Assembly (NCBI GenBank): GCA_947595585.1
Contig: CANQET010000001.1
Span: 1 to 64,000 of the forward strand
Origin: an uncultured Clostridia bacterium
GTDB taxonomy: Bacteria; Bacillota; Clostridia; Christensenellales; Borkfalkiaceae
Length of the DNA stretch: 64,000 nt
Direction of reading: 5' to 3'
In this document: positions 1 to 64,000 of the stretch, one piece after another
Position numbering within the stretch: the first letter of the stretch is position 1
Layout: every line of letters starts with the position of its first letter
Made by a program: the position numbers and the translations under genes
Notes under the pieces: model-generated
Database searches by the model: none
What the model was told of the DNA's origin: nothing
What the model saw: only the letters and a program-made list of their open reading frames with translations

Positions 1-258
1 GTGTGGATCGATATCTTCCCCCACAAGCCCATCACGCGGCACCCCGCCGAAGCCCGTATGGGTTCGGGCAAGGGCGCTGTCGAATTCTGGGTCGCGGTCG
101 TGAAGCCCGGCAGAGTGCTGTTCGAGATGGCGGGCGTGCCCGAAGACGTGGCGCGTGAGGCTATGCGTCTCGCGGCGCACAAGCTCCCCGTCAAGTGCAA
201 GTTTGTGAAGAAGGCGGCAGAGCCCACCGAAACCACGGAAGGCGGTGAAGTGAAATGA
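1..258 (+). CDS. rplP: 50S ribosomal protein L16, C-terminal part (truncated by window start)
   Basis: [36 protein letters not shown] matches L16; syntenic with L29. Confidence 0.97.
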
Positions 259-446
259 AAGAGAACGAATTCCACAACATGACCGATGTCGAGCTCGATA
301 AGAAGCTCAAGGATCTCAAGAGCGAGCTCTTCAATCTCCGCTTCCGCCATGCGAGCGGCCAGCTCGAAAACCCGCTCTCCATCCGCACCTGCAAGCGCGA
401 GATCGCGCGAGTCAACACCGAGATCCGCGCGCGGAAGGCGAAGTAA
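255..446 (+). CDS. rpmC: 50S ribosomal protein L29
   Basis: Sequence and position; 4-nt overlap with rplP. Confidence 0.97.
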
Positions 447-457
447 GGAGGCGCAAC

Positions 458-712
458 ATGGAAAGAAATCTGAGAAAAGAGAGAGTCGGAGTCGTTGTCT
501 CCGACAAGATGGATAAGACGGTCGTCGTCGCAGTCACCGACAAGCGCAAGCACCCCGTCTACAAGAAGACGATCACCCGCACGAAGAAGTTCAAGGCACA
601 CGACGAGAACAACGAATGTGGCGTGGGCGACAAAGTGCTCATCGTGGAGACGAGAAAGCTCTCCAAGGATAAGAACTGGCGGGTCGCCGAGATCATCGAG
701 AAGGCGAAGTAA
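458..712 (+). CDS. rpsQ: 30S ribosomal protein S17
   Basis: [21 protein letters not shown] motif; synteny. Confidence 0.98.
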
Positions 713-730
713 GGGGAGGCATAGAAGAAT

Positions 731-1099
731 ATGATTCAACCTCAAACAAGGCTCAAGGTCGCCGATAATTCGGGTGCGAAGGAGATCATGTGCATCCGCG
801 TGCTCGGCGGCAGCTTCAGAAGATGCGGCAATATCGGCGACGTCATCGTGGCGAGCGTGAAGACCGCAAACCCCGGCGGCGCCGTGAAGAAGGGCGACGT
901 CGTGAAGGCAGTCATTGTGCGTACTTCCAAGGGCATCCGCCGTGCGGACGGCTCCTACATCCGCTTCGACGACAACGCGGCAGTCATCATCGACGCCCAG
1001 AAACAGCCCAAGGGCACCCGTATCTTCGGACCGATCGCGAGAGAACTCAGAGAGAAGGATTACATGAGGATCATCTCGCTCGCGCCCGAGGTATTGTAA
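731..1099 (+). CDS. rplN: 50S ribosomal protein L14
   Basis: [27 protein letters not shown]. Confidence 0.99.
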
Positions 1100-1109
1100 G
1101 GAGGACGGC

Positions 1110-1529
1110 ATGGAAATCAAGACAAACGATACCGTGATCGTCATCACGGGCAAATACAAGGGCGCCAAGGGCAAAGTGCTCAAGACGAGCCCCAAGAACC
1201 ATACGGTCATCGTCGAGGGCGTGAACTTCGTGTATAAGCACAAGAAGGCGCGCAAGGCCAACGAGACCGCGCGCATCGTCCGCGAAGAGGCGCCGATCGA
1301 CGTCTCCAACGTGATGCTCGTCTGCGACAAATGCGGCAAGCCTACGCGCATCGCGCATCAGCTCGCCGGCAAGAAGTACGTCCGCATCTGCAAGAAGTGC
1401 GGCGCGGTGCTCGATAAGGCATACGCAGGCAAGGGCAAGAAGGCGGCGCCCGCCGAGACGACGGAAGAGGCGCCCAAGAAGCGCACGAGAAAGCGCAGTC
1501 AGAAGGCGGAAGCGCCCGCTCAGGAATAA
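1110..1529 (+). CDS. rplX: 50S ribosomal protein L24 with zinc-ribbon-like CxxC pairs and Lys/Ala/Glu-rich C-terminal extension
   Basis: KOW-type N-terminus, CDKCGKPTR...CKKCG, synteny. Confidence 0.97.
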   Translation: MEIKTNDTVIVITGKYKGAKGKVLKTSPKNHTVIVEGVNFVYKHKKARKANETARIVREEAPIDVSNVMLVCDKCGKPTRIAHQLAGKKYVRICKKCGAVLDKAYAGKGKKAAPAETTEEAPKKRTRKRSQKAEAPAQE

Positions 1530-1538
1530 TCGGGAGGA

Positions 1539-2141
1539 ATGAACATGGCAGAGAAGAAACCGGCGAAAAAAGAAGCGCCCGCACCCGCCGCTCCCGTGGG
1601 ACCGAGCAGGGTAAGAGTGCAGTACGAGACGGAGGTCGTCCCGTACCTCATGAAGAAATTCAACTACTCGTCCGTGATGCAGTGCCCCAAGCTCGAGAAG
1701 ATCGTCATCAACACGGGCCTCGGCGACATCAAGGACAACCAGAAGGCGATGCAGACGGTGGAAAAGGAGCTCATGCTCATCACCGGGCAGAAGCCCATCT
1801 ACAGAAAGGCGACGAAGTCGGTCGCAAACTTCAAGCTCCGCGAGGGTATGAACATCGGCCTCAAGGTCACCCTCCGCGGCAGGAGAATGTACGACTTCTA
1901 CGACAAGCTCGTCTCCATCGCGCTTCCCCGCGTCCGCGACTTCCGCGGCGTCTCGGATAAGGCGTTCGACGGCAGAGGCAACTACGCGCTCGGGCTCAAA
2001 GAGCAACTCATCTTCCCCGAGATCACCTACGATCAGGTGGAGAACATCCGCGGCATGGACGTCGTCATCGTGACGACGGCGAAGACCGACGAAGAGGCGC
2101 GTGAGCTTTTGAAGGCACTCGGAATGCCCTTCAAGAAGTAA
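1539..2141 (+). CDS. rplE: 50S ribosomal protein L5 with N-terminal extension
   Basis: [21 protein letters not shown]...; synteny. Confidence 0.98.
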
Positions 2142-2153
2142 GGAGAGACGGAC

Positions 2154-2339
2154 ATGGCGAAGAAATCAATGATCAACAAACAGCAGAAGAAGCCGAAGTA
2201 CTCGACCAGAGCGTATACGCGCTGCTCGATCTGCGGCAGACCGCACGCGGTTCTCAGAAAGTACGGCGTATGCCGTATCTGCCTTCGGGAACTTGCCTAC
2301 AAGGGGATGATCCCCGGCATGAAGAAAGCAAGCTGGTAA
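2154..2339 (+). CDS. rpsN: 30S ribosomal protein S14, zinc-binding type
   Basis: 61 aa with [25 protein letters not shown]. Confidence 0.98.
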
Positions 2340-2350
2340 GGAGGCAAGAG

Positions 2351-2743
2351 ATGACAGATCCTATCGCAGATATGCTCACGAGAATCAGAAATGCGCTCAT
2401 GGTCCGCAAGGAGACCGTCGAGATCCCCGCTTCCAACATGAAGAAAGCGATCGCGAACATCCTCCTCGAAGAGGGGTACGTTTCGGGCGTGGAATTCGTC
2501 GAAGAAGAGGGCAAACAGCCCAAGATCGTCATCACCCTCAAGTATGCGGGCGGCAAATCGGTCATCAGCGGGCTTGAGAGAGCTTCCAAACCCGGCCTCC
2601 GCTCGTATAGCGGCGCCAAGAATATGCCGAAGGTGCTTGGCGGATTCGGTATCGCGATCGTCTCCACCAACAAGGGCATCATGACGGATAAGAAGGCGAA
2701 GGCGCAAAACGTCGGCGGCGAAGTGCTGTGCTACGTCTATTAA
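2351..2743 (+). CDS. rpsH: 30S ribosomal protein S8
   Basis: [15 protein letters not shown] start inside longer ORF; RBS ggaggcaag. Confidence 0.98.
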
Positions 2744-2753
2744 GGAGGGAATT

Positions 2754-3302
2754 ATGTCGAGAATCGGAAAAAAGGTGATCGCGGTTCCCGCAGGCGTCAC
2801 TGTGGACTTTGCAGAGGGCGTCGTCACCGTAAAGGGTCCCAAGGGGCAGCTTACCCGTGAGATCAAGGGCAATATCGACGTCAAGCACGAGGGCGCGGAA
2901 GTGCACGTGCTCGCGCTCGACGACACAAAAGACACGAATGCGCGCCACGGGCTCTACCGTGCGCTCATCGCGGATATGGTGAAGGGCGTCTCGGAGGGCT
3001 TTACCCGCTCTCTCGAGATCAAGGGCGTCGGCTGGAAGGGCCAGATGCAGGGCACCAAGCTCGTGCTGAATGTCGGCTTCTCCCACCCCGTCGATTTCGT
3101 AGCGCCCGAGGGCATCAAACTCGAATGCCCGACGGCGACGGAGATCGCGGTCTCGGGGATCGACAAGGTCCTCGTGGGGCAGGTCGCGGCGGACCTTCGC
3201 GCGATCCGCATCCCCGAGCCCTACCACGGCTACGGCATCCGCTACAAGGGCGAGCATGTCGAGCATAAGGAAGGCAAGACTTCGGGCAAGGGCAAGAAGT
3301 AA
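2754..3302 (+). CDS. rplF: 50S ribosomal protein L6
   Basis: MSRIGKKVIAVPAGVTV. Confidence 0.99.
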   Translation: MSRIGKKVIAVPAGVTVDFAEGVVTVKGPKGQLTREIKGNIDVKHEGAEVHVLALDDTKDTNARHGLYRALIADMVKGVSEGFTRSLEIKGVGWKGQMQGTKLVLNVGFSHPVDFVAPEGIKLECPTATEIAVSGIDKVLVGQVAADLRAIRIPEPYHGYGIRYKGEHVEHKEGKTSGKGKK

Positions 3303-3315
3303 AGGAGCGTGAAAC

Positions 3316-3684
3316 ATGATAACAAGAATCGATAAGAATGCGGTGAGACAGCGCCGTCATAAGCGCGTCCGCAAGACGCTCTCGGGAACGCCCGAATGCC
3401 CGCGCCTCTCCGTCTATAAGAGCACGAAGAACATCTACGTTCAGTTCATCGACGACGTCAACGGCCTCACGCTTGCATCCTGCTCCACGCTCGAGAAGAG
3501 CGTACAGAGCGAGATCGCGGGCAAGACCAAGACGGATGCCGCCAAGATCGTCGGCAAGATCGCCGGCGAGCGCGCCAAGGAGAAGGGGATCGCCACCGTC
3601 GTATTCGACCGCGGCGGCTACAACTACACGGGGCGCGTACAGGCAGTTGCGGACGGCGCACGCGAAGCCGGACTTCAGTTCTGA
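3316..3684 (+). CDS. rplR: 50S ribosomal protein L18
   Basis: L18 sequence and synteny. Confidence 0.98.
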
Positions 3685-3697
3685 AGGAGTATAGATC

Positions 3698-4216
3698 ATG
3701 GCAAGAGAAAACAGACCTCAGAGAAGACAGGAAGAAAACGACGGGCTCATCAAGAAGCTCATCGAGATCAATCGCGTGAGCAAGACCGTCAAGGGCGGCA
3801 AGAACATGCGCTTTGCGGCGCTTGTCGTCGTCGGTGACGGGGCAGGGCACGTCGGCTACGGCACGGGGAAGTCCAAGGAAGTCCCCGAGGCGATCGAGAA
3901 GGCGACGCAGGCTGCCAAGAAGAACATGATCAAAGTCTCCATCGTGGATACGACGATCCCGCACGAGGTGCTCGGGCGCTTCGGCAAGGGCGCGGTGCTT
4001 ATGCTCCCCGCCGCCGAAGGTACCGGCGTCATCGCGGGCGGTCCCGTCCGTGCCGTCATGGAGGCCGCGGGGATCAAGAATATCCGTACGAAATCGCACG
4101 GGACGCAGAACCCCGGCAACTGCATCAAGGCGACGGTCGCGGGGCTCGCAGAGCTCAAGACCGCCGAGGAGATCGCGGCGCTTCGCGGCAAGACCGTCGA
4201 AGAGATCATAGGCTGA
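3698..4216 (+). CDS. rpsE: 30S ribosomal protein S5
   Basis: [25 protein letters not shown]. Confidence 0.99.
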
Positions 4217-4226
4217 GGAGGGTAAC

Positions 4227-4406
4227 ATGGTCAAAGTCACTTTAATGAAGAGCCCCATCGGCGAGGTCAAGTCGGTCAAAGCGACGATCGCCGCCCTCGG
4301 TCTCACGAAGATCCGCACCTATAAGGTCTTTGCCGACAGCGAAACGCTGCGCGGGCAGATCAGAAAGGTCGCCCACCTCGTCAAGGTCGAAGAGGTAAAG
4401 GAGTAA
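4227..4406 (+). CDS. rpmD: 50S ribosomal protein L30 (59 aa, absent from the ORF track because of its length)
   Basis: Read directly: [62 protein letters not shown] gaggaggg; between rpsE and rplO. Confidence 0.96.
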
Positions 4407-4408
4407 AC

Positions 4409-4873
4409 ATGAGAATCGATACCATGAGAATCGATACGATCGCCCCCGCAGAGGGTGCGAGGACTACGGAAAAGCGGCTCGGCAGGGGCATCGGCTCCGG
4501 GCTCGGCAAGACGAGCGGCAAGGGCCATAAGGGCCAGTGGGCGCGTTCGGGCGGCGGCGTAAGGCCGGGCTTCGAAGGCGGCCAGATGCCTCTCGCCCGC
4601 AGGATCCCCAAGCGCGGCTTCCACAATAAGTGGGGCAAGGATTATGTGATCGTCAACATCTCCGCGCTCAACGATCTTCCCGCGGGGACCGAAGTCGATT
4701 ACGGCTACGTGCTCGAAAACGGGCTTGCGAAGGAAGTCAAGCACGACGCAGGGCTCAAAGTCCTCGGCGGCGGCGAGCTCAAAGTCGCACTCACGGTGCG
4801 CGCTGCGAAGTTCTCGGCGTCGGCGAAGGCCGCGATCGAGGCTGCGGGCGGTACGGCGGAAGTCCTCGAATGA
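4409..4873 (+). CDS. rplO: 50S ribosomal protein L15
   Basis: [21 protein letters not shown]. Confidence 0.98.
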
Positions 4874-4908
4874 CTTTCGCGTGCTACGGCGCTTGAAAGG
4901 AGTAAACT

Positions 4909-6261
4909 ATGTTTGAAACCATCAAAAACGCCTTACTCAACAAAGAGATCCGCAAGAAACTGTTGCTGACGCTTCTCCTTCTGCTCGTGTTCCGCGTCGG
5001 GTGCTATATCCCCGTGCCCGGTCTCGACAGGGGGGTGTTCTTCAACATCGTCAACGGCGAAGGCGGGAATGGCGGAAACGCTTTCTTGCAGCTCATGAGC
5101 GGCATCACGGGCGGCGCGCTCGCAAACGGCACGCTGTTCGCGCTCGGGATCGGGCCGTACATCAACGCGTCCATTATCATCCAGCTTCTCACGGTCGGCA
5201 TTCCCTATCTCGAGAACCTCTCGAAGCAGGGCGAAGAGGGGAGAAAGCGCATCACGTTCTTCACGCGCATCCTCACCATCATCCTCGCCATCATCCAATC
5301 CATCGGCATCATCGTCACCTTCGCGAACCAAAGCGGTGCCATCGCCACCGATTACTTCTTCGCAGTGGATATCGGCGAGGCGGGCGCCAAGTGGCTCGCA
5401 GGGATCTATATGACCATCGTCTACACGGGCGGCGCCATGCTCGTCATGTGGCTCGGTGAGCGCATCACCGATTTCGGCGTCGGCAACGGGATCTCGATGA
5501 TCATCTTCATCGGCATCATCTCCACGGCGGGTATCTCCGTCCTCAACGAGATCGAGCTCGTCTTCACGGAGAGCGCGGAACACCTTCTCAACATCGGTAT
5601 GTTCCTCATCATCACGGTCCTCGTGTTCTTTGCGATCGTGTATGTGGACCTCGCCGAACGGAAGATCCCCGTGCAATACGCCAAGCAGGTGCGCGGCACC
5701 AAGATGTACGGCGGCCAGAGCTCCGTCATTCCCATGAAGATCACGGGAAGCGGCGTCATGCCCCTCATCTTCGCGTTCGCGATCATCTCCTTCCCGTCCA
5801 TGCTCATCAGCCTCTTCTGGGGGAACACGCCCGCTGCGACGAATCTCCAGAACTGGTTCTCGGGCTCCTCGCCCAACTGGTACGGGCAGGTCCTCTACGC
5901 CCTCGCGCTCTGCATTCTCATCTTCATCTTCGCCTTCTTCTATGCGTCCATCGAGTTCAACCCCGACGACGTGGCGAAGCAGATCCAGGGCAACGGCGGA
6001 TTCATCCAAGGGATCCGTCCCGGCAAGCCGACGGCGGCCTACCTCAAGAAGATCAACAAGCGCATCACGCTCTTCGGTGCGATCTTCCTCACCCTTGTCG
6101 CGTTCATTCCCTCGGTGGCGTTCAGCTGGGCGGGTTCTTCCAACCTCGTCAACGTGTTCTCCACGACGGGGATCCTGATCGTCGTCTCTGTGGCTCTGGA
6201 ATTTGATAAGCAGTTACAGTCCCAGATCCTCATGAAAAACTACAAGGGGTTCCTGAAGTAA
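4909..6261 (+). CDS. secY: Protein translocase subunit SecY
   Basis: Multi-TM; RVGCYIPVPG, GIGPYINASIIIQLL. Confidence 0.99.
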   Translation: MFETIKNALLNKEIRKKLLLTLLLLLVFRVGCYIPVPGLDRGVFFNIVNGEGGNGGNAFLQLMSGITGGALANGTLFALGIGPYINASIIIQLLTVGIPYLENLSKQGEEGRKRITFFTRILTIILAIIQSIGIIVTFANQSGAIATDYFFAVDIGEAGAKWLAGIYMTIVYTGGAMLVMWLGERITDFGVGNGISMIIFIGIISTAGISVLNEIELVFTESAEHLLNIGMFLIITVLVFFAIVYVDLAERKIPVQYAKQVRGTKMYGGQSSVIPMKITGSGVMPLIFAFAIISFPSMLISLFWGNTPAATNLQNWFSGSSPNWYGQVLYALALCILIFIFAFFYASIEFNPDDVAKQIQGNGGFIQGIRPGKPTAAYLKKINKRITLFGAIFLTLVAFIPSVAFSWAGSSNLVNVFSTTGILIVVSVALEFDKQLQSQILMKNYKGFLK

Positions 6262-6265
6262 CGAG

Positions 6266-6535
6266 CGAACTGCGGATAAGCGGCGCAATACTTTGTACGG
6301 CGCGCTACGCGCTTGTGCCGCCGAAATGAGCAAATCGTTTTCATGTTGCTTGTTCTCGGCGTTCGAACTGCGCTTTCCTACTTCGCCTAACGGCTCGTGC
6401 CGCGCTTAGAGAATTAGAAGTGCGCGCGGGGCGGTCACGTACGCACAAGTACGCTCCCGTCGGAAATGCTCGTTCTCCTTGTCTTGCTTGCTTCTCCGCA
6501 GTTTAACGGTACCCGTTGTCGCTTATCACGAGCGA
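6266..6535 (+). repeat. Interspersed repeat family D, copy 1 (between secY and adk)
   Basis: GAACTGCGGATAAGCGGCGCAATACT ... GGCTCGTGCCGCGCTTAGAGAATTAGAAGTGCGCGCGGGG ... GTACCCGTTGTCGCTTAT, shared with 11782-11983 and inverted at 23483-23731. Confidence 0.85.
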
Positions 6536-6610
6536 AAGGCCTACCCCCATCGGGGGGAGGCTCCGCCGTAGGCGGTGGTGGGGGGCAAGGGAGACGACGA
6601 AGCCTATCAG

Positions 6611-6679
6611 TACGTCATTCCGAGGCGTTAGCCGAGGAATCTCGACTTTGTGATTTCTCACTACGTTCGAAATGACGTA
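6611..6679 (+). repeat. Interspersed hairpin repeat family A, copy 1
   Basis: TACGTCATTCCGA ... GAATCTC ... GATTTCTCACTACGTTCGAAATGACGTA, terminal inverted repeat. Confidence 0.85.
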
Positions 6680-6682
6680 TGT

Positions 6683-6716
6683 ACCCCCTCCCGCGGAGGG
6701 GGGTAGGGGGGTGGGC
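6683..6716 (+). repeat. G-rich repeat family B, copy
   Basis: ACCCCCTCCCGCGGAGGGGGGTAGGGGGGTGGGC. Confidence 0.85.
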
Positions 6717-6769
6717 AGAGAACGATACCCCCATCCCAAGCGATAATCCACACTTATCGAGGTTTTTGT

Positions 6770-7408
6770 ATGAAACTGATCCTACTCGGTGCGCCCGGCG
6801 CAGGCAAGGGCACGCAGGCAACGAAGATCTCCGATCGCTACGGTCTCGTCCATATCTCCACGGGCGACATCTTCCGTGCGAACATCAAAAACGGCACCGA
6901 GATCGGGCTGCTCGCGAAGTCGTATACCGATAAAGGCGAGCTCGTCCCCGACGAAGTGACCTGTGCGATCGTGAAGGACCGTCTCACGTGGGAGGACTGC
7001 AAGAAGGGGTACCTTCTCGACGGCTTCCCCCGCAACCTGTTTCAGGCGGAGGCGCTCGATACGTTTGCCGAGATCGACGGGGTCGTGAACATCAACATCG
7101 ATCACAAGCTCCTCATGGACCGTCTTTGCGGCAGGAGAGTTTGCAAGGAATGCGGCGAGAGCTACCACGTCTCCACCTTAAACGGCGCGACGACGTGCGC
7201 CCGCTGCGGTGGCGAACTCTATCGCAGGAAAGACGATAACCCCGAGACCGTGGGCGCCCGTCTTGCCGTCTACAACGAGCAGACGGCCCCGCTCATCGAC
7301 TACTACACGAAGAAGGGCAACATCCTGAACTTCACGGGCACGGAGGCTCCCGCCGAAGTGCTGTTCGAAGAGATCAAGAAAGTGCTCGACCGTCTTGCGC
7401 AGCAATGA
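6770..7408 (+). CDS. adk: Adenylate kinase, zinc-lid type
   Basis: GAPGAGKGTQA, CKECGESYH...CARCGGEL. Confidence 0.99.
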   Translation: MKLILLGAPGAGKGTQATKISDRYGLVHISTGDIFRANIKNGTEIGLLAKSYTDKGELVPDEVTCAIVKDRLTWEDCKKGYLLDGFPRNLFQAEALDTFAEIDGVVNINIDHKLLMDRLCGRRVCKECGESYHVSTLNGATTCARCGGELYRRKDDNPETVGARLAVYNEQTAPLIDYYTKKGNILNFTGTEAPAEVLFEEIKKVLDRLAQQ

Positions 7409-8148
7409 TCGTCGTAAAGAGCGAAGATGAGATCGCGCGCATGCGGGAACCCTGCGCCGTCGTCCGCGACTGCCTCGCCTACATCGGGGAGAAGATCACA
7501 GCGGGCATGACGACGCGGGAGGTCGATGCGCTCGTCGAGCAATTCATCCGTGCGCAGGGCGCGATCCCTTCCTGCCTCGGCTACGGCGGCTTTCCCGCCT
7601 CGGCCTGCGTCTCGGTCAACGAAGTCGTGGTGCACGGCATCCCGGGCGAGCGCGTCCTCCGCGAGGGGGATATCGTGAGCGTGGACCTCTGCGCCTACAA
7701 AAACGGCTTCCACGGCGACGGCGCACGCACCTTCTGTATCGGGAAGGTCAGCGCGGAGAAAGAGAAACTTGTGCGCATCACCGAAGAATGCTTCTATGCG
7801 GGCATCGACGGGGTGAAAGCGGGTACGCCGCTCGGCGATATCGGCTTCCGCGTCCAGAAACATGCCGAGGAGCACGGGTTTTCGGTCATCCGCGCCTACA
7901 CGGGGCACGGCATCGGCCGTGAAATGCACGAAGACCCCGCCGTGCCCAATTTCGGGCGGCAGGGTGCGGGCATCCGTCTCCCCGCAGGCGCCGTCATCTG
8001 CGTCGAACCCATGATCGCCGCGGGCAAGTGGCGGGTCAAGGTGCTTCCCGACGGCTGGACGGCCGTCATGGCAGACGGGCGCCCCGCCGCGCATTACGAG
8101 AACACGCTGGTCGTCCGCGAGGACGGCGTCGAGATCCTCACCCTTTGA
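7405..8148 (+). CDS. map: Methionine aminopeptidase type I
   Basis: [20 protein letters not shown]; 4-nt overlap with adk. Confidence 0.98.
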
Positions 8149-8164
8149 GGTGAACGGAGGTAGT

Positions 8165-8386
8165 ATGTCGAAGGACGACGTCATCGAAACCGAAGGAAAA
8201 GTCATCGAAGCGCTCCCCAATGCCGCGTTCAAAGTGCGGCTCACCAACGGGCACGTCATCACGGCGTATATTTCGGGGAAGCTCAGAATGAACTACATCC
8301 GCATCATCGAAGGCGACAATGTGAAGCTCGAGATGAGCCCCTACGATCTCACCAAAGGTCGCATCACGTGGCGCAGCAAGAACTGA
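8165..8386 (+). CDS. infA: Translation initiation factor IF-1
   Basis: [47 protein letters not shown]. Confidence 0.98.
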
Positions 8387-8425
8387 AGCCATTTCCAAAC
8401 CAAAATAACAGCGAGGTAATTCCCT

Positions 8426-8542
8426 ATGAAAGTCAGACCTTCCGTAAAGCCCATGTGCGATAAGTGCAAAGTCATCAAGAGAAACGGAAAAGTTATGGTC
8501 ATCTGCTCGAAAAATAAGAGCCATAAGCAAAGACAGGGTTAA
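8426..8542 (+). CDS. rpmJ: 50S ribosomal protein L36 (38 aa, absent from ORF track)
   Basis: Read directly: [38 protein letters not shown]. Confidence 0.98.
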
Positions 8543-8549
8543 AAATCAG

Positions 8550-8578
8550 TTGACACAAGCTGTTTCCTATGCTATAAT
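8550..8578 (+). promoter_or_regulatory. Sigma-A-type promoter inside the alpha operon, upstream of rpsM
   Basis: TTGACA (8550-8555), 17 nt, TATAAT (8573-8578). Confidence 0.85.
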
Positions 8579-8822
8579 GTATATTGCGGCTTTTGGAAGA
8601 AAACCGCAAAAATGCATGATCTCAAGCTGAATTTCCGCAGCGGAAGGTTGCGGAGACTCGGCTTGCTTTGCGCTTGATAAGGGCGGTTTTTCCCCCGAAA
8701 AGGCGCAAAAAAATGCGAAAATTCCCGCTTTCGGGGTGCGTACTTTCCACTGCGCACCGCAAAGAACGGACGACATAGAAAAATTCTTATTATTTTACCA
8801 AATCAACGGAGGTTTCAAGTAC

Positions 8823-9191
8823 ATGGCACGTATTGCCGGTGTGGATTTGCCGAGAGAGAAGCGGGTCGAGATCGGCCTCACCTACATCTACGGGATCGGA
8901 CTTACGACGTCGAAGAAGATCTTGGCGGAGACGGGGATCAATCCCGATACCCGCGTGAAGGATCTCAATGAGAACGACGTCTCCAAGCTCAGAGAGTATA
9001 TCGACCACCACCTCACCGTGGAGGGCGAACTCAGAGGACAAGTTAGCCTCAACATCAAGCGCCTGATGGAGATCGGGTGCTATCGCGGCGTGCGCCACAG
9101 AAAGGGCTTGCCCGTACGCGGACAGAGCACGAAGCGCAACGCGCGGACCCGCAAAGGGCCTCGCCGTACGGTCGCGAACAAGAAGAAGTAA
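8823..9191 (+). CDS. rpsM: 30S ribosomal protein S13
   Basis: [26 protein letters not shown]; start downstream of ORF-track start, RBS ggaggttt. Confidence 0.98.
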
Positions 9192-9203
9192 GGAGGCGAA
9201 GAC

Positions 9204-9602
9204 ATGGCAGCAGCAAAGAAGTCGGTTGCTTCGCGCAAACGCAGAGAGATCAAGAAGGTCGACCGCGGACAGGTGCACATCCAGTCCACGTTCAACAATA
9301 CCATCGTTACCATCACGGATATGAACGGCAATGTTATCTCGTGGTCGAGTGCGGGCGCTCTGAAATACCGCGGCTCGCGCAAGGGTACGCCGTTCGCAGC
9401 GCAGATGGCGGCTGAGACGGCAGCCAAGGCGGCCAAGGAACATGGGCTTCGCTCCGTCGAAGTCTACGTGAAGGGTCCCGGTGCGGGCAGAGAGTCCGCG
9501 ATCCGCGCGCTCGCGAATTGCGACCTCGAGGTCACGCTCATTTCCGACGTTTCGCCCGTCGCGCACAACGGGTGCCGTCCGCCCAAGCGCAGAAGAGTTT
9601 AA
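9204..9602 (+). CDS. rpsK: 30S ribosomal protein S11
   Basis: S11 sequence and synteny. Confidence 0.99.
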
Positions 9603-9613
9603 GGAGGTAAGAG

Positions 9614-10240
9614 ATGGCTGTTTACAGAGATGCAAAATGCAAACTTTGCAGAAGAGAGGGCAATAAGCTCTTTTTGAAGGGCGATAAATGCTACATGGAG
9701 AAGTGCCCGTTCAACAAGCGGCCCACGCCTCCCGGGAAAGCGCCCAGCGCCATGCGGAAGAAGGTCTCCGAATACGGTCTGCAGCTCCGTGAGAAGCAGA
9801 AGACCAAGCGCATCTACGGCGTGCAGGAAGGGCAGTTCCGCCACTACTATGAACTCGCAGAGCGCATGAAGGGGATCACGGGCGAGAACATGCTCTCCCT
9901 CCTCGAGAGAAGGCTCGATAACGTCGTGTTCCGTATGGGCCTCGGCGCTTCGCGTACGCAGGCGCGCCAGCTCGTCAACCATGCGCACCTCACGGTCAAC
10001 GGGAAGACGGTCACCGTGCCCTCCTACATCGTGAAGGCGGGGGACGTCATCGCCGTCAAAGAGACCAGAAAAGGCAACAAATACTTCGAGCAGATCAAAG
10101 CGATGAAGGTAGGTAACCTTCCCAAGTGGCTGGAGTTCGACCCCGAGAAGCTCGAGGGTAAGGTTTTGGCATTGCCGACCAGAGAGGACATCGATAGCCA
10201 GATCGCAGAACACATGATCGTCGAGTTGTACTCCAAATAA
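9614..10240 (+). CDS. rpsD: 30S ribosomal protein S4 (Cys-containing)
   Basis: [16 protein letters not shown]...; synteny. Confidence 0.98.
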
Positions 10241-10266
10241 TTAAAATTCCATAAGGAGGTAGCTAT

Positions 10267-11220
10267 ATGATCGAAATGGATATGCCCAAGATCGAGGTCA
10301 CGGAAAACGAGGATAAGAGCTATGCCAAAATCGTCGTTGAACCGCTCGAAAAGGGTTTCGGTCTTACGATCGGCAACTGCTTGAGAAGAATTCTGCTGTC
10401 GGCGCTGCCCGGTGCTGCCGCGCAAGGGATCCGCTTTATGGACGGGACCGTCAAACACGAGTTCTGCGCCATCCCGGGCGTCAAGGAAGACGTCACCGAG
10501 ATCATTCTGAACCTCAAACTCCTCGCCATCAAGACGAGGGTCACCGATAAGGGCTACACCAAGACGCTGCGCCTCACCAAAGAGGGCCCGGCCGTCGTTA
10601 CGGCTGCCGATATCTCGCAGGATGCCGAGGTCGAGATCATCAACTCCGATCAATACATCTGCACCCTCGACCGCGGCGGCAAGCTCGATATGGAGATCAC
10701 GATCGGCAGAGGCAGAGGGTATCACCCCGCGAAAGACAACAAGCAGCCCCAGATCGACTATATTCCCATCGATAGCATCTATACGCCCGTCAAGAAGGTC
10801 AACTACACCGTCGATCCCGCCCGCGTCGGGCAGAACATCGATTTCGACCGCCTCACCCTCGAGGTCTGGACGGACGGCACCTTCTCGGGGAAGGAGATCG
10901 TCTCCCTCGCCGCGAAGATCATGCAGGACCATATCAACCTGTTCGTCAATCTTTCGGATACCATCAAGGATATGGATATCCTCGTCAAGACGGACGACGA
11001 TAAGCAGCAGCAGATCCTCTCCATGAAGATCGAGGATATGGACTTCTCCGTCCGTTCCTACAACTGCTTGAAGAGAGCCAACATTCACACCGTGGAAGAC
11101 CTCATCAGAAAGACGGAAGAGGATATGCTCAAGGTCAGGAACCTCGGCAAGAAATCCCTCGACGAAGTCATTCAGAAGCTCGAATCGTATGGTCTTTCGC
11201 TCGAAAAAAAGGAGGATTAA
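10267..11220 (+). CDS. rpoA: DNA-directed RNA polymerase subunit alpha
   Basis: NTD LEKGFGLTIGNCLRRILLSALPG and alpha-CTD. Confidence 0.99.
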   Translation: MIEMDMPKIEVTENEDKSYAKIVVEPLEKGFGLTIGNCLRRILLSALPGAAAQGIRFMDGTVKHEFCAIPGVKEDVTEIILNLKLLAIKTRVTDKGYTKTLRLTKEGPAVVTAADISQDAEVEIINSDQYICTLDRGGKLDMEITIGRGRGYHPAKDNKQPQIDYIPIDSIYTPVKKVNYTVDPARVGQNIDFDRLTLEVWTDGTFSGKEIVSLAAKIMQDHINLFVNLSDTIKDMDILVKTDDDKQQQILSMKIEDMDFSVRSYNCLKRANIHTVEDLIRKTEEDMLKVRNLGKKSLDEVIQKLESYGLSLEKKED

Positions 11221-11223
11221 ATC

Positions 11224-11730
11224 ATGCCCGGGAAATTAGGCAGAACAACGGAGCAGCGCCTCGCCATCTTGCGCAATCAGGCGTCCCAGCTCCTCTGGTA
11301 CGGTAGGATCGAGACGACGTTGGCACGCGCGAAAGAGCTTCAGCCCTACGTCGAGAAGCTCATCACCAAGGCGATCAATACCTATGAGGACGTCGTCGAG
11401 ATCGAGGTCGTCACCAAGGATAAGAAGGGCAAGGACGTCAAGACCAAGTCGTATAAAGACGGCCCCAAGAAGCTCGCGGCACGCCGCTATTGCATGGCGA
11501 AGACCTACGACCTTCAGGAGATCAAGCCCTTCGCGGAGAAGAAGAGCGACTTCAAGAAGCGCACGGGGAAGGTCAACCATCCCCTCATGGAGAAGCTCTT
11601 CAATGAGATCGCACCCAAGTACGCCGAACGCAAGGAAGAGCTCGGCCAGGGCGGCGGCTACACCCGCATCTATCGCCTCGGCGAGCGGCGCGGGGATGCT
11701 TCGGAAGAGGCGATCATAGAACTTGTATAA
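11224..11730 (+). CDS. rplQ: 50S ribosomal protein L17
   Basis: KLGRTTEQRLAILRNQASQLLWYGRIETTLARAKEL. Confidence 0.98.
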   Translation: MPGKLGRTTEQRLAILRNQASQLLWYGRIETTLARAKELQPYVEKLITKAINTYEDVVEIEVVTKDKKGKDVKTKSYKDGPKKLAARRYCMAKTYDLQEIKPFAEKKSDFKKRTGKVNHPLMEKLFNEIAPKYAERKEELGQGGGYTRIYRLGERRGDASEEAIIELV

Positions 11731-11731
11731 G

Positions 11732-11762
11732 GAAAAAACCGCACATGAGGTGCGGTTTTTTC
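11732..11762 (+). terminator. Intrinsic terminator of the rplQ end
   Basis: aaaaaaCCGCACatgaGGTGCGGtttttt hairpin with T-tract. Confidence 0.9.
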
Positions 11763-11781
11763 ATGCTTGTTTGGACTTCGT

Positions 11782-11983
11782 AAGAGCGAACTGCGGATAA
11801 GCGGCGCAATACTGTGTCGAACTGCGCTTTCCTACTTCGCCTACGGCTCGTGCCGCGCTTAGAGAATTAGAAGTGCGCGCGGGGCGGTCGTGTACACAAG
11901 TACACTCCCGTCGGAAATGCTCGTTCTCCTCGTTCTGCTTGCTTCTCCGCAGTTTAACGGGTACCCGTTTTCGCTCATGATGG
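11782..11983 (+). repeat. Interspersed repeat family D, copy 2
   Basis: Near-identical block GCGAACTGCGGATAAGCGGCGCAATACT...GCCGCGCTTAGAGAATTAGAAGTGCGCGCGGGGCGGTCGTGTAC. Confidence 0.85.
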
Positions 11984-12299
11984 GCAAGACGGTGCTCGAC
12001 CATGTCATTCCGAGGCGTAGCCGAGGAATCTCATTCTAATAACGCCATGTTGAGCTTGTCGCCCCGCGCTCCTCGTTCTGCTTGCTTCTCCGCAGTTTGA
12101 CGGTACCCGTTTTCGTTCCTCCAAAGCGACCTCATTCCGAGCCCCGTTAGGGGCGAGAGAATCTTAAGATACACTCGCTACGCTACTTCGCCGAACGGCT
12201 CGTGCCGTGCTTCGATAAACAATAGAAGCCCCGCACGGGGCGGTATGAGGGTTGGACTTCGTATTGGCCTCGCGCGACACCCCTCTGCGGCTTATTTCA

Positions 12300-12424
12300 A
12301 GCGCCACCCCCTCCATTGGGAAACAGAAGACCACCACTCCTCCATTGGAGAACAGAATGCATACCCCCTCCATTGGAGAACAGATCACATACCCCCTCCA
12401 TTGGAGGGGGGTAGGGGGGTGGGC
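12300..12424 (+). repeat. Local tandem array of family B left halves ending in a full family B unit
   Basis: Four successive CCCC/TCCTCCATTGG(G/A)(A)AACAGA units then ACCCCCTCCATTGGAGGGGGGTAGGGGGGTGGGC. Confidence 0.85.
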
Positions 12425-12638
12425 AGGTGACGACGGGGCATATTCGGAGCGCAAGGCCTACCCCCATCGGGGTCGCAAAGCGCAATTCTCGCGGAAAGCA
12501 CAGTGCGCTTTTCGCGGCGCTTTGCGGTGAGTGAGCGCATCGGAAGGCGCGAACGGTGACCGAACGCGGGGCTCTACCCGCGTGAGACGGCTCCGCGTAG
12601 CGGTGGTGGGGGGCAAGGGAGACGACGGGGCCTATCAG

Positions 12639-12710
12639 TACGTCATTCCGACGACCGTAGGGAGGAGGAATCTCGTCTTTGAGATTTCTCACTACGTTCG
12701 AAATGACGTA
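12639..12710 (+). repeat. Hairpin repeat family A, copy 2
   Basis: TACGTCATTCCGACGACCGTAGGGAGGAGGAATCTCGTCTTTGAGATTTCTCACTACGTTCGAAATGACGTA. Confidence 0.9.
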
Positions 12711-12711
12711 G

Positions 12712-12800
12712 CCCTCCTCTATTGGAAAACAGACCACCACCCCCTCCATTGGAGAACAGACCACATACCCCCTCCATCGGAGGGGGGTAGGGGGGTGGGC
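12712..12800 (+). repeat. Second tandem array of family B units
   Basis: CCTCCTCTATTGGAAAACAGACC-ACCACCCCCTCCATTGGAGAACAGACC-ACATACCCCCTCCATCGGAGGGGGGTAGGGGGGTGGGC. Confidence 0.85.
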
Positions 12801-12828
12801 AGAAGACGACGAAGCGTATCCCGAGCGT

Positions 12829-12940
12829 CCCTTGGCTCCCATTGTAGGGGAGCTGTCGCGGCGTAAGACGCGGCTGAGGGGTTCGAAACCCTATCCCCTG
12901 CTACGCAGGTACTTCCCCTACGAGGGGAAGCAAGGGGTAA
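12829..12940 (+). repeat. Interspersed repeat family C, copy 1
   Basis: CTTGGCTCCCATTGTAGGGGAGCTGTCGCGGCGTAAGACGCGGCTGAGGGGTTCGAAACCCTATCCCCTGCTACGCAGGTACTTCCCCTACGAGGGGAAGCAAGGGG. Confidence 0.88.
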
Positions 12941-13273
12941 ACTTCGTACAGGCTTCCCCCGAAGTGGCAACGAGGGGTCGGACTACGCGGGTATTTCCCG
13001 AAAAAGTGCAACGAGGGGTCGGACTTCGCACCCCTCGTCTTTCTTTATGCCCACGCCCAAACATATGCACAAAGGGGCATGTGCAAAACATGCGGCGGGG
13101 GGCATATGCGAAAAAACCCCGCCGAGTGCCCTAAGCGACATATGCGGCATACGGCACCCGTCGCACATATGTTGCGCCCTGCATGCGGTCCGCATATGCA
13201 CGTCCGCACATCGGTTTTTTCGCCGCGGCAGGGAGTCGGCTGCGGGAAGTTCGGCCGAGCTGCCGCAAAATCC

Positions 13274-13302
13274 TTGCTATTTTTCGTGCGCTATGCTATA
13301 AT
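13274..13302 (+). promoter_or_regulatory. Promoter for M18 aminopeptidase
   Basis: TTGCTA - 17 nt - TATAAT. Confidence 0.75.
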
Positions 13303-13329
13303 CTAACGGAAACCTTAAGGGAGGCAAAT

Positions 13330-14727
13330 ATGGCAGATACAAGCAAGGGCAAGAAGCTCCTCAAGGAGCTCGGCTACACCAAACAAAACTACTTTGAAAC
13401 GGCGGATAAGGCGGAGCGCAAGGCGATCTTCGACTATGCGAAGGGCTACATGGCATTCCTCGACGCCGCGAAGACAGAGCGCGAGGCCTGCGACTATGCC
13501 GTTTCCGCGGCACAGGCGAAGGGCTTCACCGAATACAACTTCGGCGATCCTCTGCAGGCAGGCGACAAAAAATATTTCGTCAACCGCGGCAAGTCCGTCG
13601 TCGTATTCCGCGTGGGAGAGAAAGATCTCGAGGAGGACGGCATCCGCATCATCGCCTCCCACATCGATGCTCCCCGCATCGACATCAAGCAAAATCCGCT
13701 CTATGAGGACAGCGGCATGGCTTTCCTCAAGACGCACTACTACGGCGGCATCAAGAAGTACCAGTGGACGGCGATCCCGCTCGCCCTGCACGGCGTCATC
13801 GTGCTGAAGAGCGGCGAAAAGATCGACGTGCGCGTGGGGGAGGACCCCAAGGATCCCGTGTTCTACATCAACGACCTTCTGCCCCATCTCGGCGGCGATC
13901 AGATGGCGGGAAAGGCGGGGAAGATCATCGAAGGCGAACAGCTCAATGTGCTCGTCGGCGGGCTTCCCTATGCGGATGAAGAGGTCTCCGAGAAGATCAA
14001 GCTCAACGTGCTCGCGGCCCTCAATAAGCAATACGGCGTCACCGAGGAAGATCTTCTCTCGGCAGAGCTCTCCGCCGTTCCCGCGTTCGGCGCCCGCGAC
14101 ATCGGCTTCGACCGTGCGCTCATCGGCGCCTACGGCCACGACGACAGAGTCTGCGCCTACCCCGCGCTCACGGCGGTTTTGGACCGTGAGACGCCCCACA
14201 CCGTGCTCGCGATGCTCGTCGATAAGGAAGAGATCGGCAGCGAAGGCACCACGGGCATCCAGTGCAAGGTCTACGAAGACCTCATGGAGGAGATCTCCCT
14301 TGCGCTCGGCGCCAACTTCCGCAAGGTACGCGCACATTCCATGTGTCTCTCTTCGGACGTGACGGCGGCTTACGACCCCAACTTCGCCGGTGTATACGAG
14401 AAGCAGAACTCCGCGATCCTCTCCTGCGGCACGGCGATGTGCAAATTCACGGGCGCCCGCGGGAAGAGCGGCTCCAACGACGCCAACGCCGAATTCGTCG
14501 GCCTCATCCGTAAGATGTTCGCGGAGGAGGGGGTCGTATGGCAGACGGCCGAACTCGGCAAGGTGGATATCGGCGGCGGCGGCACGGTCGCCAAATTCGT
14601 CGCCCAGCTCAATATCGATACGGTAGACCTCGGGGTGCCCGTCATCTCCATGCACGCCCCCTACGAGGTCATCTCCAAGGCCGATCTCTACAGCAACTAC
14701 AAGGCCTTCCTCGCATTCATGAAATAA
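13330..14727 (+). CDS. M18-family aminopeptidase
   Basis: ASHIDAPRIDIKQNPLYEDSG, DKEEIGSEGTTG, HDDRVCAYP; start chosen at ATG after aaggga RBS. Confidence 0.9.
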   Translation: MADTSKGKKLLKELGYTKQNYFETADKAERKAIFDYAKGYMAFLDAAKTEREACDYAVSAAQAKGFTEYNFGDPLQAGDKKYFVNRGKSVVVFRVGEKDLEEDGIRIIASHIDAPRIDIKQNPLYEDSGMAFLKTHYYGGIKKYQWTAIPLALHGVIVLKSGEKIDVRVGEDPKDPVFYINDLLPHLGGDQMAGKAGKIIEGEQLNVLVGGLPYADEEVSEKIKLNVLAALNKQYGVTEEDLLSAELSAVPAFGARDIGFDRALIGAYGHDDRVCAYPALTAVLDRETPHTVLAMLVDKEEIGSEGTTGIQCKVYEDLMEEISLALGANFRKVRAHSMCLSSDVTAAYDPNFAGVYEKQNSAILSCGTAMCKFTGARGKSGSNDANAEFVGLIRKMFAEEGVVWQTAELGKVDIGGGGTVAKFVAQLNIDTVDLGVPVISMHAPYEVISKADLYSNYKAFLAFMK

Positions 14728-14732
14728 AGCGT

Positions 14733-14767
14733 TTCCCTCCCCGCAGTGTGCAGGGAGGGAATTTTTT
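14733..14767 (+). terminator. Intrinsic terminator after aminopeptidase
   Basis: TTCCCTCC-loop-GGGAGGGAAtttttt. Confidence 0.85.
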
Positions 14768-14826
14768 GCACTTTTTCTTGACAACCTAAGAGGGATACGA
14801 TATAATGAGGGCGAGGGAGAGAGAAT

Positions 14827-15243
14827 ATGAGAAGTGATAAAGCATCGATTTGGGGATTGCTCTTCAACGTGTTCGATGCGATCCTCGAGGCGAAGTCTGC
14901 CCGTCTTCAACCCGAGACGCGCGGAAGTTACAGAAAACTCGGCTATCGCGCCATCGCATATTCGATCGTGGCGTGCATCTGCGTCTCGGCGCTGCTTCTT
15001 CTATACATTTTGCCCAACGCGGAGGGATGGGCGCTGCTCGCCTACATCGTCTTCCTGCCGATGGGGCTGGGGATCGGCATCTTGGGGACTCTCCTCATGC
15101 TGCTCAATGCCGTCGTCGCCATGATCGGGCAGTTCGCGGTCAACCGCTCTGCGGTCTCGTGGGCGGCGCTTCTCACGTTTCTTTTGGCCGTCGCCGCGAT
15201 CGCCCTCTTCCTTCTGTTCTTTTTACAACACCTTCCCTTCTGA
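14827..15243 (+). CDS. Small multi-TM hypothetical membrane protein
   Basis: Promoter TTGACA-17-TATAAT (14778-14806), RBS, three to four hydrophobic segments. Confidence 0.7.
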   Translation: MRSDKASIWGLLFNVFDAILEAKSARLQPETRGSYRKLGYRAIAYSIVACICVSALLLLYILPNAEGWALLAYIVFLPMGLGIGILGTLLMLLNAVVAMIGQFAVNRSAVSWAALLTFLLAVAAIALFLLFFLQHLPF

Positions 15244-15290
15244 ACAGTTACGCGCCGCCGCGGTATCCCGCGGCGGCGCGATCTTATCCG

Positions 15291-15562
15291 AAAAAACTGT
15301 GAGGGCTTTTTTTGTTACGGCCTACCGAAGCGGGAACGAGATAGGTACCTCCCACAAAGCTCCCTCATGGCACACGCACGACACCGTTTAGTGCTGCTGT
15401 ATCCCTACCCTGACACGGTTCGCGGGCATACGTTGCATGAGACCTTATGATCGACAGCCCTTGTCTCGTGCAGCCTCCCATAGACCGCACCGAGAAAAGC
15501 GTTCGGCTCTGCTATAGCGGATTGCAGATACAGGGCACCGCTAACTCCCCGCCTATCACAGC
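15291..15562 (-). ncRNA. ffs: Signal recognition particle RNA, large bacterial type (about 272 nt)
   Basis: Minus strand contains GGGGAGUUAGCGGUGCCCUGUAUCUGCAAUCCGCUAUAGCAG (Alu-type domain) and helix 8 motif GUCAGG-GUA-GGGA-UAC-AGCAGC; 5' GCUGUGA pairs with 3' UCACAGU before UUUUU; promoter TTGCAA-17-TATACT at 15597-15569. Confidence 0.92.
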
Positions 15563-15568
15563 AACCAT

Positions 15569-15597
15569 AGTATAGCCGATTTCTTCGGAATTTGCAA
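15569..15597 (-). promoter_or_regulatory. Promoter of SRP RNA gene
   Basis: Minus strand TTGCAA, 17 nt, TATACT. Confidence 0.8.
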
Positions 15598-15730
15598 GCG
15601 TTTTTTATCTTTCGGCGAAGAATTTGCTGCGGTTTTCGATCGGACCCGCCGAAAGCCTTGTTATTTTCCCCCAAACGTGCTACAATAGGGGAAGCGGGGC
15701 CGAGAAGCGCTCACGGCCCGAGGAGAGAAA

Positions 15731-16567
15731 ATGGCAAATTGTACCCACGACTGTTCGACATGCGCGAGCGATTGCAACACGCGCAGCAAGCAATCTTTCA
15801 TCAAACCGCCGCATAGCTCGGCGAAGATCGGCCGCGTCGTCGCCGTAATGAGCGGAAAGGGAGGCGTGGGGAAGTCCCTCGTCACCGCCCTTCTCGCCGT
15901 ACGTGCGCGGGCGATGGGGCTCAAGGTCGGGATCCTCGATGCCGACGTCACGGGCCCTTCCATCCCCAAGGCGTTCGGCGTACACGACCGCGCTACGGGC
16001 ACCGACGGCAATATCTTCCCCGTGGAGAGCAAGGGGGGCATCAAACTCATCTCGATGAATTCCCTGCTCGACCATGAAGACGACCCCGTCGTCTGGCGGG
16101 GGGCGCTCATCGCGGGTGCGGCGCTGCAATTCTGGACGGACGTTGTGTGGGGAGACCTCGATCTCCTGTTCCTCGATATGCCGCCCGGGACGGGGGATGT
16201 GCCGCTCACCGTCTTCCAGAGCATCCCGCTCTCGGGGGCGGTCGTCGTCACCACGCCGCAAGATCTCGTCGAGATGATCGTGGGCAAGGCTGTGCACATG
16301 GCGGGCATGCTGAATATCCCCATCCTCGGCCTTGCCGAGAATATGAGCTATTTCGTCTGCCCCGATTGCGGGAAGTGCCACGAGCTCTTCGGCGCAAGCA
16401 AGGCGGAAGCCCTTGCCGCCCGCTACGCCATCCCCGCGACGGCCCGTCTTCCCATCGATCCCGCGCTCGCCCGCCTCTTCGATGAAGGCAGGGCGGAGGA
16501 GGCCCAGACCGACGCCTTGGCTTCCATCTTCGCCGAGATCCTGAAGTCGCGCAAGATCAATTATTGA
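15731..16567 (+). CDS. Mrp/NBP35-family iron-sulfur carrier ATPase with Cys-rich N-terminus
   Basis: CTHDCSTCASDC; VMSGKGGVGKSLV; DMPPGTGDVPLT. Confidence 0.92.
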   Translation: MANCTHDCSTCASDCNTRSKQSFIKPPHSSAKIGRVVAVMSGKGGVGKSLVTALLAVRARAMGLKVGILDADVTGPSIPKAFGVHDRATGTDGNIFPVESKGGIKLISMNSLLDHEDDPVVWRGALIAGAALQFWTDVVWGDLDLLFLDMPPGTGDVPLTVFQSIPLSGAVVVTTPQDLVEMIVGKAVHMAGMLNIPILGLAENMSYFVCPDCGKCHELFGASKAEALAARYAIPATARLPIDPALARLFDEGRAEEAQTDALASIFAEILKSRKINY

Positions 16568-16580
16568 ACTGCAAAGTATA

Positions 16581-16610
16581 AAAAAACGAGCGGCATCGCC
16601 GCTCGTTTTT
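16581..16610. terminator. Bidirectional intrinsic terminator between convergent genes
   Basis: aaaaaACGAGCGGCatcGCCGCTCGTttttt. Confidence 0.85.
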
Positions 16611-16621
16611 GCTACATGGGG

Positions 16622-17722
16622 TCAGGATTGTTCGTCTTTGACTTCGATGACGGAGGTCTGCGACCAGCGCTTGATGGAGTCGCGCGTGCTCTCCGCCTGT
16701 GCCCGCGTGGAGTAGGTGGAGCTCGTCGCAAGAAGGCGCTTGCTGCCGTTCAGGATCTGCACCTGGAAGTCGCCGTTCTTGTGTTCGACGATCTCGAGGC
16801 GGTCGGCTGCGATGTTGTCCTGATAGGTGCGGATGCCCGATTTCGCATTGGCGAGGGAGCCGTAAGGGGTTGCGCTCTCGAGCATGATCTGACCGTTGGA
16901 GGCGATGAGGGAGAACCAGAACTTGCCGTTCTTATCCTCTTCGATGACCCACTTGCCGCCGACGCCGGAAGTCTTGGGCTCTTCCTTGGGAAGCTCGGCC
17001 TTGATCACGACGGGCGCTTTCTTGGGCTCGGGCTTGGGCCTTCTCACGACGACAGGCGCCGCCGCGGGCTTCTTTGCGGGCTCTTGTTTCTTGGCAGGCT
17101 CGGGCTTTTTGGCGGGAGCGGGTGCTTTTTCGGTCTTTTTCATATCGGTTTCCTCCTGATCGTTCGCTTCTTCGGGCTTTTCTTCCGCGACGGGTTCAGT
17201 TGCCGCTTCCTGTGCGGGCTCGGTCTTCTCTTTCTCTACGGGCTCCGCGGCTTCCTCGGCTGCAGGCTCTTCGGCCTTCTCTTCGGCGGCGGGCTCTGCG
17301 GCTTCCTCGGCGACAGGCTCTTCTGCCTTCTCTTCGGCGACGGGCTCGGCGGCTTCCTCGGCTGCAGGCTCTTCGGCCTTTTCTTCGGGAGCGGGCTCCG
17401 CAGCTTCCTCGGCTGCAGGTTCTTCGGCCTTCTCTTCGGGAGCGGGCTCCGCCGCGACGGGGGTGGGGTACGTCTGCGTTTCGGCGACGGGCTGGGCCGC
17501 GGCTTCTTGCGCCGCACGTTCTTTTTCTTGTACTTCGGCGCTGTTGGCCGCTTCGCGCGCTGCCTTGTTCTCGGCGACTTGCTTCTTATCCTTGATATAG
17601 AGCACGGCCATGATGATGGCGAGCACAAGGATGAGCATGAGGATCACCGCGAGGATGATGACGAGGATCTTGTTCTCTTCAAAGAAATTTGAAGCGGATG
17701 CAAGCAAATTGAAAGATGCCAT
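16622..17722 (-). CDS. Membrane-anchored protein with Ala/Glu/Pro tandem repeats and C-terminal tandem YegP/DUF1508-like domains
   Basis: N-terminal TM ILVIILAVILMLILVLAIIMAVLYI; 17-aa repeats; GKFWFSLIASNGQIMLES and GDFQVQILNGSKRLLATS modules; promoter TTGACA-17-TATAAT on minus strand. Confidence 0.8.
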   Translation of the reverse strand: MASFNLLASASNFFEENKILVIILAVILMLILVLAIIMAVLYIKDKKQVAENKAAREAANSAEVQEKERAAQEAAAQPVAETQTYPTPVAAEPAPEEKAEEPAAEEAAEPAPEEKAEEPAAEEAAEPVAEEKAEEPVAEEAAEPAAEEKAEEPAAEEAAEPVEKEKTEPAQEAATEPVAEEKPEEANDQEETDMKKTEKAPAPAKKPEPAKKQEPAKKPAAAPVVVRRPKPEPKKAPVVIKAELPKEEPKTSGVGGKWVIEEDKNGKFWFSLIASNGQIMLESATPYGSLANAKSGIRTYQDNIAADRLEIVEHKNGDFQVQILNGSKRLLATSSTYSTRAQAESTRDSIKRWSQTSVIEVKDEQS

Positions 17723-17810
17723 AATTTTTTCTCCTTTTCTACATTATAACACGGAAAATTTGTCCTGTCAATCCATTGACAAATTTTTTTTCAGCGGTTA
17801 TGATAAGTTT

Positions 17811-18947
17811 ATGAAAAAAATTGCAGTGATCGGCGGGGGCGCAGCGGGGATGGCGTGCGCCGTCCTGCTCGCAAGAGCACACCACAAAGTCGTCCTTCTC
17901 GAGCGGGGAGACCGCCTCGGGCGCAAACTTTCGGCGACGGGCAACGGACAAGGCAACGTCACCAACCTCAACATGGGGAAGGAACACTATTTTTCGGATG
18001 ACCTTACTAAGGCGGGGGAAGTCCTCTCCCGCTTTTCGGCGGAGGACGCGATCGCCTTCCTCTCCTCGATGGGGGGGATCTTCTTGCCCGATGCCCGCGG
18101 CAGGGTGTATCCCGCAGGGCGGCAGGCTTCGGCCGTCACCGATCTCTTCCGCCATGAACTTTCCCGCCTCGGCGTGGAAGTTATTTTGGGAGCGCGCGTC
18201 GAAAAGATCGATGCGGAGGACGGATTTCTTGTCCGTTGGAAGGAAAATTCCCGCAGTGCGGATTCCGTCGTCCTCGCGGCGGGCGGCAGGGCTGCGGAGA
18301 ACTTCGGCACCGACGGTACGGCCTATGCGCTCGCCGAGGCCTTCGGGCACAGCGTGACGCCGCTCTCTCCCGTCCTCGTACAGCTCAAATGCGATCCCGC
18401 CCTCGTCCGCGGCCTCAAGGGCATTCGGATCGACGGCAAACTCTCCGTCTTCCGCGGCAAAGAGGAGCGCTTTTCGGGGCGGGGGGACGTGCTCTTTACC
18501 GAGGGCGGCGTCTCGGGCGACCTCGTCTTCCGCGCTTCTTCGTATGCCGTGCAGGGGGACGTACTCGCGATCGATCTTCTCCCCGATGTGCCGAAATCTT
18601 CCCTCATGCAGCTATTTTCGCGCGGAAGAGGGGAGGAAGACCTGCTCTGCGTCGTGCCCAACGGGCTCGGGCGGGTGATGCTGCGCAGGGCGGGCGGCGA
18701 CGCGGAGACCCTCGCCGAACTTCTCAAAAACTTCACCCTTCCCGTGACGGGCACCTACGGATTTGCGCGGGCACAGGCCACCCGCGGCGGCATTCCGCTC
18801 GCCGAGACGGGGGAAGGGCTCGAGAGCATCTTCCGCCGCGGGCTCTACTTCGCGGGGGAGATCCTCGACGTCGACGGCGAATGCGGGGGATACAACCTGC
18901 ATTGGGCGTTTGCCTCGGCCCATGCCGTGGCGGAGGCCCTCCGATGA
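17811..18947 (+). CDS. HI0933/BaiN-like FAD-dependent oxidoreductase
   Basis: MKKIAVIGGGAAGMACAVLLARAHHKVVLLERGDRLGRKLSATGNGQGNVTN. Confidence 0.9.
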   Translation: MKKIAVIGGGAAGMACAVLLARAHHKVVLLERGDRLGRKLSATGNGQGNVTNLNMGKEHYFSDDLTKAGEVLSRFSAEDAIAFLSSMGGIFLPDARGRVYPAGRQASAVTDLFRHELSRLGVEVILGARVEKIDAEDGFLVRWKENSRSADSVVLAAGGRAAENFGTDGTAYALAEAFGHSVTPLSPVLVQLKCDPALVRGLKGIRIDGKLSVFRGKEERFSGRGDVLFTEGGVSGDLVFRASSYAVQGDVLAIDLLPDVPKSSLMQLFSRGRGEEDLLCVVPNGLGRVMLRRAGGDAETLAELLKNFTLPVTGTYGFARAQATRGGIPLAETGEGLESIFRRGLYFAGEILDVDGECGGYNLHWAFASAHAVAEALR

Positions 18948-20449
18948 TCGTGCAGACGACCCTCCGCCCCGGGGAGGGGGAAGAGAAGCTCCGCGCCTTC
19001 TGTGCGGCAAAGCTCGGCGGGCCCGTCCGCTTTTTCCGTATCTTGAAAAAGTCGCTGGACGCCCGCGATAAATTCAAGATCCGCTGGGTCTACAGCATCG
19101 AATGCGATACCGCCGCGCGAAGCGTTCCGCAGCCCGTCTTTCCCCAAGTCAAGAAGGCGCCCCGCGTACTCATCGTGGGAGCAGGGCCCGCGGGGCTCTT
19201 CTGTGCACTGCGGCTCATCGATCACGGCGTCTTTCCCGTCCTCATCGATCGGGGCAAGGCGGTAGAGGACCGCGCTTCGGATATCTTGAAATTTCAACAG
19301 ACGGGGGTGCTCGATCCCGCCTCCAACGTGCAGTTCGGGGCGGGCGGCGCAGGGGCCTTTTCGGACGGAAAACTCACCACGCAGACCAATTCGCCCTTCC
19401 ACCGTGAAGTGCTCGAGCGCTTCGTCCGCTTCGGGGCGCCCGAGGAGATCTTATACCTCAACAAGCCGCACATCGGCAGCGATAAACTACTACAGGTCGT
19501 CACGAATATCACAAAATTTCTTGGGGAGCGCTGCGAAGTCCGCTTCTCCACGGCGCTCACCGATCTCACCTTCGAAGGGGGAAAGCCCGTAGCTGCGATC
19601 GGAGCGCGGGAGAAGTTCGATGCCGTGGTGCTTGCGATCGGCCACAGTGCACGGGATACCTTCGGGATGCTGCTCTCCCGCGGCTTTGCGATGGAGCAGA
19701 AGGAGTTCGCGGCGGGGGTCAGGATCGAACATCTGCAGGAGAAGATCGGCCGTGCACAGTATGGCGAGGCCTACAAACTGCTTCCGCCTGCCGATTATAA
19801 GCTCGTCTCCCATGCCGCGGAGCGCGGCGTATTTACCTTCTGCATGTGCCCGGGCGGGGTGGTCATTCCCGCGGCGTCCGAAGAAGGGGGCGTCGTCACC
19901 AACGGCATGAGCGATTATGCCCGTGCGGGCAAAAACGCCAATGCCGCCGTCGTCGTACAGATCAGGCGGGAGGATTTCCAAAGCGATCATCCGCTCGCGG
20001 GGGTCGCCTTTCAGCAAAAGCTCGAGCGTGCGGCCTATCTTGCGGGCGGCGGGGGATACCGTGCCCCCGTGCAGCGCGTGGGGGACTTCCTCGAAGGACG
20101 GGAGACGTGCTCGTTCGGAGAGGTACTCCCGACCTATGCCCGCGGTACGGCGTTTGCGCCCGTCGCTTCCTATCTTCCGCCCATGATGACGAGCTGCCTC
20201 GCCCTCGGGATCCGCGATATGGGGCGGCGGCTCAAGGGCTTCGATGCCCCCGATGCCCTCCTCACAGGCGTCGAGAGCCGCACGAGTTCGCCCGTACGCA
20301 TCCTGCGCGACGAGACGCTCGCGGCGGCGGGGCGGGAAGGCGTCTACCCCTGCGGCGAGGGCTGCGGCTATGCGGGCGGGATCATGTCGGCGGCGGCAGA
20401 CGGCATCCGCATCGCTGCTACGATTGCCGCAAAGGCGGATTTTATATAG
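18944..20449 (+). CDS. FAD-dependent dehydrogenase, uncharacterised (COG2509-like)
   Basis: RVLIVGAGPAGLFCALRLIDHG; 4-nt overlap with upstream FAD gene; start set at 18944. Confidence 0.85.
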   Translation: MIVQTTLRPGEGEEKLRAFCAAKLGGPVRFFRILKKSLDARDKFKIRWVYSIECDTAARSVPQPVFPQVKKAPRVLIVGAGPAGLFCALRLIDHGVFPVLIDRGKAVEDRASDILKFQQTGVLDPASNVQFGAGGAGAFSDGKLTTQTNSPFHREVLERFVRFGAPEEILYLNKPHIGSDKLLQVVTNITKFLGERCEVRFSTALTDLTFEGGKPVAAIGAREKFDAVVLAIGHSARDTFGMLLSRGFAMEQKEFAAGVRIEHLQEKIGRAQYGEAYKLLPPADYKLVSHAAERGVFTFCMCPGGVVIPAASEEGGVVTNGMSDYARAGKNANAAVVVQIRREDFQSDHPLAGVAFQQKLERAAYLAGGGGYRAPVQRVGDFLEGRETCSFGEVLPTYARGTAFAPVASYLPPMMTSCLALGIRDMGRRLKGFDAPDALLTGVESRTSSPVRILRDETLAAAGREGVYPCGEGCGYAGGIMSAAADGIRIAATIAAKADFI

Positions 20450-20550
20450 TTTTAATCGCAACTTCACCTGATTTTCACGCGTATACGCTATGATAGAGGC
20501 AGAAATCAGAAGTTCTGCTTATTCTCCAAGATTTTTTCATATTCTCTCAG

Positions 20551-20584
20551 GAAAGCGCCGCCCCATTCGGGACGGCGCTTTCCT
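20551..20584. terminator. Bidirectional hairpin between convergent genes
   Basis: GGAAAGCGCCGcccc...CGGCGCTTTCC. Confidence 0.7.
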
Positions 20585-20626
20585 ATTGTATTTTATGCGA
20601 AAATCAACACATGGGGTCGGATTTTA

Positions 20627-21808
20627 TCAAACGAAGAGGGTCTCGTAGTCGCCGAGCTGCGTTCCCGAGAGGGCGGAGTAGAGCCCGTTGGCGCGGACGT
20701 CGAGGGAGAAACAGGCGAGGGCGTCCTTCTTGAGCACGGCGGCGTCGCCCTTGCGGGCAAGGAGAGGGAAGCCCTCCGAGAGCGCCGAAAGCAGCTCTTC
20801 CGCGCGGTCCTTCTTCACGGCGAGCGTACGCAGATAGAGGGGGGCCTCTATGTAATTTTTCACGTTTTTCAGGCGGATGCCGAGGAAATTCTGCAGCAGG
20901 ATGCGCTTGATGCGGGAGCGGGTGTAGCGCTTGGAGACGACCTTGCCGAGCAGGGCGTCGTAATCGGGGTTGGAGCGTACGAGGGCCTTGAGGCGGTTTT
21001 CGAGCCCCTCCGAGCAATCGGGCGTGAGCGCGAGATCCTCTTCCTCCGCGGCGATGAGGGCACAGAGCGCGGCGGCGGGATAGGGCAGGGGCCTGTATTC
21101 CGAGAGGGAGGCATAGACGTCTGCGGGAAGATTGCGCCGCTTCGCGAAGGTAGCGCGGAGGGACTTATCGCCGAGTACGCTGCGGAGGGCGGCCGCCGAA
21201 GAGAAATCGCGGCGGAGCGCGGTATCCGCATAGCCCCCTCCGACGCGCGGAATGGGCAGGGGCTCGATCTTGGCGCCCGTGGCGAGGATGGCACGGCAGT
21301 ATTCGGTGCCGAGCATGTTGTTGGGGGAAGTGAGGAGGGCCTCATCGACCTCGGAGTTGAGCGCAAGCACGACCTGTGTCCGCGCTTTGGCGTAGGAAGT
21401 GCCGTCTTTCATCGCCTCTTTGAGGGCAGAGCGGAAGCGCTTATCTTCGCCGAGCGTCGCCCGCGCCGCACGGAGGAAGTCTTCCTTTGTCCCGCTCTCA
21501 CAGCCGAAGGCGAGCGTCGTCACCGAACGGATGCTGCCGAGGATATGCAGGGCGCCCTGTGCGAAGATCTCCGCGGGGGCGACGGCAAACGCCGTGGGAA
21601 GTTCCAATACGACGTCGGCCCCGTTTTCGACGGCATGCCGCGCCCGCGTGTACTTTCCGAGCACGGCGGGTTCCCCGCGCTGGGTGAAGTTCCCGCTCAT
21701 GAGGCAGAGGACGGCGTCGCACCCGCTCAGCCGCTTGATCTCGGCAAGCTGATGGGCGTGTCCGTTGTGGAAGGGGTTGTATTCGCAAATGACCGCACAA
21801 AATTTCAT
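20627..21808 (-). CDS. tmcAL: tRNA(Met) cytidine acetate ligase-like nucleotidyltransferase
   Basis: MKFCAVICEYNPFHNGHAHQLAEIK...MSGNFTQRGEPAVLGKYTRA. Confidence 0.88.
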   Translation of the reverse strand: MKFCAVICEYNPFHNGHAHQLAEIKRLSGCDAVLCLMSGNFTQRGEPAVLGKYTRARHAVENGADVVLELPTAFAVAPAEIFAQGALHILGSIRSVTTLAFGCESGTKEDFLRAARATLGEDKRFRSALKEAMKDGTSYAKARTQVVLALNSEVDEALLTSPNNMLGTEYCRAILATGAKIEPLPIPRVGGGYADTALRRDFSSAAALRSVLGDKSLRATFAKRRNLPADVYASLSEYRPLPYPAAALCALIAAEEEDLALTPDCSEGLENRLKALVRSNPDYDALLGKVVSKRYTRSRIKRILLQNFLGIRLKNVKNYIEAPLYLRTLAVKKDRAEELLSALSEGFPLLARKGDAAVLKKDALACFSLDVRANGLYSALSGTQLGDYETLFV

Positions 21809-21933
21809 GATTTTTCCGCCTGTAGCTTTACAATTCGCCAAAAATGGTGTATAATGACATTTGGTAATTTCTTCTGCGTAACATTATACACGAAACGCGG
21901 AGAAAAATAAAGGGTTTTTCGGGAGATTTTCAA

Positions 21934-22977
21934 ATGGGTATCATGAAAGCATTCAAAGACCTCGGCAGAAAGATCGCCGAGAACGGCACCGTCATCGAAA
22001 CGATCAAGAAGAAGGCGGCGGCCAAGCAGAAGACGATCGTCCTCTGCGAAGGGGAAGATGCACGCGTCGTCGAGGCGGCGGCCGATTGCGTCGAACAGGG
22101 CATTGCGAAGATCGTCTTGCTCGGCAACGCGGAAGAGATCCGTGCAAAGAATCCCGACTTCGATCTTTCGGGCGTGGAGATCATCGAGCCTGCGACGTCG
22201 CCCAAGCTCGGGGAGTATGCAAAACTTCTCTATGAGCTCAGAAAGGCAAAGGGCATGACGGAGGAACAGGCCTTGGAGCAGGCCAAGGATGCGACGTTCT
22301 TCGGCGCGCTCATGCTCAAGTCCGGCGATGTGGACGGGCTCGTCTCGGGCGCCTGCCATTCGACGGCGAATACGCTCCGCCCCGGCCTTCAGATCATCAA
22401 GACGGCCCCCGGCGTCTCCGCGGTCTCGAGCTTCAACCTCATGGTCGCACCCGTGGGCGGCAATAAGTATTGCGAAGACGGCATGCTCATCTTCGCCGAT
22501 TGCGGCCTGAATCCCACGTATACGGCAGAAGGACTCGCCGATTGCGCCATCGCGACGGCCAAGAGCGCGATGGAGATCGCAGGCCTTTCGCCCCGCGTCG
22601 CCATGCTTTCCTTCTCGACGATGGGCAGTGCCAAGCACGACCTCGTGACGAATGTGCAGGAGGCGGTGAAGATCGCAAAGGAGAAGGCGCCCGAGCTCAT
22701 GATCGACGGCGAACTTCAGTTCGATGCGGCCATGGTCCCCGAAGTCGCGGCGCTCAAGGCTCCCGCTTCCAAGGTGGCGGGGCACGCGAACGTGCTCATC
22801 TTCCCCGACCTGCAATCGGGCAACATCGGCTACAAGATCGCAGAGCGCCTCGGCGGATTCCAGGCGATCGGGCCCATCTGCCAGGGCTTTGCGAAGCCCC
22901 TCAACGATCTCTCCCGCGGCTGCAAGAAGGATGATATCGTCTGCGCCGTCGCGATCACGGCTCTGCAGGCCGAATAA
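21934..22977 (+). CDS. pta: Phosphate acetyltransferase
   Basis: CEGEDARVVEAAADCVEQG...; SFSTMGSAKHDLVTNVQEA; downstream ackA. Confidence 0.93.
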   Translation: MGIMKAFKDLGRKIAENGTVIETIKKKAAAKQKTIVLCEGEDARVVEAAADCVEQGIAKIVLLGNAEEIRAKNPDFDLSGVEIIEPATSPKLGEYAKLLYELRKAKGMTEEQALEQAKDATFFGALMLKSGDVDGLVSGACHSTANTLRPGLQIIKTAPGVSAVSSFNLMVAPVGGNKYCEDGMLIFADCGLNPTYTAEGLADCAIATAKSAMEIAGLSPRVAMLSFSTMGSAKHDLVTNVQEAVKIAKEKAPELMIDGELQFDAAMVPEVAALKAPASKVAGHANVLIFPDLQSGNIGYKIAERLGGFQAIGPICQGFAKPLNDLSRGCKKDDIVCAVAITALQAE

Positions 22978-23290
22978 ACGATACAGGTACCCCGTCAAAC
23001 GTCATTTCGCCCCGACCGCAGCTTCTATTTGTTCTACTAAGGTCGGCACGAGCCGTAGGCGAAGTTACCAAGTAGAGAAATCTCAAGTAGAATTAAGACT
23101 GCGGCGATTCTTCGACAAGCTCAGAATGACGTTATTAGAACGAGATTCCTCCTCCCTACGGTCGTCGGAATGACGTACTGATGAGCAAATACGAAGTCCG
23201 CAACCCCTCCGTGGTTCATCTCAAGTAATACCCCCTCCGTGGGAGGGGGACCAAGGGGGTGGGCGGCGACAAGGCAAATACGAAGTCCGT

Positions 23291-23403
23291 CCCCTTGCTG
23301 CCCCTTTAGGGGAAGTACCTGCGTCAGCAGGGGATAGGGTTCCCAAAACCCCTCAGCCGCGTCTTACGCCGCGACAGCTCCCCTACGAGGGGAGCCAAGG
23401 GGT
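23291..23403 (-). repeat. Interspersed repeat family C, copy 2 (inverted)
   Basis: Reverse complement of the family C consensus. Confidence 0.88.
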
Positions 23404-23482
23404 CGCTCTGAATACGCCCCGTCGGTCTCCTGCCCACCCCCCTACCCCCCTCCGCGGGAGGGGGTAGCGCACAGGATGAGCG

Positions 23483-23731
23483 ACAACGGGTACCGTCAAA
23501 CTGCAAAGTTGCAAGTAAGACAAGCAATAGCGAGGCTTTTCGCAGGGAGTGTACTAAATCGTACACGACCACCCCGCGCGCATTTCTAATTCTCTAAGCG
23601 CGGCACGAGCCCCCAAGGGCGAAGTAGTAAAACGCAGCATGACGCAGTATTACGCAGCAAATTTGCAGTTCGTAAGTTCGAAGCGAGTAGTATTGCGCCG
23701 CTTATCCGCAGTTCGCAAGTACGAAGTCCAA
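23483..23731 (-). repeat. Interspersed repeat family D, copy 3 (inverted, diverged)
   Basis: Reverse complement carries GAACTGCGGATAAGCGGCGCAATACT and GCCGCGCTTAGAGAATTAGAAATGCGCGCGGGGTGGTCGTGTAC. Confidence 0.85.
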
Positions 23732-23753
23732 ACAAACATAAAGAGGTTTTAAT

Positions 23754-24947
23754 ATGAAAATTCTTGTTATCAACGCCGGCAGCTCCTCCCTCAAATATCA
23801 GCTCATCCAAATGGAGACCGAGGAGGTCATCGCGAAGGGCGGCTGCGAGCGCATCGGCATTGCGGGCGGCAAGCTCACCCACAAGGCACACGGCGAGACG
23901 TACGTCGTCGAGCAGGAAATGCCCACCCATACCGATGCGATCTCCCTCGTCCTCAAGATGCTCGTCGATAAAAAGGCGGGCTGCATCGCCTCCATGGACG
24001 AGATCGACGCCGTCGGCCACCGCGTGGTCGCATCGGGCGAGGCCTTCAAGAAGACGACGCTCGTCGACGACAAAGTGATGGAGACGATGGAGGAGATCGC
24101 CGAACTTGCTCCCCTCCACAACCCCGCCGCGATCCTCGGCGTCAACGCCTGCAGGGCCGTGATGCCGGGCAAGAAGATGGCGCTCGTATTCGATACGTCC
24201 TTCCACGCCACGATGCCCGATTACGCATATATGTATGCCGTCGATTACGACGACTACAAGAAGTATAAAGTCCGCCGCTACGGCGCCCACGGCACCTCGC
24301 ACAAGTATGTTTCGGGCGAGGCGGCGAAGTACCTCAAGCGAGACTTGAAGGACCTGAAGATCGTCACCTGTCACCTCGGCAACGGCTCCTCGATCTCCGC
24401 GGTCAAGGGGGGGACCTGTATCGATACTTCGATGGGTTTCACCCCGCTCGCAGGCGTTCCCATGGGGACGCGCAGCGGCGATATCGACTATGCGGCGGCC
24501 GAGTTCATCTTCCGCAAGCGGGGCATGGACCTCTCCGAGGGCCTCACCTATCTCAATAAGAAGTGCGGCGTTTTGGGCGTTTCGGGCGTCTCTTCGGACT
24601 TCCGCGACCTCGCCGCGGCGAAGGATGCGGGCAACGACAGGGCACGCTTGGCGCTCGATATGTTCGCCTACTCCTGCAAGAAGTACATCGGCGCCTACAT
24701 GGCCGCGCTCGGAGGGCTTGACGTCATCGTATTCACGGCGGGCATCGGCGAAAATACGCCCGATGTGCGGCGCGACGTCGTCTCGGGGCTCGAGGCGTTC
24801 GGCATCGAACTCGACGAGAAGAAGAACAATTTCAAGAACGACGGCGCCATCCACGAGATCCAGAAGGCGTCCTCGCGCGTGAAGATCCTCGTCATTCCCA
24901 CGAACGAAGAGCTCGTCATCGCACGCGAAACGGCGGCGCTTCTCTGA
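23754..24947 (+). CDS. ackA: Acetate kinase
   Basis: MKILVINAGSSSLKYQLI; RYGAHGTSHKYVS; MGTRSGDID. Confidence 0.97.
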   Translation: MKILVINAGSSSLKYQLIQMETEEVIAKGGCERIGIAGGKLTHKAHGETYVVEQEMPTHTDAISLVLKMLVDKKAGCIASMDEIDAVGHRVVASGEAFKKTTLVDDKVMETMEEIAELAPLHNPAAILGVNACRAVMPGKKMALVFDTSFHATMPDYAYMYAVDYDDYKKYKVRRYGAHGTSHKYVSGEAAKYLKRDLKDLKIVTCHLGNGSSISAVKGGTCIDTSMGFTPLAGVPMGTRSGDIDYAAAEFIFRKRGMDLSEGLTYLNKKCGVLGVSGVSSDFRDLAAAKDAGNDRARLALDMFAYSCKKYIGAYMAALGGLDVIVFTAGIGENTPDVRRDVVSGLEAFGIELDEKKNNFKNDGAIHEIQKASSRVKILVIPTNEELVIARETAALL

Positions 24948-24984
24948 TTTTTCGCAAAAACTGCGAAATATACGCGAAAAAAGA

Positions 24985-25013
24985 TTGACAAACGCGTAGA
25001 AATATCCTATACT
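24985..25013 (+). promoter_or_regulatory. Promoter of yceD-rpmF
   Basis: TTGACA-17-TATACT; ATG only 10 nt further on. Confidence 0.75.
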
Positions 25014-25023
25014 TTTTAAGTCC

Positions 25024-25437
25024 ATGATTCCTGATATCGATGTACGCGGCAGCGTGGCGAGAGGGAAATACGAGGGCACGCTCGAGATCTTCGGGGAAGC
25101 GGACCGCGATCTTCCGGATATCCCGTACGCTGGCTTCGCGGGTCCCGTCGTCTATTCGCTCAAGTACGAAATTTTCGAGGATGATACGGTCGAGGTGCGT
25201 GGAAGCGTTCGCTTCACCCTCGAGGGGGCGTGTTCGCGGTGCCTTGCGGCGGCGCGGCAGACTTTCTCGGAAGAGGTCTACGGCTTCTTTGAACCCGGCG
25301 AAGGGGACGGCGAGACTTACGGCTACCAAAACGGCGTCGTAAAACTCGGCGAATTTCTGCGCGATGCGCTCATGTTCGCACTTCCGTCCCGTCTCCTCTG
25401 CGGGAACTGCGGCAGCCCCGAAGGGGAATCAGAATAA
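25024..25437 (+). CDS. YceD/DUF177-family protein
   Basis: Upstream of rpmF; CSRCLAAARQTFSEEVYGFF, CGNCG. Confidence 0.8.
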   Translation: MIPDIDVRGSVARGKYEGTLEIFGEADRDLPDIPYAGFAGPVVYSLKYEIFEDDTVEVRGSVRFTLEGACSRCLAAARQTFSEEVYGFFEPGEGDGETYGYQNGVVKLGEFLRDALMFALPSRLLCGNCGSPEGESE

Positions 25438-25458
25438 TTACGGAGAAGAGGTGGTAAT

Positions 25459-25647
25459 ATGGCAGTCCCTAAGAGCAAACAATCGAAGAGCAGGACGAAC
25501 AAGCGCTTTGCAAACTATAAGGCCAAGGTGCCGACGCTCGTCGAATGCCCTCATTGCCATGTACTTACGCCCGCCCATAGAGTCTGCAAGAATTGCGGCT
25601 ACTACGACGGCACGGAAGTCATCAAGCAGGAAGAGGAAAAGAAATAA
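25459..25647 (+). CDS. rpmF: 50S ribosomal protein L32
   Basis: MAVPKSKQSKSRTNKRF...CPHCHVLTPAHRVCKNCGYYDG. Confidence 0.98.
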   Translation: MAVPKSKQSKSRTNKRFANYKAKVPTLVECPHCHVLTPAHRVCKNCGYYDGTEVIKQEEEKK

Positions 25648-25649
25648 GG

Positions 25650-25679
25650 CAAAGGCGGACGAGGCAGTCCGCCTTTTTC
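25650..25679 (+). terminator. rpmF terminator
   Basis: AAGGCGGACgaggcaGTCCGCCTTTTT. Confidence 0.85.
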
Positions 25680-25704
25680 ATCCGAACACGAAAAAGGAGA
25701 TACC

Positions 25705-26352
25705 ATGGATCCTACGGCACTCTTTCGCCTTTCCTATGGCGTGTATATCGTCACGAGCTGGAACGAGGGTACGCCGGTGGGCTGCGTCGCCAATTCCGCG
25801 ATGCAGATAACCGCCTCCCCCGCAACGATCGCGGTGAGCGTGAACAAGCAGAACTTCACCCACAAGGCGATCGAGGACTGCGGCTACTTCGCCCTCTCGG
25901 CGCTCTCGGAGAAGTCCGATCCCAAGCTCATCGGAAGATTCGGCTTCACGTCTTCGCGCGATACCGATAAATTCGCGGGGACGCCCTACGCGATCAAGGG
26001 CAAGCTGCCCGTCATCACAGACGGCGTCGCCTATTTTTGCTGTAAGGTCGTCGCCACGATGGATACCCCGACGCACACCGTCTTCTTAGGCGAAGTCTAT
26101 GAGGCCGAAAATCTGCAGCGCGCAAAGCCCATGACGTATGCCTACTACCACGAGGTGCTGAAAGGCAAGACGAGCGCGCTCGCACCCACCTATCAGGCCG
26201 AGGAGCCCGAAGGCGCCGAAAAGGCGGTTTGGGTGTGCACGATCTGCGGCTATGAATACGACGGCGAAGTGCCCTTCGAGGAGCTCCCCGAAGATTGGGT
26301 CTGCCCGCTCTGCGGCGTCGGCAAGGAATTCTTCAAAAAACGCGAAAATTAG
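25705..26352 (+). CDS. Flavin reductase domain fused to C-terminal rubredoxin (Hrb-like)
   Basis: Flavin-reductase-like N-terminus; [35 protein letters not shown] rubredoxin. Confidence 0.9.
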
Positions 26353-26482
26353 CAATTTTCCGCGAATTTTCCCCCAAAATTGGGGGATTTTTTGTTATTT
26401 CGAAATTTATCAAAATAACTATTTACGGCTTTCCCGCTCCAAAAATTTCTTCGCGCGTTCCGAAAAATTTTTCCGAAACCGC

Positions 26483-26533
26483 TTGACAAGATACCCCGTG
26501 GAGGTATATACTATGTATACCCCCGTGGGGTAT
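26483..26533 (+). promoter_or_regulatory. csoR-copA promoter with two CsoR-type operators
   Basis: TTGACA-18-TATACT; ATACCCCGTGGAGGTAT (26491-26507) and perfect inverted repeat ATACCCC-CGT-GGGGTAT (26517-26533). Confidence 0.85.
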
Positions 26534-26558
26534 TTCACATCATAGAGGAGAAGAGGGT

Positions 26559-26855
26559 ATGGAAACCTGTTGCTGCACTTCGAAGACGAAGGTCCGCACC
26601 GAAGAGGAGAAGAAAAAGATCATCGCCCGCCTCAGCCGCATCGCGGGGCAGATCGGAGGCGTAAAGCGCATGATCGAGGAAGACCGCTATTGCGACGACG
26701 TACTCATCCAGCTCGCCGCCATCGATAAATCGGTCAAGAGCCTTGCGGGCGTCATCCTCGAGAGCCACATGCACTCCTGCCTCATCGAGAACATCGAAAA
26801 GGGGAATTATGCCGTGGTCGATGAGATCGTCGATCTCTTCAAGCGGTTCCAATAA
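26559..26855 (+). CDS. csoR: CsoR-family copper-sensing repressor
   Basis: RLSRIAGQIGGVKRMIEEDRYCDDVLIQ...HMHSCLIE (C-H-C ligand pattern). Confidence 0.9.
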   Translation: METCCCTSKTKVRTEEEKKKIIARLSRIAGQIGGVKRMIEEDRYCDDVLIQLAAIDKSVKSLAGVILESHMHSCLIENIEKGNYAVVDEIVDLFKRFQ

Positions 26856-26857
26856 AG

Positions 26858-29302
26858 ATGAAACATCGTTACAGCATCACGGGCATGACCTGTGCGGCGT
26901 GCGCGGCGGGGATCGAGCGCACGGTGAAAAAACTCAAGGGCGTGACGTCCTGCGCCGTCTCTCTCATGGGGGAGAGCATGGAGGTGGAGTACGACGAAGC
27001 CCTTCTCGACGAGGCGAAGATCCGCTCGGCCGTGTTCTCACTCGGCTACGGCGCCTACGAGGAAGGCAAGGCGCCCAAAAAGACGCGCGGCATCCCGCTC
27101 ATCGTGCGCTTTCTCGTCTCGCTCGCCCTGCTCCTTCCGCTTATGTATCTTTCGATGGGGGAAATGCTGAAGCTCCCCGTCCCCGGGGGATGGTGGAACC
27201 ATGGCTTCCAGATCGGGCTTGCGACGGCGATCCTTGCCGTAAACCATGCCTTCTTCGTCAGTGGCGTACGTGCGGCCTGCAAGCTCGTGCCCAATATGGA
27301 TACGCTCGTCACCCTCGGCGCCGCGGCTTCGTATTTCTACAGCATCGCCGCGCTCATCGTCATGCACACGGGCGGGGAGATGATGCACCTCTTCTTCGAA
27401 TCGGCGGCGATGATCGTCACGCTCGTCACCCTCGGGAAATTCCTCGAGGAGAAGAGCAAGAAGCGCACGGGCAAGGAACTCGAGAAGCTCCGTGCTCTCG
27501 CCCCCCAAACGGTGACCGTGGAGCGGGAGGGCAGGGAATGCCGCATTCCGCTCTCCGAAGTCGAAGAGGGGGATACCGTCGTCGTCAAACAGGGGGAGAG
27601 CATCGCGGCCGACGGCACCGTGCTCGAGGGGCATGCCTTCGTCGACGCCTCCGCCGTGACGGGGGAGAGCCTGCCCGTGGAAGTGGGCACGGGAGACCGC
27701 GTCACCAGCGCCTCGCTGCTCTCCGGCGGATACTTAAAGCTCCGTGCCGAGAAGGTGGGGGAAGATACCATGCTCGCAGGTATCATCCGCATGGTGCGGG
27801 AAGCGGGGGCGAGCAAGGCGCCCATCCAAAAACTTGCCGACCGCGTCTCGGCGATCTTCGTGCCCGCCGTCGTCTGCATCGCGCTCCTTACCTTTCTCAT
27901 CTGGATCTGTATTACGCGCGATATCACCAAAGCGATCAACTTCAGCGTGAGCGTGCTCGTCATCTCCTGCCCCTGCGCGTTGGGGCTCGCGACGCCCGTT
28001 GCGATCATGGCGGCGACGGGGCGGGGGGCCTCGCTCGGCGTCCTCTATAAGAACGCGGAGGCCCTGCAGAAGATGGCAAGCGTCAAAGAAGTCTTCCTCG
28101 ATAAGACGGCGACGCTCACCGAAGGAAAGCCCAAGGTCGTCTTCTTCGAAGGGGACGATACGGCGAAGAAAATTGCATATGGGGTCGAAAAAAAGCTCAA
28201 TCATCCCCTCGCGCAGTGCATCGTGGACTACTGCGGGGAGGGCTTTACGGCCGAGGATGTTTCCTACATCCCGCGGCAGGGTGCCGTGGGGAAGGTAGGC
28301 GGGAAGACCTATTTCCTCGGCAACGAGACGCTCATGCAAATGCGGGGCGTGAAGTTCGAGGCACAGCTTGCGCAGTTTACAAAGCTCACCGAAGAGGGCA
28401 AGACGGTGCTCTTCCTCGCGGATGAAGAAAAGGTCCTCGCCATGTTCGGCCTCGCGGATACCCTGAAGGCGGATAGCCGCGCGGCGGTGGAGGAGCTTGG
28501 TGCCCTCGGGTGCGTGCCCATCATGCTCACGGGAGACAACGCCGCCGTGGCGAAGTATATCGCACGGGAGGCGGGCTTCCCCGATTGGGATATGTGCGTA
28601 TGCCCCGAACTTCTTCCCGAGGAAAAACTCGACCATGTGCGCCGCATGCGCGTACAAAATGAACAGGCGAAGCAGGAGAAGACCGCAAAGCGGGCCAATT
28701 CTTACGTCGCCATGGTGGGGGACGGCATCAACGACGCCCCCGCCTTAAAGGAAGCCGATATCGGCATTGCGATCGGGAACGGGACGGACGTCGCCATCGA
28801 GAGTGCGGACGTCGTCCTCGTCAAGGGGGACCTTGCCGCCGTGCCCGAGGCCATCCGCCTCTCCAAGCGCACGATGCGCATCATAAAACAGAACCTCTTC
28901 TGGGCGTTTTTCTACAACTGTATCGGGATCCCGCTCGCGGCAGGGGCATTTTCCACCCTCGGCGTCGTGCTCGATCCCATGATCGGCGCGGCGGCGATGA
29001 GCCTCTCTTCGCTGTTCGTGGTGACGAACGCTCTGCGGCTCACGATCGGGCAAAAGTCGAACATGGGGGCGAAAAAACAGCAAAAAGGAGGGAATACCAT
29101 GCAGCGTGTTGTAAAGATCGAAGGCATGATGTGCGAGCACTGCGCAAAGCGCGTCGAGGCGGCCCTTGCAGCCGTTTCGGGCGTCGAGAGCGTCGAAGTC
29201 AAGCTCAAGAAGAAGTCGGCCGTCGTCAAGGGTGAAGCGGATGTCGCGGCGCTCAAAGAAGCCGTGAAGGCGGCGGGGTACGAAGTCGTCGGCATCGAAT
29301 AA
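26858..29302 (+). CDS. copA: Copper-translocating P-type ATPase with N- and C-terminal HMA domains
   Basis: GMTCAAC, TGESLPVE, SCPCALGLATPVA, DKTATLTEG, MVGDGINDAPAL, C-terminal GMMCEHC. Confidence 0.93.
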   Translation: MKHRYSITGMTCAACAAGIERTVKKLKGVTSCAVSLMGESMEVEYDEALLDEAKIRSAVFSLGYGAYEEGKAPKKTRGIPLIVRFLVSLALLLPLMYLSMGEMLKLPVPGGWWNHGFQIGLATAILAVNHAFFVSGVRAACKLVPNMDTLVTLGAAASYFYSIAALIVMHTGGEMMHLFFESAAMIVTLVTLGKFLEEKSKKRTGKELEKLRALAPQTVTVEREGRECRIPLSEVEEGDTVVVKQGESIAADGTVLEGHAFVDASAVTGESLPVEVGTGDRVTSASLLSGGYLKLRAEKVGEDTMLAGIIRMVREAGASKAPIQKLADRVSAIFVPAVVCIALLTFLIWICITRDITKAINFSVSVLVISCPCALGLATPVAIMAATGRGASLGVLYKNAEALQKMASVKEVFLDKTATLTEGKPKVVFFEGDDTAKKIAYGVEKKLNHPLAQCIVDYCGEGFTAEDVSYIPRQGAVGKVGGKTYFLGNETLMQMRGVKFEAQLAQFTKLTEEGKTVLFLADEEKVLAMFGLADTLKADSRAAVEELGALGCVPIMLTGDNAAVAKYIAREAGFPDWDMCVCPELLPEEKLDHVRRMRVQNEQAKQEKTAKRANSYVAMVGDGINDAPALKEADIGIAIGNGTDVAIESADVVLVKGDLAAVPEAIRLSKRTMRIIKQNLFWAFFYNCIGIPLAAGAFSTLGVVLDPMIGAAAMSLSSLFVVTNALRLTIGQKSNMGAKKQQKGGNTMQRVVKIEGMMCEHCAKRVEAALAAVSGVESVEVKLKKKSAVVKGEADVAALKEAVKAAGYEVVGIE
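29099..29302 (+). CDS. Possible independently initiated CopZ-like copper chaperone nested in frame in copA (67 aa)
   Basis: aaaaaGGAGGgaataccATG in frame with copA; product MQRVVKIEGMMCEHCAKRVEAAL...VVGIE. Confidence 0.55.
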   Translation: MQRVVKIEGMMCEHCAKRVEAALAAVSGVESVEVKLKKKSAVVKGEADVAALKEAVKAAGYEVVGIE

Positions 29303-29398
29303 GGCATTTTCGGGAAAAAGAGCGCAGATTCGACAAAGAATGTGAATATGCGCTCGCGTACATATGCGATACTTTCATAAAAAAGGTAGGTAGCGTAT

Positions 29399-29734
29399 AT
29401 GCAAACTTTGCTGTTGGATCGCCGCACGCAGGGGCTCATCGAGGGGTACGTCCCCGAAGGCGAACTGCTCTTCTCGCTCGTGCGCTTCTTCTCCATCTTT
29501 TCCGACCCGACACGGCTTCGGATCCTATCGGCGCTCGCGATCTCGGAGATGTGCGTCACCGATATCTCCCGCGTCCTCGGCATCAACCAGACGACCGTCT
29601 CCCACCAGCTCCGCTTTCTGAAGGATGCGGGCATCGTGTGCACCGAGCGGCACGGGAAGATCATCTTCTATTCGCTCTACAACGAGATCGTGAACGACGT
29701 TCTTCTGAAGGGCGTGGAATTCCTCGGAGACTGA
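29399..29734 (+). CDS. ArsR-family transcriptional regulator
   Basis: DPTRLRILSALAISEMCVTDISRVLGINQTTVSHQLRFLKDAGIV. Confidence 0.9.
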   Translation: MQTLLLDRRTQGLIEGYVPEGELLFSLVRFFSIFSDPTRLRILSALAISEMCVTDISRVLGINQTTVSHQLRFLKDAGIVCTERHGKIIFYSLYNEIVNDVLLKGVEFLGD

Positions 29735-29763
29735 AAAAAACCGCACCATGGTGCGGTTTTTTC
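29734..29763. terminator. Bidirectional intrinsic terminator
   Basis: aaaaaaACCGCACcatgGTGCGGTttttt. Confidence 0.88.
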
Positions 29764-29776
29764 CTATCATCGAAGC

Positions 29777-30556
29777 TCATACCAAGCTCGTCTTGTTCAG
29801 TATGACATTTGAGACGGCCCCAAGCCCTGCAGCAAAAAGGAGCCCTCCGAAGACGCACAGCACGACGTTGAACGCGCCCGAATCGAGCGGCGTCATCATG
29901 GGGATCATCGTAAAGAGCAGCATTCCCGCCGCGAGCGAGCCGAGGATGGAGAGCCACAACCTTGCTTTTCCGACGGTCGCAAGCGTCAAGGCGATCGATA
30001 CAAAGACGAGCGCAAAGAACACTTTGCTTATCATGCAGGCGATAATCCCGCCCGCGCTTGCCCCGACCGCCGCAACGTCGAAGGAAAGCCCCGCGATCCC
30101 GCCGCCGATCATCGCGCCGACAAAGTACAATAGGAACATACCGACAGCCGCTACAAACAGCACAATGGTTTTGGAAAGGACGTAATCGAGCTTTTTCGAG
30201 CGCACCGTAAAGAGGTTCTTGACGTATCCGCTTTGGAAATCTTCGCCCACGAACAGGCAGACGAAGATCGCCACGAGGAAGTACAGGAGATTGATGTTGC
30301 ACATGCTCGTAAGGTCCATGCGCATAGTGCCGCCAGCCGAGCCGATCGCCTGCCAAACGTTCGTAAACGTTTCAACCGCTTCTCCCGTTTCGGGGTTTGC
30401 TCCGCCCATGAAAGAGGTCATCACGAGGATAAGAACGGGAAGCGCGAGGCTTATCCCGAGCATAATATAGACGGTGGGCATCGTAAACATCCTGCGCGCG
30501 TCTACTTTGAGCATGGTAGAAAGGCGTTGAAGGAAGCCGCCGAACTTATCTTTCAT
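29777..30556 (-). CDS. ABC-2-type transporter permease
   Basis: Multi-TM; overlaps ATPase gene by 4 nt. Confidence 0.8.
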   Translation of the reverse strand: MKDKFGGFLQRLSTMLKVDARRMFTMPTVYIMLGISLALPVLILVMTSFMGGANPETGEAVETFTNVWQAIGSAGGTMRMDLTSMCNINLLYFLVAIFVCLFVGEDFQSGYVKNLFTVRSKKLDYVLSKTIVLFVAAVGMFLLYFVGAMIGGGIAGLSFDVAAVGASAGGIIACMISKVFFALVFVSIALTLATVGKARLWLSILGSLAAGMLLFTMIPMMTPLDSGAFNVVLCVFGGLLFAAGLGAVSNVILNKTSLV

Positions 30557-31455
30557 CTTCTTTCCTCCCGCATAAGGCCGATATAATATTCTTCGAGGCC
30601 GATCTTCGCCGTGCGGATCTCGGTCACGGGAATGCCGAAATTTGCATATAGGTACCCCGCGATCTGCTCCGCTGTAGCCCCCGCGGTGCGAATTTCGCCC
30701 GTCTGCTCGTCGAGATCTGCCCGTCCGAAGGCACGCCGTAAAATTTCGGCCGTCTGCGCCATGTGCGCGGTCTTGAGGGCGACGTAGGTCGGGCAGTCGG
30801 CATCGAGCTCCGAGGCGGTCATCTCCCGAAGCATCTTGCCGCCGCGGAGAATGCCGTAGTGCGTGGCGATCTTTTCAAGTTCGCCCAAGATATGGGAGGA
30901 AATGAGAACGGTCGTGCCGCGATGCGAGAGGTCCAACAGAATTTCCCGCATGATGCGCATCCCGTCGGCGTCTAACCCGTTGATGGGCTCATCGAGCACG
31001 AGCAGCCGAGGATTTCCGAGAAGGGCAAAGGCGATGCCGATGCGCTGTTTCATGCCGAGCGAGCAGTTCTTGAATTTGTTGCCCGCCGCGCCCTCCATGC
31101 GGACGAGGCGCAAGACCCGCCGTATCTCTTCGTCCTCGTTTCCGATCCCGAGGTTGGCGGCTTGCAGTTTCATATTGTTCCAAACGGTGTAATTGGGGAA
31201 GCAACCGGGGGCTTCGATGAGAACGCCGATCTGTGCGCGAACGGTCTGCTCCCTAAAATCTTTCCCCCAAAGTTTTATCTCGCCGCCGCTCGGCTGAATA
31301 AGGCCGCAAATGAGCTTTTCGGTCGTCGATTTGCCGCTTCCGTTTTCACCGATGAAGCCGTAGATCGCGCCCTCGGGCACGGTCATGGAGAGGCCGTCCA
31401 CCGCACGTTTTTCGCCGAACGTCTTCGTCAAATTTCTGATTTCGATCGCATTCAT
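30553..31455 (-). CDS. ABC transporter ATP-binding protein (lantibiotic immunity/bacitracin-type)
   Basis: GENGSGKSTTEKLICG; LGMKQRIGIAFALLGNPRLLVLDEPINGLD. Confidence 0.92.
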   Translation of the reverse strand: MNAIEIRNLTKTFGEKRAVDGLSMTVPEGAIYGFIGENGSGKSTTEKLICGLIQPSGGEIKLWGKDFREQTVRAQIGVLIEAPGCFPNYTVWNNMKLQAANLGIGNEDEEIRRVLRLVRMEGAAGNKFKNCSLGMKQRIGIAFALLGNPRLLVLDEPINGLDADGMRIMREILLDLSHRGTTVLISSHILGELEKIATHYGILRGGKMLREMTASELDADCPTYVALKTAHMAQTAEILRRAFGRADLDEQTGEIRTAGATAEQIAGYLYANFGIPVTEIRTAKIGLEEYYIGLMREERR

Positions 31456-31467
31456 GATGCTACTTCC

Positions 31468-32286
31468 TTAATACACGTCCCTGCGGTACAAAATGACCGA
31501 ACCGAGGACGTTATAGATGATTGCCCAAACTACAGAGCAGGCAAGGCACACGAGGACGGAGAAAAAGTTTGCCGAAAGGCAGGCCTGCACCGACGAACCG
31601 TAGAGGAAGATATTGAGCGCCGCCGTATTTCCGAGAAGCGCCGCCGCACCGATGACGGGGATCCCCGTGCCGAGGACGAAGCAGAGGGCAATCGAGATGC
31701 CGAACTTCCTGCGGAAGATGATATTGATAAAGGTATAGAGGCTTGCCCAGCCGAGGCTCATGATGACCTTCCCCCAAATGGCGCAAAGAAGAGAAGCTGC
31801 GTTCACCGTAAACGGAAGTCCCGTCGCGGCCCCCGAGATCGTCCCGCCCAGAAGGTAGGTAAAGCACATACACACCATCGAGAACGCAGAGACAAGCGTT
31901 TTGCTTATCATATAGTCCTCTTTCTTGGCGTGGGTGGTAAAGAGCTGTTTGACGTATCCGCTCCGATAGTCGTGCCCGATAAAGATCGACACCATGATGC
32001 CGCCGAAGAGAAAGACCATGTTCATGTTGGCGTATTCGCCCATATCGTGAACGATATACAGCGGGCTGTCTGCGGCGATGATCTGCCAAGCGTTCGAGAA
32101 CATTCCCGCCGTTTCGCCCTCGCCCATTGCTCCCATAGATACCAGCGCGGGAATGATCGCGGCGATCGCAATGAAGATATAAAAGAGCGGCGTATGGAAC
32201 AGGCGGTAGAAGTCCACGCCGAGCATGCCCTGTAATCTTCGGAAGAAGCTCGGCTTTTCGAATTGTAAGGATAGCGTGCGTTCCAT
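31468..32286 (-). CDS. ABC-2-type transporter permease
   Basis: Multi-TM paralogue of 29777-30556; start MERTLSLQFEKPSFF. Confidence 0.8.
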   Translation of the reverse strand: MERTLSLQFEKPSFFRRLQGMLGVDFYRLFHTPLFYIFIAIAAIIPALVSMGAMGEGETAGMFSNAWQIIAADSPLYIVHDMGEYANMNMVFLFGGIMVSIFIGHDYRSGYVKQLFTTHAKKEDYMISKTLVSAFSMVCMCFTYLLGGTISGAATGLPFTVNAASLLCAIWGKVIMSLGWASLYTFINIIFRRKFGISIALCFVLGTGIPVIGAAALLGNTAALNIFLYGSSVQACLSANFFSVLVCLACSVVWAIIYNVLGSVILYRRDVY

Positions 32287-32287
32287 A

Positions 32288-33187
32288 TTACATCTCCTTT
32301 TCGCGCATGAGGGAAACATAGTATTCTTCGAGGCCTACTTTATGCGGCTTGAGCTCGCTGAAAAAAGTGCCGTTTTGCATGAGAAAAGCAGATAGGCCCC
32401 CCGTGTTTTCCACATCATAGATGCGAAGCTCGCCTTCCTCGAATTTGACGTTGTACCCGCTGCGCCACAAAAGGTCTGCCGTCGCTTGCAAATTTTGCGT
32501 CTTTAGGGAAACGTAGACCTGCGACCTTGCGTCCATTTCGGATGCCGCGATCTCCTTTATCATCTTGCCGCGGCGGAGAATGCCGTAGTGGGTGGCGATT
32601 TTTTCAAGTTCTCCGAGGATATGCGAGGAAATAAGGACGGTACAGCCGTAGTTTTTTGTAATATCCACGAGGATCTCGCGCATGAGCCGCATGCCGTCGG
32701 CATCCAACCCGTTGATGGGTTCATCGAGGATGAGAAGCGCGGGATCGCCCAAAAGCGCCATGGCAATGCCGATGCGCTGTTTCATGCCGAGCGAACACTT
32801 CTTGAAGGTGAGGCGCGCGCTATCTTCCATGCGGACGATCTTCAAAACTCTCTGAATTTCGCCGTTTCTGTCTTTTAGACCCAAATTGATGGCTTGCATC
32901 ATGAGGTTCGCGTGCACGCTCGACGAGGGGAAGCACCCCGCATTTTCGATGAGCGCACCCACCTTTGCACGGACGCCCGCGTCGGTATAGGGCCTTCCGA
33001 ACAAAGTTATCTTGCCCTTATCGGGAACGAGATGCCCGCAGATACACTTCTCCGTCGTCGATTTTCCGCTCCCGTTCTCGCCGATAAAGCCGTATATCGC
33101 GCCCTGCGGCACGGTCATATCGAGGCCGTCGAGCGCATACATTCCGCGGAAACTCTTTGTAAGATCTCTGATTTCTATCGCGTTCAT
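32288..33187 (-). CDS. ABC transporter ATP-binding protein, paralogue of 30553-31455
   Basis: GENGSGKSTTEKCICG; LGMKQRIGIAMALLGDPALLILDEPINGLD. Confidence 0.92.
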   Translation of the reverse strand: MNAIEIRDLTKSFRGMYALDGLDMTVPQGAIYGFIGENGSGKSTTEKCICGHLVPDKGKITLFGRPYTDAGVRAKVGALIENAGCFPSSSVHANLMMQAINLGLKDRNGEIQRVLKIVRMEDSARLTFKKCSLGMKQRIGIAMALLGDPALLILDEPINGLDADGMRLMREILVDITKNYGCTVLISSHILGELEKIATHYGILRRGKMIKEIAASEMDARSQVYVSLKTQNLQATADLLWRSGYNVKFEEGELRIYDVENTGGLSAFLMQNGTFFSELKPHKVGLEEYYVSLMREKEM

Positions 33188-33216
33188 AGCTTTGTCCTTG
33201 TTATTCCGAATTAAGT

Positions 33217-34317
33217 TTACAAAGTATCGAACTTCTCACCTGTCTTTGCTTCATCCGAATAGAGTTCTCTCGGTAGAATATTGGGATAGGCGTGCCATTG
33301 ACGAACGGACATTGTGCCTCTCCCGCCCGTGAGTTCCTTAACATTTCCGTCACGAGTTGTAAATTTGCCTTCCACCTTATCAAAAATAAGCGTTGCAACA
33401 GGATTGTCGGGGACGCGGAATGTTACACCCCAAGTTCTCGCATTGCCGAGATGCGCTTTTATGTCTATAACACCGTCCTCGACCTCGATTTTAATATTGT
33501 AAATAGACGGCACAAAGCCATCGAGTTCTCTTAAAAACACCCAATCTTCGTGCGTGATTGTCATTTTGCCTTCGGGGTAATGCTTTTTCGTTTCAAGGTC
33601 ATAGACGGAAAAGTCTTTCATGCCAAGTCTCATATCATACATGGAAGAATGAAGTTCATTGAAAGTGATGTATCCCCAATCTTCCCAACCACCAAGCTCT
33701 GCCGCAGAAGAATCGACCGCCACATAGCGTTCGCGCTGTCCTGTGCCTTTCACCTTGACATTCTTCCCTTGATAAGTAAATTCGCCCTCAACGTCGCCCG
33801 CCCAATTATAGCCATAGGTAATAGAATGCTGTGTCAGATAAGAAGGTTTTTCTCTGCCGTACCAAAGGGGATAACCATAAGGGCGATGCCATAGATCCGC
33901 CTTAAATTCTCCGTCGCAGGTATCGATACAAATATGCCAAGCGTGGTTTTCAAAGCATTCGACGGAATATTCTTTCCCGCAAGTCACGAAAACACTATGA
34001 TCCGTCTTTTTGATTTTGAGCGTTCCCTGTGGATTACGATAAAATTTATTTAAGCACCCGCCGGGAAAAATGCCGATTTTATAAATGGAATTTTCGAGCT
34101 GTCTTACATGACCTACGCCTTTTGCAAGACATAACGTTACAAGATCCATTTTTTCGAGTGCCAAAGACAGAATGGAACCGCCGATAGCATATAGCTCTCC
34201 GTCATCACCTTGCACATTAAACTCAAAGAGCCAATCGAGGAAACCGCTTCTGACTTCTTCTTTCACGCCGTTTCTTGCTTCATCGGAAAGAGTTACATTC
34301 GGATTTTCAATTTTCAT
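33217..34317 (-). CDS. Lipocalin/AttH-CrtC-like or DUF2804-like protein (uncertain)
   Basis: Long intact ORF, Trp/Gly-rich beta-type sequence; start at MKIENPNV after gaggag RBS. Confidence 0.5.
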   Translation of the reverse strand: MKIENPNVTLSDEARNGVKEEVRSGFLDWLFEFNVQGDDGELYAIGGSILSLALEKMDLVTLCLAKGVGHVRQLENSIYKIGIFPGGCLNKFYRNPQGTLKIKKTDHSVFVTCGKEYSVECFENHAWHICIDTCDGEFKADLWHRPYGYPLWYGREKPSYLTQHSITYGYNWAGDVEGEFTYQGKNVKVKGTGQRERYVAVDSSAAELGGWEDWGYITFNELHSSMYDMRLGMKDFSVYDLETKKHYPEGKMTITHEDWVFLRELDGFVPSIYNIKIEVEDGVIDIKAHLGNARTWGVTFRVPDNPVATLIFDKVEGKFTTRDGNVKELTGGRGTMSVRQWHAYPNILPRELYSDEAKTGEKFDTL

Positions 34318-34499
34318 AATGATTTTCTCCTCTTCCTTAATCGTATCTCTATTATACAGCGTTAGGCATTCAAAACACCACAACAGAAATCCCGAAAAGT
34401 GTTGGTTTCTGAAAAGTTTTTCGAAAAGAAACGGACGAAGCCTATTTTATCATTGTGTTTTGCGGGAGTATATGGTACAATACAAAAGAGGTGCGCATC

Positions 34500-35096
34500 A
34501 TGAACAGATCCGAAGCAAAATTCCATAACACCGCCGTGAAGATGGACGACGCACTCATTTTGCTACTCGAACATAAAGAGTTCAAGGATATATCCATTAT
34601 GGATATATGCGAAAAGGCGGGCGTCAACCGCTCCACTTTCTACGCGCATTATGAGAATTTGTACGACCTCTTAAAAGAAACACAGGAACGCGCCGTTTCG
34701 GAATTTTTCGTGTCGTTCGGTGCCTCCACCCTCGGGGCGGCAGATTTTTCCAAAATGACGGCTGATGAACTTATTTTCATTACGCCGCAATACCTTGTGC
34801 CGTATCTTACGTTTATCAAGAAGAACAGACGGCTATACGAGGTCTACAACAATTCGGGCGCGTTTCAGATCGGGGAGATGGATAAACAGCTCATTGAAAA
34901 CATCTTTGTCCCGATCTATGCGAAAAACGGTGTGACGGATAAAAAGATCGTCGAATATATGTCCCGCTACTTCATCAGCGGCGTCACCGCAATTACGATG
35001 GAATGGATGAAACGGGGGTGTGAAGACGATATCCTGTTCATCTGCGAAGTCATCTCCGTTTGCGTCCGTCCCTCGATGCGGGCGGCGGGGCTGTAA
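34500..35096 (+). CDS. TetR-family transcriptional regulator
   Basis: FKDISIMDICEKAGVNRSTFYAHYENLYDLLKE. Confidence 0.9.
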   Translation: MNRSEAKFHNTAVKMDDALILLLEHKEFKDISIMDICEKAGVNRSTFYAHYENLYDLLKETQERAVSEFFVSFGASTLGAADFSKMTADELIFITPQYLVPYLTFIKKNRRLYEVYNNSGAFQIGEMDKQLIENIFVPIYAKNGVTDKKIVEYMSRYFISGVTAITMEWMKRGCEDDILFICEVISVCVRPSMRAAGL

Positions 35097-35145
35097 AATA
35101 CGCGCCGCGGGCGATCCTTCGCCCGCGGCGCGCGGTTTATTATAC

Positions 35146-35213
35146 AAACAAGGGGGGGACCTATTTCATAAAACAGGCAGGACCTATTTCATAAATCAGG
35201 GGGACCTGTATCG
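35146..35213. repeat. Short direct repeats GGACCTATTTCATAAAnCAGG
   Basis: gggggacctatttcataaaacaggca / ggacctatttcataaatcaggg / ggacctgtatcg. Confidence 0.75.
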
Positions 35214-35216
35214 ATT

Positions 35217-36542
35217 TTAGGGCGATTTGTGCTGTTTTTTCCATGCCTTGATCTCGGCGAGGCGGGCCTTATATTTGCTCTCGATGCCTTCCTCGGTGGG
35301 AAGATAGTATTCCCGCCCCAAGAGGGCATCGGGCAGGCACTGCATGTTCGTGAGCTTCTCCTCGGTATCGTGCGCATATTGGTACCCCTTGCCGTATTCG
35401 AGCTCCTTCATGAGCTTTGTCGGGGCGTTGCGGATGACGAGGGGCACCGGCTCTGCGAGCATGGTGAGGGCATCCTTCTTCGCCCGCTCGTAGGCGACGT
35501 AGAGGGAATTGGACTTGGGCGCCATGGCCATGTAGACGACGGCCTCCGTGAGATGCACCGAGCATTCGGGCATGCCGATGAAGTGGCAGGCGTGGTAGGC
35601 GGCGACGGCGATCTCGAGGGCACGGGGGTCGGCGAGGCCGACGTCTTCACTTGCGAAACGGGTCACCCGCCGTGCGATATAGATGGGGTCCTCGCCCGCT
35701 TCGAGCATGCGGGCCAGCCAATAGACGGCGGCATCGGGATCGGAATTGCGCATGGATTTATGCAGGGCGGAGATGAGGTTGTAGTGCTCCTCGCCGCCTT
35801 TATCATAGAGAAGCGACCGCTTCGAGATACATTGGGCGACGGTCTCTTGTGTGACGCGCGTCCCCTGCTCGGTCTGCTCCCCGTTGAGGACGGCCATCTC
35901 GAGGGTGGTGAGGGCACTGCGGGCGTCGCCGTTTGCGAAGTTCGCGATCGCGGAAAGAAGCTCATCGGAGATCTCGACGTGCTGTTGCCCGAAGCCGCGT
36001 TCATCTTCGATCGCACGGCGAAGAAGGGCCGTGAGTTCCTCCGTCTTGAGCGCCTGCAATACGAACACCTTGCAGCGGGAAAGAAGGGCCCCGTTGATCT
36101 CGAAGGAAGGGTTTTCGGTCGTCGCGCCGATGAGGATGATGCTTCCCTTTTCGACGAAGGGCAGGAAGGCATCTTGCTGTGCCTTGTTGAAGCGGTGGAT
36201 CTCGTCGACGAAGAGGATGGTCTTCTCGCCGAAGCGGCGGTTCTTCTCCGCCTGCTCCATTACCTGTTTGATCTCCTTGATGCCGCTCGTGACGGCCGAA
36301 AAATCGATGAAGCTCGCCTTCGTCCTCCGTGCGATGATGCGGGCGAGCGTTGTCTTCCCGACGCCCGGGGGACCCCAGAAGATCATCGAGCCGATCTTAT
36401 CGCTCTCGATGAGCCGCCGCAAGATCTTTCCCTCCCCCAAGAGGTGGGTCTGTCCGCAGAACTCCTCGAGCGTCTGCGGACGAAGCCGCTCGGCAAGGGG
36501 TTGCATCTCGTGAGTATCGAAGAGTGTACCTTGTTCCAACAT
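35217..36542 (-). CDS. rarA: Replication-associated recombination protein A (AAA ATPase)
   Basis: MLEQGTLFDTHEMQPLAERLRPQTLEEFCGQTHLLGEGK; GPPGVGKTTLARI. Confidence 0.95.
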   Translation of the reverse strand: MLEQGTLFDTHEMQPLAERLRPQTLEEFCGQTHLLGEGKILRRLIESDKIGSMIFWGPPGVGKTTLARIIARRTKASFIDFSAVTSGIKEIKQVMEQAEKNRRFGEKTILFVDEIHRFNKAQQDAFLPFVEKGSIILIGATTENPSFEINGALLSRCKVFVLQALKTEELTALLRRAIEDERGFGQQHVEISDELLSAIANFANGDARSALTTLEMAVLNGEQTEQGTRVTQETVAQCISKRSLLYDKGGEEHYNLISALHKSMRNSDPDAAVYWLARMLEAGEDPIYIARRVTRFASEDVGLADPRALEIAVAAYHACHFIGMPECSVHLTEAVVYMAMAPKSNSLYVAYERAKKDALTMLAEPVPLVIRNAPTKLMKELEYGKGYQYAHDTEEKLTNMQCLPDALLGREYYLPTEEGIESKYKARLAEIKAWKKQHKSP

Positions 36543-36675
36543 AACCTTCTCCGTACGCGGGGACCCCGCGCAAAGGTATTGTAGCACATTCCGCCGAAAA
36601 ACGCAAGGCACGCCGAAAAAATCCCGAAATCTCCCCGCTTTTTGTGCGAGAAAGAGAGAATTTACCGCATTTTTC

Positions 36676-36704
36676 TTGAAATTCCGCCGCAAGTCGTGTA
36701 TAAT
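36676..36704 (+). promoter_or_regulatory. Promoter immediately upstream of uvrC
   Basis: TTGAAA-17-TATAAT; ATG begins 7 nt after -10. Confidence 0.75.
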
Positions 36705-36710
36705 AGGACC

Positions 36711-38522
36711 ATGGGTGAAAGCGTACTGCGCGAAAAGCTCAAACTTCTGCCCGATTCCCCCGGGGTCTACATCATGCTCGACGCCGCGGGAACGGTCATC
36801 TACGTGGGCAAGGCGCGCGTCCTCAAAAATCGGGTACGGCAATATTTCCATACCTCGGAGAAGCCTCCGAAGGTACAGGCGATGGTGGATGCGATCGCCG
36901 ATTTTGCCTATGTCGTCACCCCGTCCGAAGTCGATGCCCTCGCCCTCGAGAACACCTACATCAAGAAGTATAAACCCAAGTACAACATCCTCTTAAAGGA
37001 CGATAAGACCTACCCCTATATCAAATTACACACGGGGGAGCGCTTCCCCCACATCTCGATCACCCGCCGCGTGAAGAAGGACGGCAAGTATTTCGGGCCC
37101 TTCATGGGCGGCGTGAGCTGCAAGGAGATCGTCGACGTCTGCGCCAAAGTCTACAAGATCCGCACGTGCACGCAGGCGATCGGCGAAAAGCAGAAGAAGC
37201 CCTGTCTCGATCACGACCTCGGGCGCTGTCCCGCTCCCTGCGCGGGGCGTATCGGCGAAGAAGACTATGCCGCGCTCGTGGAGAAGGCGGTGAGCTTTCT
37301 TTCGGGCAACTACGAAGAGGCGGCCGCCCTTCTCGAGGAGAAGATGAAGGCCTTCGCCGCGGCCGAAGAATTCGAGCTCGCCCTCGATTACCGCAACAAG
37401 ATCGCCATGCTCAAGAAACTCGGGCAGCGGCGGATCACCTCCATGCCGCGGGACGTCGGCGCCGACATCTGGGCACTCTGCACGAACGGGCTGTATACGG
37501 CCATCTCCCTCCTCGTTACGCGGGGGGGCATCATGCAGGGAAGTGCGAATTTCGCCTTCGAGGCGGGGGCCGCAGAGCGCGGGGAGGCCCTGCTCAGCTT
37601 CATGACGCAGTATTACGACGGCAAGGAGATCCCCCACGAAGTCATCCTCGGGGAGCAGTTCGACGACGCCCTCTTTGCCGGATTCGTCCGCGCGCGGGAG
37701 GGGAAGGGGGTCGAGATCACCCGCCCCAAGCTCGGCGTAAAGCGGGAACTTCTCACGATGGCCGAGCGCAACGCCAAAGAATACCTCGAGAAGTCGGTCT
37801 CGGCGATCGAGCACAAGAGCGATATGACGGTCCGTGCCTGTGCGCGTCTTCAGGAACTTCTGCACCTCAAAAATTACCCCAAGCGCATGGAGTGTTACGA
37901 TATTTCGGATATCTCGGGCGTCGACAAAGTGGGGAGCATGGTGGTGTTTTCCGACGGCGAAGCCGAAAAATTCTCCTATCGCCGCTTCCGCATCAAGACG
38001 GTGGAGGGCGCCAACGACTTCGCCTCGCTGCAGGAAGTCCTTTCGCGGCGGCTTGCAAAACTCGGCACCGACGAAGAGGAGAGATTTCCCCGTCCGCAGC
38101 TCGTCGTCATCGACGGCGGCAAGGGGCAACTCTCGGCCGTAAAAGCCGTTTTTGATGACATGGGGGCGGAAAACATCGATCTCGTCGCCCTCGCAAAGCA
38201 AGAGGAGGAGGTCTACACCCTCACCTCGGACGAGCCCGTCCGCCTCGATCGCAGAGACTACGCCCTGCGCACCCTGCAGCGTATCCGCGACGAGGCCCAT
38301 AGGTTTGCGATCACCTATTTCCGCAACCTGCATTCCAAGCGCAATCTCTCCTCCGTGCTCGAGGAGATCGGGGGCATCGGCAAGAAAAAGCGGCTGGCCC
38401 TCATCGAGAAATTCGGCACGATTGACCGCATCATGCGGGCAGAAGAAAAGGAGCTTTCCGCGGTGGAGGGCATCGGGAAGGAACTCGCCGCCCGCATCCG
38501 CGCCTATTTCGTAACGCTATGA
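36711..38522 (+). CDS. uvrC: Excinuclease ABC subunit C
   Basis: LPDSPGVYIMLDAAGTVIYVGKA; HhH C-terminus. Confidence 0.97.
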   Translation: MGESVLREKLKLLPDSPGVYIMLDAAGTVIYVGKARVLKNRVRQYFHTSEKPPKVQAMVDAIADFAYVVTPSEVDALALENTYIKKYKPKYNILLKDDKTYPYIKLHTGERFPHISITRRVKKDGKYFGPFMGGVSCKEIVDVCAKVYKIRTCTQAIGEKQKKPCLDHDLGRCPAPCAGRIGEEDYAALVEKAVSFLSGNYEEAAALLEEKMKAFAAAEEFELALDYRNKIAMLKKLGQRRITSMPRDVGADIWALCTNGLYTAISLLVTRGGIMQGSANFAFEAGAAERGEALLSFMTQYYDGKEIPHEVILGEQFDDALFAGFVRAREGKGVEITRPKLGVKRELLTMAERNAKEYLEKSVSAIEHKSDMTVRACARLQELLHLKNYPKRMECYDISDISGVDKVGSMVVFSDGEAEKFSYRRFRIKTVEGANDFASLQEVLSRRLAKLGTDEEERFPRPQLVVIDGGKGQLSAVKAVFDDMGAENIDLVALAKQEEEVYTLTSDEPVRLDRRDYALRTLQRIRDEAHRFAITYFRNLHSKRNLSSVLEEIGGIGKKKRLALIEKFGTIDRIMRAEEKELSAVEGIGKELAARIRAYFVTL

Positions 38523-39331
38523 ATTATCCGCTCTTTGTCTCGGATTTCGACGGTACCCTTCTCCGCCCCGACGGCACCGTCTCACAGACGACCGTCGCCG
38601 CAATTTCCGCGTATCGCAGCACGGGCGGGATCTTCGCCGTCTGCACGGGGCGTATGCTGACTTCCATCCTCCCGCGGCTCGCTTTCCTCGGGCTGCATGA
38701 TGGCGTCGTCGCCGCCTACCAAGGGGCGACGATCGCCGAGATCGCGACGGGAAGGCTGCTCCGCGACGAGGCCTTCACAACGAGCGAGGCCTGTTCCCTC
38801 GTCGCCCGTCTCGAAGAAATGGGGGTGCATATCCACATTTACACGATTTGCGCCCTCTTTTCCAATATGCGCGACGGCCTTCTTGCGCAATACGAAAGGG
38901 TGTGCGGCGTGAAGGCCACCGTGCCCGAAGTCCCGCTCTCCGTCCTCTGCCGCAGCGAGAGGATCGTAAAGGTGCTCATCATGTGCGAAAAAGAGGTACA
39001 GGGGGCCCTGTTTCGCGATTGCTGCGAGAAGTTTTCCGAAGAATTTTTCGTGACCTGCTCTTCGCCCACGCTCATCGAATTCATGCCCAAGGGGCAGACC
39101 AAGGCGGCGGCGATCGAATTTCTCGGGAAGTACTACGGCTTCTCCAAAGAAAAGATCGCCGCGATCGGCGACGAGAAGAACGATCTTCCCATGCTCGAGG
39201 CGGCGGGGGGAAGATTTGCCGTAGCGAATGCCGCCGAAGAACTCAAACGAATTGCGACCGTCGTGCCCTCCAATGCGGAGGACGGCGTTGCCTATGCGAT
39301 CCGCAAATACGCGATGGGGGAAGACCTATGA
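38519..39331 (+). CDS. Cof-type HAD hydrolase
   Basis: FVSDFDGTLLRPDG; AIGDEKNDLPML. Confidence 0.9.
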   Translation: MNYPLFVSDFDGTLLRPDGTVSQTTVAAISAYRSTGGIFAVCTGRMLTSILPRLAFLGLHDGVVAAYQGATIAEIATGRLLRDEAFTTSEACSLVARLEEMGVHIHIYTICALFSNMRDGLLAQYERVCGVKATVPEVPLSVLCRSERIVKVLIMCEKEVQGALFRDCCEKFSEEFFVTCSSPTLIEFMPKGQTKAAAIEFLGKYYGFSKEKIAAIGDEKNDLPMLEAAGGRFAVANAAEELKRIATVVPSNAEDGVAYAIRKYAMGEDL

Positions 39332-40254
39332 ACGAGATCAATCTGCCGCAAGAGACCGTCATGCTCGATAAGTTCGCATCCGATCTGAGCCTCGAAATGC
39401 TCTATGCGGGGCGGGGGATCATCACGCTGACGAGCATCAGCGTCGACCGCCCGGGGCTGCGCCTTGCGGGATTTTTCAGCTTTTTCGATTCACGGCGCAT
39501 CATGCTCATCGGGCTCACCGAGCATGAGTATATGCGCTCCTTCCCCTCCGAAGCACGGCAGGAGATGATCTCCAAGCTGTTCTCCTGCGGGGAGATCCCC
39601 TGCGTCATCTTCGCACGCGATCTTCCCGTCTTGCCCGAATTCATGGAGTGCGCCCGCGCTTCGGGGACGCCCATCTTCCGCACGGGCAAGATGACGACCA
39701 ACATCATGGCCGATCTCTGCCTGTACTTGAGCCGCCTTCTGGCGCCCATGACGACCGTCCACGGCGTCCTCATGGATGTCTTCGGAGCGGGGATCCTGCT
39801 CACGGGGCAATCGGGCGTAGGAAAGAGCGAAACGGCGATGGAGCTCATCAAGCGGGGGCACCGCCTCGTCGCGGATGACTCCGTCCTCATCAAGAAGATC
39901 GAGAGCGAGCTCGTGGGCACGGCGCCCGAACGTATCCGCTATTTCATGGAGCTACGGGGCATCGGCATCATCAACGTGAAGAATATGTACGGCTCGGGCT
40001 CGGTGCTCGGGGAGAAGGAAGTGGAGCTCGTGATGGAGCTCGAGCATTGGAAGCAGGGCAAGGAGTACGACCGCATCGGCGGCGAAGGGGGCGAGGAGGA
40101 GATCCTCGGCGTGCGCGTCCCCAAGCTCACCATCCCCGTAAGCCCCGGGCGCAATCTTGCCATCCTCATCGAGGTCGCGGCGCGCAACCACCGCCTCAAG
40201 AGCATGGGCTACGATGCGGCGCAGGAGCTCATCCAGCGCACGATAGGGAGATGA
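39328..40254 (+). CDS. hprK: HPr kinase/phosphorylase
   Basis: GILLTGQSGVGKSETAMELIKRGHRLVADD; RGIGIINVKNMYG. Confidence 0.96.
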   Translation: MNEINLPQETVMLDKFASDLSLEMLYAGRGIITLTSISVDRPGLRLAGFFSFFDSRRIMLIGLTEHEYMRSFPSEARQEMISKLFSCGEIPCVIFARDLPVLPEFMECARASGTPIFRTGKMTTNIMADLCLYLSRLLAPMTTVHGVLMDVFGAGILLTGQSGVGKSETAMELIKRGHRLVADDSVLIKKIESELVGTAPERIRYFMELRGIGIINVKNMYGSGSVLGEKEVELVMELEHWKQGKEYDRIGGEGGEEEILGVRVPKLTIPVSPGRNLAILIEVAARNHRLKSMGYDAAQELIQRTIGR

Positions 40255-42356
40255 CGATGGAACTTCTTGCACCCGCAGGGGGAGAAGCGGCGGCATACGT
40301 CGCCCTCGACGCCGGGGCCGACGCCGTATACCTCGGAATGAAGCAGTTCTCCGCGCGCAGCAGTGCGGAGAATTTCGACGTCTCCGCCCTCTCCCGCGTG
40401 ACGAAGTATGCTCATCTTCTCGGGGCGAAGGTCTACGTCGCCCTCAACACGCTCGTCAAGGACGGCGAGCTTTCGGAATTCTTTGGGGCGGCGGAGGCGG
40501 CATGGAGCGCAGGCGCCGATGCGATCCTGCTTCAGGATCTCTTCCTCGGGCGGGAGCTCAAGCGGCGCTGCCCCGCGCTCACGCTGCACCTCTCCACGCA
40601 GGCGGGGTGCTGCAACGTCTATGGCGCAGAGGTCGCAAGGGACTACGGCTTTTCGCGGGCCGTCCTCGCGCGGGAGACGCCAATTTCCGAAGTCGAAAAG
40701 ATCTCCCGCATCCTCGAGACGGAAGTCTTCGTGCAGGGAGCGCTCTGTACGGCCTTCTCGGGGCAATGCTTCTTCTCCTCGTTTGCGGGCGGGAACAGCG
40801 GCAACCGCGGCAAATGCAAGCAGCCTTGCCGTAAAAAATATTCCATCGACCGCAGCGGGTTCGATGCGCTCTCCTATGCGCTCTCGACCTCGGATCTCTG
40901 CCTCGGCAAAAGGCTGGATGCGCTGAAGGATGCGGGCGTCGTCTCCCTCAAGATCGAGGGCAGGATGCGGCGGGAAGAATATGTCGCCGCGGCCGTCTCC
41001 TACTACCGTGCCCGCCTCGCCGGGAGGGAGGGGAAGGAGGAATTTTCCGCCCTCGCCCGTGCCTACAACCGCGGCGATTATACCGAAGGGCTCATGTTCG
41101 GCCAGAAGGAAGACTTCCTCTCGCGGGACGTGCAGGGGCACATCGGAGTGCGGGTCGGCCTCGTAAAGATCGATGGGGGTACCCCCGTTTGCCGCACTTC
41201 GTTTGCGGCCAAGAAGGGGGACTGCTTCAAGATCCTCCGCGGCGGCAAGGAAGTTTGCGGCGCCTATTTTTCCAAGACGCAGACGGGGGGCTTTGCGCTT
41301 TCCGCCGAGAAAAAACTTCTTGCGGGCGATGAAGTCCGCCTCACCTCACGGCAGGATCCGTCCCTTCCCGCGCGGCGGCTTCGGCCCATCGCCGTCCGCC
41401 TCGAGATGAAGGCAGGCGCCCCCGCAAAGGCCTATTGCGGCGATCTCTGCTACACGGGCGAAGTGCTCCCCGCGGCCGAGAAGGCTCCCCTTTCCGAAGA
41501 AGACTTTCGCGCCGCCTTTTTGCGGGTGGACGGGCTCCCCTTGGCGCCGCAAATCGAGGTGGAGACGGACGGCGTATTCTTTGCGCGGTCTGCCCTCAAC
41601 GCCTTCCGCCGCGGCTTCTATGCGGCGCTCTGCGCCCATCTTTGCCCGAAGCGGGAAGAAAAGCTCCGAACGGCGCTCCCGCCCCTTCCGAATACCGCGG
41701 AAAATTCCCGCGTTGCCCGCATCGTCGATGGGCAAACTTGCGACATGGGGGCGGAAAACGAGCTCATCATCGTAAAACAGAGGGACCTCAAGGTCCCCGT
41801 ACGCGGCAAATATCTCTATCTTCCGCCCTTTTTGACCTCCGAGGAGATCGCGGCCATCGATCCGCGGGAGATCGCGGGCGTCTTCGGCGAAGGATATTAT
41901 GCCATCGCGCTCGCAAAAAAGTGGGGGGTCCCCCTGTTTGCGGGCACGGGCTTCCACATCGCAAACCGCATCGCCGTCTCCGCCGTGCGGGAGGTAGCGC
42001 AGTATTTTACGCTCTCCAAGGAGCTCTCCCGCACAGAACAGGATGTTCTCGCCGCCGAGGGGGCGTTTGCGCTCACCGCGGGGGACATCAAGCTCATGGA
42101 CCTCATCTATTGCCCCTTCGAAAAGACCTGTGCCGCCTGTTCGCGGCGTGAATTTTACTCGATGCGCGACGAAGCGGGGCGGATCTTCCCCTTAAGGCGG
42201 TATCTTTCCCCTACGGGGGCCTGCAGATTCGAGGTCTACAACTGCGCCGCGCTTCTCACCGAGGCGGGGACCGCGGGGCGGCTCTACGACGACAGCGCCC
42301 TTGCGGTGCGGCCGCATGCGACGACCAAAGGCCATGCGGAAAGGAGTGTGCTATGA
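40251..42356 (+). CDS. U32-family peptidase
   Basis: MELLAPAGGEAAAYVALDAGADAVYLGMKQFSAR; SGQCFFSSFAGGNSGNRGKCKQPCR. Confidence 0.92.
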   Translation: MTMELLAPAGGEAAAYVALDAGADAVYLGMKQFSARSSAENFDVSALSRVTKYAHLLGAKVYVALNTLVKDGELSEFFGAAEAAWSAGADAILLQDLFLGRELKRRCPALTLHLSTQAGCCNVYGAEVARDYGFSRAVLARETPISEVEKISRILETEVFVQGALCTAFSGQCFFSSFAGGNSGNRGKCKQPCRKKYSIDRSGFDALSYALSTSDLCLGKRLDALKDAGVVSLKIEGRMRREEYVAAAVSYYRARLAGREGKEEFSALARAYNRGDYTEGLMFGQKEDFLSRDVQGHIGVRVGLVKIDGGTPVCRTSFAAKKGDCFKILRGGKEVCGAYFSKTQTGGFALSAEKKLLAGDEVRLTSRQDPSLPARRLRPIAVRLEMKAGAPAKAYCGDLCYTGEVLPAAEKAPLSEEDFRAAFLRVDGLPLAPQIEVETDGVFFARSALNAFRRGFYAALCAHLCPKREEKLRTALPPLPNTAENSRVARIVDGQTCDMGAENELIIVKQRDLKVPVRGKYLYLPPFLTSEEIAAIDPREIAGVFGEGYYAIALAKKWGVPLFAGTGFHIANRIAVSAVREVAQYFTLSKELSRTEQDVLAAEGAFALTAGDIKLMDLIYCPFEKTCAACSRREFYSMRDEAGRIFPLRRYLSPTGACRFEVYNCAALLTEAGTAGRLYDDSALAVRPHATTKGHAERSVL

Positions 42357-44689
42357 AGCGTTCGGAAGAGCTCTTGGAGCTCGATAAAATACTACAGTCC
42401 GCGGCTTCTTTTGCCGTGCTCGATGCGGCGAAGGAGGCGATCCTCGCCCTTCGCCCCGTGCACGATCTTTCCGCGGCCCGCCGTGCGCTCGACGAGACGG
42501 AGGAAGCAAGCCTTCTGCTCTTTACGTTGGGCGCGGGCAGGGTGGAATACTTCCCGCCCCTCGGCGACGCCTTGGAACGTGCGGAGAAGGGGGCGACGCT
42601 CTCCTGCGCCGAACTGCTTTCCGCGGCCAAGGCGCTGCGTTCTCTGCGCCTCTTCGCCGAGTCCGTGCAAATATCCGATGGACGTACCCCCATGTTTTCC
42701 GGACTTGCGGCGCACGTCTACTTCGACCGCACCCTCGAGCGGGAGATCGGGGAGAAGATCCTCTCCGAGGATACCGTCGCCGATACCGCAAGCGAGGCAC
42801 TCTATGCCATCCGCAGCGAGATGCGTGCCCTCGGCGAGAGGATCCGTGCCCGCCTTGCGCAATACCTCACGGGCGACGAGAAAAAATATCTGCAAGACGG
42901 CGTGGTGACCGTCCGCGGCGACCGCTACGTCATCCCCGTCAAGGCCGAATATAAGCGGAGCATCCGCGGCTTCATCCACGATCGTTCCCAGAGCGGGGCG
43001 ACCGTGTTCGTCGAACCCGAGGAGGTCCTCGAGATGAACAACGAGCTCAGGGACCTTGCCATCGACGAACAGGAGGAAGTCGAACGCATTCTGAAGGACC
43101 TCTCGCGGCGGCTCGGGTTGCAGCGTACGCGCCTTGCCGATTCGATCGCGCTTCTCGTCGAGGCGGATACCTACTATGCCCGTGCGGAGTATTGTTACAA
43201 ACTGCACTGCACAAAACCCGTGCTCGAAGCGAAGGGGAGCGTTGCGATCGTCAAAGGGCGGCACCCCCTGCTCGATCCCAAGAAGGCGGTGCCCGTCTCT
43301 GTGGGCTTCGGGGAGGACTGCGGCTTTTTGCTCCTCTCGGGCGCCAACACGGGTGGCAAGACCGTCACCCTCAAGATGTGCGGCCTCTTCTGCCTCATGG
43401 CGACGTGCGGCTTCTTCGTGCCCGCGGCAGAGGGGACCCGTCTTTCGGTGCGTGAAGTCTGGTGCGACGTGGGCGACAGTCAGTCCATCGAGGAAAACCT
43501 CTCGACGTTCTCTTCCCATATCCTGCACTTAAAGGAGATCCTCGAGGGAGCGGGGGAGGGCGACGTCGTCCTCATCGATGAACCGGGCGGGGGCACCGAT
43601 CCCGAAGAGGGGCAAGCGATCGCCCGCGCGGTGCTTTTGACCCTGCTCGAAAAGGGCTGCCGCGGCATCGTGACGACCCACTATTCCGCCCTCAAAGAAT
43701 TTGCCTACGAACATGCGGGGCTCATGAACGGCTGCATGGAGTTCGACGCCGAAGATCATCGCCCCCTCTACCGCTTCCGCAAGGGGGCGCCGGGCTCTTC
43801 CAACGCCCTCGCCATCTGCACCCGCTTGGGGCTCGGTGAGGAGGTCGTCGGCCTTGCGCGGAGCTTTCTTTCGGAGGGGGCCCGTGCATTTGAAAGGACC
43901 TTGCAGGCGGCGGAGGAGAGCCGTATCCGTGCCGAAGAGACCGCGCGGGAGACCGCCCTTCTCAAGGCGGATTGGGAGGCGCGGACGGCACAGCTCGAAA
44001 AGGACGAAGAAAAATTCCGCCGCGAACGGGAGAAATTTCTCACTTCCGCAAAGGCAGATGCCCGCCGCATCGTCTCCGAACGGACGGTGCACGCGGAGGA
44101 ACTTCTCGCCGAGATCGAGGCGATCTTCCAAAAAGAGACCCTCGACGAGCGCGACCTCATCCGTGCCCGTACCCTCAAAAACAAGATGGGGGAAGAGGAG
44201 CGCGAAGAGGTCCCGCAGCGCGGCGACCCCGTCGATCCCAAAGCGCTGCGGGTGGGGGACCTCGTCCGCATTGGCAGCATGGGGACGCAGGGGACCGTGA
44301 TCGCGCTTCAGCCTGCGAAGGGCACGGCAGAAGTGCAGGCGGGCTCGCTCAAAGTGCGCGTACCGTTTTCCGATCTCTTCGCGGCCGCGCCCGCGGAGGA
44401 GAAGCGGGAGATCCGTGTTATGAGGAACGTCACTGCCCCCGCGGAGACCAAAAACGAGATCGACCTCATCGGCATGACGACTTCGGAGATGGAGCCCGAG
44501 CTCGAAAAATTCCTCGATGCCGCCGTGCTCGCGAATCTCTCCGAGGTGCGGATCGTCCACGGCATGGGCACGGGAAAACTGCGTGCCGCCGTGCATGCGC
44601 TTCTAAAAAAACACCACAGGGTGGCCTCTTTCCGCCTCGGGAAGTACGGCGAGGGGGAGAGCGGGGTGACGATCGTCACGCTGAAATGA
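42353..44689 (+). CDS. mutS2: Endonuclease MutS2
   Basis: LSGANTGGKTVTLKM; C-terminal Smr domain. Confidence 0.95.
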   Translation: MKRSEELLELDKILQSAASFAVLDAAKEAILALRPVHDLSAARRALDETEEASLLLFTLGAGRVEYFPPLGDALERAEKGATLSCAELLSAAKALRSLRLFAESVQISDGRTPMFSGLAAHVYFDRTLEREIGEKILSEDTVADTASEALYAIRSEMRALGERIRARLAQYLTGDEKKYLQDGVVTVRGDRYVIPVKAEYKRSIRGFIHDRSQSGATVFVEPEEVLEMNNELRDLAIDEQEEVERILKDLSRRLGLQRTRLADSIALLVEADTYYARAEYCYKLHCTKPVLEAKGSVAIVKGRHPLLDPKKAVPVSVGFGEDCGFLLLSGANTGGKTVTLKMCGLFCLMATCGFFVPAAEGTRLSVREVWCDVGDSQSIEENLSTFSSHILHLKEILEGAGEGDVVLIDEPGGGTDPEEGQAIARAVLLTLLEKGCRGIVTTHYSALKEFAYEHAGLMNGCMEFDAEDHRPLYRFRKGAPGSSNALAICTRLGLGEEVVGLARSFLSEGARAFERTLQAAEESRIRAEETARETALLKADWEARTAQLEKDEEKFRREREKFLTSAKADARRIVSERTVHAEELLAEIEAIFQKETLDERDLIRARTLKNKMGEEEREEVPQRGDPVDPKALRVGDLVRIGSMGTQGTVIALQPAKGTAEVQAGSLKVRVPFSDLFAAAPAEEKREIRVMRNVTAPAETKNEIDLIGMTTSEMEPELEKFLDAAVLANLSEVRIVHGMGTGKLRAAVHALLKKHHRVASFRLGKYGEGESGVTIVTLK

Positions 44690-44750
44690 CGAATATTCGG
44701 CTTCCGCAGACATACAATGGTGATAGATTTTGTGTGTTTGAGGAACCCTA

Positions 44751-45458
44751 ATGAAAGGACGAAAAATCACCGCGCTCACCAACGCCGCGCTTGCCGTCAT
44801 CCTGATCGCGCTCTCCGTCGTATGCTTTTTCCCCGCCGCAGATCCCGCTTCGGGCGTCGAGGAGCGTATCTTCCGCAGCGGCGGCAAGAAGGACGGCGTC
44901 TCCCTCATGGTCAACGTCTATGAGGGGAGAGAAGAGGTCTATGAGATGCTCGAGATCTTCGCGCGCTACGATGCCCGCATCACCTTCTTTCTCGGGGGAT
45001 GTTGGGCGGATGACAACGTAGAGTGCGTGCGTGCGATCGCGGCGGCGGGGCATGAAGTGGGTTCGCACGGCTACTTTCATCTCGACCACGCGAGCCTCGG
45101 CTATGAGGAGAACGTGCGGGAGATCGCGGCGAGCGTAGAGTTCTTATCCCTCGCCACGGGAAGCCCCATAGAGCTCTTTGCGCCGCCCTCGGGCGCCTAT
45201 TCGGATGAGACCGTCCGCGCCGCCGAGAGCATGGGCCTCAAGACGATCTTATGGAGCAAAGATACCATCGATTGGCGGGATGAAGACAGTGAGCTCGTCT
45301 TTCGCCGTGCGGCCGCAGCGGAGGGAGGAGACCTCGTCCTCATGCACCCGAAAAAACACACCGTGGCGGCACTTCCCCGCATTTTGGAGGAGTACCGCGC
45401 GCGAGGGCTCATCGTCATCCCCGTCGGGGAAAATCTGCAAGCATCGGAAATTCCGTAA
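44751..45458 (+). CDS. Polysaccharide-deacetylase family protein
   Basis: ARITFFLGGCWADDNVECVRAIAAAGHEVGSHGYFHLDH; N-terminal signal/TM. Confidence 0.82.
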   Translation: MKGRKITALTNAALAVILIALSVVCFFPAADPASGVEERIFRSGGKKDGVSLMVNVYEGREEVYEMLEIFARYDARITFFLGGCWADDNVECVRAIAAAGHEVGSHGYFHLDHASLGYEENVREIAASVEFLSLATGSPIELFAPPSGAYSDETVRAAESMGLKTILWSKDTIDWRDEDSELVFRRAAAAEGGDLVLMHPKKHTVAALPRILEEYRARGLIVIPVGENLQASEIP

Positions 45459-45478
45459 CAAAATAAGAGAGGAAAAAC

Positions 45479-46717
45479 ATGATCGAAACAAGAAAACTTT
45501 CCAACGGCGTGCGCATTATCGTCAAGCGCATGGAGGGACTCTATTCCGTCGCGATGGGGGTGCTCGTGGGAACGGGCTCTGCCTTCGAGACGGACGCGGA
45601 GGACGGCATCTCCCACTTCATCGAACACATGCAGTTCAAGGGGACGCCCACCCGCACGGCATTCGAGATCTCGGATGCCTTCGACGCGCTGGGGGCGCAG
45701 GTCAACGCCTTCACGGGCAAAGATATGACGTGTTACTACGCCAAGGCCACCTGCGATCACGCCGCCGAGGCCTTCGACCTGCTCGCCGACCTCTTTCTGC
45801 ACGCGAACTACCCCGAACACGAGATGGTGCGCGAGAAGGGGGTCATCCTCGAGGAGATCGGCATGAACGAGGATTCGCCCGAAGATCTCTGCCTCGACCT
45901 CTTGGCGCGGGCGACCTTCGGAAAACATAACTACGGCCGAAATATTTTGGGACCTGCCGCCAACGTGAAGAACTTCACGCGGGAACAGGTGTTTCATTAT
46001 AAAAAGGAGCGCTACGTCCCGCGCAATATCGTCGTCTCCTTTGCGGGGAACATCGATCCCGAGGAGGCCTTCCGCCTCACGGAGGCGGCCTTCGGAGGGC
46101 TGGAGGATACCCCGCTCGTCCGCCGTGCAAAACGGGTGCAGTTCCGTGCGGGGAACATCGTAAAACGGAAGAAATACGAACAGGTGCACTTCGCGATCGG
46201 CTTCCCGAGCATTCCGCGGGACGACGACAGCTATTATGCCGTACAGGTCATGAATGCGGCGCTCGGCGGCGGCCTCTCTTCCCGCCTCTTCAAGCGGGTG
46301 CGCGAGGAGCTCGGGCTCGCCTATTCCGTCTATTCCTATACTTCGCACTACGCCGAAACGGGGCTTCTCGCCGTGTACGCGGGCGTCAACCCCGAGAAGG
46401 CCGAAGACGCCAAGCAGGCGATCGTCGGGGTCATCGAAGAGCTTCGCCGCGGCGGCATCACCGAGGAAGAGTTTTTGCGCGGACGGGAACAGCTCAAGGC
46501 AGGCAGCGTGTTTTCCCAGGAGAGCACCAACGCGCAGATGCTCCTTTACGGGCGGAATCTCCTGTATACGGGGGAGGTCTACGACTTGGAGAAGCGCATG
46601 GAAGAGCTCTCGCAGCTCACCCTCGACGACGTCACAAAGGCCATCGGGGCGCATTTCGACCTTACGAAGGCCGCCATCGCCGCCGTCGGGACGCTTGCGG
46701 ACAAGCTCACGCTATGA
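45479..46717 (+). CDS. M16-family zinc peptidase
   Basis: ISHFIEHMQFKGTPTR (HxxEH). Confidence 0.93.
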   Translation: MIETRKLSNGVRIIVKRMEGLYSVAMGVLVGTGSAFETDAEDGISHFIEHMQFKGTPTRTAFEISDAFDALGAQVNAFTGKDMTCYYAKATCDHAAEAFDLLADLFLHANYPEHEMVREKGVILEEIGMNEDSPEDLCLDLLARATFGKHNYGRNILGPAANVKNFTREQVFHYKKERYVPRNIVVSFAGNIDPEEAFRLTEAAFGGLEDTPLVRRAKRVQFRAGNIVKRKKYEQVHFAIGFPSIPRDDDSYYAVQVMNAALGGGLSSRLFKRVREELGLAYSVYSYTSHYAETGLLAVYAGVNPEKAEDAKQAIVGVIEELRRGGITEEEFLRGREQLKAGSVFSQESTNAQMLLYGRNLLYTGEVYDLEKRMEELSQLTLDDVTKAIGAHFDLTKAAIAAVGTLADKLTL

Positions 46718-47196
46718 GAAGAGCGGAGGGCTTTGCACCCGAATACGACGAAGGAAGCCGCGTCATCATCCTCGGAAGCTTCCCGAGCGTGAAGAGCCGC
46801 GCGGAGGGGTTTTACTACGGCAATCCGCAAAACCGCTTCTGGCGCATGCTCGCCGCCTTTTTCCATGAAGCGCTTCCCCGCAGCGTCGAAGAAAAGCGCG
46901 GCCTCCTGCATACATACGGCGTCGCGCTCTGGGATATGGTCGCCGCGTGCGCGATCGAGGGCTCTGCGGATGCCTCCATCCGCGAAGAGGAGACGGCGGA
47001 TATCGCATGGCTCGCCGCCCGTATCCCGCAGGCGACGATCCTGTGCAACGGGGCAAAGGCGTATGCACTGCTTTCGGCCGCTGCGCCCGAACTTCTCCCC
47101 CGTGCAAAGAAGCTCCCCTCGACTTCTCCCGCCAATCCGCGCTACAGCGAGGAAGTGTGGCATGCGGCGCTCGACGAAGCGCTTCGTCGCCGATAA
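46714..47196 (+). CDS. DNA-deoxyinosine/mismatch uracil glycosylase-like protein
   Basis: VIILGSFPSVKSRAEGFYYGNPQNRFWRML; 4-nt overlap upstream. Confidence 0.82.
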   Translation: MRRAEGFAPEYDEGSRVIILGSFPSVKSRAEGFYYGNPQNRFWRMLAAFFHEALPRSVEEKRGLLHTYGVALWDMVAACAIEGSADASIREEETADIAWLAARIPQATILCNGAKAYALLSAAAPELLPRAKKLPSTSPANPRYSEEVWHAALDEALRRR

Positions 47197-47379
47197 GCGG
47201 GGGGATGCTATCGTTTATTTGCAAAATGCAAGGGGGATCTCTCCAAAGAAGACGGGGGAATTTGCGCGAAAGCGGGACTTCGATCGAGGAATTGTCCAAA
47301 AAGTATTGACATCCGCGGAAAAAAGCGGTACAATATAAAAAATTATGAAATGCCCCGTACGCGAGGCAGGAGGAAAAAT

Positions 47380-47607
47380 ATGTTCGAAAAAGTTTGCGCA
47401 ATGCTCGCAGAGCAGCTCGGGATCCCCGCGGATTCCATAAAGCCCGAGTCCGACGTCATCAAAGATCTTCACGCCGATTCCCTCGATGTCGTCGAACTCA
47501 TGATGACACTCGAAAACACCTACGGCATCACCCTTCCCGACGGCGACGTCGAGAATATCAAGACGGTGCAGGATATCGTCGATATGATGAACAAGATCGT
47601 CAAGTAA
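47380..47607 (+). CDS. acpP: Acyl carrier protein
   Basis: DVIKDLHADSLDVVELMM phosphopantetheine site; start MFEKV. Confidence 0.95.
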   Translation: MFEKVCAMLAEQLGIPADSIKPESDVIKDLHADSLDVVELMMTLENTYGITLPDGDVENIKTVQDIVDMMNKIVK

Positions 47608-47678
47608 ACCGCACGGCGCTCCTTCGGGGGCGCCGAAGTTTTGGAAAAAAATTCTCGGGAAAACCTTGCTTCATAGCG

Positions 47679-47707
47679 TTGCTTTTTCGGGGCGGAGATG
47701 ATATAAT
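47679..47707 (+). promoter_or_regulatory. Promoter for the 6S-like RNA
   Basis: TTGCTT-17-TATAAT. Confidence 0.75.
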
Positions 47708-47712
47708 AGAGT

Positions 47713-47904
47713 AGACACCTGCGGTGTACGGAGTTCGGGAAATAAGCGGGATCCACAAAGTTCATTAGGGAGCGCATGTCGGTTCGGATAGGCAAGGTCT
47801 GTATGAAAATACGGAAAGTCTGATGCCGTATCGCCGCGCACCCGCCTGCATGAGATGCGGGTTCACCCATTTTCGAGCTGCGGCACAGGCGGATGTCTTT
47901 TTTT
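47713..47904 (+). ncRNA. ssrS: Probable 6S RNA (about 190 nt)
   Basis: Strong promoter; 5' GACACCUG and AGUUCGGGAAAU pair with 3' AUUUUCGAGCU, CAGG, UGUC then U-run; interrupted central region with hairpin ACCCGC-CUGCAUGAGAU-GCGGGU; long apical stem; no ORF. Confidence 0.75.
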
Positions 47905-47955
47905 CTAAAAAATTTTCCCGACGCCAAAAATTTTACGTTTTGCGGGCAAAATCGG

Positions 47956-47984
47956 TTGCAAGAACGCGCGGATTATGGTATAAT
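47956..47984 (+). promoter_or_regulatory. Promoter for tRNA-Glu
   Basis: TTGCAA-17-TATAAT. Confidence 0.75.
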
Positions 47985-48047
47985 CTACAGGCGATCGGGG
48001 AAAACGACGCTTCCGCAAGGGAGCCGCCCCATAGCAAAATTACATAC

Positions 48048-48122
48048 GGCCTTGTGGTCAAGCGGTTAAGACGGCGCCCTCTCACGGCGCAATCCCGGGT
48101 TCGATTCCCGGCAAGGTCACCA
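48048..48122 (+). tRNA. tRNA-Glu(CTC) with encoded CCA
   Basis: GGCCTTG/CAAGGTC acceptor, GCGCC-CTCTCAC-GGCGC anticodon arm, GGTTCGATTCC T-arm, ACCA end. Confidence 0.96.
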
Positions 48123-48123
48123 T

Positions 48124-48160
48124 GCAGCCCCGTCCATTCTTTTGAATGGACGGGGCTGCA
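48124..48160 (+). terminator. Hairpin after tRNA-Glu
   Basis: CAGCCCCGTCCATTCttttGAATGGACGGGGCTG. Confidence 0.75.
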
Positions 48161-48380
48161 TTATGAACGCGTTCGGGCAGCAGAAGAAGGCGGCGGGTTC
48201 GCCCCGCGCGAAGCTTCTGATTGTGATACCAAGCGCGGCACAAGCCCCATTGGGGGGCGAAGTATTCCCGGGGCGGGAAATCGGGAAAAGTTGCAAAGCG
48301 GAGTTGACTTTCGGGGGCAGTGTGTGCTATAATCATAATAGGATCGATTTCGATCGCCGCAAACAAGAAAAGGGGCGAAT

Positions 48381-49001
48381 ATGGAAGAGCGCGGAGGATA
48401 TATCTACATCGTATTTTCGCAGACCCCGTATAAGATGGGTCGGTTTATCCGCGCGATCACACACGGGACGTTTAACCATGTCTCGGTGGCGCTCGACGGC
48501 GAGCTGACTGAGATGTACTCCTTTGCGCGTCTCAAGCGCGATACGCCCTTCTGCGGGGGCTTCGTGCACGAAGGGGCGGAGCGGTACCGTTTCCGCGGCC
48601 GCACGGCGAAGATCTCCATCTGCGGCGTTTACGTGGGGGAAGAGGTCGCGCAAAAGGTGCGCGGCAGCATCAAGGAAATGGAGCTTAGGCGGGATACCTA
48701 TATCTATAATTTGCTCTCCGCGCTACTTGTTCCGCTCCGCAAGAAGGCCTATGCACGCGATTCTTATACCTGCGTGGAGTTCGTCTCTGCGATCCTGAAG
48801 ATCGCGGGGGTGGGGCTGCTTTGCGAATGCTATACGGCCTCTGAGCTCTACGCCCAGCTGCAAGATCATGAGATCTACCGCGGAGAATTCCCCGCCGAGG
48901 CTTCGATCGTCGACGAAAGCTACGCAGAGCACGTATCGATCCCCCGCCGCATCACGAGCTCGGCAAAGCAGTTCGGCTGCCTTCTCCATCGGATCTTTTA
49001 G
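48381..49001 (+). CDS. Permuted papain-like (NlpC/P60 / YiiX-type) hypothetical protein
   Basis: HGTFNHVSVAL (His) and DSYTCVEFVSAIL (Cys); promoter TTGACT-18-TATAAT. Confidence 0.6.
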   Translation: MEERGGYIYIVFSQTPYKMGRFIRAITHGTFNHVSVALDGELTEMYSFARLKRDTPFCGGFVHEGAERYRFRGRTAKISICGVYVGEEVAQKVRGSIKEMELRRDTYIYNLLSALLVPLRKKAYARDSYTCVEFVSAILKIAGVGLLCECYTASELYAQLQDHEIYRGEFPAEASIVDESYAEHVSIPRRITSSAKQFGCLLHRIF

Positions 49002-49157
49002 CGAAAAAGTACATACGTCCCCCTCCGTTTGCAGACGGCAGGGGGCTTTTTCGGCAGACGGAAAAATCTTTCATGAGATTTGGGAGATATTTCCGCAGTT
49101 CGTCTTGATTTTTTCACGAAAATTTGCTATAATGGAAAAAAATATCAAGAAAGTATC

Positions 49158-50591
49158 ATGGAAGAGAAAAAAACCAACCGATTTTTATCCAAAGTGGACG
49201 GCTATTTCGGAATTTCCGAGAGCGGTTCTTCCTTCCGCACGGAGATCGTCGCGGGGCTGACGACGTTTATGGCGATGGTCTACGCGCTGCTCGTCGTCCC
49301 GGGGATGTACCCCGCGGATCAGGTCTCCTTCGGCGCCGTATACATCGCTACGGCGCTCGGCGCGATCGTGGGGACGATGCTCATGGCGCTCGTCGCGAAG
49401 ATGCCCCTGGCGCAGGCCTCGGGGCTTGGGGCGACGGCGTATGTGACGGGAACGCTCCTCGGGGGCAACATGGGGCTGACCTATGCGAATACGATGGTGT
49501 TCGTCTTGCTCGGCGGCGCCATCTTCGTCTTGCTTACGGCGACGGGGCTGCGCAAGCAGATCCTTGCGGGGATCCCCGATGAGATCAAGACGATCGTCCC
49601 CGTCGGCATCGGGATGTTCATCGCCTTCATCGGCTTCAAGAAAGCGGGGCTTGTGGTCTTGCATGAGGACAGCATCGGCTTCGCTTCCTTCAACGTCCTC
49701 GGCGGCGTCGACTATAGCGGTGCGATCGGGGCGGCCGTCGCCCTGTGCGGTGCGATCGCGATCGCCGTCCTCACCAAACGAAACGTGAAGGGGGGGATCC
49801 TCTGGGGGATGCTCGGCAGTGCGGCGCTCTATTATGCGCTCGTGGGGCTGGGCTGTATCTGGGACGCGGGGTGCCGTACGGTCTTTCAAAACATCGCGGA
49901 GGGCTTCGAAGATCCCTTCAAGGCGTTTGCCGCATGGGGGAAGGAATCGGCGGGGCAGGTCTTCATCAACGGGTTCGACTTCAGCGGGATCGGCGCAGGC
50001 GAGCTTGTGATGGTCATCGTGACCGCTTCGCTCTCGCTGTGCATGGTAAACATGTTCGATACGCTCGGCACCCTCTACGGCGCTTGCTCCAAGGGCGGCC
50101 TTCTCGATGAAAACGGCAACCCCATCCGCGTAAATCGCTGCATGCTCTCGGATTCCATCGCCTCGTGCGCGGGAGCGGTGTTCGGGGCGACGACGGTGAC
50201 GACGTACGTCGAGTCCTCTTCGGGCGTTGCGGCGGGCGGCAAAACGGGATTTTCCTCCCTCATTACGGGAATTTGCTTTATCGTCGCGATGTTTTTGAGC
50301 CCGATCGCACGGCTCGTGCCCGATGCCGCGACCTCTGCGGCGCTCATCTGGGTGGGCGTCCTCATGATGAGTGCGGTGAAGGATATCGAATGGTCGGATC
50401 CCGCCGCGGCGCTGCCCGCCTTCCTCACGATCACGGTGATGGCCTTCGGGTACTCGATCTCCTTCGGCATGGGGGTGGGGATCATCTCGTGTGTGCTCGT
50501 GAAGCTCTTCACGGGCAAAGTACGGGAGATCTCCGTCGTCACGTGGGTGATCGCGGCGCTCTTCCTCGCGATGTTCCTCCTCACAAACTAA
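49158..50591 (+). CDS. NCS2-family (AzgA-like) guanine/hypoxanthine permease
   Basis: FRTEIVAGLTTFMAMVYALLVVPGM; multi-TM. Confidence 0.9.
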   Translation: MEEKKTNRFLSKVDGYFGISESGSSFRTEIVAGLTTFMAMVYALLVVPGMYPADQVSFGAVYIATALGAIVGTMLMALVAKMPLAQASGLGATAYVTGTLLGGNMGLTYANTMVFVLLGGAIFVLLTATGLRKQILAGIPDEIKTIVPVGIGMFIAFIGFKKAGLVVLHEDSIGFASFNVLGGVDYSGAIGAAVALCGAIAIAVLTKRNVKGGILWGMLGSAALYYALVGLGCIWDAGCRTVFQNIAEGFEDPFKAFAAWGKESAGQVFINGFDFSGIGAGELVMVIVTASLSLCMVNMFDTLGTLYGACSKGGLLDENGNPIRVNRCMLSDSIASCAGAVFGATTVTTYVESSSGVAAGGKTGFSSLITGICFIVAMFLSPIARLVPDAATSAALIWVGVLMMSAVKDIEWSDPAAALPAFLTITVMAFGYSISFGMGVGIISCVLVKLFTGKVREISVVTWVIAALFLAMFLLTN

Positions 50592-50634
50592 AAAAACGAT
50601 ATAGGCCCCCCGCCTTTTATACGATGAGGATAGC

Positions 50635-53235
50635 ATGATCGAAGTCAAAGAACTCACAAAGATCTATAAGAGCCGCAAGAGCGGCAACTGCACGGCCCTC
50701 GATCGCATCAGTTTTACACTGCCCGATAAGGGCTTTGTTTTTGTCATCGGCAAGAGTGGAAGCGGGAAGACGACCCTTCTATCTCTCCTCGGGGGATTGG
50801 ATACCATCACCTCGGGCGAGATCGTCGAAAACGGCAGGCATATCGAGAAATTCGGCCTCAAGGAGCAGGTCTACTACCGCAATTCGACGATCGGCTTCAT
50901 CTTTCAGGACTTCCACCTCATCGACGACCTCACGATCTATGAGAACATCATGCTCGCCCTCGAGCTCAAGGGGGAGGCGGACCGCGAAAAGGTACTTCGG
51001 GCGCTTTCCGATACCGATCTCGCGGAGTTTGAAAACCGCTATCCCAAGGAGCTCTCGGGGGGACAGAAGCAGAGGGTGGCGATCGCGCGTGCCCTCGTAA
51101 AACAGCCCTCCGTCATCCTCGCCGATGAGCCTACGGGCAATCTCGACAGCAAGACGACGGCGCAGATCTTGGACCTTCTGAAGCAGCTCTCCGAAGAGAA
51201 GCTCGTCGTCATCGTGTCGCATAATTTGCGCGACGCGGAGCACTATGCGGATGAGATCATTGAACTTTCCGACGGCAAAATACTTCAGCATCTGAAGCGG
51301 AACGAGGCCTTCGACGCACACCTCAGAGTGGAGGGGGAAACCCTCGTCATCCCGGGTGGGGAGACCTTCGGCGAGGAAGAGGTGCAGGCCGCCTCCGCCG
51401 CAATGGAGCGGGGGACGGTGCGAAAGCTCCGCTACGAGGCCGATCGGTTCCTTCCTTGCGATGAGCATACGGCGGAAGATGCGGTGCTGCTGCTCGAAAA
51501 GAAACACATAGGCCCCCGTGCTTTGATGAAGACGGCGGCAAAATTCACGCGGCGGGGCCGGATCCGCACGGCGATCTATGCCGTCATCTTTGCGGCGATC
51601 ATGGTCGTCTTGAACCTCGCCCAGCTCATCATGAACTTCAACGGCGGCGAAGTGCTCGCAAGCGAAATGCAAAAGCGGGGGCTGCAGTGCAGTTCGTTCC
51701 TCAAAAATGAGAATCCTTCCTACGACGTCATCGATGCGACCCGCCTTGTCGACGTTGCGGCGGGGGACCTGCAGAAGTTTTTTGATGCGGGGTATGAAGG
51801 CAAGGCCTATCCGCTCGTCAACTATTCGTTTTTGAATACGTCGAGCAATGTCGACGTAAGGCAGATGCGTCTGACGTTGAAGGATGACCCGTATGCGTTT
51901 TCGGGCACCGCGGGCCTTCTCATCACCGAGGAGAGCTATCTCGAAAAGCAGTTCGGGGAACTCAAATTCACAGCGCGCTCCGAAGATCCCAAAGACTACG
52001 GCGTATACCTCACCGATTTCTTCGCCGACGCCTATATCGCAGGGCATCCGCAGTATTCTTATGAAACGCTCCTCGGGCCGACGCAGCAGTTTACGGGCTA
52101 TGTATACGGCTACATCAACGGCATTATCGATACAAATTATCGCAAGCGTTACGAAGATCTTCTCGCAAAACTGACTGATCCCGCACTCTCCAAAACCGAG
52201 CGCCGCAGCCTTGCCGAATGCGACGAAGGCCTCGCGTTTGCCGATGAAATTTACCAATATCTTGCGATCGCCTATACATTCGATGAGGATTTCATCGAGA
52301 AGTCTGCAAGCGCAGGCATCCGTCAATTCGTGAGCTCGGGCATCTCGACCTTCACCTGGCGCGGGAAAGAATACGAATATGCGGATTCTTGGTTTACTTG
52401 TGCGGCGCTTAGGAACAGCGTCCCGCTTGGGGAGAACGAGGTCGTGATGAGCTACGAGGTCTACAACGAGATCTTCGATACCTCGTATACTTCGCAAAAT
52501 GCGGATACGTTCACGCCGCATGAGGTGAAGTTTGCCTACTATCTTCCCTGCGATCGAAACAAGACGCAGAAGAAGTACGAGGCGACGCTCAAGATCATCG
52601 GGCTCAACAACGGGACCACCCGCGTGAATGTGGCCGACAACATCTTGCGCGCGCTGCAGAGGATCGAGGGGTACACCTGCGGCTATTATTTCGAAACGGA
52701 GGGGGATGTATCACTTCTTTTCAACACGGCAGACGAGCTCGGCTACATCCCCAATTCCTCGATCGCTGGGTCGATCGCGACGATGACGAAGGCGGTGAGG
52801 GTGTTCAGCGATTTCTTCGTCCTCATCTTCATCGTGCTTTGCGCGGCGCTACTGCTTCTCATGGTACAATTCGAGGTGAAGAGCATCAAGGATCGCATGA
52901 AGGAGATCGGCATCATGAAGGCGCTCGGGGCACGAAATTCCGACCTCATGTGTATATTTGGCTTACAGATCGTCCTCGCGGGACTTGCGATGCTCGTGCT
53001 CTACATTGCGGGGTCCTTCGTCTTTATCGGGCTTGCGAATCGCATTCTGGTGCTTTCGCTGAATGAACTTGCGCGCAGTACGATGGTCATGGACCTTTCT
53101 TTCCTCATCGTGAAGTGGAGCTATATTTTGTGGGACTGCCTGCTCGCGCTCGGCATCCTCCTCGTCTCCTTCCTCGCGCCCATGCTGCGCCTGAGGTCCA
53201 TCAAGCCCACCAACGTCATCAAGGCAAAGGAATAA
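50635..53235 (+). CDS. ABC transporter, ATPase fused to FtsX/MacB-like permease
   Basis: [34 protein letters not shown]-terminal FtsX-like TM region. Confidence 0.92.
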
Positions 53236-53307
53236 AGCATACAGGGGTAGCCCTTATGCGACGAAAGGACGTGGGGCGACGGGACGGACTGCGTAGGGGC
53301 ACATCAG

Positions 53308-53379
53308 TACGTCATTCCGACGACCGTAGGGAGGAGGAATCTCAAGGACGAGATTTCTCACTACGTTCGAAATGACGTA
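53308..53379 (+). repeat. Hairpin repeat family A, copy 3
   Basis: Same consensus with different loop (aaggac). Confidence 0.9.
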
Positions 53380-53404
53380 ATGGGCGAGGGCGCAAATCAT
53401 GTGC

Positions 53405-53517
53405 GCCCCTCGGCTCCCCTTGCAGGGGAGCTGTCGCGGCGTAAGACGCGGCTGAGGGGTTTTTGAAACCCTATCCCCTGCTACGCAGGTACTTCCCCTA
53501 AAAGGGGAAGCAAGCGG
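53405..53517 (+). repeat. Interspersed repeat family C, copy 3
   Basis: CGGCTCCCCTTGCAGGGGAGCTGTCGCGGCGTAAGACGCGGCTGAGGGG... Confidence 0.88.
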
Positions 53518-53541
53518 ATGGACTTCGTAGGGGCACATCAG

Positions 53542-53613
53542 TACGTCATTCCGACGACCGTAGGGAGGAGGAATCTCGACTTTGAGATTTCTCACTAACG
53601 TTCAAAATGACGT
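53542..53613 (+). repeat. Hairpin repeat family A, copy 4
   Basis: Same consensus; small changes in the right arm. Confidence 0.88.
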
Positions 53614-53638
53614 GCGCCATGCATGGGCTTTTCTGCCG

Positions 53639-53740
53639 CCCCACCCCCTTAATCCCCCTCCCACGGAGGGGGTAGTGGACTGCGTAGGGGCACATCTTGT
53701 GCAACACCCCCCTCCATTGGAGGGGGTAGGGGGGTGGGCA
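53639..53740. repeat. Two family B units in opposite orientation
   Basis: CCACCCCCTTAATCCCCCTCCCACGGAGGGGGTAG and ACCCCCCTCCATTGGAGGGGGTAGGGGGGTGGGC. Confidence 0.82.
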
Positions 53741-53908
53741 GATGACCGATGGGGGTAGGGCTTTCGGACTTCGTATCTTCCCCGTCGTGCATCATGCAAA
53801 AAGCCCCGGGGGGGCTCGGGGCAAAGGGCGTAAAGATGAAAACAAGGGCGCAAAACGGGCAATAAAATTGCAGGGGTAGGCCGAAAACGAGGGGGCCTAC
53901 CTACTTTT

Positions 53909-55567
53909 TTACACGTTGAAGCAGCTTCCGCCGATGAATTCGCGGATCAGCGAATTGCAGGGGATGATCGCATCGTTATCGATGAGACGGAAGTATTTCA
54001 GCGTCTTGATGAGGCGGTTGGCGACGAGGTACTGCGGGTCCGAGGCCTCGATCTTCGAAAGGGCCTCCATGGCCTGTTTTTTGAGCACGCAAAGCTCATA
54101 GCCGAGGCTGGAATCGAACACGTAGTCGGCGGTCTCTTGATGGGGATAGATCCAGCGGAATTCCCCGTTTCGTACCGATTGCCACATGTCGATGGTCGAA
54201 GCGGCGGGGCAGTTGCGGAATTTCATATCCCGCACGATACGGCGGATGAGCCGCGTATTCGTGATGGAGAGCGGGGTATGGTTATCGATGCTCATCTGGG
54301 TATGCGGCGCGATATAGATCTTGAATTTGCGGTGCTTGGGGATGGAATGGGTGAGTTTTTCGTTGAGCGCATGGATGCCTTCGATGATGACGGGCACATT
54401 CTCCCCGAGGCGGATGGTCTTGCCCGCTTCCCGCCGATCGAGTTTGAAGTTGAAGCGGGGGAGGGTGACTTCTTCGCCGTTGATGAGGTCGTAGAGGTCC
54501 TTATTGAATTGGTCGATATCGAGGCAGGCGATGTGCTCGAGGTCCAGAAGCTCACGGGGCTTGCCCTGCAGTTTGCAGATCGTATCCTTTTCGAAGTAGT
54601 AGTCGTCGAGGGAGATCGTCACGGGGTCGATGCCGCGGGAGAGGAGCTCGATGCGAAGACGGGTGCAGAACGTCGTCTTCCCGCTCGAGCTGGGGCCTGC
54701 GATCGCGATGAGACGCACTTCGTCGAGATGCTTTTCGATGATATCCCCGAGCTCGGCGAGTTGGCGGCTGTGCTGGGCCTCGCACATCTGCACGAATTCG
54801 AGCGTCTTGCCCTCATCGATCTTGCGGTTGATATCGCAGACGGTCTGGATGCCCGTCTTGATCGCACGGTCGTAGGAGCGTTGGAGCGTCCTGCAATAGG
54901 TGGCCTCCTCCTCGAAATCGGGGATCGCCGCTTCGAGGTCGTGGCGGGGGTATTGGATGATGATGCCCGGGCTGTAGGGGGTGATGGTGTAGTTGCGGAT
55001 GCAGCCCGTCGAGGGGACCATATAGCTGTAGAGATAGTTGTAGTATTCCCCGCACTTATAGAGATGCACGGTGTTCTCGGGGCGATACTTCAAGATCTCG
55101 ATCTTGTCGTCGAGGTGGAACTTCTGATAGATCTTCGTCGCCTCCTCGAGGGTGACCGTCACCCGTTCGATGGGGAGGTCCTCTTCGATGATCCGCCCGA
55201 CTTCCGCGGTGATCGCGGCGACCGCACGCGACATGTTGAAGTTCTTCGTGAGCGCCTGGCAGGAGATCGAGCGGGAGATGTTGTAAGAAAAGCGGATGGG
55301 GATCTCGGGATAGATGCGGTAGAAGGCCATCGCGACGATATAGCTCAGGCTTGCGCGGTACGCCCTGCCCGCCTCGGCATTGTTGAGGCCGAGGAGCTCG
55401 ATCTGCATGCCGTCGTTCTTGGCAGAAAGGCGGTAGTTGAGTTCCTTGACCTGTGCGCCCACGCGGCACACGACGAAATTTTTGCGTTCTTTTTTCTCTA
55501 AAAGTTCGATGACGCGCGTTCCCTCTTCGACTTCGCGCACGCCGTTGTTGAATTCGACACGGATCAT
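53909..55567 (-). CDS. Nucleoside (uridine) kinase with N-terminal TGS/ThrRS-editing-like region
   Basis: IAIAGPSSSGKTTFCTRLRIEL...SLDDYYFEKD; start MIRVEFNNGVREV. Confidence 0.87.
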   Translation of the reverse strand: MIRVEFNNGVREVEEGTRVIELLEKKERKNFVVCRVGAQVKELNYRLSAKNDGMQIELLGLNNAEAGRAYRASLSYIVAMAFYRIYPEIPIRFSYNISRSISCQALTKNFNMSRAVAAITAEVGRIIEEDLPIERVTVTLEEATKIYQKFHLDDKIEILKYRPENTVHLYKCGEYYNYLYSYMVPSTGCIRNYTITPYSPGIIIQYPRHDLEAAIPDFEEEATYCRTLQRSYDRAIKTGIQTVCDINRKIDEGKTLEFVQMCEAQHSRQLAELGDIIEKHLDEVRLIAIAGPSSSGKTTFCTRLRIELLSRGIDPVTISLDDYYFEKDTICKLQGKPRELLDLEHIACLDIDQFNKDLYDLINGEEVTLPRFNFKLDRREAGKTIRLGENVPVIIEGIHALNEKLTHSIPKHRKFKIYIAPHTQMSIDNHTPLSITNTRLIRRIVRDMKFRNCPAASTIDMWQSVRNGEFRWIYPHQETADYVFDSSLGYELCVLKKQAMEALSKIEASDPQYLVANRLIKTLKYFRLIDNDAIIPCNSLIREFIGGSCFNV

Positions 55568-55726
55568 GATTTTCCCTTCCCTTGTATACGATTTTCCCGC
55601 GGTGGGGAACGTTTGGTGTTCCATTATACTACAAACCAAAATTTTTTGCAATGGGTTTTTGATAACTTTATCCGTTTTTTGCGAATTTTTATCAGGCAAA
55701 AGGGGGAGGCATTTTTGATTTTCATC

Positions 55727-55755
55727 TTGACAACGGCCCTTCTCGGGACTATAAT
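55727..55755 (+). promoter_or_regulatory. Promoter for tryptophanase-like operon
   Basis: TTGACA-17-TATAAT. Confidence 0.8.
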
Positions 55756-55805
55756 GGATATGAAGAAGGGGAGGTATGGCCTTCCCGCTATATAAGGAGA
55801 CTTTT

Positions 55806-57182
55806 ATGAAACGCATCTACTTTCCCGAGCCATTCCGCATCAAGAGCGTCGAGCCGCTCCGCATGCTCACAAATAAGGAGCGAGAACAGAAGATTGCCGA
55901 AGCGGGGTACAACGTATTCCGCCTTGCCGCGAGCGACGTCTACATCGATCTTCTCACCGATAGCGGAACGGGCGCGATGAGCTCGGCACAGTGGGCAGGG
56001 GTGATGCTCGGCGACGAATCGTATGCGGGCGCCGATTGCTACTACAAGGTGCAGGAGGCGGCACAGCGGATCTTCGGATTGCCCTATATCCAACTCGTCC
56101 ACCAAGGACGGGCGGCGGAAAAGGTGCTGCTTCCTATTCTTTTGCAAGGAAAAAAATATGCAATTGCGAACATGCACTTCGATACGACGCGCGCCCATGT
56201 CGAGATCGCGGGGGCAAGGGCCATCGACTGCGTCGTGCCCGAGGCGCTCGATACGACGTCGTATTACGACTTCAAGGGGAATATGGACTGCGCCCGTCTC
56301 GAGGAATACATCCATAAGCTCGGGGCGGAGAACATCGGCGTCGTCATCATGACGATCACCAACAATTCCGCGGGCGGGCAGCCCGTTTCGGTGGCGAACA
56401 TCCGCGAGACGGCGGCGATCGCCCATAAGCATGGGATCCCGTTCATGATCGACGCCGCACGCTATGCCGAGAACAGCTACTTCGTGCAGCAGCGCGAGGA
56501 AGAATTCAAAGGAAAGTCCATCGCCGAGATCGTGAAGGCCTCCTTCGACTGTTGCGACGTCTTCACCATGAGCGCCAAGAAGGATGCCATCGTCAACATG
56601 GGCGGCCTCATCGGCTGCCGCGACAAGGCGATCTTCGAACTTATAAAGCAGCGCACGATCTCCTTCGAGGGCTTCATTACCTACGGCGGGATGTCCGGGC
56701 GGGATATCGAAGCCTTGGCGAGGGGGCTCGACGAGGGCATCGACGAGAACTATCTCAAGTACCGCATCGGGCAGATGCAATACCTCGCCGCGCGGCTCGA
56801 AGAGGGGGGCATCCCCTTCCAGACGCCCGTGGGCGGGCATGCCGTCTTTGTCGACGCCAAGAAACTCCTTCCCCATATCCCGTATTACGAATTCCCCGCA
56901 CAGGCGCTTGCGATCGAACTCTATCGCGAGGCGGGCATCCGTGCCTGCGATATCGGCTCCTACATGCTCGGCAACGACCCCGATACGGGCAAACAGCTCG
57001 AGGCGGAGTTCGAGTTCACCCGCCTTGCCATTCCGCGGAGGGTCTACACGCAATCGCATCTCGACGTCATCGCCGATGCCCTTCTGAACATCAAGGAGCG
57101 TGCCGCGGAGATCAAGGGCTTCAAGATCGTGGAAGAACCGCCCATCTTGCGCCACTTTACGGCCAAACTCATGCCGCTTTGA
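55806..57182 (+). CDS. tnaA: Tryptophanase/tyrosine phenol-lyase family (tryptophanase-like)
   Basis: [73 protein letters not shown]. Confidence 0.85.
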
Positions 57183-57194
57183 GAGGGGGATGTT

Positions 57195-58469
57195 ATGGAT
57201 GAACAGCTGATGAAGGCATATTGCGACCTGCTCGCCGCCGAGCTCGTCCCCGCGACGGGCTGTACCGAACCCATCGCCGTCGCCTATGCCGCGGCCCTTG
57301 CGAAGAAGACCCTCGGAACGCTTCCCGAGCGCGTCGAGATCTCCGTAAGCGGCAATATCTTGAAGAATGTGAAGAGCGTGATCGTGCCCAACACGGGCGG
57401 CCTCAGGGGCGTCGCGGCGGCGGCTGCGGCGGGCATCGTCGCGGGGCACGCCGAAAAGAAGCTCGAAGTGCTCGCGCACGTCACCCCGAAGAAGTATGCG
57501 GCCATCGCCGAATATCTCGAAAAGACGCCGATCACCGTCGAAAAATCGACCTCAGGTTGTGTTTTTGATATCGGCATCCGCGTCTTTGCGGGTACGGAGA
57601 GCGCCTTTGTCCGCATCGAAGGGCGGCATACCAACGTCGTCCGCATCGAACGCAACGGTGAGAAGACTTCCCGCGGCAGAAGTTACCACGATAAGGAGCA
57701 CATTCCCGAGCTCACGATCGATCAGATCCTCGAATTTTGCACACAGGTCCCCCCCGAAACGCTGGAAAATACGGTCGGCCGCCAGATTGAAGTCAACCGC
57801 GCCATCTGCGAAGAGGGGCTCAAAAACGCCTATGGGGCACGCGTCGGGAAGATCCTCCTCGCCGCCTACGGAGAGGGAGTGATGAACCGCGCCAAGGCGA
57901 TCTCCGCCGCGGGATCGGATGCCCGCATGAACGGCTGCGATCTTCCAGTCATCATCATTTCGGGAAGCGGGAACCAGGGCATCACGGCGTGTATGCCCGT
58001 CGTCGTATATGCAGAAGAGATGGAGGTCCCCCGCGAACGGCTCCTGCGCGCGGTCGCGCTCTCCGACCTCGTCACCATCCACCTGAAGGCGGGCGTCGGC
58101 AGGCTCTCCGCCTATTGCGGGGCGGTGTGTGCGGGCGTCGGCGCCGGGGCGGGCGTGTGTTACCTCTTCGGGGGCGACTTCGAGAAGATCGCGAGCACCG
58201 TCGCCAACGGGCTTGCCATCGCCTCGGGCATCGTGTGCGACGGCGCAAAATCGAGCTGTGCCGCCAAGATCGCCGCGGCCGTCGATGCCGGGCTCTTCGG
58301 TTTTGAGATGGAGCGGCGGGGAAGCTGTTTCGCGGGCGGCGAAGGCATCCTCGAGAAGGGCGTCGAGCGCACGATCGATAACGTCGGCTCCCTCGCCCGC
58401 AACGGCATGAAGGAGACCGACGCCGAGATCATCCGCATGATGCTCCGCAATATCAACGAAGCCGACTAA
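57195..58469 (+). CDS. L-cysteine desulfidase / YhaM (UPF0597)-family protein
   Basis: ELVPATGCTEPIAVAYAAALA; ISGSGNQGITACMPV. Confidence 0.88.
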   Translation: MDEQLMKAYCDLLAAELVPATGCTEPIAVAYAAALAKKTLGTLPERVEISVSGNILKNVKSVIVPNTGGLRGVAAAAAAGIVAGHAEKKLEVLAHVTPKKYAAIAEYLEKTPITVEKSTSGCVFDIGIRVFAGTESAFVRIEGRHTNVVRIERNGEKTSRGRSYHDKEHIPELTIDQILEFCTQVPPETLENTVGRQIEVNRAICEEGLKNAYGARVGKILLAAYGEGVMNRAKAISAAGSDARMNGCDLPVIIISGSGNQGITACMPVVVYAEEMEVPRERLLRAVALSDLVTIHLKAGVGRLSAYCGAVCAGVGAGAGVCYLFGGDFEKIASTVANGLAIASGIVCDGAKSSCAAKIAAAVDAGLFGFEMERRGSCFAGGEGILEKGVERTIDNVGSLARNGMKETDAEIIRMMLRNINEAD

Positions 58470-58476
58470 AAAAATC

Positions 58477-58517
58477 ACTGCCCCGTGCCGCGTTTTCGCA
58501 ACATGGGGCAGTTTTTT
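58477..58517 (+). terminator. Intrinsic terminator
   Basis: ACTGCCCC-loop-GGGGCAGTTTTTT. Confidence 0.8.
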
Positions 58518-58534
58518 ATGCCTTTTTCTACTTT

Positions 58535-58750
58535 TCAAGTTACGTCGAAGAGTTCGTTCGGCGTGATACCATAGAGGGCGCAGAGGGCGAGTATCTGTGC
58601 ATAGTTGAGTTCGAAAACGCCTGTTTCGAAGCGGCTGTATTGCTGCTGCGTCATGAGCATCTTCGCAGCGACTTCCTTTTGTGTCAGCCCTGCATCCCGC
58701 CGCGCCAATTTCAGGTTTTGCCCGATTTTCTTTGCGATGTCCATATTCAA
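58535..58750 (-). CDS. Small XRE-family HTH regulator (71 aa)
   Basis: IGQNLKLARRDAGLTQKEVAAKMLMTQQQYSRFETGV. Confidence 0.9.
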   Translation of the reverse strand: MNMDIAKKIGQNLKLARRDAGLTQKEVAAKMLMTQQQYSRFETGVFELNYAQILALCALYGITPNELFDVT

Positions 58751-58753
58751 ATT

Positions 58754-58807
58754 ATCACCATAAAGTGATGTAAAATTCTTGACTTACATCATTTTATGAT
58801 GTATAAT
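58754..58807 (+). promoter_or_regulatory. Promoter/operator of the TIR gene
   Basis: TTGACT (58779-58784)-17-TATAAT (58802-58807); palindrome ACATCA-TTTTA-TGATGT in spacer; second palindrome ATCAC-CATAAA-GTGAT at 58754-58769. Confidence 0.8.
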
Positions 58808-58908
58808 AATTGTAGCATGCCGAGTTTCGGCCATATGCGGCGAAGATACACGGCAAAACGCAGGAAATTCTGCAGATAAAAAGCAAAAAACACGACTGGA
58901 GAAATCGA

Positions 58909-61905
58909 ATGGAGCTTACGGAACTTCTATGTAAAACTTGTGAGGCGCGCCTCGATCCCGGCCGCGCGCAGAACAACGTCATCTTCTGCGAGCATTGCGG
59001 GAATGCCTACATCTTGCCGCGGAAGGAGACTTCCCCCAAGGCGCTTTCCTTCCTGCGCATGGGCGAGCACGAGCTCGACGTGTGCAAGTTCGACGACGCA
59101 TTGAATGCCTACGAGAAGGCCGCCGAGGCCGATAAGACCGAACCCGAGGCCTACTTCGGCATGGCGCTCTCCGAGTTCAAAGTGCAATATCTGAAGGATG
59201 AGACGGCCGATCCGCCCCACCTGCAGCCCATCTGCCACGAGATCTCCGAGAAGCGCTTCACCGAGAATAAGAACTTTCAGCGCGCCCTGTCGCTCGCAAG
59301 CGGCGCACAGAAGGAGGCGTATGAGAAGAAGGGAGACGAGATCGACCGCATCCGCAGCGAGTTCTTGCGCCTCAAGGAGAGCGGCCTCGATTACGACTGC
59401 TTCCTCTGCGTGAAGGTCTCCTCGGAGGACGGCGGTACGACGCAGGATAGCCACGAGGCCCTCAAGCTCTATCACTACCTCAAGGAACGCGGCTATACGC
59501 CCTTCTATTCGGAAGAAGAGATCAAGGGCCGCACGGGCGTCGACTACGAGGCCCTCATCCTGTATGCCCTTTATACCTCGGAGTGCATGCTCATCGTATG
59601 CAGCAACGAGGAATATTTGCAGACCAAGTGGGTGAAGAACGAATATACCCGCTTTGCGAAGATGATCGTGCGGGAAGGAAAGGAGCACGACGCCATCACC
59701 TTTGTCTTCCGCGGCAAGCCCATCGAGCGCCTCCCCGGGCAGGACGGCAAGATCCAAGGCATCGACCTATCCAAGCCCGACGCCTATTCTCGGATCGAGG
59801 AATATATCTCCTCGTTCCGCCGCATCCCGTTGGAATCCCTCGAGATCAAGCGGAAGGAATACAAGGGGTCGGCCTATACCAAAAAGCAGACCATGCGCCA
59901 CAGTGTCACGAAGCGCACGTTGGAGACGGTAGAGAGCGAGATCAAGATCTCCAACCCTGCGCAGCTCAAGATCGCGAAGGACATGATGCACCGCAACGAT
60001 TTCGTGAATACGAAGAAATACCTCAACAACATGCTCAATGAGAACCCGACGGACGGCGAGGCATATTATCTTCGCTTCCTTACCTCGCTTTCCTGCCCCG
60101 ATGAGCATGCGTTCTATCGGTATAAGCGGAGCAAGAACCTTGATTTCTCCGATTTTGAAAAGGCGATCGCCTGCACGCAGGATCCCGCCCGCCGCAGCGA
60201 ACTTTACGACATCCTCTATCGCAACGTCGTGGAGACGAAGAACCTGTCTTCCTACAAGGAATACATCGAACTTCCCGAGAGCGACGCAAAGAAGATCGGC
60301 GAGCTCACCGAAGTCATGTATCAATTGGCGTTAGAGACGCGCAGCGAACAAGTTTTCGATGAAGCGTTGAAGACGGTGACGGATACCGATAAATACATCG
60401 GGATGAACTTCAAGTTCGCAGAACTCTTCGATCGCACCGATCCGCAGCTTGCGATGAAGTATTATAAAAACATTCTCGATGCGGATGAGGGCTCCGCCGA
60501 GGCCCTTTGGAAAGTATTTTATTTGGAGAAGGGGCAAGATGATCAGGCGGTCTTCGGTGCCTTTTTGGAAGGTGGCGCCGCGGCATTTGAGGAAGCGCTC
60601 TTTTCCTACGGTTTCAATGCGTATGCGCATGAAAACCTCTTCAAGGTTTGCCTTGAATTTTCGGCATCCCGCCCCGAAGACGTCTGCCGCCTGTTCGATT
60701 TCCTGCTCACGATGATCCCCAAAACGAAAAACAAGATTTTCACTGCCGATCTTCGTTCGTTCATCGAAACGATGCTGAAAAACGATCGCGTCAATTATAT
60801 TGCAAAATATAATGAACTGCTGCTCAGCATCGAAAAAATGGACCACACGGCATATTTTAACCGCGTGCTGATCAAGCATAAGTATCACAATCCCTTTGAG
60901 CTCGTCAATATCGCGGAGACGCTTTTGGACGATCCCGATTACTTTTCGGCAATCAATATTTTTACAGAAAAATTCCCGGATCAGAATAATCTCTACCTTG
61001 ATATCAACGACGCATTGAAAAGCCTCGCAAGTAATATAAAAGATGCGGAATGCAGAAAATTTATCGCCGATACTTGTTATATTCAGAAAGAAGATCTTGC
61101 GCGTTGCAACAAACGGGTCATGCAGTGCTTGCGGAGCGAAGCATTAGATTGCATCGGCAGACTTTGCGAAAAATATGGGTGCGCGGATGTAGATGCGCTC
61201 TTTGAATTGCGGGAGGATGTCACATCGGATCCGCTTCTGCTTCGCGCCGACCTGTTTGCGCGCGTTTCTAAGGCCGAGACGGCAGCGGTCACACAGCACA
61301 TTTTATTTGAGCAAGCAGTTGCATGTAAAAAAAATATCATAGCAGATAAGCATGCATTGCGCGACCGCAAGCGGGAGAAATGCAAGTCTATAGCATATAA
61401 CATATATATTGCGGTTGTATGCATAATTTCGTTTGCTACGATCGCATCCGTAATTGTTTTATTATCAATGCTTGGTGTATCGGAATGGGATAGCAATGAT
61501 CACATTTTTTTGGCACACGGGAGCGGCCTCTTTGTAGACATAGCCAACTATTATTACAGCCTGTTTGATTTTGAGCCGTCACTCGCGGTACTTGTAATGA
61601 CAATCCCGGTTTCCGTGCCATTTTTAGCCATGACGATTGCAATTCTTTGCTTCAGAAAGCAAAGGAAAGGACGAGCGATTTACTTTTCGGTTCTCATATT
61701 GATTGCTTCCGGGTTAATACATGGTTTCGGTATCTCTAATTGGAACAAAAATAAAGACATGATAGAGCGTTACAGCAATATCGACACCGCGCCCGTCGTA
61801 ATGAATGATTTTTCCGTACCCAGTGATGCAATTTCCGTCATCGATGAGATCAACCAATCACAAGAAGAGTTCGTAGTCTTATTTGATTGCGCTTCTGAAT
61901 TTTAA
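58909..61905 (+). CDS. Zinc-ribbon / TPR-like / TIR-domain protein with C-terminal transmembrane segments (998 aa)
   Basis: CKTCEARL...FCEHCGNAYILP; TIR region about aa 160-295 (YDCFLCVKVSS...YTPFYSEEEIKGRTGVDYEALILYALYTSECMLIVCSNEEYLQTKWVKNEYTRF); three C-terminal hydrophobic segments. Confidence 0.85.
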   Translation: MELTELLCKTCEARLDPGRAQNNVIFCEHCGNAYILPRKETSPKALSFLRMGEHELDVCKFDDALNAYEKAAEADKTEPEAYFGMALSEFKVQYLKDETADPPHLQPICHEISEKRFTENKNFQRALSLASGAQKEAYEKKGDEIDRIRSEFLRLKESGLDYDCFLCVKVSSEDGGTTQDSHEALKLYHYLKERGYTPFYSEEEIKGRTGVDYEALILYALYTSECMLIVCSNEEYLQTKWVKNEYTRFAKMIVREGKEHDAITFVFRGKPIERLPGQDGKIQGIDLSKPDAYSRIEEYISSFRRIPLESLEIKRKEYKGSAYTKKQTMRHSVTKRTLETVESEIKISNPAQLKIAKDMMHRNDFVNTKKYLNNMLNENPTDGEAYYLRFLTSLSCPDEHAFYRYKRSKNLDFSDFEKAIACTQDPARRSELYDILYRNVVETKNLSSYKEYIELPESDAKKIGELTEVMYQLALETRSEQVFDEALKTVTDTDKYIGMNFKFAELFDRTDPQLAMKYYKNILDADEGSAEALWKVFYLEKGQDDQAVFGAFLEGGAAAFEEALFSYGFNAYAHENLFKVCLEFSASRPEDVCRLFDFLLTMIPKTKNKIFTADLRSFIETMLKNDRVNYIAKYNELLLSIEKMDHTAYFNRVLIKHKYHNPFELVNIAETLLDDPDYFSAINIFTEKFPDQNNLYLDINDALKSLASNIKDAECRKFIADTCYIQKEDLARCNKRVMQCLRSEALDCIGRLCEKYGCADVDALFELREDVTSDPLLLRADLFARVSKAETAAVTQHILFEQAVACKKNIIADKHALRDRKREKCKSIAYNIYIAVVCIISFATIASVIVLLSMLGVSEWDSNDHIFLAHGSGLFVDIANYYYSLFDFEPSLAVLVMTIPVSVPFLAMTIAILCFRKQRKGRAIYFSVLILIASGLIHGFGISNWNKNKDMIERYSNIDTAPVVMNDFSVPSDAISVIDEINQSQEEFVVLFDCASEF

Positions 61906-61922
61906 TGATATCGCACAAATTG

Positions 61923-61957
61923 CACCCCGCCGATGTAATGCATCGGCGGGGTGTTTG
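61923..61957 (+). terminator. Terminator after TIR gene
   Basis: CACCCCGCCGATGtaatgCATCGGCGGGGTGttt. Confidence 0.8.
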
Positions 61958-62056
61958 CTATGCTCTTTTTCCCAAACGCGGGGACACGTGGTAGTTTATT
62001 CCGCGCGTACCCCCTCCGTGGGGCAATGTGCCCAGACACGGTGCATCTTATGCGAT

Positions 62057-62090
62057 ACCCCCTCCATTGGAGGGGGGTAGGGGGGTGGGC
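62057..62090 (+). repeat. G-rich repeat family B copy
   Basis: ACCCCCTCCATTGGAGGGGGGTAGGGGGGTGGGC. Confidence 0.85.
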
Positions 62091-62111
62091 GGAAGACGAC
62101 GGGGCGCATCA

Positions 62112-62238
62112 GTACGTCATTCCGCCCTGTGCGAGGCTTCTATTGTTTATCGAAGCACGGCACGAGCGCGTAGCGCGAAGTAGGCGTGAGCCGAGGAATC
62201 TCGTTCTTTGAGATTTCTCACTACGTTCGAAATGACGT
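62112..62238 (+). repeat. Hairpin repeat family A, copy 6, with an internal insertion resembling part of family D
   Basis: TACGTCATTCCG ... cttctattgtttatcgaagcacggcacgag ... GAGCCGAGGAATCTCGTTCTTTGAGATTTCTCACTACGTTCGAAATGACGT. Confidence 0.8.
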
Positions 62239-62399
62239 GCTCCATTCATGGGCCTTGTCGTGCTCCATTCTTTGCCCCCCATCCGTCACGGCTATGCCGT
62301 GCCACCCTCCCCCCGATGGGGGTAGGGCTTTCGGACTTCGTAGTTGCCCCGTCGCCGCCCCACCCCCTTGATCCCCCTCCCACGGAGGGGGTAGAGCGA

Positions 62400-62469
62400 T
62401 ACGTCATTCCGAGGCGTGAGCCGAGGAATCTCGTTCTTTGAGATTTCTCACTACGTTCGAAATGACGTA
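62400..62469 (+). repeat. Hairpin repeat family A, copy 5
   Basis: TACGTCATTCCGAGGCGTGAGCCGAGGAATCTCGTTCTTTGAGATTTCTCACTACGTTCGAAATGACGTA. Confidence 0.9.
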
Positions 62470-62471
62470 GA

Positions 62472-62524
62472 CACCCCCTCCATTGGAGAACAGCCCCCCC
62501 CTCCATTGGAGGGGGGTAGGGGGC
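62472..62524 (+). repeat. Family B partial tandem copy
   Basis: CACCCCCTCCATTGGAGAACAG-CCCCCCCTCCATTGGAGGGGGGTAGGGGG. Confidence 0.85.
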
Positions 62525-62538
62525 GATAAAACGAATGG

Positions 62539-63336
62539 TCAGAGGGATTTGAAGGCGTCGGTCAGAATGAAGAGCTCCTTCTCGTAATTCATGCCGTACT
62601 TCTTATCGGGCACCTCGGTCTGCGTACGCAGGATCGAGCGGTAACAAAATTCGATGCACAGCGTAAGGGCGTCCTTGAGGGGCATCCCCCCGCCGATGCA
62701 GCCCGCAAAGGCCGAGGCGAACACGTCGCCCGCGCCATGGAAGGAGCCCTCCACCTTCCGAAGGGGGATCTTCTTATTTTCCCCGTCGTAGTAGTAGAGG
62801 AAATAGCCTTCCGCCGTATCCGCCCCCGTAATGATGGGATGCGGGCAGATCTTTGCAAGCGCGGAGAGCGCCTTTTCGGGGTCCTTTTCGCCTGTGAGAA
62901 GGAAGCTCTCGGTGTCGTTGGGAAGGATGTAATCCGCGAGGCCGCAGAGGGTACGCATTTGCGCGGCGAAGGCTTCGTCGAACCCCTTATAAAATTTGAA
63001 ATTATCGCCGAGGACGGGGTCGACGACGAAGATCCCGTCGGGCTTCAAGAAGCGCTGCTTCACCGATTTCACGAATTCGATCTGACTGCGGCTGCCGAGA
63101 TACCCGCTGCAGATGACGTCGTATTTGAGGGGAAGGGTCTCCCAATGGGCGCAGATCTTCTCCATTTCATCGTCGAGCGGGAGGAAGGTGTAGCCCGTAA
63201 ATCCGCCCGTGTGCGTGGAGAGGAGAGCAGTGGGGAGGATGTCGACCGTCGCGCCGCACGCAGAGAGCACGGGGAGGGCGACGGTGAGGGAACACTTCCC
63301 CGCACAGGAGATATCGTTGATGGCAAGGACACGCAT
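62539..63336 (-). CDS. Pyridoxine/pyridoxamine kinase (PfkB-like)
   Basis: MRVLAINDISCAGKCSLTVALPVLSACG; GSFHGAGDVFASAFAG. Confidence 0.88.
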   Translation of the reverse strand: MRVLAINDISCAGKCSLTVALPVLSACGATVDILPTALLSTHTGGFTGYTFLPLDDEMEKICAHWETLPLKYDVICSGYLGSRSQIEFVKSVKQRFLKPDGIFVVDPVLGDNFKFYKGFDEAFAAQMRTLCGLADYILPNDTESFLLTGEKDPEKALSALAKICPHPIITGADTAEGYFLYYYDGENKKIPLRKVEGSFHGAGDVFASAFAGCIGGGMPLKDALTLCIEFCYRSILRTQTEVPDKKYGMNYEKELFILTDAFKSL

Positions 63337-63509
63337 GGCTTTTACCTCGTTTTTGCTCAAATTATACACGCTCTCGCCGCAGATTGCAAGCATTTTCACG
63401 CGCTTTCGCCGAAAGTCTCGAAGTTGCATTTGGCGTGAGTCGACGACGGTAGAAAGGGCGGACGAAGAGGCAAGACGCGACGACGGACGACGGGGCCAAT
63501 TATGCGCGA

Positions 63510-63544
63510 CCCCCCCTCCATTGGAGGGGGGTAGGGGGGTGGGC
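63510..63544 (+). repeat. G-rich repeat family B copy
   Basis: CCCCCCTCCATTGGAGGGGGGTAGGGGGGTGGGC. Confidence 0.85.
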
Positions 63545-63572
63545 AGGAGACGATGGGGCGTATCTCGAGCGA

Positions 63573-63683
63573 GCCCTTGGCTCCCCTTGCAGGGGAGCTG
63601 GCACGGCGTAGCCGTGACTGAGGGGTTTTGAAACCCTATCCCCCGCTGACGCGGGTACTTCCCCTATGAGGGGAAGCGAGGGG
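63573..63683 (+). repeat. Interspersed repeat family C, copy 4
   Basis: CTTGGCTCCCCTTGCAGGGGAGCTGGCACGGCGTAGCCGTGACTGAGGGG... Confidence 0.88.
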
Positions 63684-63798
63684 ACGGACTTCGTACTTGC
63701 TTTTTTGCCGCCCCACCCCCTTGATCCCCCTCCCACGGAGGGGGTAGTGCTCGGGATAAACCCCGTAGGGGGTAGGGCTTTCGGACTGCGGAATTTTC

Positions 63799-63827
63799 TT
63801 GACAGCGGGGGCGGGATGCAGTATAAT
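63799..63827 (+). promoter_or_regulatory. Promoter of second zinc-ribbon gene
   Basis: TTGACA-17-TATAAT. Confidence 0.8.
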
Positions 63828-63851
63828 GAAACAAGGAGTTTTCACAAGACG

Positions 63852-64000
63852 ATGGAAATGCAAGGCTACAAATGTAAGACATGCGGCGGACTTCTCGACG
63901 AAGCACGCTCTTCCGCGCGCGATGGGCTCGTCGTATGCCCCTATTGCGGAAACACGTGGACACTCCCCAAGAAGGGTACTTCTCCCGCCGCGCTCGAATT
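63852..64000 (+). CDS. N-terminus of a paralogue of the zinc-ribbon/TIR protein (truncated by window end)
   Basis: Read directly: MEMQGYKCKTCGGLLDEARSSARDGLVVCPYCGNTWTLPKKGTSPAALEF, aligned with ELLCKTCEARLDPGRAQNNVIFCEHCGNAYILPRKETSPKALSF. Confidence 0.75.
   Translation, partial: MEMQGYKCKTCGGLLDEARSSARDGLVVCPYCGNTWTLPKKGTSPAALE

Follow-up and report, generated by a model that had tools for sequence, protein, structure and literature searches.

The question raised by this locus is whether one open reading frame can specify both a copper pump and a free copper chaperone. The window, that is, the whole stretch of 64,000 nucleotides that was analyzed, carries a copper operon in which the pump gene copA runs in frame into a C-terminal HMA domain, and a ribosome-binding site followed by an ATG lies in the linker ahead of that domain. 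As judged from the sequence, the locus is very probably best explained by copA and copZ sharing a single open reading frame that is translated from two start codons, which would give CopA with a tethered domain and, in addition, free CopZ. The features of the operon are as follows, all on the + strand.

26483 to 26512, + strand: csoR-copA promoter, sigma-70-like TTGACA-18-TATACT (consensus scan, 11 of 12 matches).
26492 to 26506, + strand: CsoR-type operator with one mismatch, TACCCCGTGGAGGTA (palindrome match).
26518 to 26532, + strand: CsoR-type operator, the perfect palindrome TACCCCCGTGGGGTA (palindrome match).
26559 to 26855, + strand: csoR, copper-sensing repressor of 98 amino acid residues (Pfam PF02583, 98.8 bits).
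26858 to 29302, + strand: copA::copZ fusion open reading frame, copper P1B-ATPase of 814 amino acid residues with an HMA domain at the N-terminus and another at the C-terminus (ORF list, Pfam).
29042 to 29098, + strand: linker of 19 residues, TIGQKSNMGAKKQQKGGNT, which follows the last membrane segment and holds the internal ribosome-binding site.
29085 to 29092, + strand: internal Shine-Dalgarno (SD) sequence AAGGAGGG, encoding K-G-G (anti-SD duplex of -12.3 kcal/mol; nucleotide-level conservation in the genus).
29099 to 29302, + strand: nested copZ, a predicted CopZ-like HMA protein of 67 amino acid residues running from the internal ATG to the shared stop (Pfam HMA, 70 bits; PDB matches; AlphaFold2).

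A PF02583 gene, operator palindromes and copA were thus found in one unit, as expected of a CsoR-regulated copper efflux operon. One of the CsoR-type operators lies inside the csoR-copA promoter and the other just downstream of it; the chance expectation for the pair was 0.05, and the two palindromes match the dual CsoR sites of gut Clostridiales (PMC4938975). The copA ATG is located only 2 nt past the csoR stop, and the next gene after copA encodes an ArsR-type regulator. Directly 5' of the operon, a flavin-reductase-like protein with a rubredoxin-like C-terminal domain is encoded at 25705-26352.

The internal ATG (29099-29101) is codon 748 of copA, lies in frame and closes the sequence GCAAAAAGGAGGGAATACCATG. 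An earlier sequence-only reading of this DNA had placed an SD sequence ahead of this ATG, and the analysis agreed: the end of GGAGG is spaced by 7 nt from the A of the ATG. The same reading had deduced an HMA protein of 67 residues with the motif GMMCEHC from the internal start, and this was recovered by Pfam; its size and motif are those of stand-alone HMA proteins (about 65-75 residues, GMxCxxC). The GM, C, H and C of the nested HMA domain were invariant among 30 relatives, and the 67 residues aligned over their full length with the sequences of solved CopZ structures in the PDB. When the nested product was modeled with AlphaFold2, a complete beta-alpha-beta-beta-alpha-beta arrangement with the ferredoxin-like HMA fold was predicted (pLDDT of 95 over 67 residues), and the predicted CopZ superposed on the CopZ structure 6ff2 and on 2qif with TM scores of 0.91 and 0.88-0.90, respectively. 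No other CopZ gene was found in the genome of the window, the sole further HMA domain belonging to a distinct 700-codon open frame.

For the genus survey, 103 genomes were searched and 96 loci besides the window were fetched; the counts rest on the 96 loci, one of them the window, in which the end of copA could be read. The C-terminal HMA domain was fused in frame to copA in 84 of these 96 loci, and the junction ATG was kept in all 84, placed 7 or 8 codons before GMMC and exactly 8 in 83 of them. An SD duplex of -8 kcal/mol or better was predicted for 97.6% of the 84 junction ATGs, versus 5.2% of the 1,896 other in-frame methionine codons of the genus copA genes. The bases encoding K-G-G form a strong predicted ribosome-binding site, in line with the sequence-only reading, and the nested SD exceeded copA's own SD in strength in 64 of 72 genes. 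Conservation of the SD in close homologues with the same fusion had been named beforehand as a test that could refute the nested start; the SD is present in them, which favors the nested start. The conserved nested arrangement is not due to chance. The fusion is common to the whole genus, so that a recent stop loss confined to the window strain was ruled out, and an assembly artefact was ruled out by the 84 genus loci together with isolate genomes, including the complete chromosome of Aedoeadaptatus ivorii NCTC13079 (L189).

The remaining 12 of the 96 genus loci (L092, L094, L095, L098-L100, L102, L106, L124, L125, L127 and L128) carry a copA that ends soon after the last membrane segment with no adjoining copZ, and no strong free copZ was listed for their genomes. 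Since the C-terminal HMA domain was lost from these loci without an adjoining copZ, the nested product appears to be dispensable in some species. In several of the 12, a terminator-like sequence or a tRNA was observed within about 150 bases downstream.

The sequence-only reading had advised checking relatives for a stop codon just before the internal ATG. No genus locus shows a stop or a frameshift between copA and a following copZ; in other families of the class, a copZ set apart by a stop is common. The linkers of the genus range from 11 to 140 residues, and 21 of them exceed 40 residues. The 2,389 linker codons contain 0 stops when read in frame, compared with 43 and 109 in the two alternative frames, although the zero is partly definitional since loci were called fused by their open frame. 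The lack of an in-frame stop in variable, repeat-swollen linkers nevertheless indicates that the fusion, with its continuous frame, is maintained; the internal start is kept alongside it. The long linkers (L111, L114, L119, L120, L123 and about 16 more genus loci) were swollen by translated intergenic-type repeats, among them PLEGEVARSAER, RHPELVEGS, HSERSEESP and PSVAPLPQDERV, which in every case kept the frame and lay on the 5' side of the internal SD.

The peptide encoded before the junction methionine was not conserved (KGD, KGE, QGE, QGG, SED, SEE, KEI, QED, KEV and others), yet each version spells an SD sequence. Selection on the nucleotides was analyzed by a codon test that is blind to the SD and compares synonymous codon choice at fixed positions with each gene's own usage. 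In the genus, Gly(-4) was encoded by GGA in 70 of 71 cases (9.1 expected), versus 16 of 87 for glycines elsewhere in the linker (11.5 expected). In the wider set, which consists of the best 80 relatives from one-per-species genomes, Glu(-4) was encoded by GAG in 47 of 50 cases (25.4 expected), while the linker glutamates elsewhere showed the opposite bias, GAA being preferred (GAG in 26 of 118); codon -5, which precedes Glu(-4), ended in G in 45 of 48 cases (24.7 expected). Two codon registers spell the SD, KGD/KGE/QGG and SED/KEI/QED, and the register switched at least 5 times on the tree of the CopA body, with at least 2 of these switches forced by supported branches, while the spacing to the ATG was kept (trees were built with FastTree and as quick trees). 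When each sequence was recoded synonymously by itself, p <= 0.01 was reached at 3 of 84 junctions, a procedure of low power in which the residues themselves favor an SD; because the encoded residues nearly force the SD, this per-sequence result is weak and the signal lies in the pooled codon test. The codon test and the register switches show that selection on the SD goes beyond the encoded amino acids. The nested start region also had a GC content of 0.38, versus 0.62 in copA, and a predicted folding energy of -4.6 versus -18.3 kcal/mol, being more open than the copA mean in 83 of 83 cases. The sequence-only reading had proposed either internal initiation or a copA-copZ operon whose stop was lost; the results support the two in combination, as an old, genus-wide fusion in which the copZ start and its SD are under selection.

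The wider set was mostly made up of Clostridia (Ruminococcus, Gemmiger, Butyrivibrio, Blautia, Faecalibacterium, Acetobacterium, Hornefia and Schaedlerella), alongside a few records that bear other labels, among them Treponema and Desulfovibrio. Among its best 80 relatives, 78 were fused and 72 of these 78 had an ATG start, while L133 had a GTG start with a perfect AAGGAGG. Four fusions from beyond the genus (L154, L187, L200 and L207) had no internal start at all. An HMA gene lies immediately downstream in L154 and L207, and a CopZ of 71 residues (65 bits) is encoded elsewhere in the genome of L187; for L200, a weak candidate for a free CopZ was the only one found. Fused copA genes with nested-start-like junctions were also observed in L164 (labelled Desulfovibrio) and in L151 and L155 (labelled Treponema), and could be explained by gene transfer or by mis-binned contigs.

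An even draw from the class, about one locus per family and 60 loci in all, was made with a query without the HMA domain to avoid favoring the fusion, and unclear junctions were resolved by eye. Half of these copA genes (30 of 60) were fused, and each of the 30 has a junction start codon (29 ATG and one GTG, the latter in L258). A clear SD was found in 27 of the 30 fusions; in L215, L216 and L261 the SD was weak and the ATG was kept. Of the 30 unfused genes, 17 had a separate copZ directly downstream. The wider and class samples overlap in at least two genomes (L189/L274 and L133/L258), and L130 belongs to the genus of the window. On the CopA trees, changes between the fused and the separate state occurred 6-7 times. 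Small HMA frames of 84-103 codons near a second P-type ATPase (G018:C1:2430, G024:C23:25311 and G034:C4:5906, corresponding to L212-L214) perhaps represent a separate metal system.

The presence of a free CopZ elsewhere in the genome was then related to the fusion. With a cutoff of 50 bits, a free CopZ was found in 26 of 28 genomes with an unfused copA versus 4 of 29 with the fusion (Fisher p = 7e-10), a value that ignores relatedness, the related genomes in these counts not being independent. When the tree was controlled for, 3-6 independent pairs were obtained, which pointed in the same direction and were too few to reach significance.

In the two-start model, a single CsoR-repressed mRNA would carry copA::copZ. 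Translation from the copA start would give the pump CopA with a CopZ-like domain tethered at its C-terminus, and ribosomes would also load at AAGGAGGG in the linker and start at the ATG at 29099 to produce the free CopZ of 67 residues, which may carry Cu(I) to CopA and CsoR. Given that copA begins 2 nt behind csoR and, in most of the genus, has an SD weaker than the strong nested one, more free CopZ than CopA could be made. The tethered domain might likewise deliver copper to the pump. The arrangement is probably a copA-copZ operon in which the intervening stop was lost or never present, the ribosome-binding site of copZ having been kept by selection. The model is based on the sequence, its conservation, selection at the nucleotide level, the open frame, the predicted open mRNA and the predicted complete fold; from these we infer that the short protein is made, what its ratio to CopA would be and that it acts as a chaperone.

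A plain gene fusion, in which the C-terminal HMA domain serves CopA in regulation or delivery alone, with the SD and ATG persisting as relics of an ancestral copZ that stood by itself, would account for the maintained in-frame continuity, and L154, L187, L200 and L207 demonstrate that a fused C-terminal HMA domain can exist without a nested gene. A relic would be expected to decay, however, whereas the ATG of the genus survives in 84 of 84 loci and the SD is kept while the surrounding linker turns over completely; the codon-level selection on the SD and the register changes likewise argue against it, and three of the four fusions without a start have a free HMA gene elsewhere, next door in L154 and L207 and in the genome in L187. 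This explanation is therefore considered unlikely. Release of a free CopZ by a protease that cuts the linker, or its expression from an internal promoter, is very unlikely as an alternative to internal initiation. Clipping is conceivable in a linker that varies and is probably flexible, but both routes leave the GGAGG at a fixed spacing to a conserved ATG or GTG unexplained, as well as the open mRNA, and the consensus scan of the + strand between 26513 and 29099 returned no sigma-70-like promoter, and none inside copA ahead of the nested start.

SD-like sequences within coding regions have been proposed to slow ribosomes, and the stretch in copA follows soon after the last membrane segment, as a programmed pause aiding membrane insertion or folding of CopA would have it. 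A pause needs no start codon, yet an ATG or GTG is kept at initiation spacing; moreover, the spacing to the last membrane segment ranges over 11-140 codons, so that the SD keeps its place relative to the HMA domain rather than to the membrane domain, and a pause is regarded as highly improbable. There is hardly any likelihood that the chaperone is made from copA by -1 frameshifting after the N-terminal HMA domain, although the same gene family yields CopZ in this way in E. coli, where the chaperone derives from the N-terminal HMA domain (Meydan et al. 2017 and Drees et al. 2017, cited in PMC7558416 and PMC10187127). The -1 frame of the window is open over 26743-28050, so that a slip would give a long unrelated tail, and the slippery heptamers in the first 140 codons of the relatives were scattered, with no conserved place. 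A slippery site with a close -1 stop, as in the E. coli type, was not found in the window, and no conserved one was found in the relatives.

The two-start model resembles E. coli copA/CopA(Z) in that a pump and a CopZ-like chaperone are (here by prediction) obtained from one copA gene; it differs in that internal initiation would yield the C-terminal HMA domain, and in that neither a conserved slippery site nor a short -1 frame is present. If correct, this would be a second, mechanistically unrelated route for copA to give both a pump and a chaperone, C-terminal internal initiation as opposed to N-terminal frameshifting in E. coli. Cas11 is a C-terminal small protein made by internal in-frame translation of cas8/cas10 (McBride et al. 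2020, cited in PMC11899642; Sailer et al. 2025, PMC11899642). As with Cas11, an internal start in a larger in-frame gene, a small predicted C-terminal product and conservation in relatives were found here, and a conserved internal start with its own ribosome-binding site was present both in the genus and in the wider set (the 72 of 78 with ATG, plus L133 with GTG). The Cas11 subunit joins the same complex, whereas the predicted CopZ would be a soluble metal carrier and the full-length protein keeps a tethered copy.

The gene order, the HMA chaperone and the type of ribosome-binding site are shared with the operonic copA-copZ of 17 of the 60 class loci and of Listeria, where csoR, copA and copZ are separate genes of an operon (PMC4938975); there a stop separates the genes, while the frame of the window is continuous. 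The HMA domain after the last membrane segment of the window copA is also a feature that it has in common with CopA of Archaeoglobus fulgidus. An HMA domain follows the last membrane segment in that protein too, and to our knowledge no nested start is known for it. In L174 (Catenisphaera adipataccumulans), CopA was observed to carry two tandem C-terminal HMA domains, the second of which is preceded by PVKKEDTRM, resembling another nested start.

In-frame nested genes are generally missed by annotation pipelines. In a survey of gut Firmicutes, CsoR and CopA were present while CopZ was missing, an absence that was called noteworthy, and of the ten commonest genera of Clostridiales just one had a CopZ homologue (PMC4938975). 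It is likely that about half of the families of Clostridia do encode CopZ, as a gene nested in frame in the 3' end of copA, so that the pump and a free chaperone would come from one message. The apparent absence of CopZ in gut Clostridiales would then be explained by a copZ nested inside copA, and the published view that they lack CopZ in the CsoR regulon (PMC4938975) would be overturned. A literature search, whose coverage was incomplete and took in few subscription papers, brought up no previous description of a clostridial copZ nested in copA. The layout is carried by cultured species, among them Ruminococcus albus, Gemmiger formicilis and Acetobacterium tundrae.

What the first reader, a model, noticed from the sequence alone, without database searches (positions are those of the whole stretch)
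58909..61905. Membrane-linked zinc-ribbon/TPR/TIR protein with a SARM1-like catalytic Glu context
Seen: one 998-aa ORF joins a CxxC/CxxC zinc ribbon, a TPR-like segment, a TIR domain, a long helical repeat region and three hydrophobic C-terminal segments. The TIR contains W241-V-K-N-E245 (E245 codon at 59641-59643). Established: in the SARM1 NADase TIR the catalytic Glu sits at W+4 (WVHKE), and many bacterial TIR proteins cleave or cyclise NAD in anti-phage defence (Thoeris, TIR-STING, Pycsar-TIR families). Inference: this may be an NAD-consuming effector or signalling protein at the membrane, with the ribbon/TPR part as sensor. I know of no characterised system with this architecture.
Basis: partly seen in the sequence, partly recalled or inferred. 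Interest (0 to 1): 0.8.

Follow-up and report, generated by a model that had tools for sequence, protein, structure and literature searches.

The report
Membrane-linked TIR receptor gene family
A gut bacterium carries about nine copies of a TIR protein whose conserved front end is joined to different sensor-like back ends, and one copy sits in an operon of membrane-remodelling genes, which looks like an undescribed repertoire of membrane sensors or defence receptors.

Summary
The ORF is real: 998 aa with zinc ribbon, TPR, TIR, TPR-like solenoid and three TM helices. The TIR fold is confirmed by sequence and AlphaFold. The proposed catalytic Glu (E245) is nearly invariant in 58 homologues and aligns with the catalytic Glu of plant RUN1; but TLR2 keeps the same W-x3-E, so NAD cleavage is plausible, not shown.

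The protein is not a one-off. The 1.69-Mb genome has about nine paralogues (another starts at 63852). All share the ZnR-TPR-TIR front end or its TIR. Back ends differ: LRR, coiled coil + LRR, TPR + TM, multi-TM; in relatives also ankyrin, RCC1 and lectin-like DUF6273. Paralogues exchange sequence (513 identical bp inside 81%-identical genes). Most copies are orphans beside housekeeping genes, not in defence islands. One paralogue lies in a seven-gene operon with an SPFH protein, two weakly Snf7/ESCRT-III-like proteins, a double AAA+ ATPase and a trypsin-like protease. Close extra TIR copies track this operon (6/6 versus 2/36 genomes); SPFH genes adjoin 30/76 family loci.

Best reading: TIR receptors with interchangeable sensors, coupled to a membrane-remodelling hub. 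Chemistry and trigger are untested. No description of this combination was found in the paper library searched.

The parts
58909..61905 (+). The TIR family gene of the finding (C1a), 998 aa
   Evidence: open frame, Pfam, paralogues
58930..58998 (+). Zinc ribbon, CxxC at aa 8-11 and aa 27-30
   Evidence: positions; cysteines conserved in at least 90% of rows
59035..59175 (+). TPR unit, aa 43-89
   Evidence: Pfam TPR_14 aa 50-86; helices in the model
59386..59811 (+). TIR domain, aa 160-301
   Evidence: Pfam TIR_2, AlphaFold model, Foldseek, profile match to plant TIRs and TLR2
59641..59643 (+). Codon of E245, the candidate catalytic Glu
59956..61323 (+). All-helical, TPR-like solenoid, aa about 350-805
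   Evidence: AlphaFold model, weak TPR superhelix matches, Pfam TPR_19 aa 507-547
60027..60539 (+). 513-bp block identical to paralogue C4a: recent gene conversion or recombination
61408..61464 (+). Predicted TM segment 1 (aa about 834-852)
   Evidence: hydropathy
61588..61644 (+). Predicted TM segment 2 (aa about 894-912)
   Evidence: hydropathy
61678..61734 (+). Predicted TM segment 3 (aa about 924-942)
   Evidence: hydropathy
58535..58750 (-). Divergent XRE/Cro-type regulator, 71 aa
   Evidence: Pfam HTH_3 1.4e-11
58766..58807 (+). Sigma-70-like promoter (TTGACT-17-TATAAT, 58779-58807) overlapped by inverted repeats TGATGTAA-N10-TTACATCA and TACATCAT-TTT-ATGATGTA, a likely operator
63852..64000 (+). 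Start of paralogue C1b (928 aa, runs off the window; G000:C1:63852-66638)
63799..63827 (+). Consensus sigma-70-like promoter of C1b (12 of 12)

Best explanation
The gene is one of about nine paralogues, in this gut Clostridia genome, of a large modular TIR family. A constant front end of about 310 aa (zinc ribbon, TPR, TIR) is the signalling module; interchangeable C-termini serve as sensor and/or membrane anchor. The family is genetically tied to a membrane-surface system: an SPFH protein, paired Snf7-like coiled-coil proteins, a double AAA+ ATPase and a trypsin-like protease. Proposed mechanism (inferred): the solenoid/TM part of this copy detects a change at the membrane, such as phage entry or envelope damage; the TIR modules cluster; and the clustered TIRs cleave or cyclise NAD through E245, or recruit the SPFH/AAA+ hub, or both. 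Shown here: architecture, family, C-terminal diversity, sequence exchange, operon linkage, co-occurrence. Inferred: sensing, clustering, NAD chemistry, and conflict rather than pure membrane maintenance.
For: Nine family genes in one genome with a shared front end and different C-termini; LRR, RCC1, ankyrin and DUF6273 C-termini in relatives. Gene conversion: 513 bp identical against a shuffle maximum of 85. Near-invariant Glu aligned with the RUN1 catalytic Glu; purifying selection on the TIR. Seven-gene operon around paralogue C15, repeated in L099, L103, L104, L106, L126 and L128; SPFH within 4 kb of 30 of 76 loci; the only Band_7_1 gene of this genome is the one in that operon. Close extra TIR copies in 6 of 6 genomes with the Snf7-like gene against 2 of 36 without.
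Against: The gene of the finding is an orphan, not in the operon. No enzyme assay; W-x3-E also occurs in TLR2. The Snf7 match is below Pfam's cut-off, no solved structure matched it and no MIT domain was found in the AAA+ protein. Co-occurrence is not corrected for relatedness. Few known defence genes nearby.
Confidence: 0.5

Rival explanations
1. Stand-alone anti-phage abortive-infection effector: the C-terminal part senses phage, the TIR depletes NAD or makes a cADPR-type signal, and the cell stops growing. The operon is incidental.
For: TIR with conserved Glu; patchy distribution, 0 to 9 copies within one genus; weak matches of family members to ThcB4 (28 of 52, best 7.3e-8), PDC-S66 (15 of 52, best 1.1e-8) and ThsB; own promoter and XRE regulator.
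Against: No PADLOC match for the protein itself; neighbours mostly housekeeping; no match in phage or plasmid records; operon linkage and co-occurrence unexplained.
Confidence: 0.2
2. The TIR is a non-enzymatic assembly module, as in TLR/MyD88: it builds oligomers that recruit the SPFH/AAA+ hub.
For: Best Foldseek hits are MyD88 and TRAM TIRs; TLR2 shares W-x3-E; partners are assembly and membrane proteins.
Against: E245 is kept in 57 of 58 homologues and the profile is closest to plant TIR-NLRs, several of which are NADases (general knowledge).
Confidence: 0.2
3. A membrane-maintenance (envelope stress) component without any role in conflict, comparable to Psp/Ydj systems.
For: Partners resemble the band-7 + zinc ribbon and PspA/Snf7 + AAA+ contexts of Ravi et al. 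2024 (PMC11237479); housekeeping surroundings.
Against: High copy number, gene conversion and swapping of ligand-binding repeats look more like a recognition repertoire.
Confidence: 0.1

Closest known systems
Thoeris TIR proteins (ThsB; NCBIfam type III ThcB4)
   Same: TIR domain with conserved Glu; 28 of 52 family members match the ThcB4 model weakly
   Different: Far below the curated cut-off (17.2 against 220 bits); no effector partner recognised; different architecture (ZnR-TPR before, solenoid/LRR/TM after the TIR)
Plant TIR-NLR receptors (RUN1, ROQ1)
   Same: Best profile matches in PDB; TIR joined to ligand-binding repeats including LRR in many paralogues; multigene, recombining family
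   Different: No NB-ARC/STAND NTPase found; TIR is preceded by zinc ribbon and TPR; many members have TM helices
Bacterial STAND/NLR-like conflict systems (Avs-type; DGR-diversified sensors, PMC10907252)
   Same: Constant effector end with variable C-terminal sensor; TPR or lectin-like sensors; trypsin-like partner in some loci
   Different: No NTPase in the same chain; AAA+ is a separate CbbX/CDC48-type gene; DGRs not looked for here
Psp/ESCRT-III-like membrane systems, YdjFGHI-type (PMC11237479)
   Same: SPFH with C-terminal zinc ribbons, Snf7/PspA-like coiled coils, AAA+ ATPase
   Different: That paper's 'Tir' is the CesT/Tir chaperone, not the TIR domain; a TIR partner is not described in the passages found; Snf7 similarity here is weak
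DUF6273 / tentaclin-type hypermutable lectin-like domains (PMC10743442)
   Same: Some relatives end in DUF6273, modelled as C-type-lectin-like in phages
   Different: The window's protein has no DUF6273, and no DGR was looked for

Membership tests
TIR domain superfamily (Pfam TIR_2) | Sequence match above the curated cut-off and TIR fold | tested here: met
   43.4 bits against 28; AlphaFold and Foldseek
NAD-consuming TIR (SARM1/RUN1 type) | Catalytic Glu at W+4 | tested here: met
   E245, 57/58 homologues, aligned to the RUN1 Glu; necessary, not sufficient, since TLR2 has it too
NAD-consuming TIR (SARM1/RUN1 type) | NAD hydrolysis or cyclisation | not testable with these tools
   needs an assay
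Thoeris | TIR protein reaching the family model's cut-off | tested here: not met
   PADLOC: no match; ThcB4 14.9 bits full length, 17.2 bits front end, cut-off 220
Thoeris | Cognate effector gene (ThsA or equivalent) next to it | tested here: not met
   Neighbours are a cysteine-desulfidase-like gene, an XRE regulator, a PdxY-like kinase and paralogue C1b by sequence inspection; no ThsA recognised
NLR/STAND receptors | NB-ARC/NACHT/STAND NTPase in the chain | tested here: not met
   No NTPase match in the protein or in the paralogues scanned
Snf7/ESCRT-III-like membrane operon (paralogue C15) | SPFH and AAA+ genes in the same operon | tested here: met
   Band_7_1 6e-15, AAA 6.3e-53; met for C15, not for the gene of the finding
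Snf7/ESCRT-III-like membrane operon (paralogue C15) | True Snf7/ESCRT-III proteins | tested here: inconclusive
   4 of 11 match Pfam Snf7, best 1.2e-4, first member 18.6 bits against 27.3; no PDB match
Snf7/ESCRT-III-like membrane operon (paralogue C15) | MIT domain on the AAA+ partner (Vps4) | tested here: not met
   No MIT match in three N-termini
Defence-island genes | Enrichment next to known defence genes | tested here: not met
   4 of 67 neighbours match PADLOC at 1e-15; most are housekeeping

The most novel reading that the evidence does not exclude
A bacterial receptor repertoire without an NLR NTPase: one conserved ZnR-TPR-TIR signalling module, multiplied and recombined with swappable LRR, ankyrin, RCC1, lectin-like or TPR-TM sensors, all reporting to one ESCRT-like/SPFH/AAA+ membrane machine, so that TIR NAD signalling and membrane remodelling are joined in one bacterial immune or stress system.
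Probability: 0.3. Interest if true: 0.9.

Novelty: new variant of a known kind. Interest (0 to 1): 0.7.

Why it matters
TIR signalling, receptor repertoires and ESCRT-type remodelling are usually studied apart. A widespread gut-bacterial family that joins one conserved TIR module to exchangeable sensors, and stands in SPFH/Snf7-like/AAA+ operons, would be a testable bacterial counterpart of receptor gene families and of membrane repair coupled to NAD signalling. It is common in gut Clostridia and no description was found in the libraries searched.

Tried and rejected
SARM1-specific motif: rejected as diagnostic, because TLR2 shares W-x3-E. Thoeris membership: rejected. Defence-island context: not found. 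Phage or plasmid carriage: no match in phage or plasmid records; the viral-contig scan failed four times, so carriage by uncultured viruses is untested. Vps4 label for the AAA+ protein: dropped, no MIT match; it is CbbX-like plus CDC48-like. Phylum-wide profile search undercounts because only five candidates per genome were scored; prevalence is taken. Empty-site comparison was weak: synteny is loose, though in genome G007, which has no family copy, the homologous upstream gene pair is followed by an unrelated gene.

Full report
OBSERVATION. The ORF at 58909-61905 (+) codes for 998 aa. It has CxxC pairs starting at aa 8 and 27, TPR, a TIR (Pfam TIR_2 5.8e-11), an all-helical region and three hydrophobic segments. 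AlphaFold on 52 homologues gives a confident model for aa 1-315 (pLDDT 91.3, pTM 0.86), and Foldseek finds TIR domains (MyD88, TIR-STING, SPARTA). The rest models as a helical solenoid, aa about 350-805, pLDDT about 90, from only five rows; its PDB matches are TPR superhelices with low TM-scores.

THE GLUTAMATE. E245 is present in 57 of 58 homologues collected by homology search and invariant in the 52-row alignment, with D163, F165, K169, T178, L191, F199, E214, I217, W241 and R248. A TIR-only profile matches plant TIR-NLRs best (RUN1, 5.8e-7). E245 falls on the Glu of RUN1 that is replaced by Ala in the entry 7s2z, the catalytic Glu (from general knowledge). The same profile matches TLR2, which also has W-x3-E. 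The motif is therefore consistent with NAD catalysis but does not show it.

A GENE FAMILY. The own genome (1.69 Mb, 96.7% complete) has nine TIR genes of this kind plus one degenerate relative. C-termini: TPR-like solenoid + TM (this gene and its neighbour C1b, which starts at 63852), solenoid + TM + LRR_5 (C4a), coiled coil + LRR_5 (C5, C14, C16), coiled coil + TPR + TM (C4c), repeats + multi-TM (C15); C4b is a zinc ribbon with two TIRs. Relatives add RCC1, ankyrin and DUF6273; DUF6273 models as a C-type-lectin-like fold and is hypermutated by DGRs in phages (PMC10743442). The front end occurs in 43 of 248 genomes of the order and in 23 of 338 of the class with a distant query. At least 577 loci in GTDB genomes encode relatives; those listed are mostly gut Clostridia, with some Bacilli, Spirochaetales and Chloroflexi MAGs. 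Many loci are tandem arrays of two to four.

DIVERSIFICATION. C1a and C4a share a run of 513 identical bases inside genes that are 81% identical over the compared part; the longest run in 2000 codon-column shuffles was 85. C14/C16 share 245 bases and C5/C14 228, both beyond every shuffle; C5/C16 (162) is not significant. This is gene conversion or recombination between paralogues. In C5/C16 the TIR differs at 5 of 150 residues but at 11 of 59 fourfold sites, which indicates purifying selection, while the C-terminal part differs at 171 of 273 residues. The front end is held constant and the back end varies.

CONTEXT. Orphan copies, this one included, have mostly housekeeping neighbours (by sequence inspection MutS/MutL beside C16 and RuvB/QueA beside C14). 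In own and related loci only 4 of 67 neighbours match PADLOC models at 1e-15, and the neighbours that NCBIfam names are mostly metabolic enzymes. This gene has its own promoter, overlapped by two inverted repeats, and a divergent XRE-type regulator; the inverted repeats were not found upstream of the other paralogues, so this copy is probably regulated on its own.

THE OPERON. Paralogue C15 lies in a seven-gene same-strand cluster (locus L018 coordinates): SPFH-zinc ribbon 3463-4494, a 112-aa protein 4513-4851, two Snf7-like coiled-coil proteins 4860-5456 and 5468-6034, TIR 6140-9505, AAA-AAA 9529-11604, zinc-ribbon trypsin-like protease 11663-12418. L099, L103, L104, L106, L126 and L128 hold the same set or most of it. 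Elsewhere TIR genes stand beside an SPFH gene and a membrane protein of about 233 aa: SPFH within 4 kb of 30 of 76 loci, the membrane protein in 21. The own genome has exactly one Band_7_1 gene, the one in this operon, so chance adjacency is unlikely. Caveats: the Snf7 match is below Pfam's cut-off, no solved structure matched, and no MIT domain was found on the AAA+ protein.

CO-OCCURRENCE. Of 42 genomes of the same family-level group examined, six hold the Snf7-like gene, and all six carry further close TIR copies; of the other 36 only two do (hypergeometric count 5e-6, not corrected for relatedness). In a further set of 54 genomes of the order, 13 hold the gene, none of them among the 19 without a TIR member, and in many the TIR gene lies within a few kb. 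Because the operon contains a TIR gene, part of this is built in; the informative part is the extra copies outside it. It suggests that orphan copies work with the operon.

MECHANISM. Most likely these are receptors with a shared TIR module and interchangeable C-terminal sensors, acting at the membrane with the SPFH/AAA+ hub. Clustering would switch on NAD chemistry through E245 or recruit the hub. Shown: architecture, family, diversity, exchange, linkage. Inferred: sensing, clustering, chemistry, purpose. I put about 0.95 on the family and architecture, 0.7 on the link to the membrane system, 0.5 on NAD catalysis and 0.45 on conflict or defence.

KNOWN OR NEW. It is not a Thoeris member by the tests made. 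It works somewhat like a TIR-NLR repertoire but lacks the NTPase. The partner genes resemble Psp/Ydj contexts (PMC11237479); in the passages found there no TIR domain partner is described. Paper searches found no description of this combination; that library is incomplete. I rate it a new variant of a known kind.

Noticed in passing
61905-62130, 62332-62523, 63480-63760, 53407-53757, 23229-23480, 12389-12949: A dispersed intergenic repeat family (about 50-240 bp, 84-100% identical) recurs in the window and next to other paralogues (C4a, C15); one copy begins right after the stop codon of both C1a and C4a.
   Followed up: partly
58766-58807: Two overlapping inverted repeats lie on the promoter of the TIR gene and were not found upstream of the other paralogues; this copy may be under the divergent XRE regulator alone.
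   Followed up: partly
L018:3463-12418: Seven-gene operon SPFH, small protein, two Snf7-like proteins, TIR, AAA-AAA, trypsin-like protease; deserves a study of its own.
   Followed up: partly
L120:7241-7984; L150:4178-6904: DUF6273 (lectin-like, DGR-hypermutable in phages) at the C-terminus of TIR family members and as a neighbouring gene; no search for DGR reverse transcriptases was made.
   Followed up: no
L019:7864-9864: A 666-aa zinc-ribbon/TPR relative (C22) whose TIR-like stretch lacks the W-x3-E signature, next to a BspA-like LRR ORF.
   Followed up: no
L013:7374-8906: A 510-aa zinc-ribbon protein with two TIR domains sits 34 bp from a TrmFO-like gene and upstream of HslVU-like genes, apparently inside a housekeeping operon (neighbours named by inspection).
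   Followed up: no
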